Shown here: one piece after another, positions 1 to 45,448 of the stretch
Position numbering within the stretch: the first letter of the stretch is position 1
How the letters are laid out: every line of letters begins with the position of its first letter
NCBI GenBank assembly: GCA_017505705.1
Contig: JAFVOS010000011.1
Coordinates: 1-45,448, forward strand
Length of the DNA: 45,448 nt
Source: Alphaproteobacteria bacterium
GTDB taxonomy: Bacteria; Pseudomonadota; Alphaproteobacteria; Rs-D84
Direction: 5' to 3'
The notes under the pieces: generated by a model
What the model saw: the letters and a program-made list of their open reading frames with translations, nothing else
Databases searched by the model: none
What the model was told of the DNA's origin: nothing
Translations under genes and position numbers: made by a program

Positions 1-525
1 ATCAGCATCTGAACGTGCTGTTGCTTCAGCTGTGATTTTGCCATCCAATGCTGTATCAGCTGCTTTATATGCTGTATCCATATCTGCAATAGCTTGTGCA
101 TTTGCTTTTTCTGCTGTATCTGCACGTAATGCTTCAGCTGCGATTGCATCTGCATTATCAGAAATCAGACCACGAACTTCTGTATCATCATATGTTGCAG
201 CAGTCTGTGCTTCACCAATCATACCGACAACTGTTTTTCCTGTTGGAACTTCACCAATCTTTGTATTGATTGCTGTATCAGCATCTGAACGTGCTGTTGC
301 TTCAGCTGTGATTTTGCCATCCAATGCTGTATCAGCTGCTTTATATGCTGTATCCATATCTGCAATAGCTTGTGCATTTGCTTTTTCTGCTGTATCTGCA
401 CGTGATGCTTCAGCTGCGATTGCATCTGCATTATCAGAGATCAGACCACGAACTTCTGTATCATCATATGTTGCAGCCGTCTGCGCTTCACCAATCATAC
501 CAACAACTGTTTTTCCTGTTGGAAC
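1..525. repeat. 276-bp in-frame tandem repeat (one full copy, one partial)
   Basis: Positions 250-525 are a complete 276-bp unit (92 codons). Positions 1-249 are the next unit, cut by the window edge. I counted only a handful of substitutions between them, for example near 124/400, 166/442, 213/489 and 225/501, and no indels, so the frame is kept. Each unit encodes a module beginning around VPTGKTVVGMIGEAQ. More copies probably lie to the left of the window. Confidence 0.9.
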
Positions 526-648
526 AACACCAATAGAATCAGTAATAACTTTGTCGGCATCATCAACGTATTTTGTAGATGCGATATCTGCACGTGCAGC
601 TGTAACCGCCATCATTGCAACCAAAGATGCTGTTAATATTTTTTTCAT
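1..648 (-). CDS. Secreted repeat-containing coiled-coil surface protein (3' part cut by window edge)
   Basis: The reading frame starts at the ATG at 646-648 and runs off the left edge in frame, so the C-terminus is missing (216 codons visible). It opens with a clear signal peptide, MKKILTASLVAMMAVTAARA, followed by DIASTKYVDDA. The rest is Ala/Asp/Thr-rich, with heptad-like stretches such as ADTAEKANAQAIADMDTAYK, suggesting an elongated coiled-coil stalk outside the inner membrane. A 92-residue module is tandemly repeated at nearly identical DNA level. It lies just downstream of another coiled-coil secreted protein on the same strand. Function is not recognised; a surface fibre or adhesin-like stalk is an inference. 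A purine-rich AAGGAAGG ribosome-binding stretch lies just upstream of the ATG. Confidence 0.75.
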   Translation of the reverse strand, partial: MKKILTASLVAMMAVTAARADIASTKYVDDADKVITDSIGVVPTGKTVVGMIGEAQTAATYDDTEVRGLISDNADAIAAEASRADTAEKANAQAIADMDTAYKAADTALDGKITAEATARSDADTAINTKIGEVPTGKTVVGMIGEAQTAATYDDTEVRGLISDNADAIAAEALRADTAEKANAQAIADMDTAYKAADTALDGKITAEATARSDAD

Positions 649-756
649 GTTTTTCCTTCCTTTTTTGTTTTGTTTTTGTTTGTTTTAGTTTTAATTAAAA
701 CCTGGTTCTATGCATCGAATCCAGACATTCGCCCAAATCCGATACAAAACTGATTA

Positions 757-2334
757 TTAATCCAGCAAGCCACGTGCAATCTTTTCCCATTTGTACGTGG
801 TCACATCCCCAGCAACCTCCGCCGTCAAAACGTATTTGCCGTCTGTTGCCTCGGTCGATACAGTCGATACATTTGGAATTGCCGCCGTTGCAACCTTGGT
901 CAATTCTGGCAGACCCATCGTATCCGACGCCGCATCACCATCGGTGACAAATTTATCCAAATTATCAATCAAAGTATGCGCCTGTTCCAGCCCAGTCTTG
1001 CTGTCTTCAATTGTCGCCTTGTTCGTGGTGGCAATGTTATACGTCGTCACCAGACCTTTTTCAGCATCATTAACAGATGTTTCCAATGTCGTCACACGAC
1101 CCGCCAATGCCGCACTGTCACTGCCCGTTGCGCTGACAATTTCGTCCGCACGTGCATCCAATGCGTTTACAGCCTCAATAATCGTTGCAACAGTTTTATC
1201 ATCAACCGTCATTGTACCCGTACCAACAGTGCCCTGCAGCGATTTAACATCAGCCTCTAAAGCGGTCACACGTGTATCAATTGCGGTTATCATGCCGTCA
1301 ATCTTATCTTCGGCAACCTTTAATTCAGATGGATCAATAAAGATATCGCCCAACTTTACATATTCTGTCTGGGTACCTGGAACCGTCCATTCCAATGTAT
1401 TTGTCGTGGTGTCAAAATCAATTGTCACACCCGCAATCGCACCCGCATTAATCTTGGTATTGATTTCTTCGGTCAAAGCGTCCAGATTCAATTCAACAAT
1501 ATCTGTTTCCTGGTTAACAGTAATATATTTGGTCCCAGTCAACACATCTTGTTTGCCAACCTCCAGTGCTGAAACACGTGCCGTCAACGCCGTTAAATCT
1601 GTATTCAATTTATCAATACTGGTGCGCACCGCTGTAAAATCTGTACCGGATGTCGTCTTAACTTCTTCGATTGACTTTTTAATATCTTCAACAACCACAG
1701 CCATTGCAGATTTTTCTGTATCAAAATCACCCGACAATGACGCAATATCTTTTTCAATTGTTTCGATATCTGTATTAACCGTCACAAACGTGGCATCAAT
1801 TTCAGTCAATTCAGCCGTCAAATCTGTTTGACCCTGGGCAACCTTGTCCTGCAATTCAATCAATTGCGCTTCCAGACCGTTTTTACCATCAAAAACCTTG
1901 TCTTCCAGTGTTTTTACACGACCGGTCAAATCTTCTAAATCACCCTGGGACGCAGAATCAACAGTCGGCTTGTTCACAACACGATTTGGCAAATATTTAC
2001 CAATTGACAAACGTGGTGATGCCGACGCACGTGTACCAGACACAACCGTCCCACCAGACGACGTTGATGTCGACACATTCTTGTTTGCTGTTGACGCCTT
2101 AGGCAGGACACGCATCACACCCGCACGTGTTGATGTCGCCGCCTTGGACGATGTAGATGTCGTCGCCGCAGGCTTGGCCGTTGTTGCCTTGGCCGATGCC
2201 GCACTGGACGCACTGGAATATGTTCCCGCACCACCCAACGCACGCACCGGTGCCGCAGCATCCGCCACACCAAATGTCATTGCGCACAACACACATACAA
2301 TCGAAAATGTTGAAATTCTTAATTCTTTTTTCAT
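757..2334 (-). CDS. Secreted Ala/Ser/Thr-rich coiled-coil surface protein
   Basis: This 525-residue protein has a signal peptide ending near VADA (about residue 26). An Ala/Ser/Thr low-complexity region covers about residues 30-120. Several coiled-coil blocks with regular Leu/Val heptads (LEDLTGRVKTLEDKV, LTALTARVSALEVG, TRVTALEADVKSLQG) run through the remainder. A short non-coil segment around residues 270-330 (TKYITVNQETDIVELNL) resembles beta-structured inserts of trimeric fibres. The C-terminus, YKWEKIARGLLD, does not look like a barrel or an LPXTG anchor, so how it attaches is unknown. It is upstream of and codirectional with the repeat-containing secreted protein. No family is recognised; a stalk-like surface or periplasmic structural protein is an inference. 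Confidence 0.7.
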   Translation of the reverse strand: MKKELRISTFSIVCVLCAMTFGVADAAAPVRALGGAGTYSSASSAASAKATTAKPAATTSTSSKAATSTRAGVMRVLPKASTANKNVSTSTSSGGTVVSGTRASASPRLSIGKYLPNRVVNKPTVDSASQGDLEDLTGRVKTLEDKVFDGKNGLEAQLIELQDKVAQGQTDLTAELTEIDATFVTVNTDIETIEKDIASLSGDFDTEKSAMAVVVEDIKKSIEEVKTTSGTDFTAVRTSIDKLNTDLTALTARVSALEVGKQDVLTGTKYITVNQETDIVELNLDALTEEINTKINAGAIAGVTIDFDTTTNTLEWTVPGTQTEYVKLGDIFIDPSELKVAEDKIDGMITAIDTRVTALEADVKSLQGTVGTGTMTVDDKTVATIIEAVNALDARADEIVSATGSDSAALAGRVTTLETSVNDAEKGLVTTYNIATTNKATIEDSKTGLEQAHTLIDNLDKFVTDGDAASDTMGLPELTKVATAAIPNVSTVSTEATDGKYVLTAEVAGDVTTYKWEKIARGLLD

Positions 2335-2423
2335 GGTTTCTCTCTGCTGTATCTATAATACCATATTTTGCGAATCGGCGTCAATAGTCTTTTTTGAAAT
2401 ATTCCTATTTTTTTTCAAAAACC

Positions 2424-3131
2424 TTAGAATTCATAGCGTACGCCAATCGAGAACGAGTTATCCAACACGAACCCAATGTCGTTGGTAAACGCAACACCAT
2501 CCATTTCAAACACACGTGTATGTTCGGTGCCACTGAACCCAGCCAAGCGATAGCGCAAATCCATCACCAGATTTTCATCCAGCTTATGCGACCAACCCAA
2601 CATCACACCAAACATTGGCGAAACGCCACGTTCTGAACGATTGCCACTTTCAAATGCCGCCCAATCTAATTCTGTCTTGGGCATTGCAATACCAATACCA
2701 CCACCGACATACAGACCATTTACAAAATCATAATACCCATTCAACATAACGTATGGAACCGTCATTTTGAATTCAATCCCCATGTCTTTGTCTGTAAACT
2801 GGCCCAACATTCCGGCTTCTACCTCAGCCCGCCAGAAATAATTAAATTTGTGCCCAACAAACATCGCACCGCCAAATACCGGTTCAAATGAATATTCATC
2901 ATTGCTAAATGCCGCATCTGCTGCTGGGTCATCTGCACTGTACTTATTTGTCCAATTCAACAGACTTAACGATGCACGTCCACCCAGATACCAGCCAGAC
3001 TTGGCCTTGTCCGTATAATTATATGTGACATTAAAGCTGCCATCGTTATTACGGGTTAAATACCCAGGCGCTGCATGCGCCGCACTTAATGTCATGGCAG
3101 ACAACAAACAAACTGATACTAATTTTTTCAT
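2424..3131 (-). CDS. Small outer-membrane beta-barrel protein (Opa/Omp25-like)
   Basis: This 235-residue protein has a signal peptide, MKKLVSVCLLSAMTLSAAHA, followed by alternating amphipathic strands rich in Gly, Tyr and Trp (GWYLGGRASLSLLNW, GLYVGGGIGIAMPKT, FGVMLGWSHKL, FSIGVRYEF). It ends in an aromatic residue, F, as expected of a BAM-inserted barrel. Length fits an 8-stranded opacity-type barrel. The ATG is preceded by GGAGG at 9-nt spacing. Function beyond outer-membrane structure or adhesion cannot be told. A second barrel of the same general kind sits at the right edge of the window. Confidence 0.75.
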   Translation of the reverse strand: MKKLVSVCLLSAMTLSAAHAAPGYLTRNNDGSFNVTYNYTDKAKSGWYLGGRASLSLLNWTNKYSADDPAADAAFSNDEYSFEPVFGGAMFVGHKFNYFWRAEVEAGMLGQFTDKDMGIEFKMTVPYVMLNGYYDFVNGLYVGGGIGIAMPKTELDWAAFESGNRSERGVSPMFGVMLGWSHKLDENLVMDLRYRLAGFSGTEHTRVFEMDGVAFTNDIGFVLDNSFSIGVRYEF

Positions 3132-3206
3132 GGAACAATTCCTCCCTATTTTTTCCTACAGTATAACACAAAAAACAAATCTTCCCAAACAGAAAAAAAT
3201 TTCCCA

Positions 3207-3235
3207 TTGCACAATTGTAAATAAATCCCTATAAT
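3207..3235 (+). promoter_or_regulatory. Sigma-70-type promoter for pal
   Basis: TTGCAC (3207-3212) and TATAAT (3230-3235) are separated by 17 nt, close to the housekeeping consensus. They lie 23 nt upstream of the pal ATG, and a GAAGGG ribosome-binding site follows. Confidence 0.75.
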
Positions 3236-3258
3236 CGCAACCGAAGGGAATTTGTTTA

Positions 3259-3660
3259 ATGAGAAAATTATTAGTGCTTTCATGCATTTTTATGCTGTGT
3301 GGCTGTTCTGGCAAATTAACAAAAATTGACGGCGAACAGGTTTTCTTTGCATTCGATTCGGCTGAAATATCCGAAGACGCCGCAGATCACCTGGACGCCC
3401 AGGCATATTTTATGAAAACACACCCTGAAATCACTGTCACGTTGCAGGGACGCTGTGACGAACGTGGAACAACCGAATACAACCTGGCCCTGGGGGCGTT
3501 TCGTGCCGGAAACGCAGCACACATGATGACATATTATGGCATCGAACCAGAACGCATCAAAACCGTATCTTTTGGCAAGGAAAACCCAATATATCCGGGC
3601 ACAGGCGAAAAAATTTGGGCACTTAACCGAAACGTCACAACGGTTGTAAACGGTCTATAA
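3259..3660 (+). CDS. pal: Peptidoglycan-associated lipoprotein Pal
   Basis: This 133-residue lipoprotein has a signal peptide ending in the lipobox LCGC (Cys about residue 15). A compact OmpA-like peptidoglycan-binding domain follows directly. The family hallmarks are present: VFFAFDSAEIS, GRCDERGTTEYNLALG and a C-terminal RNVTTVV. Pal anchors the outer membrane to peptidoglycan and works with TolB and TolQRA in envelope constriction at division. It is shorter than typical Pal (about 150-175 residues) because the linker is reduced. tolB is not adjacent: it lies about 3.4 kb away on the opposite strand. ftsE follows immediately downstream. An OmpA-family lipoprotein other than Pal is possible but less likely given the DERGT motif. 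Confidence 0.85.
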   Translation: MRKLLVLSCIFMLCGCSGKLTKIDGEQVFFAFDSAEISEDAADHLDAQAYFMKTHPEITVTLQGRCDERGTTEYNLALGAFRAGNAAHMMTYYGIEPERIKTVSFGKENPIYPGTGEKIWALNRNVTTVVNGL

Positions 3661-3665
3661 TTTAT

Positions 3666-3694
3666 TTGACCATATAAAAAAAATTTACTAATCT
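3666..3694 (+). promoter_or_regulatory. Promoter placing +1 at the ftsE ATG (leaderless)
   Basis: TTGACC (3666-3671), a 17-nt spacer, and TAATCT (3689-3694) are followed by exactly 7 nt and then the ftsE ATG at 3702. No Shine-Dalgarno is present. The predicted transcript would start at or next to the ATG. rpoH and uvrC show the same geometry. Confidence 0.6.
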
Positions 3695-3701
3695 GACATC
3701 T

Positions 3702-4481
3702 ATGGAAGATAATACAGCAATCTCTTTTGCAAACGTTGCCGCACAATATGACGGCACCCCAGAAATACTTAGTGACGTTTCTTTTAATATCGGAAACGGC
3801 TCTTTCTATTTTCTGTCTGGCGCATCTGGGGCGGGAAAAACAACACTGCTGCGGCTGATATACCAATTGCACAAACCATGTCGTGGTCAAATAAAGCTGT
3901 TCGGTAAAACAACCAACGATATGACACGTGACCAAATAAATAAAATACGCCAAAAAATGGCCATCGTATTCCAAGAATATTCGTTGCTGTCACATCTTAG
4001 CGTTTTTGACAATGTGGCATTACCACTGCGTGTAAGGGGCGTACCAGAAAGCAAAATAAAACCCCTGGTCGCCAAGGTTTTAGACTGGGTCGGATTGGGT
4101 AAATATGGGGACGCAAACCCAAAAACACTGTCCGGTGGACAACAACAGCGTGTATCGGTCGCACGTGCAATTATTGTACAACCAACAATCCTGCTGGCCG
4201 ACGAACCAACAGGAAACCTGGACGACGAAAATGCGAATCGGTTGATGGAACTGTTTGTTAAAATGAATAAGACTTTCGGAACAACAATAATCCTGGCAAC
4301 ACACAGCAAAAAGCTGATGGAAACATATAAATTTCCTGTAATCAGCGTCGAAAACCACCGGGTTAGTTTTGTCGGACAAAAAAACACACAAACCGAATCA
4401 AAAAAAATCTGGAAAGGCCCCAAACCCCAGAACTATTTCACCGAACTGTCAAAACAATTTGATAATATTGGGAACGCATAA
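3702..4481 (+). CDS. ftsE: Cell division ABC transporter ATP-binding protein FtsE
   Basis: This is a 259-residue ABC ATPase with Walker A SGASGAGKTT (about residues 39-48), a Q-loop in FQEYSLL, signature LSGGQQQRVSVARA (about 143) and Walker B LLADEPTGNLD (about 164). FtsE partners the membrane protein FtsX to activate septal peptidoglycan hydrolysis at division. The pairing is supported by ftsX starting 3 nt after its stop. It carries a C-terminal extension of about 35 residues past the usual FtsE end. A LolD-like function would look similar, but the FtsX-type partner and the following DUF218 and plsC genes match the conserved alphaproteobacterial ftsEX cluster. No Shine-Dalgarno precedes the ATG. 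Confidence 0.88.
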   Translation: MEDNTAISFANVAAQYDGTPEILSDVSFNIGNGSFYFLSGASGAGKTTLLRLIYQLHKPCRGQIKLFGKTTNDMTRDQINKIRQKMAIVFQEYSLLSHLSVFDNVALPLRVRGVPESKIKPLVAKVLDWVGLGKYGDANPKTLSGGQQQRVSVARAIIVQPTILLADEPTGNLDDENANRLMELFVKMNKTFGTTIILATHSKKLMETYKFPVISVENHRVSFVGQKNTQTESKKIWKGPKPQNYFTELSKQFDNIGNA

Positions 4482-4484
4482 GTC

Positions 4485-5324
4485 ATGAAAAAACCTGTTG
4501 TATTTTCACTGGTCCACAGCCAATCAATGTTTATGACAACAATTATGGGTCTGTTAACATTTTTATCTGTATTGGCGCTGGGCATATCCCTGTCGATTGG
4601 CACCGGTGTAATGCGCTGGAATGCCCAGTGGGCAAACATGGCAACCGTCCAGGTCACAGATTCAAACAAAATCGATGCCACAAAAAAAATAATCGATGAA
4701 AACAACAGCAAAATTAAATCTGTCCGACAAATCAGCAACGAAGAAATGAATAATTTGATGCGCCCATGGATATCGAACGGTGGCAATGCACTAAAAAATT
4801 ATTTACCAACAATGTGGGAAATTGAATTTAATTCCGAATCGGATTTAAAAGATGCCCAAACAGAAATTTCTAAACACGCACGCTTTTTAACACATGCGTC
4901 TGCACTGAAATCTTCAACCAGTGCTGGCTGGAAAATGATTGGCATATCGACAATCGTCTTGTTGTTGACACTGGGGGCGATTGGTGTATCAATTTCTTAT
5001 ATTGCCAAGAACACCGCATTGCTACATAAACGAGAACTGGAAATATTAAACCAAATTGGTGCGTCCGACGGCTTTGTTGCCAACCAGATGCAAATAATTG
5101 TCGCTAAAATTGCATTATGCGCCACCGTATATGGATTTATTGCCGCCATTCCTGTATTACTGCTTATCCTTGGGGCTGCACATTCTGCACGTGTCGGATT
5201 AATGGCCATGATGGGTTTATCTGGACTTGGTTGGGGTGCTATTATAACACTGCCAATATTAATCATAATATTTGCAATCATCGTCACCCGTCGCACAACA
5301 TTAAACATTTTAAAAAACAGCTAA
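4485..5324 (+). CDS. ftsX: Cell division protein FtsX
   Basis: This 279-residue membrane protein has four predicted transmembrane helices: one near the N-terminus (LLTFLSVLALGISL), then an extracytoplasmic domain of about 100 residues, and three in the C-terminal half (ISTIVLLLTLGAIGV, IALCATVYGFIAAI, IITLPILIIIFAII). This is the FtsX/MacB-type permease topology. The motif HKRELEILNQIGASDGFV before the third helix matches the family coupling region (ElevlkliGAs). It lies 3 nt after ftsE and its stop abuts the next start, so it sits in a tight operon. Confidence 0.85.
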   Translation: MKKPVVFSLVHSQSMFMTTIMGLLTFLSVLALGISLSIGTGVMRWNAQWANMATVQVTDSNKIDATKKIIDENNSKIKSVRQISNEEMNNLMRPWISNGGNALKNYLPTMWEIEFNSESDLKDAQTEISKHARFLTHASALKSSTSAGWKMIGISTIVLLLTLGAIGVSISYIAKNTALLHKRELEILNQIGASDGFVANQMQIIVAKIALCATVYGFIAAIPVLLLILGAAHSARVGLMAMMGLSGLGWGAIITLPILIIIFAIIVTRRTTLNILKNS

Positions 5325-5834
5325 ATGCGATACTTCACACCATCTTTTTTAATCTTGGCTTTATTTGTCCTGGGTGGCATGGCATTTAAGTTGGCTGCCC
5401 CAAACACATGTGGGCTGATTTTACCAGATGACAGTATATTTGTTCTGACCGGGGATCAACGCCGCATTCCATTTGCAATGCGACAATTGGAAAAATATCC
5501 AGACACAGACCTGTATATAATTGGTGCTGGCGCCCCAGCGTTTGGCGACATAACAACCCAGGCGTCTATTGAATCCGACTCAAAATCCACATACCAAAAC
5601 GCCCTGGCAATAAAACAAATTGTTTCCTATGCCGGCTTGGACAGAATTGTTATCATTACCACCGAAGAACACATGAATCGTGCAAAATATTTGATACGCC
5701 ACGAATTACCTAATACAGAAGTCATCACATGCCCCGCAATGCTGGTTGGAATGCCTGCCGCAAAAAGACTTGAAAGATGGACAATAGAATATATAAAATA
5801 CATAGCGACTATATTTGGAATAAAAGAAAGTTAA
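5325..5834 (+). CDS. DUF218 (YdcF/ElyC-type) envelope protein
   Basis: This 169-residue protein has one N-terminal hydrophobic segment (FLILALFVLGGMAF) followed by a soluble DUF218 domain. Family features are visible: an early Asp/Gly strand (FVLTGDQRRIPFA), DLYIIGAGAP, the central SKSTYQNALAIKQIV helix and RIVIITTEEHMNRAKYLI. The family is linked to envelope metabolism (E. coli ElyC and SanA), but no single reaction can be assigned. Its ATG follows the ftsX stop with no spacer and no Shine-Dalgarno, so translational coupling is likely. The order ftsE-ftsX-DUF218-plsC is familiar from alphaproteobacteria. Confidence 0.8.
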   Translation: MRYFTPSFLILALFVLGGMAFKLAAPNTCGLILPDDSIFVLTGDQRRIPFAMRQLEKYPDTDLYIIGAGAPAFGDITTQASIESDSKSTYQNALAIKQIVSYAGLDRIVIITTEEHMNRAKYLIRHELPNTEVITCPAMLVGMPAAKRLERWTIEYIKYIATIFGIKES

Positions 5835-5852
5835 AAACAAAGGAAAAGGAAA

Positions 5853-6560
5853 ATGTTTCGTACCATTTTATTTAAAATCGCATTACCAATATACTTTTTG
5901 TTATGGACACCACTGCTGCTGATTGGATTGGTGTCAAAAAAATTAAGCCGCATTTTTGTCTTTGCTGATGCTGCGGGCGTATTGGTTCTTGCACGCTTAA
6001 TTTGTGGCATAAAATATCAGATACACTATCCCACCCCAGACGACACAGACATTCCCCAAATGCCAAATGGCAACACACGCCTGGACGGCAAATCCATTAT
6101 TGCATCAAAGCACATGTCCATATTGGAAATTGCCGTCATATCCAAGGTCGTACCAAATTCATTCTTTATAATGAAGCGCCAGTTATTATGGATTCCCATT
6201 TACGGGTGGGCATTTTGGCGCTGTGGGATGCTGGGGGTAAATCGTGCACGTGGCAAAACCAACATGACCAAATTGGCAAGCGATGTTGAAAAACGTGTAC
6301 TGGACGGATACACCCTGGTCATATTCCCCGAAGGCACACGTGCAAAACCCGGCCAAAAAATTCCATTAAAACGTGGTTTGTTATTGTTGGCATACAGATT
6401 AAAATTGCCAATTTTACCAGTTGGCACAGACGCAGGCCTGTATTGGCCCAAACATGGCCGCATGCACCCTGGTACAGCCAACGTATATTTTGAGCCATTA
6501 TTGCCATCAAACGCATCATTGGACGAAATATCTGAGGCTATAAACCGCCACAGTGCATAA
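5853..6560 (+). CDS. plsC: 1-acyl-sn-glycerol-3-phosphate acyltransferase PlsC
   Basis: This 235-residue membrane-associated acyltransferase converts lysophosphatidate to phosphatidate in phospholipid synthesis. An N-terminal hydrophobic stretch (LPIYFLLWTPLLLIGLV) anchors it. The catalytic block reads SKHMSILE, that is H-X4-E rather than the common H-X4-D, a variation I recall from alphaproteobacterial PlsC. The following motifs are FGVNRARG-like (LGVNRARG) and FPEGTRAKPG. It is the last gene of the ftsEX cluster, with a purine-rich ribosome-binding site (GGAAAAGG) and a strong terminator just downstream. Confidence 0.88.
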   Translation: MFRTILFKIALPIYFLLWTPLLLIGLVSKKLSRIFVFADAAGVLVLARLICGIKYQIHYPTPDDTDIPQMPNGNTRLDGKSIIASKHMSILEIAVISKVVPNSFFIMKRQLLWIPIYGWAFWRCGMLGVNRARGKTNMTKLASDVEKRVLDGYTLVIFPEGTRAKPGQKIPLKRGLLLLAYRLKLPILPVGTDAGLYWPKHGRMHPGTANVYFEPLLPSNASLDEISEAINRHSA

Positions 6561-6574
6561 AAAAATACATCAAT

Positions 6575-6601
6575 AAAAAATCCCGCTTTGCGGGATTTTT
6601 T
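6575..6601. terminator. Intrinsic terminator between plsC and nuclease gene
   Basis: A 12-bp arm, AAAAAATCCCGC (6575-6586), pairs with GCGGGATTTTTT (6590-6601) around a TTT loop. A-tract and T-tract on both sides let it serve the two convergent genes. Confidence 0.9.
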
Positions 6602-7010
6602 AATCACACCACGACTTACGTTTACCGCCCTTATATGGTCGCCCCAAACCACTATCAATTAAAATCAACCCCACATCACGCCCATCTGGCAAAAACACAT
6701 TCGCATTAATACGCCCCAAATACTTATCATCTTTTATATTATCCAGTTCAACAACGGTTCCACGTGGAATCAACGCAGATAAAACATCCCTGGCCCGCAC
6801 AGCCATCTGTTTTTCCAGAACGCATTTACCATTCATTTCAGGCGTATCAATATTTATCAATCGTACACGCACCGTCACATTCACATCTGGCTCTAACATC
6901 ACCTGGGCAGAAAAAGTATCACCATCAAATATATAATCCACACGTGCTGGCACCGCATGCAGCGTACCCGACATTACAGCACACACAAAAAACATTAATA
7001 ACTTTTTCAT
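6600..7010 (-). CDS. Exported thermonuclease-like (SNase-fold) protein
   Basis: This 136-residue protein has a signal peptide, MKKLLMFFVCAVMSGTLHA, followed by a staphylococcal nuclease-fold domain. Recognisable elements are VDYIFDGDTFSA (calcium-site Asp), RLINIDTPEMNG (catalytic Arg and Glu region), AKxx-type helix AVRARDVLSALI and DKYLGRINANVF (second catalytic Arg). It likely cuts nucleic acid in the periplasm or outside the cell, for nutrient scavenging or DNA turnover. It is a lone gene lying convergent to plsC and downstream of tolB on the same strand, with a terminator separating it from tolB. Confidence 0.85.
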   Translation of the reverse strand: MKKLLMFFVCAVMSGTLHAVPARVDYIFDGDTFSAQVMLEPDVNVTVRVRLINIDTPEMNGKCVLEKQMAVRARDVLSALIPRGTVVELDNIKDDKYLGRINANVFLPDGRDVGLILIDSGLGRPYKGGKRKSWCD

Positions 7011-7041
7011 TACATCGTTCCTTATTTACAATAATATTGAT

Positions 7042-7067
7042 AAAAAATGCCCATTTGGGCATTTTTT
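7042..7067 (-). terminator. Intrinsic terminator overlapping the tolB stop
   Basis: AAAAAATGCCC (7042-7052) pairs with GGGCATTTTTT (7057-7067) around ATTT. It includes the last bases of the tolB stop codon, and on the minus strand a U-tract follows the stem. Confidence 0.85.
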
Positions 7068-8385
7068 AAGGTAATCTTGGCGACCAGGTCGGCTCTACCC
7101 CATTAATATCATCTGGCAATTCAATATCATATACATTCTGACCAGTGATATCAACACTGCGAATATGGCTGATACGCCCAATATCGTCAGTATCTTTTTC
7201 TGTCTCATAATAAACAATGCGTCGTGACCCCGGCGCCCACGATGGCGCTTCCATAAACCAGCCACCAGCCAGTATTTTTTCATTTCTGCCCTGTGGATTC
7301 ATGATACCAACATAGAAAGTATCATCTGCAATCTTAGTAAAGGCAATAAACTGTCCATCTGGTGACCAGGCTGGTGTTGCATAACGCCCTGCCCCATATG
7401 TAATACGCTTTTCTTCACCAGATTCTAAATCCAATACATGGATTTGCTGACGACCAGATCGATCCGAATTAAAGGCCAGCTTTTTACCATCCGGCGAATA
7501 AGACGGACTGGTATTTAACGAATAGCCAAACGTTAATTGACGCAATTTTTTTGTTTCCATATCATATTCATATATATGCGAAATCCCCTTTTTAACCAAC
7601 GACAATGCAATCTTTGTACCATCTGGTGAAAAACGTGGCGCATAGGTCATACCATCAAACTGCCCCAGACGACGTTGTTCACCTGTATTCAGATCCAAAG
7701 TCCATACCATCGGATCTTCATTATAATAAGACAAAAAGACCACAGATTGCATATTAGGCGAAAAATGTGGTGACATAACAAAGTCTTCTTTATTAGACAA
7801 ATAGCGCATTCCATATCCGTCCTGATCCATAATCGCCATACGCTTATTTCTGTTATGCACCGGTCCCGTTTCCGCAATAAAAACAATCTGTGTATCAAAA
7901 TATCCCTCTTCCCCGGTCAAGCGTTCATAGATTGCATCTGCCATAATATGCGCCAACCGTCGTACAGATTTGCGTGACGCAACCAAAGATTGTGCTTCTA
8001 TTTGCTCTTTACCGTCAACATCCCAAACATAAAATTCTAACTTATACCTATCCCCAGATTCTGCAAATAATTTTGCCTGAACCAGCACCTGGGTTTTTAT
8101 TGCCGCCCAAGACTTAAAATTTGGCATTTTGCCCATCTTTACATATTCTGGGAACGCATCATGATTTACAATACGAAATAAACCTGTACGTTTTAAATCC
8201 GCCTCAACCACTGTGCGAATGACCGCCGCATCAGATGCACTTGCATTACCAGCCAATTCAAATTTTTGCACTGCAATCGATGTCGGCTTTACACCACCAG
8301 CCACAATATCTACTTTTAATTCAGCATGAACATTGCCGATAAATAAAAGCACCCCAAACAAACAATAAAAAAACTTTTTTAACAT
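7066..8385 (-). CDS. tolB: Tol-Pal system beta-propeller protein TolB
   Basis: This 439-residue periplasmic protein has a signal peptide, FFYCLFGVLLFIGNVHA, and an N-terminal alpha/beta domain (about 25-170; ELAGNASASDAAVIRTVVEADLKRTGLF). A six-bladed propeller follows, with repeated blades FSPDGTKIALS, YSPDGKKLAFNSDRSGRQQI, WSPDGQFIAF and WAPGSRRIVYY. TolB binds Pal and TolA during outer-membrane constriction. It has a good GGAAGG ribosome-binding site. Unusually, it is not followed by pal: the codirectional downstream gene is a nuclease, and pal is on the opposite strand 3.4 kb away. tolQ, tolR and tolA are not in the window. Confidence 0.95.
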   Translation of the reverse strand: MLKKFFYCLFGVLLFIGNVHAELKVDIVAGGVKPTSIAVQKFELAGNASASDAAVIRTVVEADLKRTGLFRIVNHDAFPEYVKMGKMPNFKSWAAIKTQVLVQAKLFAESGDRYKLEFYVWDVDGKEQIEAQSLVASRKSVRRLAHIMADAIYERLTGEEGYFDTQIVFIAETGPVHNRNKRMAIMDQDGYGMRYLSNKEDFVMSPHFSPNMQSVVFLSYYNEDPMVWTLDLNTGEQRRLGQFDGMTYAPRFSPDGTKIALSLVKKGISHIYEYDMETKKLRQLTFGYSLNTSPSYSPDGKKLAFNSDRSGRQQIHVLDLESGEEKRITYGAGRYATPAWSPDGQFIAFTKIADDTFYVGIMNPQGRNEKILAGGWFMEAPSWAPGSRRIVYYETEKDTDDIGRISHIRSVDITGQNVYDIELPDDINGVEPTWSPRLP

Positions 8386-8522
8386 TATTATCTTCCTTCC
8401 ACTGTTATATATACGCCAATTTTATATGCACAAAATACAAAAATCAAACCTAAATCACACAATATACAAATGCCCCCACAAACATACATACAACCGCCTA
8501 TATCAGCGCCAATATATTTGTA

Positions 8523-8559
8523 TTGACAATTGTATTTACAATGGTATAGTTCGTTGTAA
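8523..8559 (+). promoter_or_regulatory. Promoter with an overlapping inverted repeat (possible autoregulatory operator)
   Basis: TTGACA (8523-8528), a 16-nt spacer and TATAGT (8545-8550) form a strong promoter for the ribbon-helix-helix gene. TTACAA (8536-8541) and TTGTAA (8554-8559) are exact inverted arms flanking the -10 box, and further TTGTA/TACAA words lie nearby. Control by the encoded DNA-binding protein is an inference. Confidence 0.55.
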
Positions 8560-8595
8560 GTACGCCGGTATTGTATAAAGTATAGGAGATTGCAT

Positions 8596-8820
8596 ATGCC
8601 AAACGTTATGCAGCAATTATTTATAATGAACATTGAATCTTTGTTGCGTGAATATGCCGCATACAAGGCATTCAATAAATCAGATTGTGTAATCAATATG
8701 CGCATCCCCCGTCCTATTCTGGACAAAATCAAAGAACTGGCCGACGCCCAACACGTACCATATCAATCACTGATATCATCCGTACTATTCTCGCTGGCAA
8801 ATATCGAAGACAAAAAATAA
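8596..8820 (+). CDS. Ribbon-helix-helix (CopG/BrnA-like) DNA-binding protein
   Basis: This 74-residue protein starts at the ATG at 8596, chosen because GGAG lies 7 nt upstream; an earlier TTG has no ribosome-binding site. The C-terminal half matches the CopG antitoxin pattern: a beta strand CVINMRIPRPI, helix LDKIKELADAQHV, then PYQSLISSVLFSLAN. Such proteins form dimers that bind operators and often repress their own promoter. An N-terminal helix (about residues 1-28) may bind a partner. The usual BrnT or RelE toxin is absent; a DinD-like gene follows 20 nt downstream. It is either an orphan antitoxin or a small regulator. Confidence 0.7.
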   Translation: MPNVMQQLFIMNIESLLREYAAYKAFNKSDCVINMRIPRPILDKIKELADAQHVPYQSLISSVLFSLANIEDKK

Positions 8821-8840
8821 ATCAACCTAATCTGCCACCA

Positions 8841-9749
8841 ATGACAACGCAACCAAACAAAGAAATCACCTTTACAACACTAGCAAATACCTGTCATCAT
8901 ATTAACGATGAACAGACATTATTTTTACCCAACACAAACGATACAGAATATTGGTTATATTCTGATTTATACAATTTATTTTTTGCACCACCATTTGATT
9001 TAAAAAATATGGACGGCCACGTTTTTCAAAGTTTTGACACAACACCGACACCAAAAAATATAACACCATATTCATTTCTGCGCCAGCATGCACAATTTTG
9101 CAATCACGAATACAATATTCGCAGCCCATATCCCCCATACAATATGATAAAAAAATATGGTCTGGACATGAAGTTAAGTCGCTATGCATGTTTTTGCCTG
9201 TTTCGCAATATTCCAAATCTTGTTTTTACCCGCACGTATTTCATGATGCCAAATGCAGATTTTAAAACCGTCTATGACACATCGTACAAATATGCACGAA
9301 TTTACCTGCGTGAACAACTTCAAGATTCAGAACGTCGCCTGAATGGCGTTTTAAAAAACATTGACGCAAACATCGCCCTGTTTCGACACGAAGCATTCAA
9401 GACATTTTATAACGAAATATACACAGAACAAATCATCGATGCATATAACCTGGGCAAAAATATTACATTAGCCGACCACATGGGCGCACCATCATTATAC
9501 GCACGCAAATATGCGATTGATTCTGCGATAAGCAAATTTGACTACGCATTACACAAAGACCTGCGCTCATTTGCCATGATATTCGACCACGAACTGCGCA
9601 TTGCCAGATCCAAGATGATAAGCAAATTTAACACAACCCCAGAAAAAGATATACACAAACAATCAATAAAATCATTGATATCAGAATACAAGGCTGCCGA
9701 GAAAGCATTTATAAAACAATACGCCCCCTGCACCCTTAACACAAAATAA
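8841..9749 (+). CDS. Diverged DinD-like protein
   Basis: This 302-residue protein begins at the ATG at 8841; the frame is open further upstream but that part overlaps the preceding gene. Similarity to the DNA-damage-inducible protein D family is by motif memory. The N-terminus has EYWLYSDLYNLF (family: YW.ar.L...L). The middle reads LSRYACFCLFRNIPN then TRTYFMM (family: LSRYACYLI.QNGdP.....QTYFA) and YLREQLQDSERRLNGVL (family: ReKL..sEK.lsgv). The C-terminal part has ITLADHMG and KFDYALHKDLRS. Identity is low and the sequence is Asn/Tyr/Lys-rich and A+T-rich compared with neighbours. DinD in E. coli is SOS-induced and modulates RecA. A weakly related phage-type antirepressor is the alternative. 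Confidence 0.55.
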   Translation: MTTQPNKEITFTTLANTCHHINDEQTLFLPNTNDTEYWLYSDLYNLFFAPPFDLKNMDGHVFQSFDTTPTPKNITPYSFLRQHAQFCNHEYNIRSPYPPYNMIKKYGLDMKLSRYACFCLFRNIPNLVFTRTYFMMPNADFKTVYDTSYKYARIYLREQLQDSERRLNGVLKNIDANIALFRHEAFKTFYNEIYTEQIIDAYNLGKNITLADHMGAPSLYARKYAIDSAISKFDYALHKDLRSFAMIFDHELRIARSKMISKFNTTPEKDIHKQSIKSLISEYKAAEKAFIKQYAPCTLNTK

Positions 9750-9750
9750 G

Positions 9751-9775
9751 ACCCGACATTTGTCGGGTTTTATTT
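9751..9775. terminator. Intrinsic terminator after the DinD-like gene
   Basis: ACCCGAC (9751-9757) pairs with GTCGGGT (9762-9768) around ATTT, followed by TTTATTTTTA. It lies between convergent genes and may serve both. Confidence 0.85.
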
Positions 9776-10417
9776 TTATTTATTTGGAATAATTTTAATT
9801 TCCACACGACGATTTTGTGCACGCCCCGCCGCATCAGAATTAGACGCAATCGGATTAGACGATCCCATACCCAATACTTCAAATCGTGACGCCTTTACAC
9901 CCTGGCCCTGCAAATATGCTGCAACCGACTGTGCTCTCGATTTAGACAAAGCCAAATTATAATCTGCACTGCCTGTACTGTCTGTATGCCCCGAAACCAT
10001 CACCGTAGAATTACTATACTTCTTCAACACCTTGGCCACTGAATTTAACACTGGATAGAACGAAGAATTAATATCTGCCGAATCGGTTCTGAATGTAATA
10101 TTACCCGGCATAATCAAACGAATATTATCATCAGATTCAATAACCTGAACACCGGTTGACGCCAATTCTTGACGCAATTCAGCCGCCTGCACATCCAAAT
10201 AATATCCAACACCACCACCAACTGCTGCACCTGCCAGCGCACCAACCAACGCACCTTCACTGCTATTTCTGCTGCCAATCAAGGCCCCAGTCGTTGCCCC
10301 AATCGCCGTCCCCCATGTTGATTTCGCAGTCTGTGTCTGACCAGTATATGGATTAACCGTTGTACATCCTGCAACCAACACAACAGCCATTAACAAAGCA
10401 AATAATTTTTTCATCAC
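9776..10417 (-). CDS. OmpA-family lipoprotein with glycine-zipper segment (YiaD-like)
   Basis: This 213-residue lipoprotein has the lipobox VAGC (Cys about residue 18). A glycine-zipper stretch (GTAIGATTGALIG, GALVGALAGAAVGGGVGYY; about residues 36-76) probably inserts in or lines a membrane. A C-terminal OmpA domain (about 100-213) carries TFRTDSADINSSF, VSGHTDSTGSADYN and NRRVEIKI, the peptidoglycan-binding pattern. The arrangement matches E. coli YiaD. It probably ties the outer membrane to the wall. The start has AAGGAG; two adjacent ATGs are possible. It is a separate gene from pal and has a different architecture. Confidence 0.85.
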   Translation of the reverse strand: MMKKLFALLMAVVLVAGCTTVNPYTGQTQTAKSTWGTAIGATTGALIGSRNSSEGALVGALAGAAVGGGVGYYLDVQAAELRQELASTGVQVIESDDNIRLIMPGNITFRTDSADINSSFYPVLNSVAKVLKKYSNSTVMVSGHTDSTGSADYNLALSKSRAQSVAAYLQGQGVKASRFEVLGMGSSNPIASNSDAAGRAQNRRVEIKIIPNK

Positions 10418-10456
10418 TTCTCCTTTCTTGATTCAAAAATATTTTAACAAATTTTT

Positions 10457-11482
10457 TTAAAACGTCAACCGCATACCCGCTGATACAAATGGCGTCTCAG
10501 ACGTCACCCCCAGCGAAATCCAACCATCTACATTTTCACTGTACTTATATCTAAACGACCCGATTAACATATGATCCATAAAATCATCGACATCTCGGTT
10601 CCAAATCCCCGTATCCGAGAACATATATGTTAACGACACGCTGTATTTCAACAGATCATAACTGACCCCACTGCCCACGACCAATCCATCTGATATTGGT
10701 CCCACCGGATTATCATCATATATCACACGCACCGTCGTTCCCCAAATCCAGCTGTTATATTGAACATTCAGTCCTGCTGTAAATTGCGCACGCCAATCTG
10801 CTGTCACAGCTGGCGCATAAACATCTGTACTGAAACCATGCGGATTATCCATAAATGACGCACCAAAAGACCACGCCGTCTTAAGCTTGCCAGACGGCCT
10901 GCGAATTTTTAATCCTGCATCCACAGTAAAATCATAATCATCCGTTATACCCGCCAGCGACAAACCATATTGCGCCCCACCCCCTGACACAGAAACAACA
11001 TTCATACGCAACGCACTGCGCCCAGTGGTAAGCGTTGTATCTGAAATAACAGGCCCTGCTGGCACAATCTTTTTATGAAATATCGGCCTATCATTAATGC
11101 GCAACCCACCAACATCAGGCAACCCAACCCCCAGCTTTCTGGCAATTGAATCTGTAAACCCCAACTCTATCCGTCCGGCATCACGCAATTCATAAAACCC
11201 GAACGCTTCACGCATGGCACGCCCATCATCCAGTGCTGCCGCATCCAATGCATACACCGCCCCAAACTTATGCTCATCGTTTGGCGCAAAATTCATCTGC
11301 CCACGCACACGCCAGTCACCAATAAATACAGGCGTCTGCAATTTTGGCTGAATCATTCCCCCCGTACCATATCCAGATAATTTAAAATTAAATTTTCCTG
11401 TATCAAATTGCAGTGCACTTGCCCCCGCACCAGACATCAGCAACAAAAAGGCTGCCAAACTAAATTTATTTATAACACCCAT
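10457..11482 (-). CDS. Putative outer-membrane porin
   Basis: This roughly 341-residue protein has a signal peptide ending near GASA, then alternating beta strands such as FNFKLSGYGTGGMI, DWRVRGQMNFAP and FGFYELRDAGRIELGFTDS, and a C-terminal strand ending MRLTF. The opening strand plus the loop with a constriction-like segment resembles Gram-negative general porins, and length fits a 16-stranded barrel. I placed the start at the ATG at 11482, 9 nt after AGGAA; a TTG two codons earlier is possible. Its ribosome-binding site overlaps the end of rpoH, so cotranscription with this heat-shock sigma gene is likely. Confidence 0.75.
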   Translation of the reverse strand: MGVINKFSLAAFLLLMSGAGASALQFDTGKFNFKLSGYGTGGMIQPKLQTPVFIGDWRVRGQMNFAPNDEHKFGAVYALDAAALDDGRAMREAFGFYELRDAGRIELGFTDSIARKLGVGLPDVGGLRINDRPIFHKKIVPAGPVISDTTLTTGRSALRMNVVSVSGGGAQYGLSLAGITDDYDFTVDAGLKIRRPSGKLKTAWSFGASFMDNPHGFSTDVYAPAVTADWRAQFTAGLNVQYNSWIWGTTVRVIYDDNPVGPISDGLVVGSGVSYDLLKYSVSLTYMFSDTGIWNRDVDDFMDHMLIGSFRYKYSENVDGWISLGVTSETPFVSAGMRLTF

Positions 11483-11488
11483 TCCCAA

Positions 11489-12400
11489 CTATTCCTGCGC
11501 TTCTTTTAATATTGCACCACTCAGTTTTTTATAAGCCCGTTCTTCTATCTGCCTTACACGTTCACGTGAAATACCATACTTCTGCGACAAAGATTCCAAC
11601 GTCACCACCGGATCAGACAAACGACGTGCTTTTAAAATCTCTCTATCACGTTCTGGCAAGGCCTCCAAATGTTTACGCAACAATTCATATCCCCGACGAC
11701 GAAATTCCAGACGTTCCAGCCCTTCTTCTATATTCATTTTGTTATCTGCCAGATTCGACAAAATATCTGTTGATCCTTCGTCATTACTGTGTGCCGGCGC
11801 ATTCAAAGACACATCACGTGCCCCGATACGTGTCGCCATACGCTTAACATCATTTTCTGGCACATTCAGATATTCTGCGACTTTCTTTGTCTGCTCATCA
11901 GACATATTGTTATCCATAATGCCCAGGGCCCGCTTAGCACGTGCCAAATTAAAGAACACACGTTTTTGATTTGCCGACGTACCAATTTTAACAATTGACC
12001 AGTTATTTAATATTGTTTCATAAATTTCTGCACGCACCCAAAACATTGCATACGTTGAAAATCGAAAACCTTTTTCTGGATCAAATTTTTGCACCGCTTG
12101 CATCAGCCCCATATTTCCACTGGCAATCAAATCACCAACTGGGATACCATAATTTTTAAAATCATATGCCACCGACACAACCATTCGCAAATGACTGGCC
12201 ACCAGTTTTTCTGCCGCCGCTGCATCATGATTTTTAACCCATTGGGTTGCATATTCATATTCTTCTTCTGCGGTCAAAATAGGAATTTTCTGAACAGTTT
12301 GAATATACTGGGCCAATCCAGATTCGTCACTGACCCCACGTGCCGCCACCAGCGACGTATTTGTTGCAACTGGTAATGTGTTCTTGATTTGCTTTTTCAT
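11489..12400 (-). CDS. rpoH: RNA polymerase heat-shock sigma factor RpoH (sigma-32)
   Basis: This 303-residue sigma-70-family protein lacks region 1.1. Region 1.2 starts near YIQTVQKIPILTAEEEYEYA. Region 2 reads LVASHLRMVVSVAYDFKNYG, GLMQAVQKFDPEKGFRFSTYAMFWVRAEI. The RpoH-box region is NQKRVFFNLARAKRAL, and region 4 has VTLESLSQKYGISRERVRQIEERAYKKL. The RpoH box separates it from RpoD and RpoS. The start is the ATG at 12400: no Shine-Dalgarno is seen, and a promoter ends 7 nt upstream, suggesting a leaderless transcript. A porin gene follows almost without gap. It is divergent from the TPR-like/BamB-like pair. An RNA-thermometer 5' leader as in enterobacteria would be absent if the start is correct. 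Confidence 0.92.
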   Translation of the reverse strand: MKKQIKNTLPVATNTSLVAARGVSDESGLAQYIQTVQKIPILTAEEEYEYATQWVKNHDAAAAEKLVASHLRMVVSVAYDFKNYGIPVGDLIASGNMGLMQAVQKFDPEKGFRFSTYAMFWVRAEIYETILNNWSIVKIGTSANQKRVFFNLARAKRALGIMDNNMSDEQTKKVAEYLNVPENDVKRMATRIGARDVSLNAPAHSNDEGSTDILSNLADNKMNIEEGLERLEFRRRGYELLRKHLEALPERDREILKARRLSDPVVTLESLSQKYGISRERVRQIEERAYKKLSGAILKEAQE

Positions 12401-12412
12401 AACTTTTATAGT
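12384..12412 (+). promoter_or_regulatory. Promoter for the TPR-like/BamB-like pair, overlapping rpoH start
   Basis: TTGATT (12384-12389), a 17-nt spacer and TATAGT (12407-12412) drive the plus-strand gene at 12455. The -35 box lies inside the first codons of rpoH and the -10 overlaps the rpoH -10, so the two promoters may compete. Confidence 0.5.
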
Positions 12413-12436
12413 ATACCATAATTTAAGATTTATCAA
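12408..12436 (-). promoter_or_regulatory. rpoH promoter positioned for leaderless transcription
   Basis: On the minus strand TTGATA (12436-12431), a 17-nt spacer, TACTAT (12413-12408) and 7 nt lead to ATG at 12400. The -10 box overlaps the -10 box of the divergent promoter. Confidence 0.55.
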
Positions 12437-12454
12437 GCACAGGAGATTTATAAA

Positions 12455-13105
12455 ATGTCATCAATCTTAAAAAGAAATCAGAAAATTGCCCCACAAAAGA
12501 AAACACGCCAGGAACATGCCGAAGACGCCCTGTATCGTGAAGTATGGGAAGAAGTAAACAACGAAAAAACAATCAAATTCATTAAAAAATATCAGCGTCA
12601 CATGTTGGCTGGTGCATTGGTTGTTTTGATTATTGCAACTGGTTTTCAGATTGGCGTCCGTCATATTAACAACACCAGAATTCAAACCGCCGAACGCTAT
12701 GAAGCAGCTGTCCAAACAGTTGACGCAAACACCCTGGCACAATTTGCAAACGACGCATCTGGCGCCACATCTGATTTGGCATTATTCCAGGCATACCTGA
12801 TTGATAAAGACATCAACAAATTAAACCAACTGGCCAGCGACGGTCACACACGTGATTTTCGTGACCTTGCAAAATTGCACATCATCAGCATCCAAGGCGA
12901 CGAAATGACCAGCGACCAGGTAAAAGAAATGCTATCTGACATGGACACAAAATCATCACCATTTTATTACACAGCAATTTTGACAATGGCACAAAAATAC
13001 CTGGCGGACGGCAATCGTGAATTGGCGAACAAATGGCTGGACAAAATTATCAACGACGCTGATGCCCCTGCATCTATTGTATCAACTGCAACAACATTAA
13101 AATAA
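12455..13105 (+). CDS. Membrane-anchored TPR-like protein (YfgM/TPR_21 type)
   Basis: This 216-residue protein has a charged cytoplasmic N-terminus with EDALYREVWEEVNNEK (about residues 24-39), one transmembrane helix (MLAGALVVLIIATGFQIGV, about 50-68) and a helical periplasmic part. The periplasmic part has TPR-like pairs such as DLALFQAYLIDKDINKLNQL and YTAILTMAQKYLADGNRELA. The layout matches the YfgM-like proteins found before bamB and der in proteobacteria. Its neighbour 11 nt downstream is a BamB-like lipoprotein, which supports the assignment. It probably helps chaperone secreted or outer-membrane proteins. AGGAG precedes the ATG. Confidence 0.8.
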   Translation: MSSILKRNQKIAPQKKTRQEHAEDALYREVWEEVNNEKTIKFIKKYQRHMLAGALVVLIIATGFQIGVRHINNTRIQTAERYEAAVQTVDANTLAQFANDASGATSDLALFQAYLIDKDINKLNQLASDGHTRDFRDLAKLHIISIQGDEMTSDQVKEMLSDMDTKSSPFYYTAILTMAQKYLADGNRELANKWLDKIINDADAPASIVSTATTLK

Positions 13106-13116
13106 AGGCACAAATA

Positions 13117-13842
13117 ATGAAGCACATACCCCTGATAATTTTGTCTGCATTGGCATTGAATGCATGCGACAAACACGATCCAATTTTACCAGGGGTACGT
13201 ACATCTATTTTTGCAACAAATAATGTGACAGTATTAAATACACAAACCCCAAAATTATCGCCAGACGCATATTCTGCGCCAAACACCGATTGTCCATATA
13301 CCCAGGATTCATCCAATACAATCTGGCATGGGAAAAGAAAAATATTCAGTGGTTTTCCAACAAACAATTCTGTATCCAGCAACCAATCACCAACCTGCAG
13401 CGGCAAATACGTTTATGCAGGCCTGACCACCGGTGAAGTTGTTAAAATAAATCCAACAAATAAAAAAATAATTTGGATTGCCGACATTTATCGCCCCAGC
13501 AATTTAACAGGTGGCGCATCTGTTCTGGACATTGTTGCCCCAATCATTGTTCGTGATGGTTTTGTATACGCTGGCGGATTGGGCGATGCATTTTGCAAAC
13601 TGAATGCAACATCCGGGGCCAAATTGTGGTGCACCAGCATCAGCGTTGCCACCCCATTTGTAATGGTGGACGACGTCGCATTTGTATTGGGTGGTGATAA
13701 AAATTTATACTCGGTAAAATTAGCAGACGGCACAGTTTACTGGAAACAGCCGGTTAAAAAGTTAACCGCACCAAAATATAGCAACAACACTGTCACAATC
13801 GGAAATCAAAAATTCAACGCCCAAACCGGCCAAGAAATTTAA
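13117..13842 (+). CDS. bamB: BamB-like PQQ-propeller lipoprotein, shortened
   Basis: This 241-residue lipoprotein has the lipobox LNAC (Cys about residue 17) and propeller blades with PQQ-like repeats: KYVYAGLTTGEVVKINPTNKKIIW, GFVYAGGLGDAFCKLNATSGAKLWC, VAFVLGGDKNLYSVKLADGTVYW. The segment IYRPSNLTGGASVLDIVAPI is typical of alphaproteobacterial BamB. BamB is an accessory part of the outer-membrane barrel assembly machine. Usual length is near 380-450 residues, so several blades are missing. The coding frame is intact and ends before a strong terminator, so this looks like a genuinely small form. The usual following gene der is not present. Confidence 0.75.
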   Translation: MKHIPLIILSALALNACDKHDPILPGVRTSIFATNNVTVLNTQTPKLSPDAYSAPNTDCPYTQDSSNTIWHGKRKIFSGFPTNNSVSSNQSPTCSGKYVYAGLTTGEVVKINPTNKKIIWIADIYRPSNLTGGASVLDIVAPIIVRDGFVYAGGLGDAFCKLNATSGAKLWCTSISVATPFVMVDDVAFVLGGDKNLYSVKLADGTVYWKQPVKKLTAPKYSNNTVTIGNQKFNAQTGQEI

Positions 13843-13858
13843 AAAGACGATATAAAAA

Positions 13859-13879
13859 AACGCAGCAAATTGCTGCGTT
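13859..13879. terminator. Intrinsic terminator between BamB-like and pilin genes
   Basis: AACGCAGCA (13859-13867) pairs with TGCTGCGTT (13871-13879) around AAT, with an A-tract before and CTTATTTTTTT after. It sits between convergent genes. Confidence 0.9.
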
Positions 13880-13896
13880 CTTATTTTTTTCGACTA

Positions 13897-14274
13897 TTAC
13901 CATCCTTGAAACAACTCTGCTGGACAATCCAAGAAAGCCTGCGCCCCTGTTGCACTACTTAACACTGACAAGAAAGTTCCGATACCAAACAACAAAATAA
14001 AGCCAATCAACATACTGACGCCCTTCTCTTTTACTTCCTTCATAGCATCAATAGATTTACCGCCAGAGATATATCCCCATGCCCATGATGCAATTAAGAA
14101 TCCTGCACCAACAAACGCCAATGTACGCAATAACTTAAAAATCCCCTGAAATTCTTTAATCAAACCACACAAATCCGCATTCGCCGCCAATCCAGCCGTT
14201 GCAGCCGACGCATTGGAAACAGTTATAAATGCAGCCAATGCCGCAAAACCAATAAGTTTCAATTGTTTTTTCAT
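13897..14274 (-). CDS. VirB2/TrbC-like pilin-type small membrane protein
   Basis: This 125-residue protein starts at the ATG at 14274, which has AAGGGG 6-7 nt upstream. The signal peptide MKKQLKLIGFAALAAFITVSNASA is followed by a short region with one Cys and two hydrophobic helices (LAFVGAGFLIASWAWGYISG and GVSMLIGFILLFGIGTFLSV) joined by a polar loop (GKSIDAMKEVKEKG). This is the size and topology of VirB2/TrbC major pilins of type IV secretion. Two Cys (ADLC, DCPAE) could pair. No other vir or trb gene is nearby. It may be exported as a filament subunit or have been recruited to another use; function is uncertain. Confidence 0.6.
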   Translation of the reverse strand: MKKQLKLIGFAALAAFITVSNASAATAGLAANADLCGLIKEFQGIFKLLRTLAFVGAGFLIASWAWGYISGGKSIDAMKEVKEKGVSMLIGFILLFGIGTFLSVLSSATGAQAFLDCPAELFQGW

Positions 14275-14344
14275 ACAAAACCCCTTTACCTTTTTATTTG
14301 ATTTTATCATAAAAATCACACTAATTCAAATAATAATAAAAATA

Positions 14345-14366
14345 AATCCCGCCATTTGGCGGGATT
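14345..14366 (-). terminator. Intrinsic terminator after dnaN
   Basis: AATCCCGCC (14345-14353) pairs with GGCGGGATT (14358-14366) around ATTT. On the minus strand it is followed by TATTTTTATT. Confidence 0.85.
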
Positions 14367-14369
14367 GTT

Positions 14370-15488
14370 TTACATTCTCATTGGCATTAATACGAACAAT
14401 GCATCCGTATCTTTTTCCGTAGATTTGATAATCGTCGGCGACAAAGGATCCTGCATTTCCATTTGGAATTTTTCACCTTCGACCTGGCCGGCCACATCCA
14501 GCAAGAATTTTACATTAAACATCACTGTGAACGATGCATCACCATTGTATTCAATATCTAATTCCTGGGTTGCGGTACCTGCATCTGGACTTGATGCATT
14601 AACGACCAATTTGTTCATACTGAATGTCAATTGAACAGATTTTGTTTTATCAACACTGGCCACAGACACCAAATCAACCGCATTAACAAACGCTTTTCTG
14701 TCCAAGATTGCAATCTTGTCATTACCCTTTGGAATTACAACACGATAGTTTGGATATTGTGCATCAACCAATTTGCTGGTCAATGTTGCCGCCCCAACTG
14801 TAAAGCGCGCCTTGGTATCAGACAATTCAACCATTACATCATCAACATTGGCGTCTTCCAGCAATTTTGACAATTCGCCAATTACCCGACGTGGCAAAAT
14901 AACCGATGGCATATCCGCACTGCCTGCGGGGGCCGCCATTGCACACAACGCCATACGTTGTGCATCTGTTGCAACCGCTGTCAGCATCTTTTCACCACTG
15001 TCATCTGCGATATGGAAATAAATCCCCCCCAAATGATAACGAACATCATCTGTTGGAATTGCAAATTTTGTCTGATTAATCAGGTGCGCCAAATCCCCTG
15101 TTGTCATTTGGAATTTTGTGGTCAGATTGCTGCCTGCCATTGCTGGGAAGTTTTCTGCTGGCAACGTTGGCAAACGAAATACAGCACGACCACTGGACAC
15201 AACCAACTGATCCCCAGATTGTTTAAAATTAATTTCTGCATCATCTGGCAATTTACGCACAATATCGTACAACATCTGAACAGGCACTGTAATCTTACCC
15301 CCCAGGGTAATATCCGCTGCCACATGTTCAACCAATTCCAAATCAACATTTGTCGCAGACATAATCAAATCATCTGCAACTTCTAACTTAACATTCATCA
15401 ATATCGGCAGTGTCGCACGTTTTTCCACGATGGACTGCATATGCCCCAGCGCACGAATCAGAACCTGACGAAATACTGAAAACTCCAT
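14370..15488 (-). CDS. dnaN: DNA polymerase III beta sliding clamp DnaN
   Basis: This 372-residue clamp holds polymerase III on DNA as a ring dimer. It shows three consecutive clamp domains. N-terminal MEFSVFRQVLIRALGHMQSIVEKRATLPIL contains the conserved RATLPIL. The middle domain has LINQTKFAIPTDDVRYHLGGIYFH, and the end reads DTDALFVLMPMRM, equivalent to the usual PMRL C-terminus. Length is normal (about 366-375). It has AGGAG before the ATG. dnaA and recF are not adjacent, so this is not an obvious origin region. Confidence 0.96.
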   Translation of the reverse strand: MEFSVFRQVLIRALGHMQSIVEKRATLPILMNVKLEVADDLIMSATNVDLELVEHVAADITLGGKITVPVQMLYDIVRKLPDDAEINFKQSGDQLVVSSGRAVFRLPTLPAENFPAMAGSNLTTKFQMTTGDLAHLINQTKFAIPTDDVRYHLGGIYFHIADDSGEKMLTAVATDAQRMALCAMAAPAGSADMPSVILPRRVIGELSKLLEDANVDDVMVELSDTKARFTVGAATLTSKLVDAQYPNYRVVIPKGNDKIAILDRKAFVNAVDLVSVASVDKTKSVQLTFSMNKLVVNASSPDAGTATQELDIEYNGDASFTVMFNVKFLLDVAGQVEGEKFQMEMQDPLSPTIIKSTEKDTDALFVLMPMRM

Positions 15489-15595
15489 AATACGCTCCTG
15501 TTTCCTTTATCTGTGTATATTCTTCCTACACTCTTTTGCTTAAACTTTACCAAAAAACCCCGATTCGGTGCAAGGGCTAAAACACCCCAAATAAA

Positions 15596-15615
15596 AATGC
15601 CCCGTTCGGGGCATT
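15596..15615 (-). terminator. Intrinsic terminator after the AsmA gene
   Basis: AATGCCCC (15596-15603) pairs with GGGGCATT (15608-15615) around GTTC, followed on the minus strand by TTTATTTGGGG. Confidence 0.85.
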
Positions 15616-15621
15616 CAGAAA

Positions 15622-17700
15622 TCATTTATTTAGCATTTCCATTACTAAATCTGCCATTGGTGCATTAATCCATTCCGCATCATCGTGAAACGCCGGCGCC
15701 CCACGTTCCAGTGCTGTTTTACATGGACTGGTATCTGCCAGCCAGTTTTCCAACAAATCCCCAGCCAGCCAACCAACCCCAGCCCCAGCAACCAATCCAA
15801 TACCGCCTGTAAACGGCGCCAACAGCAATCCAATACCTGTTGCAGACGCAACCTTGCCAGCAACCGCAGCCCCACTGATTGCGATATCCGGCTCAGCCAA
15901 ATTACCGGACAATTCTATTGAATTTACCACCTTGCCTGTCAGCGACAACTTAATTCCACGCACTGGCACCGTCGTCAGTGCCAATTTCATTTTTTCCTTA
16001 CCTAAATCTAAATTTCCTGCCAATCGCATATTAATTGCATTTGTTTCAACCGCCACGCCTTGCTCGGTTTCGATTCGTCCATCACGCAATTTTGCATTAA
16101 CAGCTGCGCATTTAATTTTTATTTGATCATACTTTTTTTCAGAACTAAACAAATCCTGAATACTGTGCCGTAACGAAGTCAAAAAATCTGTTCCATACAT
16201 ATACGCCACCAGCGCAGAATGAGCATACCCCCCACCCACAGAATACAACCGCACAGGTCCAGTTATCGTTTGCATAATCTGTGACAAATCTTTCCCAGAT
16301 GCCTGGACATATAATTCAAAGTTTATCGGCAATTCCGATATCAGATCTGGCACATCCAGTTGATGCAAAATATCACCAACAAAAATACGTTCCCCTATTC
16401 CACCAACATTTGCATACAGCACACCATCCACATCAATATCAAAATCTGCAGCAGCACGCACCTTGCCACCTGCGATTCCAGTATCCAACTTTACACGCCC
16501 ATGGTTATCCGCCAATCGCAACGACAATGATAAGTCATCCAAATAAAAGCCACGATATATGACAAACTGCTTCATATTAACATCCATGTTCAATGTAATA
16601 TCACGCAAATATTGTCCCCCCAGCGGTATATTATGAAACACATTCAAATCTCTTTTTGGCCGAATCCATGGACGCCCATACATTCCCGGGAACACAGAAT
16701 CTAAATCCAGGCTTTTTGTATCCAAACTCAAATTAACAACAGGTACCTTACCAGCCCAACTGTAATCTCCATATAAATCAACATTCACACCATTTATTGC
16801 AATCGAAGATTTACGCAAAACAATTTTTTTTCTATCAACACCACCTGCCACATTCACCGATATTTCTGGCCAGTTTTCCATTTCAAAACCAAACAAGTTT
16901 CCCAACGCTTCTACATCCGGCACATCACCCTTGATTATGAAATCAATGGGCATTTTACTGGTTCCTTCCAACGCAACATTTGCGATCAGCGCATCACCAC
17001 CAGTCGACACAGCCACACGCATCGGATAAATTTTTCGTTCCACATTGTATTCCGAAAAACTAACAATAAATGGGACAATATCATTTTTTACAGACTTAAT
17101 CCAACCGACATATTCACGCCCCTCTTTACGTTTCATATAACGCAAACTAACCCCATCTATCTCATAGGTTTTATCAAACACATGTGCTGTAAGTTTATCT
17201 ATTTCAACCTTGCCAAACCCCGGTTCTCTAAACGGATATTTTTTCTGTTCTTCGACATTTTTAACCACCTTATTTTCCTGTACATTTTCAGGAATTTCTG
17301 GCTGAACAGAATATTCACCCGACCCATTTTCTTCTATGCATGTCACTGCATCATGAATCACTATATTTTGAATGGTGGGCCTGTCCCTGAACAAAGAAAC
17401 TAAATTCAATGTCACATCAATTTTTTTTGCATAAAAAGCATCTTTATGTGTTGCCCAATCTGCATTAACGACACGAACATCGTTTAATTCCACTTGTGGT
17501 CGAACAGAAAACTTCCACGCAACCGCACCATCTATTTCGATTGGCAGCCCTGTTGATTCACGCAATACATTAACAACATCACCACGCAGTGTTTCCAGAT
17601 TAATTTGACTAAATGCGACAACCACCGCAACAACCAGCCCCATAAAGAACAGGCCCGCCACACGCATAATCTGAAAAAGCACACTACGTTTTGCAATCAT
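15622..17700 (-). CDS. AsmA-family outer-membrane biogenesis protein
   Basis: This protein of about 692 residues has one N-terminal transmembrane helix (MRVAGLFFMGLVVAVVVAF) followed by the AsmA signature region, TGLPIEIDGAVAWKFSVRP and VELNDVRVVNAD. A long beta-rich periplasmic stretch comes next, and the C-terminal AsmA-like part has LAGNLDLGKEKMKLALTTVP and NSIELSGNLAEPDIAISG. A Gly/Ala-rich hydrophobic segment near the end (GIGLLLAPFTGGIGLVAGAGVGWLAG) is typical of this family. AsmA-like proteins are thought to bridge the periplasm and move phospholipids. I placed the start at the ATG at 17700; an upstream GTG at 17715 is possible. It follows rluC by under 20 nt. Confidence 0.85.
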   Translation of the reverse strand: MIAKRSVLFQIMRVAGLFFMGLVVAVVVAFSQINLETLRGDVVNVLRESTGLPIEIDGAVAWKFSVRPQVELNDVRVVNADWATHKDAFYAKKIDVTLNLVSLFRDRPTIQNIVIHDAVTCIEENGSGEYSVQPEIPENVQENKVVKNVEEQKKYPFREPGFGKVEIDKLTAHVFDKTYEIDGVSLRYMKRKEGREYVGWIKSVKNDIVPFIVSFSEYNVERKIYPMRVAVSTGGDALIANVALEGTSKMPIDFIIKGDVPDVEALGNLFGFEMENWPEISVNVAGGVDRKKIVLRKSSIAINGVNVDLYGDYSWAGKVPVVNLSLDTKSLDLDSVFPGMYGRPWIRPKRDLNVFHNIPLGGQYLRDITLNMDVNMKQFVIYRGFYLDDLSLSLRLADNHGRVKLDTGIAGGKVRAAADFDIDVDGVLYANVGGIGERIFVGDILHQLDVPDLISELPINFELYVQASGKDLSQIMQTITGPVRLYSVGGGYAHSALVAYMYGTDFLTSLRHSIQDLFSSEKKYDQIKIKCAAVNAKLRDGRIETEQGVAVETNAINMRLAGNLDLGKEKMKLALTTVPVRGIKLSLTGKVVNSIELSGNLAEPDIAISGAAVAGKVASATGIGLLLAPFTGGIGLVAGAGVGWLAGDLLENWLADTSPCKTALERGAPAFHDDAEWINAPMADLVMEMLNK

Positions 17701-17717
17701 GTTTATATCATACACCC

Positions 17718-18683
17718 TTATGGCATTGGCAGTTCCAGGAACTTAATCACTGGCACCATAAAATCTGGCAGCGCCGCCCGCAGGGTCATCATTCGCCCAT
17801 TACCAGGATGCTGGAATGTTAACTTATGCGCAAATAAAAACAAGTTATTTGTCACCAACATAGAACGCAAAGCATCATCTGTCTTTTTTTCACGACCATA
17901 CAAATTATCACCTACAATTGGCGCCTTTAATGTATACGCACTGTGCAATCTTAATTGATGTGTACGCCCCGTTTTTGGCGAAAACAGCACCCACGACAAA
18001 TTACCAGCACGTGCCAACACCTGATAATCCGTCACCGCCCGTTGTGGTCGCATACCCGTACCATCATTTAACCTTTCTGGGGTATCAAACACCTGACCTT
18101 TAACCATCCAGTTATCTATTTCGCCACGTCCATTTGCCACATCACCATGCAACAGGGCCAAATATTCTTTATGCGCAGTCTTGTTTTGAAATTGCGCACT
18201 CAGACTTTGTGCCACCCGTTGATTTTTTGCAACAACTAACAAACCACTTGTTTCTTTATCCAGTCTGTGCACCAACAATATTTTATCATATGGAAATAAT
18301 GCGGCCGCCATCTTATCCACAGATTTTCGAACACCTGTTCCACCCTGGACCGCCAATCCCGCCGGCTTATTAAACACAACAATATCATCATCATTGTGCA
18401 CAATACATTTGCGTAACATCTCCAAATCAGACAATGCAAATCTGTCACCAGATTCACTTTTATGCATCACAGACGCAAAACCTGCAATTGTCGGCGGGAT
18501 ACGTATTGCGTCCCCAGCATTCAAAATCTCACGTCCATGCACCCGCCTAGAATTCACACGAATCTGTCCACCACGACACAATTTATAGAATTCACGCAAT
18601 GGCATCGACGGATAATTACGCACAAACCAACGCTGTAATCTGGTTCCTTCATCTGTTTTAGAAACAGTCACAATATCTGCCAT
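17718..18683 (-). CDS. rluC: Ribosomal large-subunit pseudouridine synthase, RluC/RluD family
   Basis: This 321-residue protein has an N-terminal S4 RNA-binding domain (TRLQRWFVRNYPSMPLREFYKL then GQIRVNSRRV, about residues 12-60). A pseudouridine synthase domain follows, with the catalytic HRLDKETSGLLVVAKN motif (Asp about residue 140), plus FSPKTGRTHQLRLHSAY and FQHPGNGRMMTLRAALP. It isomerises uridines in 23S rRNA. RluC is favoured over RluD by the overall look and alphaproteobacterial convention, but motifs alone do not settle the site. A GGGGG ribosome-binding site precedes the ATG. Confidence 0.85.
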   Translation of the reverse strand: MADIVTVSKTDEGTRLQRWFVRNYPSMPLREFYKLCRGGQIRVNSRRVHGREILNAGDAIRIPPTIAGFASVMHKSESGDRFALSDLEMLRKCIVHNDDDIVVFNKPAGLAVQGGTGVRKSVDKMAAALFPYDKILLVHRLDKETSGLLVVAKNQRVAQSLSAQFQNKTAHKEYLALLHGDVANGRGEIDNWMVKGQVFDTPERLNDGTGMRPQRAVTDYQVLARAGNLSWVLFSPKTGRTHQLRLHSAYTLKAPIVGDNLYGREKKTDDALRSMLVTNNLFLFAHKLTFQHPGNGRMMTLRAALPDFMVPVIKFLELPMP

Positions 18684-18711
18684 GATAACCCCCGGCGTTC
18701 AATCTACACAA

Positions 18712-19176
18712 CTATTCACCATATGTAATCTGTACTGTATTTCTGCCATTTTCATTTGTACACGATCCCGATGCACCACTACTTTTTCCATTAGACATTT
18801 TGTATCCAATCGAATCGGACCACGCCTTGGTAATAAATGTTTCGCATTCATTTTTGCTAAGTCCTGTAATACTAACTACAAACTGACGTGGATTAGACGA
18901 ATCAACCGCCACCTCATATTTTCCACCGTATGGATTTGTATCAGACATACCAATTGCATTAAAAATTGTCGAATTATTTATATTAGAAAAATCGTCGTAT
19001 TCCCCATGAATATTGCGTACTTGGGTCACAATCTGTAAAACTTCTTCGTTCACAGTATTTCGCTTTTGGGTATTCATGGCCAACTGAATCATTTCAATTG
19101 CCCCCACAGTAATAACACCCATAATTGCCAACACACCTAACATTTCAATCATCGAACGACCAGATTCCTGTATCAT
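18712..19176 (-). CDS. Type IV prepilin-like protein (GRSMIEML class)
   Basis: This 154-residue protein starts at the ATG at 19176, which has GGAGGT 7 nt upstream. A very short leader (MIQESG) precedes the prepilin sequence G/RSMIEMLGVLAIMGVITVGAI, with Glu at +5 of the mature protein. Peptidase cleavage would leave an N-terminal Arg instead of the common Phe or Met. The C-terminal half is globular with a Cys pair (NECETF, SGSCTNE) like the disulphide loop of type IVb pilins. No assembly ATPase or prepilin peptidase is adjacent, but a PilN-type secretin and a TcpQ-domain protein lie 10 kb away on the same strand. Confidence 0.75.
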   Translation of the reverse strand: MIQESGRSMIEMLGVLAIMGVITVGAIEMIQLAMNTQKRNTVNEEVLQIVTQVRNIHGEYDDFSNINNSTIFNAIGMSDTNPYGGKYEVAVDSSNPRQFVVSITGLSKNECETFITKAWSDSIGYKMSNGKSSGASGSCTNENGRNTVQITYGE

Positions 19177-19191
19177 ATTTACGACCTCCAT

Positions 19192-19220
19192 TTGCTATTT
19201 ATTCTTTAATATTCTATCAT
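19192..19220 (+). promoter_or_regulatory. uvrC promoter positioned for leaderless transcription
   Basis: TTGCTA (19192-19197), a 17-nt spacer, TATCAT (19215-19220) and 7 nt lead directly to ATG at 19228. No Shine-Dalgarno is present. Confidence 0.6.
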
Positions 19221-19227
19221 AAAGATT

Positions 19228-20655
19228 ATGAATATTCAATTTTCTGATTTGATTTCAAATGCCCCACATGCCCCCGGTGTCTACAAGATGTACGACGCCG
19301 ATGATAACTTGCTATACGTGGGCAAAGCACGCGATTTATTCAATCGCCTGCACCAGTACATTGATATATCAAAACTAGAGCTGCACAAACAGGTTATGCG
19401 AACCCTGGTCACACGCATCGAATGGGAAACTGTCGCCACAGAATCAGATGCCCTTATACTGGAACAAGAACTTATCAAAACCCAAAAACCAAAATACAAC
19501 ATAATGTTAACAGATGGAAAAATGTATCCAATGTTGGCATTAACATCTGGTGACTTTCCACGTCTGCTGAAATTTCGTGGCAAAATATCACAACGTCGTG
19601 ATGTATATGGTCCATACCCTTCTGTATCGGCACTGAACGAAACAATAAAAACAATTCAAAAGGTCTGTGGACTTCGCACATGCACCGACACATTCATGCG
19701 AAACCGCACCCGTCCATGTTTATTATACCAGATTGGACGTTGTTTGGCGCCATGTTGCATCCCAGACAAAGAAAAATACGCAGAAAGCATGCGTACAGCA
19801 CGAAAAATACTTACCGGCGACAGTCAGCCAATAATTGCAGACCTGACCAAAGAAATGCAAAAATATTCTGACGCCACTGATTATGAATCCGCTGCAATTA
19901 TACGTGACAAAATCATTGCATTAACCCACACATCAAATCGTGGAAAACGCCAAAACAATGCGTACAGCGCAATTTCAGACTGGAACAAAAATGTACCTGA
20001 TCTGGAAAAATGGTTAAACATAAAAATAAACCTGGTTGGCGTATTTGATAACTCGCACCTATTTGGCACCCAACCTGTTGGTGCAATGATAACATTTGGA
20101 CACAACGGTTTTGAAAAATCAGGATACAGACATTTTAAACTACAGGACAAATCACGTGCCGGCAATGACATTGCAATGATGTCAGAATTTATCAAACGTG
20201 CCATTGAACGTGGCCCAAAACTTGATTTAATAATTGTCGATGGTGGTCCTGCCCAGTGGAATATTGCGAATCGAAATTCAGGGGGCATACCCGTCATGGG
20301 CGTGACCAAGGGCATTGTACGTGATGGGGACGAACACTTTATCTTACCAGATGGTTCTGTACATCATGATCTGCCAAAAGACAGCCCACTGTTTTTAATG
20401 TTGCGTGCTGTTCGTGATGAAGCCCACAGATTTGTAATAACATATCATCGCACCACACGTGCAAAAAAAATGACAGCTTCAGTTTTGGATGAAATTGACG
20501 GCATTGGCCCGACACGCAAACGTGCACTGTTGCAGCATTTTGGTTCTGTTCGTGCCATTATGGATGCCGACCTGGGTGCACTGGTACATGTACCTGGCCT
20601 GGGTAAAAGTGCAGCAAAAAAAATATATGCCCATTTCCATTCAGACGTGATATAA
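19228..20655 (+). CDS. uvrC: Excinuclease ABC subunit C, shortened
   Basis: UvrC makes both incisions around a UvrB-bound lesion. At 475 residues it is far below the usual 600 or so. The GIY-YIG domain (about 14-92: PGVYKMYD, LLYVGKARDLFNR, ALILEQELIK), the Cys-rich segment (CLLYQIGRCLAPC, about 164-176), the UVR helix (about 205-235), the RNase H-like endonuclease (FDNSHLFG at 273, LDLIIVDGG, RDEAHRFVITYH near 400) and the tandem HhH tail (IDGIGPTRKRALL, VPGLGKSAAKKI) are all present. What is missing is roughly 120 residues between the UVR and endonuclease domains. The reading frame is clean. pgsA follows, a common proteobacterial neighbour. Confidence 0.93.
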   Translation: MNIQFSDLISNAPHAPGVYKMYDADDNLLYVGKARDLFNRLHQYIDISKLELHKQVMRTLVTRIEWETVATESDALILEQELIKTQKPKYNIMLTDGKMYPMLALTSGDFPRLLKFRGKISQRRDVYGPYPSVSALNETIKTIQKVCGLRTCTDTFMRNRTRPCLLYQIGRCLAPCCIPDKEKYAESMRTARKILTGDSQPIIADLTKEMQKYSDATDYESAAIIRDKIIALTHTSNRGKRQNNAYSAISDWNKNVPDLEKWLNIKINLVGVFDNSHLFGTQPVGAMITFGHNGFEKSGYRHFKLQDKSRAGNDIAMMSEFIKRAIERGPKLDLIIVDGGPAQWNIANRNSGGIPVMGVTKGIVRDGDEHFILPDGSVHHDLPKDSPLFLMLRAVRDEAHRFVITYHRTTRAKKMTASVLDEIDGIGPTRKRALLQHFGSVRAIMDADLGALVHVPGLGKSAAKKIYAHFHSDVI

Positions 20656-20709
20656 TAACCACTGTTGTTCATATATTATATTCTATTAACACAAAAGGAG
20701 AAAAAACAT

Positions 20710-21342
20710 ATGAAAGCATTTGTTAACTTCTTGTCCGCTTTTCGTATTGCTGCGGCATTTGCAATTATTCCGACCTTGCTTGTTGGGTGGTATTGGACAT
20801 CATTTGTCTTGTATACATTGGCGGCATTATCTGACTTTTTCGATGGCTGGCTGGCCCGAAAATATAATTGCGTCAGCAAACTTGGTGGTGTGATGGATCA
20901 CATTGGCGACAAATTACTTGTTGCAAATACATTAATCGTATTATCAATTGTTTTAATGTTTATCCTGCCTGCGTTTATACCAAATTTCCCAGGCTGGGCA
21001 ATTGTGATTCCTATTATCCTGATGATTTCTCGTGAATTATACATCAGCGGTCTGCGTGAATTCCTGGGCACACAGAAAATAGAAATGCCTGTACCCAAAG
21101 CACGTTTTTCCATGGGCAAAATAAAAACAACATTGCAAATGGTTGCGACATGCGCCCTGTTGCTGGGGTTGTGCATGCCACAACTGGTATTAATTCCAAA
21201 TATGGAAGTGTTCGCAATATACAGTTTCTTTGGTCTGTCATACGGTGGTGTTATCTGCCTGTGGCTGGCACTGGGGGCAAGCTTCTGGTCCGCAACCCAA
21301 TATACAATTACATTCTTAGGACACCTAAAGAAAATCAAATAA
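20710..21342 (+). CDS. pgsA: CDP-diacylglycerol-glycerol-3-phosphate 3-phosphatidyltransferase PgsA
   Basis: This 210-residue integral membrane enzyme makes phosphatidylglycerophosphate from CDP-diacylglycerol and glycerol-3-phosphate. The CDP-alcohol phosphotransferase motif is intact: DGWLARKYN, then GGVMDHIGDK (D-G-X2-A-R-X8-G-X3-D-X3-D). Several hydrophobic helices surround it. The start is the ATG at 20710 behind AAAGGAG; the frame is open further upstream without a good start. It lies 54 nt after uvrC on the same strand. Confidence 0.93.
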   Translation: MKAFVNFLSAFRIAAAFAIIPTLLVGWYWTSFVLYTLAALSDFFDGWLARKYNCVSKLGGVMDHIGDKLLVANTLIVLSIVLMFILPAFIPNFPGWAIVIPIILMISRELYISGLREFLGTQKIEMPVPKARFSMGKIKTTLQMVATCALLLGLCMPQLVLIPNMEVFAIYSFFGLSYGGVICLWLALGASFWSATQYTITFLGHLKKIK

Positions 21343-21351
21343 AAAAAATAC

Positions 21352-21390
21352 GCTATACGCACGAAATCCGGCAAAAATGCCGGATTTATT
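21352..21390 (+). terminator. GCTATACGCA motif plus intrinsic terminator after pgsA
   Basis: GCTATACGCAC (21352-21362) directly precedes a hairpin: AAATCCGGCA (21364-21373) pairs with TGCCGGATTT (21378-21387) around AAAA, then ATTTTT. The same word precedes three other terminators in the window. Confidence 0.85.
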
Positions 21391-21404
21391 TTTCCCACAA
21401 ACAC

Positions 21405-21432
21405 TTGACATTTATATTTTTTGTCCTATAAT
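21405..21432 (+). promoter_or_regulatory. Strong sigma-70 promoter for small lipoprotein gene
   Basis: TTGACA (21405-21410), a 16-nt spacer and TATAAT (21427-21432) match the consensus exactly. The ATG is 35 nt downstream after an AAAGGAAAG ribosome-binding site. Confidence 0.8.
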
Positions 21433-21467
21433 AAAAGTATAAACAACAAACAAAGGAAAGAAAAAAA

Positions 21468-21869
21468 ATGAAACAAACTAAGAACAACACAGCCATTAAA
21501 TCATTATGCTGCATCTTGCTTGGCCTGACAATGTTCATGGGCTGCACAACCAACACCCCCCAGGCACAAAAAGCAAACCCACAAACCACAGCAGACACAA
21601 TAAAAATCGAAACTAAACGCGATACCGTTCTGGTTCTGGATTACAAACCACGCGCCAAACACTCCTACAGTACTACATACGCCACAAACAAATTCGGTTA
21701 CGTATACAAAATAGGTGACCCAAAAAATCTGCCTGTGGAACGTGGCGACGAAATCGTTATTGACATCAAGAAAACAACACACCCAGAAGGAAAATCATGG
21801 ACAGAATATGAACTTGTTAAAAATCTGACTACTGAAAAATTAAAACACGAATATATGAGAAAACGCTAA
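21468..21869 (+). CDS. Small lipoprotein of an unnamed local family (member A)
   Basis: This 133-residue lipoprotein has a lipobox FMGC (Cys about residue 26). The mature part begins with a Thr/Gln/Pro-rich spacer, then RDTVLVLDY, GYVYKIG, ERGDEIVIDI and a C-terminal LVKNLTTEKLKHEYMRKR. The pattern DT-hydrophobic ... GD-x-hydrophobic-V ... NxT ... basic tail is shared with two membrane-anchored proteins on the minus strand nearby (22339-22752 and 26067-26450). No known domain is recognised. It has its own consensus promoter and terminator, so it is likely well expressed. Confidence 0.7.
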   Translation: MKQTKNNTAIKSLCCILLGLTMFMGCTTNTPQAQKANPQTTADTIKIETKRDTVLVLDYKPRAKHSYSTTYATNKFGYVYKIGDPKNLPVERGDEIVIDIKKTTHPEGKSWTEYELVKNLTTEKLKHEYMRKR

Positions 21870-21876
21870 GATTGCT

Positions 21877-21910
21877 CTATACGCATAAAAACCGGCACTT
21901 TTGCCGGTTT
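21877..21910. terminator. CTATACGCAT motif plus intrinsic terminator
   Basis: CTATACGCATAAAAACCG starts at 21877. AAACCGGCA (21889-21897) pairs with TGCCGGTTT (21902-21910) around CTTT, followed by TCTTATTTTTG. It lies between convergent genes. Confidence 0.85.
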
Positions 21911-21912
21911 TC

Positions 21913-22104
21913 TTATTTTTGTTTTTGCATTTCACGAAACACTTTGAAATCTTTGTTCATTAATCTCTCTGTTGCATTTTTTTGTGCCCTGACACAAGAA
22001 AAAACAACAGCCGCCATCAACAAAACACTTACTGCTACTGCTATATTACTGCGTCTTTCTATTCGACGCTGCATTTCATCACGCTTTTTCTCCCAATTTC
22101 CCAT
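21913..22104 (-). CDS. Small single-pass membrane protein
   Basis: This 63-residue protein has a charged N-terminus (EKKRDEMQRRIERR), one transmembrane helix (IAVAVSVLLMAAVVFSCV) and a basic tail ending MQKQK. The ATG at 22104 has AGGTG 6 nt upstream; a GTG three codons earlier is possible. It is the last of three tightly packed small membrane-protein genes downstream of dnaJ. The tail resembles the ends of the nearby family members but it lacks their central domain. Function unknown. Confidence 0.6.
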   Translation of the reverse strand: MGNWEKKRDEMQRRIERRSNIAVAVSVLLMAAVVFSCVRAQKNATERLMNKDFKVFREMQKQK

Positions 22105-22113
22105 CGACCACAC

Positions 22114-22329
22114 CTATCTTTGCTGTTGGATCAAAGTATCCACCACATGATTACGCAAAGTATCTGCCCTCATTATATTTTTATTTGACGCAAGATTATC
22201 TACTTTATCTGCTTTTTCTACGAAACACTTATTGAATACATATTGTCCACCAAACGCAATCCCCAGCGACAACAATAAAACTGTTGCCATTATCTTAACC
22301 TGCATTTTTGTATCATTTGTCGGTTCCAT
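22114..22329 (-). CDS. Small single-pass membrane protein
   Basis: This 71-residue protein has one transmembrane helix (VKIMATVLLLSLGIAFGGQYV), an acidic and polar outer part and the ending RADTLRNHVVDTLIQQQR. The start at 22329 is favoured because TAGGGT, overlapping the upstream stop codon, sits 7 nt before it; ATG at 22335 is also possible. It lies between two other small membrane-protein genes with overlapping signals, so translation is probably coupled. Function unknown. Confidence 0.6.
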   Translation of the reverse strand: MEPTNDTKMQVKIMATVLLLSLGIAFGGQYVFNKCFVEKADKVDNLASNKNIMRADTLRNHVVDTLIQQQR

Positions 22330-22338
22330 ATTCATACC

Positions 22339-22752
22339 CTATTTTTGCCGTTCCAAATTTCTTTGCGTAATATTTTTCATCAAGAAGCGATGTTCTGGAT
22401 TTATCACAATTGTATCACCAGGTTTTACACGATCTGCCCCCTGAATTTTATATTTAGATTTTTCACCACCAATTGGTTGCGCATATATAACATTTTTTCT
22501 TTTGGCATTCTTTTCCACAACAATCAAGGTATCACCTGTATTTGTGCGTTCTGGCAGTTTATAATCCACCACACCCCCATCTCGAACAGCATATAAAGTA
22601 TCTGTAAAAATTTGGCTTTCTGTTTTTCTACTTGGCTCTGCTTTCTTATTATCGATTCCCAGCGCACCTGCAAATCCTGCAAACATCAGCAGCACAACCA
22701 CAAAGCAGACCGCATCTTTATCAATATTTGCAAAAAAATTATTTTCTTTCAT
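22339..22752 (-). CDS. Membrane-anchored protein of an unnamed local family (member B)
   Basis: This 137-residue protein has one N-terminal transmembrane helix (AVCFVVVLLMFAGFAGALGI) and a soluble domain: FTDTLYAVRDGG, GDTLIVVEKNAKRKNVIY, RVKPGDTIVIN and the tail FLMKNITQRNLERQK. The tail and GDTIV block match the protein at 26067-26450 (VGDTLVMD ... ENITQNRI ... VKQK) and, more loosely, the lipoprotein at 21468. The start at 22752 has AGGTGA upstream; a GTG three codons earlier is possible. It is the first of three small genes 33 nt downstream of dnaJ. Function unknown. Confidence 0.65.
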   Translation of the reverse strand: MKENNFFANIDKDAVCFVVVLLMFAGFAGALGIDNKKAEPSRKTESQIFTDTLYAVRDGGVVDYKLPERTNTGDTLIVVEKNAKRKNVIYAQPIGGEKSKYKIQGADRVKPGDTIVINPEHRFLMKNITQRNLERQK

Positions 22753-22784
22753 CCCACTCACCTTTACTTGTCATATAAAAAATC

Positions 22785-23906
22785 TTAGAACCAGCCCTTT
22801 TTATCAGATTTTGTTCCCGCAAATTCATTTAAGATTTTCTTTTGCTTATCTGTCAATTTAGTTGGAATATTTATCGCAACATCAATATACAGATCACCAT
22901 ACCCCCCACGATGTGTTGGCATACCATGTCCACGTACACGCAGCTTTTCACCAACCTGGGTACCACTTGGCACCTTAACCGCCAGTTTTTTATCATCTAT
23001 TGTTTCAACCTCGATTTCGCCCCCCAGTGCCAATGTTGTAAACGGAACATCCACACGCATAATTAAATCATTGCCCTGGCGCACAAATCGCTTATCTGGG
23101 CGAACACGAACGTCTAAATAGAAATCTCCAGACGGTGCACCGGCACTACCTGCCTCGCCCTGTCCTGCCAGACGCAGACGTGTTCCATCTTCAACACCCG
23201 CCGGAATTTTTACATCCAATGTACGCTGTTTATGAACAGTTCCCATTCCGTCACACGCAGAACATTTTTTATCAATTTTATGCCCCAACCCATTACAATC
23301 TGGGCATGGCCGTTCCATTGTAAAAAAGCCCTGACGTGTATGCACGACCCCTGCCCCACCACAGGTTGGACAAACAGGTGCCGCACTGCCATCAGCGGTA
23401 CCATTTCCATGGCATTTTTCGCATTGTACATTACTTGAAAACTTTACAGTATGCGTTGTTCCAAAATAAGCATCTTTTAAATCAATTACAACTTCATCCA
23501 ACAGGTCACGTCCTGCACGCTGTTGTGACGCACGTTGTGCACCGGCACCAAAATCCCCAAATCCGAAACCACGCATGGCTTCACGCAAGATATCTTCCAT
23601 ACCATTGCCGCCACCCATATTAAAATGGAATGCACCATCACCAAATGGATTTCCACCAAACCCAGCCCCAGACGCATTACCACCTGCGAATGCCGCATCC
23701 CCAAATCTATCATACGCTGCACGCTTTTGAGGATCCTTCAGTATATCAAAAGCATTGTTCACTTCCTTGAACTTTTCTTCTGCTTCTTTACTATCAGGAT
23801 TTCTGTCTGGATGATATTTCATCACCAATTTATGATACGCTTTTTTAATATCACTGTCCGATGCATCACGTGCGACGCCCAAAACTTCGTATGGATTTTT
23901 ATTCAT
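22785..23906 (-). CDS. dnaJ: Molecular chaperone DnaJ
   Basis: This 373-residue type I J-protein stimulates DnaK ATPase. The J domain (about 1-70) contains [10 protein letters not shown] with the HPD triad. A Gly/Phe-rich region (about 75-125) is followed by four zinc-binding CxxCxGxG-type repeats ([32 protein letters not shown]). C-terminal peptide-binding domains include [22 protein letters not shown]. dnaK and grpE are not adjacent. A small-membrane-protein group follows on the same strand. Confidence 0.96.
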
Positions 23907-24038
23907 AAGTATCTGCCTATAATATTCGTTATAAAATATATAGACCAGTCCACTAAAAAATCAAGTCCCAAATACTAAATGGGTTAAAATTCTTTGGGCT
24001 TGCCAAAAATTCAAAAATGTTCTAATAATAAAAGCATT

Positions 24039-26018
24039 ATGACAGAGAAAAATACACACACATATGACGCATCAGACATCCAGGTACTGGAAGGTCTGGA
24101 ACCCGTACGCCTGCGCCCGGGAATGTATATTGGTGGAACCGACGAAAAAGCTTGGCACCATTTACCAATTGAAATTATGGACAATTCCATTGACGAAGCT
24201 GTTGCTGGCTTTGCCAAGAAAATCACCGTTAATTTAATTGATTCAAAAACAATTGAAATTACCGACGACGGACGTGGAATACCGGTTGACGAACATCCAA
24301 AATACCCCGGCAAATCCGCACTTGAGGTTATTTTAACCACCCTGCATTCTGGGGGCAAATTTAACAATAATGTTTACAAAACCAGTGGTGGCCTGCATGG
24401 GGTTGGATCTGCGGTTGTAAACGCCCTGTCGTCTGAGATGATTGTTGACATTGCACGTGACGGTTATAATTGGCATCAAACATTTTCACGTGGTCTGACG
24501 ACATCTCCGATGACACGTGGGGATGCAACCAACAAACATGGCACAAAAATTCGTTTTACAATTGACGACGAAATATTTGGCACATCTGCTGTATTCAAAC
24601 CTGTGAAAATTTATCGCATGGCCCGGGCCAAGGCATTTTTATCACGTGGTGTAAAAATCGAATGGCAATGCAACCAGAATTTATTAACCGAAGACATGGG
24701 AATTCCCGCCAGTACAACATTCTATTATCCAAATGGCGTGGCAGATTTCCTGGCTGAAAAGACAGATTCTAAACCACGTATTCTGCCACGCATTTTCAGC
24801 GGCAGTGTTGATTTTCCAGACGACAGTGGTCGTGTTGAATGGGCCCTAACATTTTTAACCGACGAAAACGGTGCTGCATCTGATGATGGATTTTTCTCGT
24901 CATACTGCAATACAATTGCGACAATTGACGGTGGCACACATGAAACAGGCTTTAAAACCGCCATCACCAAGGGCATCAAGGCATACGGCGAAAAAGTAAA
25001 CAACAAAGCTGCTGCCACAATTATCGGCGAAGACGTTTTTGATTCGGTTGCAGCGATTGTATCTGTCTTTTATAAAACACCACAATTTCTGGGACAAACC
25101 AAAGAAAAACTGTCCAATCCTGAAATTGCCCGATACACAGAAAATGCACTGCGTGACCCATGGGAAATGTTTTTGGCATCTGATCCAAAAACAGCGAACG
25201 CATTATTGGAATTTGTAATCAATCTGGCGAACGCCCGAATAAAAACGAAACAAGTCAAAGACGTTGCACGCAAAACCCCAACAAAACGTATTCGCATGCC
25301 TGCGAAACTGGCCGACTGTTCAAAACATGGTATTGCCGGCACAGAATTATTTATCGTCGAAGGGGAATCTGCTGGCGGCACCGCCAAACAGGCACGTGAT
25401 CGTGCAACCCAGGCAATCATGCCCCTGCGTGGCAAGGTATTAAATGTTATATCAAATTCAGACGAACGCTTTGGCAACAATCGTGAATTAAATGATTTGA
25501 TTGACATAATCGGTGCAGGCACCGCCAAAGATTGGAACGAAGATAAATTACGTTATGAAAAAATTATTGTCATGACCGATGCCGACGTTGACGGCAGCCA
25601 CATTGCATCATTACTGATGGCATTTTTCTATCAGTTTATGCCCCAACTAATTTATGGTGGCCACTTATATCTATCATGCCCACCACTGTATAAATTAACA
25701 TGTGGAACCGAATCGGTTTATGTCGACACAGACGAAGAATTAGAGAATCTGAAATCAACAAAATACAAAAATAAAAAGATTGAAATATCTCGATTCAAGG
25801 GGCTTGGCGAAATGATGCCCAATCAATTAAAAGAAACAACAATGTCGCCAAAGACGCGTCGATTAATTCGTGTTGATTTACCACCACGCACCGACGAAGG
25901 TGCCGAAGACACTGAAAAAACACGAACAATCGTTTCTGAACTGATGGGGAAAAAGCCAGAATTTCGATTCCGCTTTATTACAGAACACGCCCAGTTTGTC
26001 AAAGACCTGTTCGTATAA
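24039..26018 (+). CDS. parE: DNA topoisomerase IV subunit B (ParE)
   Basis: This 659-residue type II topoisomerase subunit pairs with ParC to decatenate chromosomes. The GHKL ATPase shows IMDNSIDEAVAG and DDGRGIPVDEHP, and HSGGKFNNNVYKTSGGLHGVG is present. The TOPRIM domain has VEGESAGGTAKQARDRATQ (about 440) and TDADVDGSHIASLLMAFF (about 512). The stretch ELNDLIDIIGAGTAKDW and the end MGKKPEFRFRFITEHAQF are ParE-type in alphaproteobacteria rather than GyrB. The start at 24039 has no Shine-Dalgarno; TTGCCA (24000) with TAATAA (24023) 17 nt later would give a leader of only a few bases. Confidence 0.9.
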   Translation: MTEKNTHTYDASDIQVLEGLEPVRLRPGMYIGGTDEKAWHHLPIEIMDNSIDEAVAGFAKKITVNLIDSKTIEITDDGRGIPVDEHPKYPGKSALEVILTTLHSGGKFNNNVYKTSGGLHGVGSAVVNALSSEMIVDIARDGYNWHQTFSRGLTTSPMTRGDATNKHGTKIRFTIDDEIFGTSAVFKPVKIYRMARAKAFLSRGVKIEWQCNQNLLTEDMGIPASTTFYYPNGVADFLAEKTDSKPRILPRIFSGSVDFPDDSGRVEWALTFLTDENGAASDDGFFSSYCNTIATIDGGTHETGFKTAITKGIKAYGEKVNNKAAATIIGEDVFDSVAAIVSVFYKTPQFLGQTKEKLSNPEIARYTENALRDPWEMFLASDPKTANALLEFVINLANARIKTKQVKDVARKTPTKRIRMPAKLADCSKHGIAGTELFIVEGESAGGTAKQARDRATQAIMPLRGKVLNVISNSDERFGNNRELNDLIDIIGAGTAKDWNEDKLRYEKIIVMTDADVDGSHIASLLMAFFYQFMPQLIYGGHLYLSCPPLYKLTCGTESVYVDTDEELENLKSTKYKNKKIEISRFKGLGEMMPNQLKETTMSPKTRRLIRVDLPPRTDEGAEDTEKTRTIVSELMGKKPEFRFRFITEHAQFVKDLFV

Positions 26019-26031
26019 AAATCAAAAATGC

Positions 26032-26065
26032 GCTATACGCATAAAAACCGCCATTTGGCGGTTTT
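26032..26065. terminator. GCTATACGCAT motif plus intrinsic terminator after parE
   Basis: GCTATACGCATAAAAACCG begins at 26032. AAAACCGCC (26044-26052) pairs with GGCGGTTTT (26057-26065) around ATTT. It lies between convergent genes and abuts the stop of the minus-strand gene. Confidence 0.85.
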
Positions 26066-26066
26066 A

Positions 26067-26450
26067 CTATTTCTGTTTTACGAAATTATTTCGGATACGA
26101 TTTTGTGTAATATTTTCAACTATACGTTTTTTTGCTTTTGACAAATCCATAACCAGCGTATCACCCACATTTACAATATGCTTACCGTCACAGGGATAGT
26201 TATAATAAACATCATGGCCATCCTTAGTCACCCCTGTAAAAGAAACAAGCGGCGTATCATAACTTGTATTATGCATCCCTGTCCCCAGAACAAGAACGGT
26301 ATCGACTTTATTTTTCATTGCTGCATCTGTCTTGAATTTCTTGTCATCGTTCCCAAATAACTTCACCCCTACAAACAATGACGCCCCTGTCAAACCAGCT
26401 GCCAACAAACACAAAACAGATATATATACAATATTGTCTAATTTTTTCAT
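26067..26450 (-). CDS. Membrane-anchored protein of an unnamed local family (member C)
   Basis: This 127-residue protein has one N-terminal transmembrane helix (IVYISVLCLLAAGLTGASLFV) and a soluble domain with KVDTVLVLGTG, GHDVYYNYP, VNVGDTLVMDL and a tail RIVENITQNRIRNNFVKQK. It aligns by motif with members A (21468-21869) and B (22339-22752). The start at 26450 is the ATG before MKKLDN; an earlier in-frame start exists without a good ribosome-binding site. It is convergent with parE. Function unknown. Confidence 0.65.
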   Translation of the reverse strand: MKKLDNIVYISVLCLLAAGLTGASLFVGVKLFGNDDKKFKTDAAMKNKVDTVLVLGTGMHNTSYDTPLVSFTGVTKDGHDVYYNYPCDGKHIVNVGDTLVMDLSKAKKRIVENITQNRIRNNFVKQK

Positions 26451-26469
26451 TTTAAAATATAAGAACAAA

Positions 26470-26497
26470 AAAATCCCCACCTGATGGGGGGGATTTT
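26470..26497 (-). terminator. Intrinsic terminator after small lipoprotein gene
   Basis: AAAATCCCC (26470-26478) pairs with GGGGATTTT (26489-26497). On the minus strand it is followed by TTTTGTTC. Confidence 0.75.
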
Positions 26498-26500
26498 ATA

Positions 26501-26821
26501 TTAGTTAACTTTTACATATTTTGCCCCAGCTGCACAACCACATGGTTTTGCCGCAGGAACAATAATCTTACGATCATGACGTGGTGCCTGGCCCATCATA
26601 TCACGATTAAACAATGTTTCACATCTTGTATTACGATAAACAACTTTTTTATCTGCATCCAATGAACGAATTTCATCACTGAAATAACGACCACTTTCCC
26701 CAGTATAAAATACACAATCTTCGCCATCTTGAACATAACGAACATCGCTTTCATAGTAATCATAGCCGGCACATCCCGCTAACACAATCAATGCCAGAAC
26801 AGACATAAATGCTTTTTTCAT
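26501..26821 (-). CDS. Small Cys-containing lipoprotein
   Basis: This 106-residue lipoprotein has the lipobox LAGC (Cys about residue 17). The mature part contains DYYESDVRYVQDGEDCVFY, RSLDADKKVVYRNTRCETLF and CGCAAGAKYVKVN. Four further Cys could form disulphides in the periplasm. The opening tyrosine-rich stretch and spaced Cys resemble other short alphaproteobacterial lipoproteins, but I recognise no family. It has its own AAGG ribosome-binding site and a terminator. Confidence 0.7.
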   Translation of the reverse strand: MKKAFMSVLALIVLAGCAGYDYYESDVRYVQDGEDCVFYTGESGRYFSDEIRSLDADKKVVYRNTRCETLFNRDMMGQAPRHDRKIIVPAAKPCGCAAGAKYVKVN

Positions 26822-26948
26822 ATTTTTGCCTTTTTTGTTTTTGTGTCCTCTCTATCGTGCCCCCGTTTCCGTCCAATTGTTGCAAAAGATATAAAAATGT
26901 CAAGTTTTTGTAATAAATATGGTATAATTTTATCAAAAGGATTTATTT

Positions 26949-27905
26949 ATGAAATACACCGATTTTGGCTTGGTTAACACGCACAACATGTTTCTGTCTG
27001 CACTTCGTGGACACTATGCGATTCCTGCTTTTAATTTTTATAACATGGAAACCTTAAACGCTATTTTATCTGCGGCCCGCACAACACACAGTCCAATAAT
27101 CCTGGCGGTATCAGAATCTGCAATGAAATATATGGGCGAAGACATGTTGTTAGGAATGATACGTGGCGCCCACATAACCCCCAAAGAACAAATTGCTTTG
27201 CACCTGGATCATGGCGGTTCGGTTGACGCATGCATACATGCGATCAATCTTGGTTTTTCTTCTGTTATGATTGATGCCAGCAAATTATCATACCAAGACA
27301 ACATTCAACTAACACGCCAGGTTGTTGAATACGCCCACAAACACAACGTATCTGTCGAAGCGGAACTGGGGATACTGTCTGGCATCGAAGACGAAAATAC
27401 TAAATCAACAAAATCACAGTATACAAATCCATCTGACGTAATCGATTTTGTTAATGCAACAGGCACCGATTCGCTGGCTATTGCAATCGGCACCAGTCAT
27501 GGTGCATATAAACGCAAATCAGAAAACGAAGAATTGCGTTTTGATATACTGGACGAAATAGCCAAACAATTACCAAACTTTCCGCTGGTATTACATGGTG
27601 CATCACAAATTCCAGAACAACTTGTTCAGACAATAAACAAATTCGGTGGCGCTATGTCAAACGCACTTGGCATCACACCACAACAATTACGTCATGCAAC
27701 CCAAAAGAACATCTGCAAAATCAACGTTGACAGTGATTTGCGCCTTGCAATGACTGCGGCGGTGCGCCAATCATTGGCAACAACCCCTACAAATTTTAAC
27801 CCACGTGAATATCTGGGGGATGGCATAAAAGAAATGACTGCTGTTTGCATCAATGAAATAAAAAATATTATGGGTTCAGATAACAAATTACACCCTTGCG
27901 CTTGA
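26949..27905 (+). CDS. fba: Class II fructose-bisphosphate aldolase
   Basis: This 318-residue zinc-dependent aldolase interconverts fructose-1,6-bisphosphate with DHAP and glyceraldehyde-3-phosphate. Expected signatures are in order: GHYAIPAFNFYNMET, LHLDHGGSVDACIHAI (zinc His and catalytic Asp), SVEAELG, AIGTSHGAYK (zinc His) and LHGASQIP (zinc His; LHGGS in many relatives) followed by KINVDSDLRLAMTAAVR. Length fits the family. A -10 element TATAAT (26923-26928) and AAAGGA precede the ATG. A tagatose-bisphosphate aldolase specificity cannot be excluded from motifs alone. Confidence 0.9.
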   Translation: MKYTDFGLVNTHNMFLSALRGHYAIPAFNFYNMETLNAILSAARTTHSPIILAVSESAMKYMGEDMLLGMIRGAHITPKEQIALHLDHGGSVDACIHAINLGFSSVMIDASKLSYQDNIQLTRQVVEYAHKHNVSVEAELGILSGIEDENTKSTKSQYTNPSDVIDFVNATGTDSLAIAIGTSHGAYKRKSENEELRFDILDEIAKQLPNFPLVLHGASQIPEQLVQTINKFGGAMSNALGITPQQLRHATQKNICKINVDSDLRLAMTAAVRQSLATTPTNFNPREYLGDGIKEMTAVCINEIKNIMGSDNKLHPCA

Positions 27906-27938
27906 TAAAAATTAAATAGAATGATTTAGATAAAAACA

Positions 27939-27982
27939 AATCGGGAATCGCAGTGCCAACTCGCTACACAAGATTCCCGATT
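27939..27982. terminator. Long-loop hairpin terminator between fba and efp
   Basis: AATCGGGAATC (27939-27949) pairs with GATTCCCGATT (27972-27982) across a 22-nt loop, followed by GTTTTTT on the plus strand and TTGTTTTTA on the minus strand. The loop is much longer than in the other terminators here. Confidence 0.75.
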
Positions 27983-28013
27983 GTTTTTTAGACGAATTAT
28001 TATATTTAATTCT

Positions 28014-28583
28014 TTATTTTGCGCGTTCTACGTATTCCAATGTTTCCGTATTAACGACGATTTTTTCGCCCTGTTCAATAAACAATGGAACTTGAACACG
28101 AACACCGTTATCTAAAATCGCAGGTTTACCACCACTGGACGAAACAGTTTGTCCTTTCAATGCAGGTTCTGTTTCTTCTACGATTGCAACAACTGTCTTG
28201 GGCAATGTAATTGACACAGGCTGCCCTTCTACAAAATTTGCCTTAACAGACATTTCTGGGGCCAAGAATTTCATCATTTCACCCAGCGAATCAACAGGCA
28301 TTGTAAACTGTTCATAGTCTGACAGATTCATAAAGAACGCATCACTGCCATCTGAATACAGATACTGACATTCAAAATCTTCGACCATCAATTTTTCTAC
28401 TTTATCTTCTGCACGCCAGCGATCACCACCTTTGTTTCCAGAATCAATATCACGCAAATCTGCCTGAACAAATGCCCCACCCTTACCAGGTTTTACCTTG
28501 GTAATAGATGTCACAGAATAACGCTTTCCATTGTGCGAAATCACCCAACCCACACGCATATCATTTGCAATATAAGATGCCAT
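28014..28583 (-). CDS. efp: Translation elongation factor P
   Basis: This 189-residue EF-P relieves ribosome stalling at polyproline. The N-terminal KOW-like domain contains KVKPGKGGAFVQADLRD, with the Lys in PGKGG at the position modified in many bacteria. OB domains follow (MNLSDYEQFTMP, VSITLPKTVVAIVEETEPALKGQT) and the end has PLFIEQGEKIVVNTET. Length and signatures are normal. Whether the Lys is beta-lysylated cannot be known without epmA and epmB, which are not in the window. A strong AAGGGG ribosome-binding site is present. Confidence 0.96.
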   Translation of the reverse strand: MASYIANDMRVGWVISHNGKRYSVTSITKVKPGKGGAFVQADLRDIDSGNKGGDRWRAEDKVEKLMVEDFECQYLYSDGSDAFFMNLSDYEQFTMPVDSLGEMMKFLAPEMSVKANFVEGQPVSITLPKTVVAIVEETEPALKGQTVSSSGGKPAILDNGVRVQVPLFIEQGEKIVVNTETLEYVERAK

Positions 28584-28648
28584 AATTAATACCCCTTGTT
28601 AAAAATTCCGAATTGATTATAAAAGGCAAATTAACAAACGCAAGTCAT

Positions 28649-29191
28649 TTATTGTGAATTACGCTTATTAACCCAATATCTGTCGATACTTTCCATAATC
28701 AGTTTATCCGCTGTTGCCCGATCTGCCCATCCTAAAATCTTGGACCAAGAATTTGGCTGCAAATCTTTATAATGCTGGAAAAAATACTCTATTTTAGAAC
28801 GCAAAATTGCAGGCAACTGCTCAACATATTCTGTATTAGTATAAAAAGGATCAATTTCACTTAATGGCACACAGATAATTTTCTCGTCGCCACCTGCCTG
28901 ATCTTCCATCAACAATGCTCCGATTGGACGCACTTCAATTAACACACCTGGTCGCAATGGCGCATTACACACCACCACACAGTCCAATGGATCACCATCA
29001 TCCCCCAACGTTCCTGGAAAATAACCATAGTTTGCAGGATATGCCATCGGTGCATGTAAAATTCTGTCCACACGCAACAGCCCAGTCGCCTTGTTAATTT
29101 CATATTTCACATAACCATTTTCTGGCACTTCAATAATCGCATTCATCTTCTTTGGCGGCATTTTACCCGGTGTAATTTCTTCTAGTGTCAT
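28649..29191 (-). CDS. ppa: Inorganic pyrophosphatase (family I)
   Basis: This roughly 180-residue soluble enzyme hydrolyses pyrophosphate to phosphate, pulling biosynthetic reactions forward. It has NAIIEVPENGYVKYEI, the conserved APMAYPANYGYFPGTLGDDGDPLD with the metal-binding DGDPLD signature, and DEKIICVPLSEIDPF. Length fits bacterial family I. Two adjacent ATGs (29194 and 29191) follow AAGGA; the second has the better spacing. efp lies downstream on the same strand 65 nt away. Confidence 0.95.
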   Translation of the reverse strand: MTLEEITPGKMPPKKMNAIIEVPENGYVKYEINKATGLLRVDRILHAPMAYPANYGYFPGTLGDDGDPLDCVVVCNAPLRPGVLIEVRPIGALLMEDQAGGDEKIICVPLSEIDPFYTNTEYVEQLPAILRSKIEYFFQHYKDLQPNSWSKILGWADRATADKLIMESIDRYWVNKRNSQ

Positions 29192-29254
29192 CATACAATC
29201 CTTACGTTTTAGTCCCAGAATTCTATCACAAAAAAACACATTTGCAATAAAAGA

Positions 29255-29275
29255 ACCCGCAATGATATTGCGGGT
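29255..29275 (-). terminator. Intrinsic terminator after the secretin gene
   Basis: ACCCGCAAT (29255-29263) pairs with ATTGCGGGT (29267-29275) around GAT, followed on the minus strand by TCTTTTATT. Confidence 0.8.
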
Positions 29276-29293
29276 CTAATACGGATACTTTAT

Positions 29294-30922
29294 TTAGTTC
29301 AATGGTGCACCCCAATGCTGCTGAATATTACGTTCTGCATTCATCGGACTTACCAGAACCTGTGGGGTTAAGATAACAACCAAAACCTCACGCGTGGCGG
29401 CTGTTTCACGTGAACCTGATAATGCCATAAAGTCTGGATCACCCAAGCCGTATCTTGTATCTTCGCTGGTCTGTTTTTCAAATCCAGACACAACCAGCAT
29501 CTGACCAGATTCCATAATAACTTCTTGCATAAAACTACGTTCTTCAACTTCTGGCAATTGCAATGTCACCTCGCCAATTGTCTGGGTTGACATACGCAAC
29601 AATTCACGCACCGACATACGGAACAGCAACAATATGCGTCCATTTTCCAGAACATTTGGCAACAGTTGCATTGTAAATCCTGTTTCCAAATCATCTTGGT
29701 CAACGGTACTGGATTCTACCGTTGTAAAGTTACGTGATTCAAAACGTTTAATATATCCTGTGGTACGTGTATTGCTGACCGGTGCCACACGATTTGAACG
29801 TGTTGTCACACCGACATTTGTCACCAAAGACACCTTACCCTGCTTTGCCAGCGCTTCAATCAGTGTATTACTGCCCGCTGCCGCAGACAAGGATCCATTC
29901 ATAATCTGATCATTAGTATAGGCCCCTTCTAACAATTCGCCATTTTCCATATGCGTTGCCCCTGTCATCGCAGAAACAGCATTTGACAACACCGCAATAT
30001 TCATAGAACTGGCTTCTGTTGATGCCAAATTATTTTTTGGATTTGCAACAATATTCAACCCAGACGTAGAATTAATCGCCGCCGCCAAATTCAACCCGAA
30101 CGCTGTATCATTTGACAGTGTCACCTGCAGAACCTTAACATCGATTGTCACCAATTGTGACAAACGTTTATTTTGCTTATCAATGTATTCGCCAATACGT
30201 GACAAAATCGACGGGGGTGCAGTCACAGTAATTGTACCCAAACTGCGTGAAACAGTAAATTCTGCATTATCCGCCTTGCCAATAATGGATGCAATCGTAC
30301 TTTCAACTTCATCCCATTCTTTCAATGTAGATTCCAAAGACACTTGATTTCCGTCATCTGTTGCAACGGCTGTCTGATAAGATACGTCTGTGCCCAACGC
30401 ATACAGTGTATATGTCTTGGTTTCTGTTTCATAGAAAACGATTGCTCCATTTTCATAATACCACAACAAATCCAGATCTGTTGACACCTGGGACAGCAAA
30501 CCAGACAATTTCCCAGTATAAGCAACATTAATTGTCTTTCTTAATTTTTCTGAATCCACCTGACTGTCGATACGCACTGGTATTCCTGTGGCAGAATAAA
30601 TATCATTTGCCAACACCTGCAACGACACTGGTTCATTTAACAAAATTGTAATTCCTGTATCTGTTTCAAACTTAGCCGGCAGATTGTTACGATGTTCCAA
30701 AACCGTTGAAGTATCCCCCAACCAAACCCCTTCTGACATAGAAACAGTATCACCTGTTGCAACCTTGGCGCGCGGATTTTTCGCCATTTCGAATGCATCG
30801 TACGCATTAATAAAATCCTGATCAACAGATGCCGCCACTTTGGCCGACTGTTTTGTTGCGCAACCAGATAACGCTGCACAAACCAGACCACACAAAACCA
30901 AAATTTTAAATGGATTTTTCAT
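29294..30922 (-). CDS. pilN: PilN-type secretin lipoprotein (type IVb pilus-like)
   Basis: This 542-residue outer-membrane secretin has the lipobox LSGC (Cys about residue 21). N-terminal N-domains include VSLQVLANDIYSATGIPVRID and NAEFTVSRSLGTITVTAPPSILSRIGEYID. The C-terminal secretin core shows GKVSLVTNVGVTTRSNRVAPV, DDLETGFTMQLLPNVLENGRILLLFRMS, LQLPEVEERSF and SGQMLVVSGFEKQ. The architecture matches PilN/BfpB lipoprotein secretins of type IVb pili. It follows a TcpQ-domain gene by 34 nt, the expected partner. The ATPase and inner-membrane genes of a pilus are not in the window. A secretion-only role is possible. Confidence 0.85.
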   Translation of the reverse strand: MKNPFKILVLCGLVCAALSGCATKQSAKVAASVDQDFINAYDAFEMAKNPRAKVATGDTVSMSEGVWLGDTSTVLEHRNNLPAKFETDTGITILLNEPVSLQVLANDIYSATGIPVRIDSQVDSEKLRKTINVAYTGKLSGLLSQVSTDLDLLWYYENGAIVFYETETKTYTLYALGTDVSYQTAVATDDGNQVSLESTLKEWDEVESTIASIIGKADNAEFTVSRSLGTITVTAPPSILSRIGEYIDKQNKRLSQLVTIDVKVLQVTLSNDTAFGLNLAAAINSTSGLNIVANPKNNLASTEASSMNIAVLSNAVSAMTGATHMENGELLEGAYTNDQIMNGSLSAAAGSNTLIEALAKQGKVSLVTNVGVTTRSNRVAPVSNTRTTGYIKRFESRNFTTVESSTVDQDDLETGFTMQLLPNVLENGRILLLFRMSVRELLRMSTQTIGEVTLQLPEVEERSFMQEVIMESGQMLVVSGFEKQTSEDTRYGLGDPDFMALSGSRETAATREVLVVILTPQVLVSPMNAERNIQQHWGAPLN

Positions 30923-30956
30923 TTATATTCTCCCTACGACATCTGTACTTATATTA

Positions 30957-31940
30957 TTATTGTTCAGACGTTGTGATTACCAACACTCTGTTTCCTTTAT
31001 AAAACTTTGCATATGGCACTGGTGTTGCCCGTCCAAAATTTCGCACCAATGCAGACGCAACATCCACAAAGCGCCCCTTGAACACAGCACTGGCTTGGAT
31101 TGGATATTCCCGAGACGTCGCCCAAACCAAATCCCAGCCTTCTTTATCACACCATTTCTTCAACACTTCACGCAGCGTCTGTCCATTTGCAACGACCCAA
31201 GAACGCACCTGATCCTTAATAACCTTTGGCGCTTCAGCATCAGCTGATTCTGCAACCAAGATTTCTTCTGTTTCACTGGCTGTTGTCACAGTCCCAGATG
31301 TATCTGCAACCATTTCTGTTGCTTCTGCCTCTGACACCACTGTTCCATCAGCTACGACAGTTGTTTTTATTCCCGCACGTTCTGCAAATGCCGCATAATT
31401 ATCCGCATACTTGCCACAATTTTTGCGGCTGCTGCGTGCGACACTCAACACCGTTCCACCATCATCTTCCAACATTTCACGTGACAACAATGGCATTTCT
31501 GTTCCACTGTTACATTCATCATCAAATCCCATTGGCACCTGCATACCATGCAGCATATTGGCACCACCAGACCAATCGCCATAACCACCACGAACACCAG
31601 GTGTTCCCATATTAATGTTGTTTTCCACAACTAAATCATTACCTATTTTTGATACAATTCGAATATTTTCAGGATTTTTAACATTACTAACATTTCCGCA
31701 ATCAACAGTCACATCCGCATCAGAACCCGCCAATGGCCATGCAGGCACATCATCATATTGAACCCAATTTTGTGTTTCATCAACCTGAACTGTTTCCTGA
31801 ATTTCTTCAACACCACCATTTTCAATAACATCTTGGCTGTAAAACACCTCAGAGGTCACAACCTGGGGCAGTTGATTTGCGGCAAAGCAATAGCCAGCCG
31901 CCGTTGCGCACATTGCTGCAAATAGAATTTTGCGGAACAT
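30957..31940 (-). CDS. TcpQ/PilL-domain secretin-partner protein
   Basis: This 327-residue exported protein starts at the ATG at 31940 behind AAGGAAGG. The signal peptide is ILFAAMCATAAGYCFA. A long Asp/Glu-rich, low-complexity middle has Cys residues (VDCGN, DDECNS, KNCGKY). The C-terminal TcpQ-type domain (about 240-325) shows WVVANGQTLREVLKKWCDKE, GWDLVWATSREYPIQASAVFKG and KFYKGNRVLVI. TcpQ and PilL C-terminal domains help assemble the type IVb pilus secretin, consistent with the PilN-type gene just downstream. The middle region has no recognisable family. Confidence 0.8.
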   Translation of the reverse strand: MFRKILFAAMCATAAGYCFAANQLPQVVTSEVFYSQDVIENGGVEEIQETVQVDETQNWVQYDDVPAWPLAGSDADVTVDCGNVSNVKNPENIRIVSKIGNDLVVENNINMGTPGVRGGYGDWSGGANMLHGMQVPMGFDDECNSGTEMPLLSREMLEDDGGTVLSVARSSRKNCGKYADNYAAFAERAGIKTTVVADGTVVSEAEATEMVADTSGTVTTASETEEILVAESADAEAPKVIKDQVRSWVVANGQTLREVLKKWCDKEGWDLVWATSREYPIQASAVFKGRFVDVASALVRNFGRATPVPYAKFYKGNRVLVITTSEQ

Positions 31941-32114
31941 ATCTAAAACCTTCCTTATATTAATTAGTAATATTATAACAATTTGACCGAATCTGTGCAA
32001 GACCTAAAACACACTTAAAACACCAGAATATTTATCAATAAAGATAAAATCGCACGAATCGACAAAAGATGCTATACTGACGTACGAACAACAAACAACA
32101 AAACGGGACAAACA

Positions 32115-32657
32115 ATGAACAACTTTATGATTCTGGGCGCTTTTTTAATTACAATCGGCTTATTTACAACAATTCTGGTAATGCTGCATCGCATAAACCA
32201 ACGGATTCAAGAAATAAACAAAACACAATCTCATCAATACAATTTGATTGTTAAGATTCAATCCATATTAAAAAACAAATCTGCAACAAATGCCGTTGCA
32301 GAAAATGCAGAAATGATTTACCAAGACTTACTTCAAAATTTAATTCCAATCATGGCATCGATTGACATAATGCCACGCAGCACATCCGAACATCCCCTGT
32401 GGCGTGCACTGGGTGGCATCATGGACGAATACGCCCGCAATCCATTTGCCCTGGAAAAATTACGTCGCGCAATTAAGCTGGATTCTGAAATTGCACGCAG
32501 TGTCGACAATTACATGCATCGTGCAGATGCGTTTCTAAACCACTTGAACACAACCGAACCTGATGGCATATTATCAACAACATTTACAGATGGACTTCTG
32601 GGCAAATCATTAACTTTTTTTGCCCAGGCAAAGCAACTGGCAACCCAGGGTGATTAA
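32115..32657 (+). CDS. Membrane-anchored coiled protein ahead of sufBC
   Basis: This 180-residue protein has one N-terminal transmembrane helix (FMILGAFLITIGLFTTILVML) followed by a helical cytoplasmic or periplasmic part (RINQRIQEINKTQSHQYNL, then ALGGIMDEYARNPFALEKLRRAI). No family is recognised. GGGA precedes the ATG, and TATACT with an AT-rich -35 region lies about 30 nt further up. Its stop overlaps the sufB start by one base (TAATG), so it is translationally coupled to Fe-S assembly genes. Whether it acts in that pathway is unknown. Confidence 0.7.
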   Translation: MNNFMILGAFLITIGLFTTILVMLHRINQRIQEINKTQSHQYNLIVKIQSILKNKSATNAVAENAEMIYQDLLQNLIPIMASIDIMPRSTSEHPLWRALGGIMDEYARNPFALEKLRRAIKLDSEIARSVDNYMHRADAFLNHLNTTEPDGILSTTFTDGLLGKSLTFFAQAKQLATQGD

Positions 32658-33985
32658 TGCCAAAACTGGACGTAAATCTTATTCGAAAAATATCGCACGA
32701 ACGTGGCGAACCCCAATGGTTAACCGACTGGCGCCTGGACGCATTTTCAAAATGGAAAAAGATGTCTGAACCACATTGGGCCGAATTCGATTACGCCCCA
32801 ATTGATTATGATGCGCTAAATTATTACAACGCCCCATCACCCATCGACAATTCAGACCTGGAACACATTTATGACAAAATGGGTCTGCCAGACAGTGAAA
32901 AAAAAGCCCTGATGGGCATGGCCACTGACACCGTAATCGACAGTCGTTCTGTACACACATCATATACAGACGAACTAAAAAAACATGGCATAATATTTTT
33001 GCCATTTTCTGATGCGGTTCAACAACACCCTGAACTTGTAAAAAAATACCTTGGTTCTGTTGTGCCATCCACCGACAACTTTTTTGCAGCACTAAATGCG
33101 GCTGTATTTTCAGATGGCACATTCGTGTACATACCACCAAACGTAAAATGTCCAATCGATTTAGCCAGTTATTTCAGAATCGAAACTGCAAAAATCGGGC
33201 AATTTGAACGCACCTTAATCATAACTGACAAAAATTCAGAACTAACCTATATGGAAGGGTGCAGTGCCCCCCGACGTCCTAATCACCAATTGCACAGCGG
33301 CGTTGTTGAAATCATCGCCCATGACAATGCAACTGTAAAATACGCCACTGTTCAAAACTGGTATTCTGGCAATTTTAAACAAGAAAAAAATATTGGTGGC
33401 ATATTAAATTTTGTCACCAAACGTGGCCGTTGCGACACAAATGCCAAACTATACTGGACCCAGGTTGAAATTGGATCCGCAATAACCTGGAAATACCCAT
33501 CCACCATTCTGTCTGGCGACAATGCGGTCAGCGATTTTTATTCACTGGCAATAACACGTGGTGGCCAGCTGGCAGACACCGGAACAAAAATGATTCACAT
33601 TGGCAACAATACCGTTTCAAATATAGTATCTTATGGCGTTGCCACCGATTCATCCCACCAAACATTTCGATCACTGGTATCTTTTAGTGGAACAAATTGC
33701 ACCAACGCATCTAAATGCGACACACGTATAATTGGCGCATCTGCCACAGCAAACACAATTCCACGCATAATTCACAACACCCCAAACAACAACCAAACAC
33801 ATGAGGCCACAACCGGCGCAATCGATCCAGACCAATTAAGATTCCTTGAAATGGCTGGCATTGATTCTGATTCTGCAATTGCATTAATCGTTGGTGCAAT
33901 GGCATCACCCGTTATATCACGATTACCAATGGAATTTTTGGTTGAATCAAAACAACTTATACAAATGGCATTATCAAAGGATTAA
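32657..33985 (+). CDS. sufB: Fe-S cluster assembly scaffold SufB
   Basis: This 442-residue SufB-family protein contains the beta-helix core with ASYFRIETAKIGQFERTLII, YMEGCSAPRRPNHQLHSGVVEI and KYATVQNWYSGN. Residues matching the E. coli SufB catalytic Cys405 and Glu434 by local alignment are kept: KCDTRIIGAS (about 353) and THEATTGAI (about 382). It is shorter than usual (about 480-495). It overlaps the upstream gene by one base and sufC starts 4 nt after its stop. Neither sufD, sufS, sufE nor sufU is adjacent. Confidence 0.88.
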   Translation: MPKLDVNLIRKISHERGEPQWLTDWRLDAFSKWKKMSEPHWAEFDYAPIDYDALNYYNAPSPIDNSDLEHIYDKMGLPDSEKKALMGMATDTVIDSRSVHTSYTDELKKHGIIFLPFSDAVQQHPELVKKYLGSVVPSTDNFFAALNAAVFSDGTFVYIPPNVKCPIDLASYFRIETAKIGQFERTLIITDKNSELTYMEGCSAPRRPNHQLHSGVVEIIAHDNATVKYATVQNWYSGNFKQEKNIGGILNFVTKRGRCDTNAKLYWTQVEIGSAITWKYPSTILSGDNAVSDFYSLAITRGGQLADTGTKMIHIGNNTVSNIVSYGVATDSSHQTFRSLVSFSGTNCTNASKCDTRIIGASATANTIPRIIHNTPNNNQTHEATTGAIDPDQLRFLEMAGIDSDSAIALIVGAMASPVISRLPMEFLVESKQLIQMALSKD

Positions 33986-33988
33986 AAA

Positions 33989-34666
33989 ATGCTAGAAATA
34001 AAAAACCTGTCCGTATCATTAAATGGCAAGAAATTGCTTTCAAATATCAATATAAATATACCCGAAAAATCACGTTGTTTATTATCTGGCCACAACGGTT
34101 CTGGCAAATCTACACTTGCACAAACAATCGCCGGAAATCCTGCGTACAGCGTCGATTCCGGTCATATAATTTTTGACGGCACAGACATTACAACAGAAAA
34201 CACAACAACACGTGCATTGCGTGGCATATTTCTTGGGGCACAAAACGTACCAGAAATACCAGGATTAACAGTACTAAGTTTTTTAAAACATTCATGTGCT
34301 GCGCACACACATTTTAATACCGGCCAGGAATTATCAATGGGCGAATTTTTACAAAAACTAAATGCCACATGCGAACAGTTGAATATACCCAGCCAATGGC
34401 TGAACAGATATGTGAACGTCGGTTTTTCTGGTGGTGAACGCAAACGCTTAATGTTGTTGCAAATGGTCATGACCCAACCACGTCTGGCAATTTTAGACGA
34501 ACCAGATTCTGGGGCAGACAATGAAACCAAAGACCTTATTGCAAGGACAATCCACGACATGCCGAATACAACATTTATAATAATATCACATCAGCCTGAT
34601 TTTACAGATCGCATAAACCCGACGCCTATAATCACTTTATCATCGGGACAAATTATGATAAAATAA
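33989..34666 (+). CDS. sufC: Fe-S cluster assembly ATPase SufC
   Basis: This 225-residue ABC ATPase powers conformational changes in the SufB scaffold. Walker A is SGHNGSGKST, the signature is FSGGERKRLMLLQMV and Walker B is LAILDEPDSGAD; the SufC-typical LDExDSGxD pattern is retained. FLGAQNVPEIPGLTVLSFL matches the SufC region after Walker A. It is about 20 residues shorter than typical. It lies directly after sufB and before a membrane-protein gene with a GGAGAG ribosome-binding site. Confidence 0.92.
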   Translation: MLEIKNLSVSLNGKKLLSNININIPEKSRCLLSGHNGSGKSTLAQTIAGNPAYSVDSGHIIFDGTDITTENTTTRALRGIFLGAQNVPEIPGLTVLSFLKHSCAAHTHFNTGQELSMGEFLQKLNATCEQLNIPSQWLNRYVNVGFSGGERKRLMLLQMVMTQPRLAILDEPDSGADNETKDLIARTIHDMPNTTFIIISHQPDFTDRINPTPIITLSSGQIMIK

Positions 34667-34687
34667 CCCCATACACAGGAGAGAAAT

Positions 34688-35536
34688 ATGCCAACAAAAA
34701 ACACACTTAAATCATGGTTATTAGGCACCCCCATATATTTTGCCATAACGTCATTTTTATTTATGATATTGGTAACCGTTCTATGCGGATTGTTCTTACC
34801 AGAAACATCTGCAACATTTACGACGATTGGGATACTGATTTCATTATCAACATTGGTGGCCGCCATCCTGTCTCTGCGTCGTCTGTCTGGTCACAAAATG
34901 GACCGAATCAGTTTTATTAACATACACAACGCTCAATCATTTATTATTATCGTCGCATCGGTATTATCTTTATTATGTGCAGTATTTATGACCCCGATAA
35001 AATTCTGGTTATTTTCATTACTTCAAACAAAAACTGGTGCTGTAATCTCAATAGTACTTGCGATAACACTGGTCCTAGTATCACTTTATGTCACAGGTGT
35101 GGCACTGTGTAATTTCTGGGCGAAATTCTGGCGTGCGATTGATATGAAGATTCCGACATGGAAAATAATATTATCCATCCCATTCGGTTTTACAATGACA
35201 TGGTTGCCTGGCTATTTCATTCCAGAAAAAACAACAAAAAAACCAACCATTAGCACAGATACAAAATGGTATAAAAAACTAACTGATTGGATTTTATCCA
35301 GTGCCAAAAATGCCGCCATTACATTTACAGCGTTGACGCTATTATCTGGCCTGGTCACAGGATTTTCATCTGTTCTGCTAACATTTACTTTTGCAATGCT
35401 GTTTGTAATCTGGGCATTACAATCAGGAATAAAAAAATTCACAACTAACATTGGTGGCACATACGCAAGTATTGCCGTCATAACAAACATTGTGATGATT
35501 TTATATTCTGGGATTACATTGTATTTAATTAACTAA
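34688..35536 (+). CDS. Polytopic membrane protein of unknown function
   Basis: This 282-residue protein has about seven to eight hydrophobic helices, for example FAITSFLFMILVTVLCGLF, FTTIGILISLSTLVAAIL, FIIIVASVLSLLCAVFM, VISIVLAITLVLVSLYV and ITFTALTLLSGLVTGFSSV. No catalytic or transport motif is recognised. It is packed between sufC and an AI-2E-type transporter gene in one apparent operon. The polar segment around residues 178-205 (PEKTTKKPTISTDTKWYKK) is the only long loop. Function cannot be assigned. Confidence 0.7.
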   Translation: MPTKNTLKSWLLGTPIYFAITSFLFMILVTVLCGLFLPETSATFTTIGILISLSTLVAAILSLRRLSGHKMDRISFINIHNAQSFIIIVASVLSLLCAVFMTPIKFWLFSLLQTKTGAVISIVLAITLVLVSLYVTGVALCNFWAKFWRAIDMKIPTWKIILSIPFGFTMTWLPGYFIPEKTTKKPTISTDTKWYKKLTDWILSSAKNAAITFTALTLLSGLVTGFSSVLLTFTFAMLFVIWALQSGIKKFTTNIGGTYASIAVITNIVMILYSGITLYLIN

Positions 35537-35554
35537 GAAAAAGGCAAAATACCA

Positions 35555-36598
35555 ATGAACACATTAATTGTTTTTGGTGCGTTAATATTTGTGCTATGGA
35601 TTGGTCGTTCTATATTCATTCCACTTCTGGTTGCAGCATTTTTGTGGTACCTTATCAACGCAATTTCTGACTATTTTAGACGCATATTTCCATGCTCTAC
35701 CCCCCAGACACGTCGTGAACGTATACTTGATTCAATATTTGACTGGACGGCACACATTGCTTCATTAATCACCATATGCGTTATCATATATATGTTCGCC
35801 ACCCAGGTAAAACCCATGTTCAGCGAACTGGTATCCGCCCTGCCTGCAATCCAAGAAAAACTTGTATCATTCGGCAATTATTTATCTGGATCTGTTGGTC
35901 TAAAATTCGACGCCAATATGATTCCCAACATAACCAAGGCCGCCGCCAACATTGGTGCATCTGCCGCTGGCTTTGCCACATCAATTGGCATGATTTTCGT
36001 CTATGTGATATTTATGTTTATTGAACAAAGCACATTTAACAAAAAATTCACCGCCATGATTCCCAACAAATCACGCGCCAAGAAAATGCACTACATAATC
36101 GACAGCATCGATAACAACATGAAAAAATATTTATTCATGAAAACCGTAATATCCGGCATCACTGGCATTGCATCATACATCTGGCTTCAGATGATTGGTT
36201 TGGAATTTGCGGGTGTCTGGGCATTTATCGTATTTATTACCAGTTATATTCCAACGATTGGTGCAATTGTGGCATGTTCACTGCCTATACTGTATTCATT
36301 TACAGTGGCACCTGGTTGGGAATTACCATTACTGACCGCTGGCGGTCTGATTGGATTACAGATATTATTTGGAAACATCATGGAACCAAAACTGATGGGA
36401 AAAAGTTTGAACCTGTCTACATTGGCAATATTAATAAACCTGGTTTTTTGGGGAATGATTTGGGGGATTGCTGGCATGTTTTTCAGTGTTCCAATCCTGG
36501 TCGGCGTGTATATTGTCACTGCACAATTTGATGCAACACGTTGGATTGCAATATTACTGTCTGCGGATGGAAAAATTCCAGATAAAAACGAAGATTAA
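35555..36598 (+). CDS. AI-2E family transporter (PerM-like)
   Basis: This 347-residue protein has around eight transmembrane helices and the family pattern: an N-terminal hairpin LIVFGALIFVLWIGRSIFIPLLVAAFLWYLI, a central soluble region (ELVSALPAIQEKLVSFGNYL), then FVYVIFMFIEQSTFNKKF and KKYLFMKTVISGITGIASYIWL. The C-terminal block includes FIVFITSYIPTIGAIVA and LMGKSLNLSTLAILINLVFWGMIWG. The family includes exporters of autoinducer-2 and Na+/H+ antiporters, so substrate is unknown. It is the last gene before a terminator in the sufBC operon. Confidence 0.9.
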   Translation: MNTLIVFGALIFVLWIGRSIFIPLLVAAFLWYLINAISDYFRRIFPCSTPQTRRERILDSIFDWTAHIASLITICVIIYMFATQVKPMFSELVSALPAIQEKLVSFGNYLSGSVGLKFDANMIPNITKAAANIGASAAGFATSIGMIFVYVIFMFIEQSTFNKKFTAMIPNKSRAKKMHYIIDSIDNNMKKYLFMKTVISGITGIASYIWLQMIGLEFAGVWAFIVFITSYIPTIGAIVACSLPILYSFTVAPGWELPLLTAGGLIGLQILFGNIMEPKLMGKSLNLSTLAILINLVFWGMIWGIAGMFFSVPILVGVYIVTAQFDATRWIAILLSADGKIPDKNED

Positions 36599-36606
36599 AA
36601 AATAAT

Positions 36607-36644
36607 CTATACGCATAAAAACCGGGCTTTTTTAAGCCCGGTTT
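36607..36644. terminator. CTATACGCAT motif plus intrinsic terminator overlapping ruvX end
   Basis: CTATACGCATAAAAACCG begins at 36607. AAACCGGGCTT (36619-36629) pairs with AAGCCCGGTTT (36634-36644) around TTTT. The 3' arm is inside the last codons of the convergent ruvX gene. Confidence 0.85.
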
Positions 36645-37078
36645 ATTAATGCAATTGCGTTTTCCAGTATCACACGTGCCGATTCTGAATCCAGTCTTTC
36701 CTTTATATCACAAACACGCACACGCCCCATTGATTCCTGGGCTGAAACAGATGTCAAATTTTCTTCAACCGTCACAATTGGCAAATCTGTCTTTTGCGAC
36801 AAAGCATTTATAAATTCACGAACCATTTGTGTTGTGTCAGATTCCGCACCATCTGGATACAGCGGCAACCCAACAACAACACCAACCGCCCGTTCATTGG
36901 TCGCCACACGTGCAATAATTGCGGCCACATCATCACCACGACCAATATTTATCGTTGGACGCACAAAAACAAACGTACGTGTTTCATCAGACACCGCCAC
37001 ACCAATACGACGTGCCCCCCAGTCAACACCAATTATGCGTCCCACACGTGGAAAACCCTTGAAATCTGGCAAAATCAT
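36632..37078 (-). CDS. ruvX: Holliday junction resolvase-like RuvX/YqgF
   Basis: This 148-residue RNase H-fold protein is implicated in 16S pre-rRNA 5' end processing and/or junction resolution. It shows the catalytic IIGVDWGARRIGVAVSD, the GVVVGLPLYPDG strand-loop, VEENLTSVSAQE and DSESARVILENAIAL at the end. Length is normal. It is divergent from gatC, an arrangement common in alphaproteobacteria. AAGGA precedes the ATG. Confidence 0.93.
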   Translation of the reverse strand: MILPDFKGFPRVGRIIGVDWGARRIGVAVSDETRTFVFVRPTINIGRGDDVAAIIARVATNERAVGVVVGLPLYPDGAESDTTQMVREFINALSQKTDLPIVTVEENLTSVSAQESMGRVRVCDIKERLDSESARVILENAIALINRA

Positions 37079-37115
37079 TGTATAATTCCTTTACTTTGTA
37101 AATATAGGATTGAAA

Positions 37116-37412
37116 ATGGCATTTAGCAAGCAACAATTACAAAAATTTGCAGATTTAATCAAAATCGAAATTACGGATGAAAAATTGTCTGAAATGAATA
37201 TCGATTCGGTTGTTGAATGGCTGGATAAATTGCAGCAAATTGACACAACCGGGGTTGAACCAATGCTAAACCCCGCGGAACACAAATTGCCACGTCGCAA
37301 CGACATTGTAACCGACGGCAATATTCGTGACTTGGTTTTGGCAAACACACCTGACAACGCTGGCACATCTCGTGGCTATTTCGCAGTACCAAAAGTTATG
37401 GACGGAGAGTAA
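37116..37412 (+). CDS. gatC: Asp/Glu-tRNA amidotransferase subunit GatC
   Basis: This 98-residue small subunit stabilises GatA in the complex that converts Glu-tRNA(Gln) or Asp-tRNA(Asn). Family features are MAFSKQQLQKFADLIKIEIT, VVEWLDKLQQIDTTGVEPML and the Pro/Asn stretch LPRRNDIVTDGNIRDLVLANTP. The start is the ATG at 37116 with AGGA 6 nt upstream; an earlier TTG lacks a ribosome-binding site. gatA starts 4 nt after its stop. Confidence 0.93.
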   Translation: MAFSKQQLQKFADLIKIEITDEKLSEMNIDSVVEWLDKLQQIDTTGVEPMLNPAEHKLPRRNDIVTDGNIRDLVLANTPDNAGTSRGYFAVPKVMDGE

Positions 37413-37416
37413 AAAT

Positions 37417-38883
37417 ATGATTAACCTGACCCTTACCGAAGCATTAAAGAAATTAAACAATGGCGAAATCAGCGCCGTTGAATTAACCCAGTGCTATCTT
37501 GATCGCATTGAAAAATATGGTGCGGATTTAAATTGCTATATCACCACGACACCGGAACGTGCGATGGCCGATGCGGCTGCATCTGATGCACGACGTGCTG
37601 CGGGCGATGCAAAATTATTGGATGGCATCCCCATTGCGATGAAGGATTTATTTGCCACACGCGGCATTCGCACAACCGCCGCATCACGCATGCTGGAAAA
37701 TTTTGTTCCAGAATATGAATCAACTGTTTCACAAAATTTAATTGATGCAGGCACTGTTTTATTGGGCAAAGCAAATCTGGACGAATTTGCAATGGGCACA
37801 TTTAGCAAGACCAGTTTCTTTGGCGCACCCGTCAACCCATGGCAAATGGAAAAACGTTTAACCGCGGGTGGTTCATCGGGCGGTTCAACATCTGCCGTTG
37901 CATCTGGATTGGCGATTGCTGCAACTGGTACCGATACAGGCGGTTCAATTCGTTTTCCGGCTGCAATCACCGGTATGGTTGGAATGAAACCAACATATGG
38001 CCTGTGTTCACGCTGGGGCTGTGTTGCATTTGCGTCGTCCCTTGATACACCGGGTCCAATTGCACGCACTGTTGACGATACAGCATTGCTGTTATCTGCA
38101 ATGGCGGGACACGACCCAAAAGATTCAACCAGCAGCAAACACGACTTTACATGCACCACACCACTGGAACCAATTTTGGGCGACGGCAAGAAATTACGTG
38201 TTGGCGTAATCAAAGAATTTAATAACGTTAAAATTTCAGATGATATGAAAACGTTATTTGAAAAACGCATCAGTGACCTGAAAACAATGGGCGCAGAAAT
38301 AGTAGAAGTTTCAATTCCAAACATCTTGGATGCATTGGCGGCATACTATATCATTGCCCCAGCCGAGGCTTCATCGAATCTCGCCCGTTATGACGGTATG
38401 CGTTATGGTCTGCGTGTCGAAGGTTCTGATTTAATCGATACATACAAAAAAACACGTGCCGCTGGCTTCGGGGACGAGGTTAAACGCCGCATGATTATCG
38501 GCACCGCCGTATTAAGCAGCCAATCTTATGATGTTTACTTTATGCAGGCCGCACGTGTTCGTCGCATGATATCGGACAGTTTTAATAAAGCATTCACAGA
38601 ATGTGACTTAATAATATGCCCATCCAGTGCCGGCACAGCGATGCCACTAGATTCTGGATTATCACCACTGGAATTCTATGCATTGGACTTGTTCACAGTT
38701 GCGATGAACCTGGCGGGGGTACCGGCATGCAGTGTCCCATGTGGTCTGGCACAAAACGGCCTGCCCCTGGGGATTCAGGTTGTGGGAAATCGCTTTGACG
38801 ATATGCGTGTTCTACAATTGGCAAAACATATTGAAACTGCGGCCGCAATTGACAACCGCCCAACAACAATTATGGGGAAATAA
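37417..38883 (+). CDS. gatA: Asp/Glu-tRNA amidotransferase subunit GatA
   Basis: This 488-residue amidase releases ammonia from glutamine for tRNA transamidation. The Ser-cisSer-Lys triad elements are visible: PIAMKDLFATRG (Lys), AGGSSGGSTSAVASGLA (cis-Ser) and TDTGGSIRFPAA (nucleophile Ser), then GMVGMKPTYGLCSRWG. The start at 37417 has GGAGAG, which overlaps the gatC stop. A frame open further upstream overlaps gatC and is not a real extension. gatB is downstream, with a tRNA gene inserted between them on the opposite strand. Confidence 0.95.
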   Translation: MINLTLTEALKKLNNGEISAVELTQCYLDRIEKYGADLNCYITTTPERAMADAAASDARRAAGDAKLLDGIPIAMKDLFATRGIRTTAASRMLENFVPEYESTVSQNLIDAGTVLLGKANLDEFAMGTFSKTSFFGAPVNPWQMEKRLTAGGSSGGSTSAVASGLAIAATGTDTGGSIRFPAAITGMVGMKPTYGLCSRWGCVAFASSLDTPGPIARTVDDTALLLSAMAGHDPKDSTSSKHDFTCTTPLEPILGDGKKLRVGVIKEFNNVKISDDMKTLFEKRISDLKTMGAEIVEVSIPNILDALAAYYIIAPAEASSNLARYDGMRYGLRVEGSDLIDTYKKTRAAGFGDEVKRRMIIGTAVLSSQSYDVYFMQAARVRRMISDSFNKAFTECDLIICPSSAGTAMPLDSGLSPLEFYALDLFTVAMNLAGVPACSVPCGLAQNGLPLGIQVVGNRFDDMRVLQLAKHIETAAAIDNRPTTIMGK

Positions 38884-38920
38884 AAAATGACCGTAAAAAC
38901 GGCCGCTCTTAGAAAGGAGA

Positions 38921-38996
38921 TGGTGGCTAGGGACGGAATCGAACCGCCGACACAGGGATTTTCAGTCCCTTGCTCTACCAACTGAGCTACCTAGCC
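38921..38996 (-). tRNA. tRNA-Phe (GAA)
   Basis: On the minus strand a 76-nt cloverleaf folds: acceptor GGCTAGG/CCTAGCC, D arm AGCTCAGTTGGTAGAGC, anticodon stem AGGGA/TCCCT with loop CTGAAAA (anticodon GAA), T loop TTCGATT, discriminator A and an encoded CCA end. It sits inside the gatA-gatB interval, antisense to the presumed gatCAB transcript. Confidence 0.95.
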
Positions 38997-39051
38997 AACG
39001 CGAGGTCAATAATAAGATACTAAAAATAAAAAAGCAAGGGAAAAAGACAAA

Positions 39052-40572
39052 ATGTTTACAATAAAAGGCAAAACATGTGATTGGGAACTGGTAATTGGAC
39101 TGGAAACACATATCGAAGTATTGTCCAATTCTAAATTATTCAGTGGCGCATCTGCTGACTATAATCCAACGGTTTCACCAAACACCCAGGTTTCAATGGT
39201 TGACGTTGCGATGCCTGGGATGCTGCCAGTATTAAATGAATACTGTGTTGAACAGGCAATCAAGTTCGGTTTGGGGATAAATGCAGAAATATCCCGCACC
39301 AGTCGTTTTGCACGTAAACAATATTTTTACCCTGACCTGCCCCAGGGATATCAAATTTCGCAACCTGCTGACGAAGCGCCCGTTGTTGGACGTGGCTGGG
39401 TTGAAATTATGGGTGATGACGGCAATCCTAAAAAGATTTTCATCGAACGTGCTCACTTGGAACAAGATGCTGGAAAATTAAAACATGATGTACACCCATC
39501 AAAATCATTTGCAGATTATAACCGTACCGGTGTTGCATTGTTGGAAATTGTGACGTTCCTGGACACAAAAAATCCAGAAAACAATTCTTATATCACATCC
39601 CCAGATGAAGCCGAACGTTATCTGCGTGAAATTCGTGAAATTGCACGTGCACTGGGGGTATCACGTGCAAACATGGAAGAAGGCTCTATGCGTGCCGATG
39701 TCAATGTATCGGTCCGTCCGGTGGGTTCAACCGAATTCCGCACCCGTACCGAAACAAAAAACATGGTATCATTCAAATTCATCAAGTCCGCTATTGAATA
39801 CGAGGCCCGTCGCCAAATCGAAATTTATGAAAACGGTGGCATCGTCACCCAGGATACAATGCGTTACAACCAGGGCGACGGCACAACATCTGTAATGCGC
39901 AGCAAAGAAGACGCACTGGATTATCGTTATTTCCCAGACCCTGATTTATTACCAATTGAAATCGACGACGAAACAATCGAACGCATCCGTCGCACCATGC
40001 CAGAATTACCATCTGCGACACGCACACGCTATACGCATGATTTCGGGCTGTCTGAATATGATGCGGCACGTTTGACCGAAACAACTGATATTTCCAAATG
40101 GTATGATACAGCCGTAAATGGCAACGCAACACGTGCCAAAGGCATTGCCAATTGGATGATAAGTGAATTATTCGCACATCCAGAAAATTGGGATGTAAAG
40201 AACGAAAAATCAGGCATCGTTGATGAAATGCGTATCATCACGCCATCTGATTTGGCCGAACTGGTTGATATGTTGGGCGAAAACACAATCAACGGTAAAC
40301 AGGCCAAAGAAATATTTATCAAAATGCTGGATGGTGAATCGGGCAGTCCACGTGAAATTGCTGATAAATTTGGCATGAAACAAATGACCGACACCGGCGC
40401 AATTGAAAGAATCATCGACGAAGTTATCGCCAACAACCCGTCCCAGGTTGAACAATATAAATCTGGCAAGGTGGGATTGCTGGGCTTCTTTGTCGGCAAT
40501 GTTATGAAGGCAACCGGCGGCACCGCCAACCCGGCTATTGTAAACGAAATATTGCGCAACAAACTGGCATAA
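39052..40572 (+). CDS. gatB: Asp/Glu-tRNA amidotransferase subunit GatB
   Basis: This 506-residue subunit recognises the misacylated tRNA and activates the substrate. Family motifs are WELVIGLETHIEVLSNSKLFS, ARKQYFYPDLPQGYQISQ, RTGVALLEIVTF, GSMRADVNVSVRP and the C-terminal YqeY-like tail MKQMTDTGAIERIIDEVIANN, GFFVGNVMKATGGTANPAIVNEIL. Full length. With GatC and GatA it indicates that Gln-tRNA and/or Asn-tRNA are made indirectly. A CTATACGCAT word occurs inside the gene at 40029-40038. Confidence 0.96.
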   Translation: MFTIKGKTCDWELVIGLETHIEVLSNSKLFSGASADYNPTVSPNTQVSMVDVAMPGMLPVLNEYCVEQAIKFGLGINAEISRTSRFARKQYFYPDLPQGYQISQPADEAPVVGRGWVEIMGDDGNPKKIFIERAHLEQDAGKLKHDVHPSKSFADYNRTGVALLEIVTFLDTKNPENNSYITSPDEAERYLREIREIARALGVSRANMEEGSMRADVNVSVRPVGSTEFRTRTETKNMVSFKFIKSAIEYEARRQIEIYENGGIVTQDTMRYNQGDGTTSVMRSKEDALDYRYFPDPDLLPIEIDDETIERIRRTMPELPSATRTRYTHDFGLSEYDAARLTETTDISKWYDTAVNGNATRAKGIANWMISELFAHPENWDVKNEKSGIVDEMRIITPSDLAELVDMLGENTINGKQAKEIFIKMLDGESGSPREIADKFGMKQMTDTGAIERIIDEVIANNPSQVEQYKSGKVGLLGFFVGNVMKATGGTANPAIVNEILRNKLA

Positions 40573-40575
40573 CAC

Positions 40576-40800
40576 ATGTCTATGACCATACGGGATCTAG
40601 GGCTTAAACTGATTGAACAAAGCGAGGTTGAAGTGTATTCAATGTTACACATCTTGAACGAAATGAAAACAGATGAAGCACGCGCCAAGGTACGCTCACG
40701 TGAACGTGAATACGCTGCCAAGAACGCTTGGCGCAATTGCAATACACAATATCGCCAAATCCAACACCAATTCAAACATACACATACAAAGAAAATATAA
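40576..40800 (+). CDS. Small helical protein of unknown function
   Basis: This 74-residue protein begins 4 nt after gatB. It is charged and predicted mostly helical (LGLKLIEQSEVEVYSMLHIL, DEARAKVRSREREYAAKNAW). There is no clear Shine-Dalgarno, so coupling to gatB is likely; an alternative ATG is two codons downstream. Codon use matches neighbouring genes, which supports it being real. No family is recognised. Confidence 0.55.
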   Translation: MSMTIRDLGLKLIEQSEVEVYSMLHILNEMKTDEARAKVRSREREYAAKNAWRNCNTQYRQIQHQFKHTHTKKI

Positions 40801-40814
40801 CAAAGGAGTATATC

Positions 40815-40997
40815 ATGGCAAAAAAAGACAGAATTAATGTAATTGTTGCAACAACAGACGCAATTTTAGGCACAACATACACAACACAACCTGTTGCTGT
40901 TATTCCCGAAGATATTGCAAAGGCACAAAAACAATATACAAAACTTAAAACACAACGAACATTCAAAGCACGCAGCGAACGCACAAAAAAGAAATAA
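40815..40997 (+). CDS. Small basic protein of unknown function
   Basis: This 60-residue protein has a strong AAAGGAG 6 nt before the ATG at 40815. The N-terminal half is hydrophobic and Thr-rich (RINVIVATTDAILGTTYTTQ) and the C-terminal half very basic (KLKTQRTFKARSERTKKK), which could bind RNA or the ribosome. It lies 5 nt before miaB in an apparent gatB-miaB operon. No family is recognised. Confidence 0.6.
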   Translation: MAKKDRINVIVATTDAILGTTYTTQPVAVIPEDIAKAQKQYTKLKTQRTFKARSERTKKK

Positions 40998-41002
40998 ATA
41001 AT

Positions 41003-42310
41003 ATGAAAAAATTCTATATTCAAACATTTGGTTGCCAGATGAATGTATACGACGGCTGGCGAATCGCTGCGATGTTGGAACATCGTGGTATGACACGCAC
41101 AGAAAATGTTTCTGATGCAGACATTATTATCTTGAACACATGTGCTGTTCGTGCCAAAGCAACAGACAAAGTTTTTTCTGCACTGGGGCGTATCAGACGC
41201 GCCAAAAAGTCATCTGCACTAATGGGAATTGTTGGATGTGTTGCACGTGAATCAGGTGCAGACGCATTTCGTCGTGTTCCCGATTTAAACTTTGTTTTGG
41301 GTCCACAATCTTATCACAAACTGCCAGAAATCTTAGAAAACCCAGATGCAAAATTATTGAATATAGATTTAAGCGGTCTTGAAAAATTTGATTCCCTGCC
41401 CCAGATGGTAAAATCACCCACCGTCACATACATTCCAATCCAAGAAGGCTGCAATCATTGTTGCACATATTGTATTGTGCCATACACACGTGGTCGTGAA
41501 ATATCACGCAAATTTGATGATTGCATTCGTGACACAATTCATGCTGCCAAGACTGGTGCCATTGAAATTTGTTTCCTGGGCCAGAATGTAAATGGATATA
41601 AATACACAGACGAAAACGGACATACATATCGTCTGTCTGATTTAATACAAGCTGCTGCAAAAATCCCAGAAATCATGCGTATACGTTTCACATCCAGCTA
41701 TCCAACAGAAATGACAGATGACTTGATTGAAATGTTCAAGACCGAACCAAAACTGTTGCCATTTTTAAACATGCCAATTCAAAGCGGCGCACCAGATGTT
41801 TTGCAACGCATGAACCGTCCATATGACTTGGATCAATATATTGGCATAATTAATAAATTACGCAATGCTCGTTCTGACATACAAATATCATCTGATTTCA
41901 TTGTTGGATTTCCCGGTGAAACCGATTCGGATTTTGAGCAAACTGTCAACATCGCAAAACAGATTGGATATATAAATTCATATTGTTTCAAGTATTCGCC
42001 ACGTCCACATACAGCCGCCGCCCTGATGCCAAACCAGATTCCAGAAAGCATTAAATCTGCACGTCTGGCAACACTGGATGCAACACTGAACGAAATTCAA
42101 CGTGATTTCAATGAATCGTGTATCGGGAAAACATTATCATGCCTGTACGAAGGCCCAGACAAAACCGGACGTCACCTGGTATATCGCACACCATACATGC
42201 AACAGTGCATTGTTTCACGCCCAGATAACGACACGATGATACCAGCATTGGCTAAAATTGAAATTACCGCTGCAAACAAGGCGTCCCTGCGTGGCAAATT
42301 CGTAGAATAA
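41003..42310 (+). CDS. miaB: tRNA methylthiotransferase MiaB
   Basis: This 435-residue radical SAM enzyme adds the 2-methylthio group to i6A37 of tRNAs reading U-starting codons. The N-terminal UPF0004 domain has three cluster Cys (FGCQMNVYD, LNTCAVRAKA, GCVARESG). The radical SAM motif is CNHCCTYCIVPYTRGRE (CxxxCxxC). IRFTSSYPTEMTDDLIEMF and the C-terminal TRAM domain (GKTLSCLYEG ... KIEITAANKASLRGK) complete the family. tRNA-Phe, a MiaB substrate, is encoded nearby. Length is slightly short but complete. Confidence 0.93.
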   Translation: MKKFYIQTFGCQMNVYDGWRIAAMLEHRGMTRTENVSDADIIILNTCAVRAKATDKVFSALGRIRRAKKSSALMGIVGCVARESGADAFRRVPDLNFVLGPQSYHKLPEILENPDAKLLNIDLSGLEKFDSLPQMVKSPTVTYIPIQEGCNHCCTYCIVPYTRGREISRKFDDCIRDTIHAAKTGAIEICFLGQNVNGYKYTDENGHTYRLSDLIQAAAKIPEIMRIRFTSSYPTEMTDDLIEMFKTEPKLLPFLNMPIQSGAPDVLQRMNRPYDLDQYIGIINKLRNARSDIQISSDFIVGFPGETDSDFEQTVNIAKQIGYINSYCFKYSPRPHTAAALMPNQIPESIKSARLATLDATLNEIQRDFNESCIGKTLSCLYEGPDKTGRHLVYRTPYMQQCIVSRPDNDTMIPALAKIEITAANKASLRGKFVE

Positions 42311-42315
42311 AATTA

Positions 42316-43806
42316 CTAGAATTTAAAATCAACACCGGCGGCGATTTTATATCCCCGCCCTATTTCATTTTCAACACAGCTAACATCTGCATAACCGCCA
42401 ACCATATCAAATTCAGACATAAATCTGGCGGACGCCCCTATGTATAAACCAGCATCAGATTCGATATTTGCACGCAACGCATAATTATATTTAATTCCCA
42501 AAACAGTTACTTCATATCCAACATCAAACCCGATACGCCCCATGTAATCCGATTCGTTTTGATTTAGTATTTCTATATTTTCCACAACAACACCAACATA
42601 CGTCGACATATAAAAACCATCTTTATAATCAAAGCGATGGCCAACATCTACGCCTGCATAATATGAATAGCCAATCGGATTATCAACAGATGCATCACCA
42701 TCAAAAACATTAGAAATATCAAACATTGTTAAATTAGCACCCATCAACCCACGCACAAAACCAATTTCAGCATCATATTGTGCATAAGTCCCAACACCCA
42801 TCATCATACCACTGTATTCATCATATCCATCTGTCCCAGACAAACTATTAACATAGCCACGAACACCAACATCCAAATTCATAAAATCAAAACATGTACC
42901 AATTTGTGTACCATAAGAATAAGAATCATCTGAAAACATTCCAAATGCACCCACACCTGTCTTCACATTAAAATCATTCATATCAAACATATTAAGCATA
43001 CGAACACCGTCCATCAAATTAATCGGCGCTATACGCACTGAATCCGCCATTATTTTATATAAATCTTCTATCGATTGTGCTGAATCCATATGCGACAAGA
43101 AATTATTTGCATCCATCTCTTCACGCAAACTGTTCAAATATCTTCCTGTCGCATTATTCATAATTTTAGCATAGTCTGTTTCACGCACCAATTTGACATA
43201 TAAATCATCTTCTGCCACATATGTTTTTATCGCCATCAGTGGATTATTCACATCCGCATCAACAAACACTTGTAAATCATTATCAACATTTTTCAAAACA
43301 TATGTTTGCTGAATACGTTCTACATCATTCATAACCAAGAAAACATTTTCATGAAATCTGACACTAGATAAATCTGGATTATCGACATCCATCACAACCC
43401 TGGAATTATAAATATCTACATCATGTGCATTTAAAGATAAATTTAATATATCAGAAAAATTAACATTGCTTATATTCATGATTTTGACATCAAATGAATT
43501 TAAGCCCGCATCAATTTTAGATAAATGACTTTTATCAGAAACAACCTGTGTTATTTTTGCATTACTTCCACCAACAAATTCTGATTTTATTGTTCCTGTA
43601 TTAATAATTTCCAGCTGACAGCCATCACAAACAGTAATTTTATCAGCAATTATTGTCCCATGATTTTCAATATACCCACCATTGGTCACCAATATATCTG
43701 GCACAGAAACAAAGACTCCATCTTGCACCACAACAGATTTATCAATTACATACTGATATGCATTATAAACATCTGTATCAATATAAATAAAATCTGCTGG
43801 TATCAC
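42316..43806 (-). CDS. Autotransporter-like outer-membrane protein lacking a signal peptide
   Basis: The frame gives about 496 residues. The N-terminal part is a parallel beta-helix-like passenger (VTNGGYIENHGTIIADKITV, LEIINTGTIKSEFVGG). A linker around residues 230-275 is followed by a C-terminal barrel of about 12 strands (GVGAFGMFSDDSYSYG, GYSYYAGVDVGHRFDYKDGF, GLYIGASARFM) ending in DFKF. No signal peptide precedes the passenger at either possible GTG start (43806, with GGAG 9 nt upstream, or 43821). Only about 70 nt separate it from the terminator of the upstream gene. It may be 5'-truncated or out of use. The barrel itself looks intact. Confidence 0.65.
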   Translation of the reverse strand: MIPADFIYIDTDVYNAYQYVIDKSVVVQDGVFVSVPDILVTNGGYIENHGTIIADKITVCDGCQLEIINTGTIKSEFVGGSNAKITQVVSDKSHLSKIDAGLNSFDVKIMNISNVNFSDILNLSLNAHDVDIYNSRVVMDVDNPDLSSVRFHENVFLVMNDVERIQQTYVLKNVDNDLQVFVDADVNNPLMAIKTYVAEDDLYVKLVRETDYAKIMNNATGRYLNSLREEMDANNFLSHMDSAQSIEDLYKIMADSVRIAPINLMDGVRMLNMFDMNDFNVKTGVGAFGMFSDDSYSYGTQIGTCFDFMNLDVGVRGYVNSLSGTDGYDEYSGMMMGVGTYAQYDAEIGFVRGLMGANLTMFDISNVFDGDASVDNPIGYSYYAGVDVGHRFDYKDGFYMSTYVGVVVENIEILNQNESDYMGRIGFDVGYEVTVLGIKYNYALRANIESDAGLYIGASARFMSEFDMVGGYADVSCVENEIGRGYKIAAGVDFKF

Positions 43807-43873
43807 GTTCTTATGCTCCACCCGACCAGGCTAGCACATAAGAAGTTATTCCTAAAAGCAAATAATTAAAAAC

Positions 43874-43897
43874 CCCAGTATTTACTGGGATTTTTTT
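43874..43897. terminator. Intrinsic terminator after Cys-rich lipoprotein gene
   Basis: CCCAGT (43874-43879) pairs with ACTGGG (43884-43889) around ATTT. On the minus strand GGTTTTTAATT follows; on the plus strand ATTTTTTT follows. Confidence 0.75.
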
Positions 43898-43903
43898 GAT
43901 GGG

Positions 43904-44449
43904 TTATTTTTCCAAAACGCCCCATCCGGCTTTATATCCACCATCACGTTCCAAATAAATTTTTGCACCATTCAACTGTGCTACACTTACCCCTTGAATC
44001 ATATAAGTTTGATTCAATCTGCGACTTTCACCAGTTTCCAACATTGGGAATTTCACATTGATGGCTGTTTTATTACAGCAACCTGTTTCGCCATATGCAC
44101 ATACGCCACACTTGTACAATTTTACATTATATGGCACTGCTGGGCGTAAATCTTTCAAATCAACAACCATTTTCAGACCATTATCTGTGTCATGAAATTT
44201 AATATGCCCCATATGCGATGTACCACCATGACTGCTGCGTGTATACATTTTTGCATAAACCTTGTCAACATCTGCATTTTCATATGTCTGATAAACGACA
44301 ATAGTATCTGATTCAATCAGTTCAACCGGCTGTGCATTACGTGCAACTTTTTTATGATGCATTGCTTTTTTTTCAGGACAGCCACCAACACATGCACTTA
44401 ACATTACAGCAGCCCCCAAAACAGATGATAACACAAACATTTTTTTCAT
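43904..44449 (-). CDS. Cys-rich lipoprotein, possibly Cu/Zn-SOD-like fold without metal ligands
   Basis: This 181-residue lipoprotein starts at the ATG near 44449, with AGGAG upstream, and has the lipobox LSAC (Cys about residue 20). The mature part is His/Lys-rich at first (KKAMHHKKVARNAQ), then SHMGHIKFHDTDNGLKMVV, DLKDLRPAVPYNVKLYKCGVC, YGETGCCNKTAINV and GAKIYLERDGGYKAGWGVLEK. The order G-I-x-F, L-x-L-x-P, C-x-x-C and a terminal G-A-x-I-x-L...GWGVL is reminiscent of periplasmic Cu/Zn superoxide dismutases. The copper-binding HGFHxH is replaced by YNVKLY, so catalysis is unlikely. The fold suggestion is speculative. Confidence 0.6.
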   Translation of the reverse strand: MKKMFVLSSVLGAAVMLSACVGGCPEKKAMHHKKVARNAQPVELIESDTIVVYQTYENADVDKVYAKMYTRSSHGGTSHMGHIKFHDTDNGLKMVVDLKDLRPAVPYNVKLYKCGVCAYGETGCCNKTAINVKFPMLETGESRRLNQTYMIQGVSVAQLNGAKIYLERDGGYKAGWGVLEK

Positions 44450-44635
44450 AAGTATTCTCCTTTTTTTCTTATGGTTACATAACATATTCTATAATATTTT
44501 TTTACAATTTTCGCCAGGTTTGAATACCTAGGATTTCCCAGAAAACATGCGTATAGCGCAAGAATACCGTCCTGTACATTTAACAATAAAAAACTGATAT
44601 TTTTATTATACATATAACAAACAAAAGGATAAAAA
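44450..44635. other. Intergenic region with an inverted TATACGCA-type word
   Basis: This roughly 185-bp gap lies between divergent genes. It holds TGCGTATAGCGC (44548-44559), the reverse complement of the GCTATACGCA word found before terminators. TTATTATACAT around 44612-44622 could be a -10 region for the plus-strand gene at 44636, whose AAAGGAT ribosome-binding site follows. No RNA gene is seen. Confidence 0.5.
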
Positions 44636-44992
44636 ATGTATCAATTATTACAAATGTTAATTGCATTTAAATACGCATGTAAGATTAATCATTGGGCAAC
44701 AGATAAATACGCATCACATCTGTTATATGATCGTCTTACCGAAGACATCGACACATGGACGGATACCATTGCCGAATCGCATTTTATGGCAAACGACAAA
44801 AAGAAAGTCTTTAAATCAGACATACTTAATTCAAAATTAATCGAAAAAAACCTTGTCTTGTTTTGTGAAAAAATTATCAGTTATCTTGAAAAATTACAAA
44901 ACGACGATGATTTAAACGAGGGCGACTTGTCTCTCCTGGGCGACATAGAATCTGGCTTTTTAAGCAAGCTGGCATTAGCAAAACTGATATAA
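44636..44992 (+). CDS. Small Dps/ferritin-like helical protein (DUF5856-like)
   Basis: This 118-residue, all-helical protein begins MYQLLQMLIAFKYACKINHW, then ATDKYASHLLYDRLTEDIDTW. The HW-x-T-x3-YA-x-H-x3-Y-x2-L-x3-ID spacing recalls a Dps/ferritin-like helix pair, as in the small DUF5856 proteins of phages and bacteria. Candidate metal ligands are His19, His27 region and Asp/Glu of EDIDTW. No proof of iron binding can be read from sequence. AAAGGAT precedes the ATG. A terminator follows directly. It is a monocistronic gene. Confidence 0.55.
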   Translation: MYQLLQMLIAFKYACKINHWATDKYASHLLYDRLTEDIDTWTDTIAESHFMANDKKKVFKSDILNSKLIEKNLVLFCEKIISYLEKLQNDDDLNEGDLSLLGDIESGFLSKLALAKLI

Positions 44993-44996
44993 CAAT

Positions 44997-45012
44997 GGCC
45001 CCAAATGGGGCC
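44997..45012 (+). terminator. Intrinsic terminator after the Dps-like gene
   Basis: GGCCCC (44997-45002) pairs with GGGGCC (45007-45012) around AAAT, followed by TTTAATCTATTT. Confidence 0.7.
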
Positions 45013-45070
45013 TTTAATCTATTTAGAAACAATAACACTTAAAACAAGTTTTTCTGTATCTGGACAACAA

Positions 45071-45099
45071 AACACCGACAAAACTGTCGGTGTTTTTAT
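45071..45099. terminator. Intrinsic terminator before the right-edge barrel gene
   Basis: AACACCGACA (45071-45080) pairs with TGTCGGTGTT (45085-45094) around AAAC, followed by TTTATA. On the minus strand TTTGTTGTCC follows, so it terminates the barrel gene at 45114. Confidence 0.8.
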
Positions 45100-45113
45100 A
45101 AACACATAAACGT

Positions 45114-45448
45114 TTAGAACATAAAGCGAATACCAACATCACCGCCAAAATTATGCAGTCCTGAATTGATATCGACATAGTTATAACGTGCTGCCAAATC
45201 AACTGCGAAACGTTTCATATCAAACGATACGCCCATTGTTCCCATTGCAGAAAATCTAGCTTTGCTTTCGCCATGGTGTGGCACCAATGTTCCGCTGCGT
45301 GTGACATCTGTGAATGCGACACCTGCCCCCATACCAAAGAATGGACGCACAACTTCATATGGTCCAAATTCCCAATAACCATTCATCAACAATGTCTGCA
45401 TTTTTGCCTTAACCTGGGCGTCACCAACACTGCCAAAGTTTTCTGTAT
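45114..45448 (-). CDS. Outer-membrane beta-barrel protein (5' part cut by window edge)
   Basis: The frame is open through the right edge, giving about 111 C-terminal residues from TENFGSVGDAQVKAKMQT onward. Strand-like segments include LMNGYWEFG, VVRPFFGMGAGVAFTDV, FSAMGTMGVSFDM and FAVDLAARYNYVDI, ending in GGDVGIRFMF with a terminal Phe. This fits an Opa/Omp25-like small barrel. An internal Met at 45401 could be mistaken for a start, but the coding continues upstream of it without stop. Signal peptide and first strands lie outside the window. Confidence 0.7.
   Translation of the reverse strand, partial: TENFGSVGDAQVKAKMQTLLMNGYWEFGPYEVVRPFFGMGAGVAFTDVTRSGTLVPHHGESKARFSAMGTMGVSFDMKRFAVDLAARYNYVDINSGLHNFGGDVGIRFMF

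Follow-up and report, generated by a model that had tools for sequence, protein, structure and literature searches.

Does a small ribbon-helix-helix (RHH) gene with a DinD-like gene directly behind it form a toxin-antitoxin or defence module, or is it a long-standing regulator whose operon has gained an accessory gene? The question is raised by a locus in a 45,448-nucleotide stretch of DNA (G000:C9:1-45448; here called the window), which sits within a 0.96 Mb genome. The records related to this genome are mostly MAGs of gut Alphaproteobacteria, and their hosts are ruminants and other animals.

The gene pair and its surroundings

The initial annotation described an RHH gene of the CopG/BrnA type with a strong promoter of its own, followed 20 nt later by a DinD-like gene, the pair being flanked by tolB and a terminator. 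All of these features were confirmed, with tolB divergent from the pair (Table 1). The pair had also been described as A+T-richer than its neighbours, which was taken to suggest insertion. Its G+C content (0.36-0.37) is indeed below that of the immediate flanks, but equal or lower values are found elsewhere in the window (0.36 at 26001-27000 and 0.34-0.35 at 42501-45000), and therefore composition is no argument for insertion. Insertion itself was not borne out, because throughout the genus, and in most cases outside it, the locus occupies a fixed place beside tolB.

Table 1. Features of the RHH/DinD-like locus, in window positions
Feature	Position	Strand	Basis or remark
tolB, divergent neighbour kept beside the RHH gene	7066..8385	-	named by eye from the sequence
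tolB promoter-like site, TTGATT-17-TAAAAT	8419..8447	-	weak: number of such sites within chance
12-bp tandem array, ~11 units, proposed RHH operator	about 8459..8590		periodicity and conservation
Promoter TTGACA-16-TATAGT, TG before the -10, inside the array	8523..8550	+	11/12 matches
RHH protein, CopG-type, 74 aa	8596..8820 (ATG 8596, stop 8818-8820)	+	PF12441, E 1e-8
DinD-like protein, 302 aa	8841..9749 (ATG 8841, stop 9747-9749)	+	NF008573, E 7.8e-12
Intrinsic terminator-like hairpin and T run	9743..9776	+	sequence

Some other neighbours were recorded by eye. In one genome (G015, locus L175), two small overlapping genes on the opposite strand lie 28-641 bases past the stop of a solitary RHH gene and resemble a ParE/RelE-type toxin and a Phd-type antitoxin. 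At L081, L085, L094, L101 and others, an ORF resembling class II fructose-bisphosphate aldolase (YAVPAFNFYNMET) was seen; in many genus genomes it lies ~1 kb after the RHH stop, near an EF-P-like ORF. Rs-D84 genomes have been described as being without class II fructose-bisphosphate aldolase (PMC12306168).

The first protein of the pair scored 36.2 bits against the curated Pfam profile CopG_antitoxin (PF12441; cut-off 28), which places its domain among the RHH (MetJ/Arc/CopG) DNA-binding proteins, and the match covers the RHH end of the profile only (25-64 to 37-76 of 79). Its AlphaFold monomer was of low confidence (pLDDT 67), is too weak to use and decides nothing; such a value is to be expected for an obligate dimer like an RHH protein. 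The gene was detected in 149 of 156 genus genomes, in practically all of them as a single copy, and in 23 of 27 genomes from other genera of the family. Some of the genus genomes in which it was not detected are incomplete.

The second protein matched the NCBIfam DinD profile (NF008573) over residues 109-292, at 45.1 bits, below the equivalog cut-off of 242, and it matched phrog_8036 with an E value of 7.9e-18. The DinD profile also recognised 31 of 42 relatives of this protein. Judging from these matches, the partner is a real but remote and diverged DinD homologue, a member of the DinD superfamily in the wide sense. A single match to Pfam TnsA_C (E 0.033) was below the cut-off and was discarded. 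Searches of the PDB with the partner sequence and profile gave nothing credible, and sequence comparison did not turn up any solved structure of DinD.

The AlphaFold model of the partner, built with the 42 relatives, had a pLDDT of 93.7. Foldseek searches with this model against the PDB and viral libraries returned no significant match. When the candidates were realigned, DdrC from Deinococcus radiodurans (PDB 7udi and 8u0g) gave Z scores of 11.4 and 10.4, and the next row 5.0. Helical folds can reach middling Z scores by chance. The DdrC alignment covers 190 residues with 7% identity, an rmsd of 13.4 A and no sequence match; the large rmsd reflects parts that are placed differently in the partner model and in DdrC. 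The resemblance is suggestive of a structural relationship of Deinococcus DdrC to the DinD family. DdrC is induced upon damage and associates with both single- and double-stranded DNA (PMC5436757), and DinD is counted among the RecA filament regulators (PMC4457935).

A 12-bp array over the promoter and a second site

The inverted TTACAA/TTGTAA repeat of the initial annotation is present (8536-8541 and 8555-8560), but its arms turned out to be parts of two units of the 12-bp array. In the aligned upstream regions, units of the type yGTAwwtACAnn extend from -5 to +5 around TGTATTGACA; unit -5 lies at 8459-8470, unit 0 (TGTATTGACAAT) at 8519-8530 and unit +5 (AGTATAGGAGAT) at 8579-8590. Over 145 genomes, the identity at lags of 12, 24 and 36 was 0.52, 0.53 and 0.48, respectively, as compared with 0.19-0.33 at other lags. 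For the window by itself the lag-12 identity was 0.469, a value reached by 0 of 2000 dinucleotide-preserving shuffles. The -35, the -10 and the ribosome site are all in register with the units. The array is conserved over about 143 genomes, with a mean majority frequency per unit of 0.65-0.94 (fourfold sites of the RHH gene, 0.50; left flank, 0.42-0.52), and its strongest units are those over the RHH promoter. The 12-bp periodicity was kept in 14 of 16 RHH loci from other genera. Repeated short operator-like units at the own promoter are a feature of the RHH family, and we infer from this predicted operator that the RHH protein binds the array and represses transcription.

LexA above the cut-off was found in none of 59 genus genomes, three of which had weak matches below it, and the window's own genome had no LexA match at all; RecA was found in 28 of 29 genomes. 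Because the genus is without recognisable LexA, the DinD-like gene is probably not under ordinary LexA control here. A candidate LexA box at the promoter (GTTC-N7-GTAC) was rejected, since it shares positions with array units 2-3 and is not conserved among relatives, in a genus without LexA.

One rival reading takes the RHH protein as chiefly a regulator of the divergent tolB, and so of the envelope, with autoregulation in addition. Where a genus contig extends far enough, tolB adjoins the RHH gene almost without exception, and it lies nearby in 13 of 16 other-genus loci; the array ends 12 bp from the tolB promoter-like site. However, that promoter call is within chance, the strongest units are those over the RHH promoter, and three other-genus loci without tolB nearby still carry the array, clearly in L368 and L378 and more weakly in L380. 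We regard tolB as a rather unlikely main target.

A further rival holds that the RHH protein together with the array serves mainly as a nucleoprotein element, structural or centromere-like and comparable to Omega, ParG or ParR with iterons, to which the operon would be secondary. About 11 contiguous units overlapping the own promoter do resemble the arrangement at RHH centromere-binding proteins: Omega of pSM19035 has 7-10 consecutive 7-bp repeats over promoters (PMC9499535), and ParR binds iteron arrays (PMC5016525). The RHH gene is also single-copy and is kept without its partner. Nevertheless, the NTPase gene that RHH-based partition systems require does not lie beside it, the neighbours in genus and other-genus loci being either tolB together with the DinD-like partner or else unrelated genes, and the second site described below is operator-like, with two units only. 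A centromere-like role as the main function is therefore very unlikely.

The second site was found by pattern scans of the genomes. As site definitions, the palindrome ATTGTAwwTACAAT with two mismatches (only ~2x control in the genome) and a double unit with three mismatches (a count equal to control) were discarded, whereas a double unit with 0 or 1 mismatch separated signal from chance. Of 151 genus genomes, 17 carry the exact double unit, each time before one particular gene, here called X; the control gave 0. With one mismatch allowed, matches were obtained in 44 genomes, almost only at the RHH and X promoters. Gene X encodes ~111 aa, is about 80% identical across the genus, was found order-wide, and is divergent from mraZ wherever it was read (also at L287 and L311). 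In the window genome it lies at G000:C3:16689-17021 on the minus strand, with the double unit at G000:C3:17076-17097. All 30 aligned X promoters contain a double unit, 22 with 12-bp spacing and at most two mismatches and the other 8 with 13-bp spacing. Gene X had no Pfam match and no PDB profile match; one weak NCBIfam match and one weak PHROGs match were not believed.

Three genomes from more distant genera lacked the double site before X, and three nearer other-genus genomes had one unit only. X is therefore a later extension of the proposed regulon and not the ancestral reason for the RHH protein. Where both the partner and the X site are absent, this protein may control tolB, serve array architecture or act at targets too degenerate for our scans. 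In genome G115 the X site is present and the RHH gene was not detected; the assembly may be missing this part, or another protein may bind the X site.

Recurrence, loss and possible exchange of the partner

The neighbourhood check proposed in the initial annotation was run on 149 genus RHH loci read in orientation, and the pairing recurs. An ORF of at least 260 aa lies directly behind the RHH gene in 94 of them, and 93 of these ORFs are all homologous to one another, their pairwise identities in local alignments having a median of 28%. In an order-wide profile search, nearly all full-length genus partners were located at the RHH locus. Among the 135 scorable genus loci the partner was present in 89 and absent from 46, and this distribution requires at least 16 changes on the tolB tree. 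By profile, the partner was absent from all 16 other-genus RHH loci read, which represent ten genera; one weak BLAST match in L379 was not confirmed by profile. By this distribution, the pair arose at the base of the genus or inside it, through addition of the partner. Since the other-genus loci keep the RHH gene, and mostly the array, without the partner, the repressor and its array are, on the same evidence, older than the pair.

The two genes also change at very different rates. Over 86 partnered genomes the median identities were 77% for tolB, 82% for the RHH protein and 22% for the partner. RHH conservation was similar in genomes without the partner (median 85%, with tolB at 75%). Partner distances correlated with tolB distances (r 0.81) and hardly with RHH distances (0.31), and after tolB was taken into account nothing was left of the RHH-partner correlation (partial about 0.03, hand computed). 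In close genome pairs, dN/dS was 0.00-0.04 for the RHH gene, 0.02-0.07 for tolB and 0.05-0.19 for the partner. The partner is thus under purifying selection and, by these ratios, is a working, fast-changing gene and not a decaying one.

In three pairs of close genomes (L115/L116, L120/L122 and L132/L138), the divergence of the partner conflicts with that of the flanking genes. The RHH proteins of L115 and L116 are identical and their tolB is 94% identical, while the partners share 37% identity (36% in the multiple alignment); in L132/L138 the partner dS is 0.04 and the tolB dS is 0.25. These conflicts suggest that partner alleles alone have been exchanged.

At L080, where the RHH gene stands alone, a 58-aa remnant of the partner C-terminus follows it, ~230-405 bases from the RHH start, a case of decay in place.

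A few DinD-like copies were found away from the RHH locus (G026:C5:67932-68513, G020:C2:96106-96762, G144:C37:7326-7967, G185:C1:10350-10922, G187:C71:5738-6370 and G188:C42:2505-3143), some of them in other genera of the family. They match the C-terminal two thirds of the partner profile and are a possible source of the partner. Spread of the partner by phage or plasmid was considered and set aside, the DinD-type matches there being only weak and partial.

These results bear directly on the proposal that the pair is a defence module of two genes or a type II toxin-antitoxin system, in which the RHH protein would bind and neutralise its DinD-like partner and also repress the operon. The layout imitates such a module well: the RHH gene comes first, the gap is short, the sites lie at the own promoter and the profile is that of a CopG antitoxin; furthermore, the partner is fast-varying and patchy, which is common among defence genes. 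Of the defining features, those open to testing nevertheless failed. Pairing is not regular, with RHH genes standing alone at about a third of the genus loci and at every other-genus locus read; co-diversification is lacking, as in L115/L116; and a fixed chromosomal place is atypical of these modules. A toxin-antitoxin or defence function is therefore disfavoured, and we consider it distinctly unlikely. The earlier suggestion that the small protein represses or neutralises its partner thus fares unevenly: the promoter repeats suggest autoregulation, while neutralisation agrees neither with the RHH genes kept without a partner nor with the missing co-diversification.

A proposed regulatory unit and its relation to known systems

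The reading that we favour, with moderate confidence, is that an old autoregulatory RHH repressor acts on the array and that its transcription unit has gained a DinD/DdrC-like accessory gene. The lineage-specific RHH protein would bind cooperatively along the ~11 units over its own promoter and start region, shutting down its own transcription unit and perhaps touching the divergent tolB. In this genus it would also read the two-unit site before X, the core gene next to mraZ. As a later addition to the unit, the DinD-like gene would be expressed once the repressor leaves the array, and its product may, like DinD and DdrC, have DNA or RecA filaments as its target. This accessory gene appears to be lost or swapped repeatedly, while the repressor stays.

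A more far-reaching version, which we offer as speculation and think doubtful, is a LexA-free damage or stress circuit in these reduced-genome gut Alphaproteobacteria. The array-bound RHH protein would be the switch, and its release would open a two-promoter regulon consisting of gene X and the RHH operon itself, whose DinD/DdrC-type protein would act on RecA or at DNA ends; the effector would diversify under pressure from phages or foreign DNA.

The locus combines a strictly conserved small regulator with an operon slot holding a fast-changing, often lost gene of the DNA-damage type, in a lineage without recognisable LexA. It cautions that layout alone is insufficient for calling RHH-first gene pairs toxin-antitoxin systems, and it offers a testable predicted operator, with 12-bp units at two promoters, for an unstudied regulator.

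Among known systems, Omega, ParG and ParR share with this locus a small RHH protein whose own promoter is overlapped by a long run of contiguous repeats; the present array differs in its 12-bp units and chromosomal location, with no NTPase gene alongside. The CopG/BrnA-type antitoxins (PF12441) likewise have the RHH domain, the first position in the operon and sites at their own promoter, but about a third of the genus and 16 of 16 other-genus loci examined have the RHH gene described here without a companion. Antitoxins usually have few sites, and the present array is far longer. The partner is homologous to E. coli DinD (NF008573/PRK11525) over the C-terminal two thirds, whereas its N-terminal part has diverged and its score is far under the cut-off; DinD of E. 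coli is a lone SOS gene, and the partner is placed behind the RHH promoter, recognisable LexA being missing from its genus. DdrC, the only structural match of the partner model with a high Z score, differs in being under IrrE/DdrO control.
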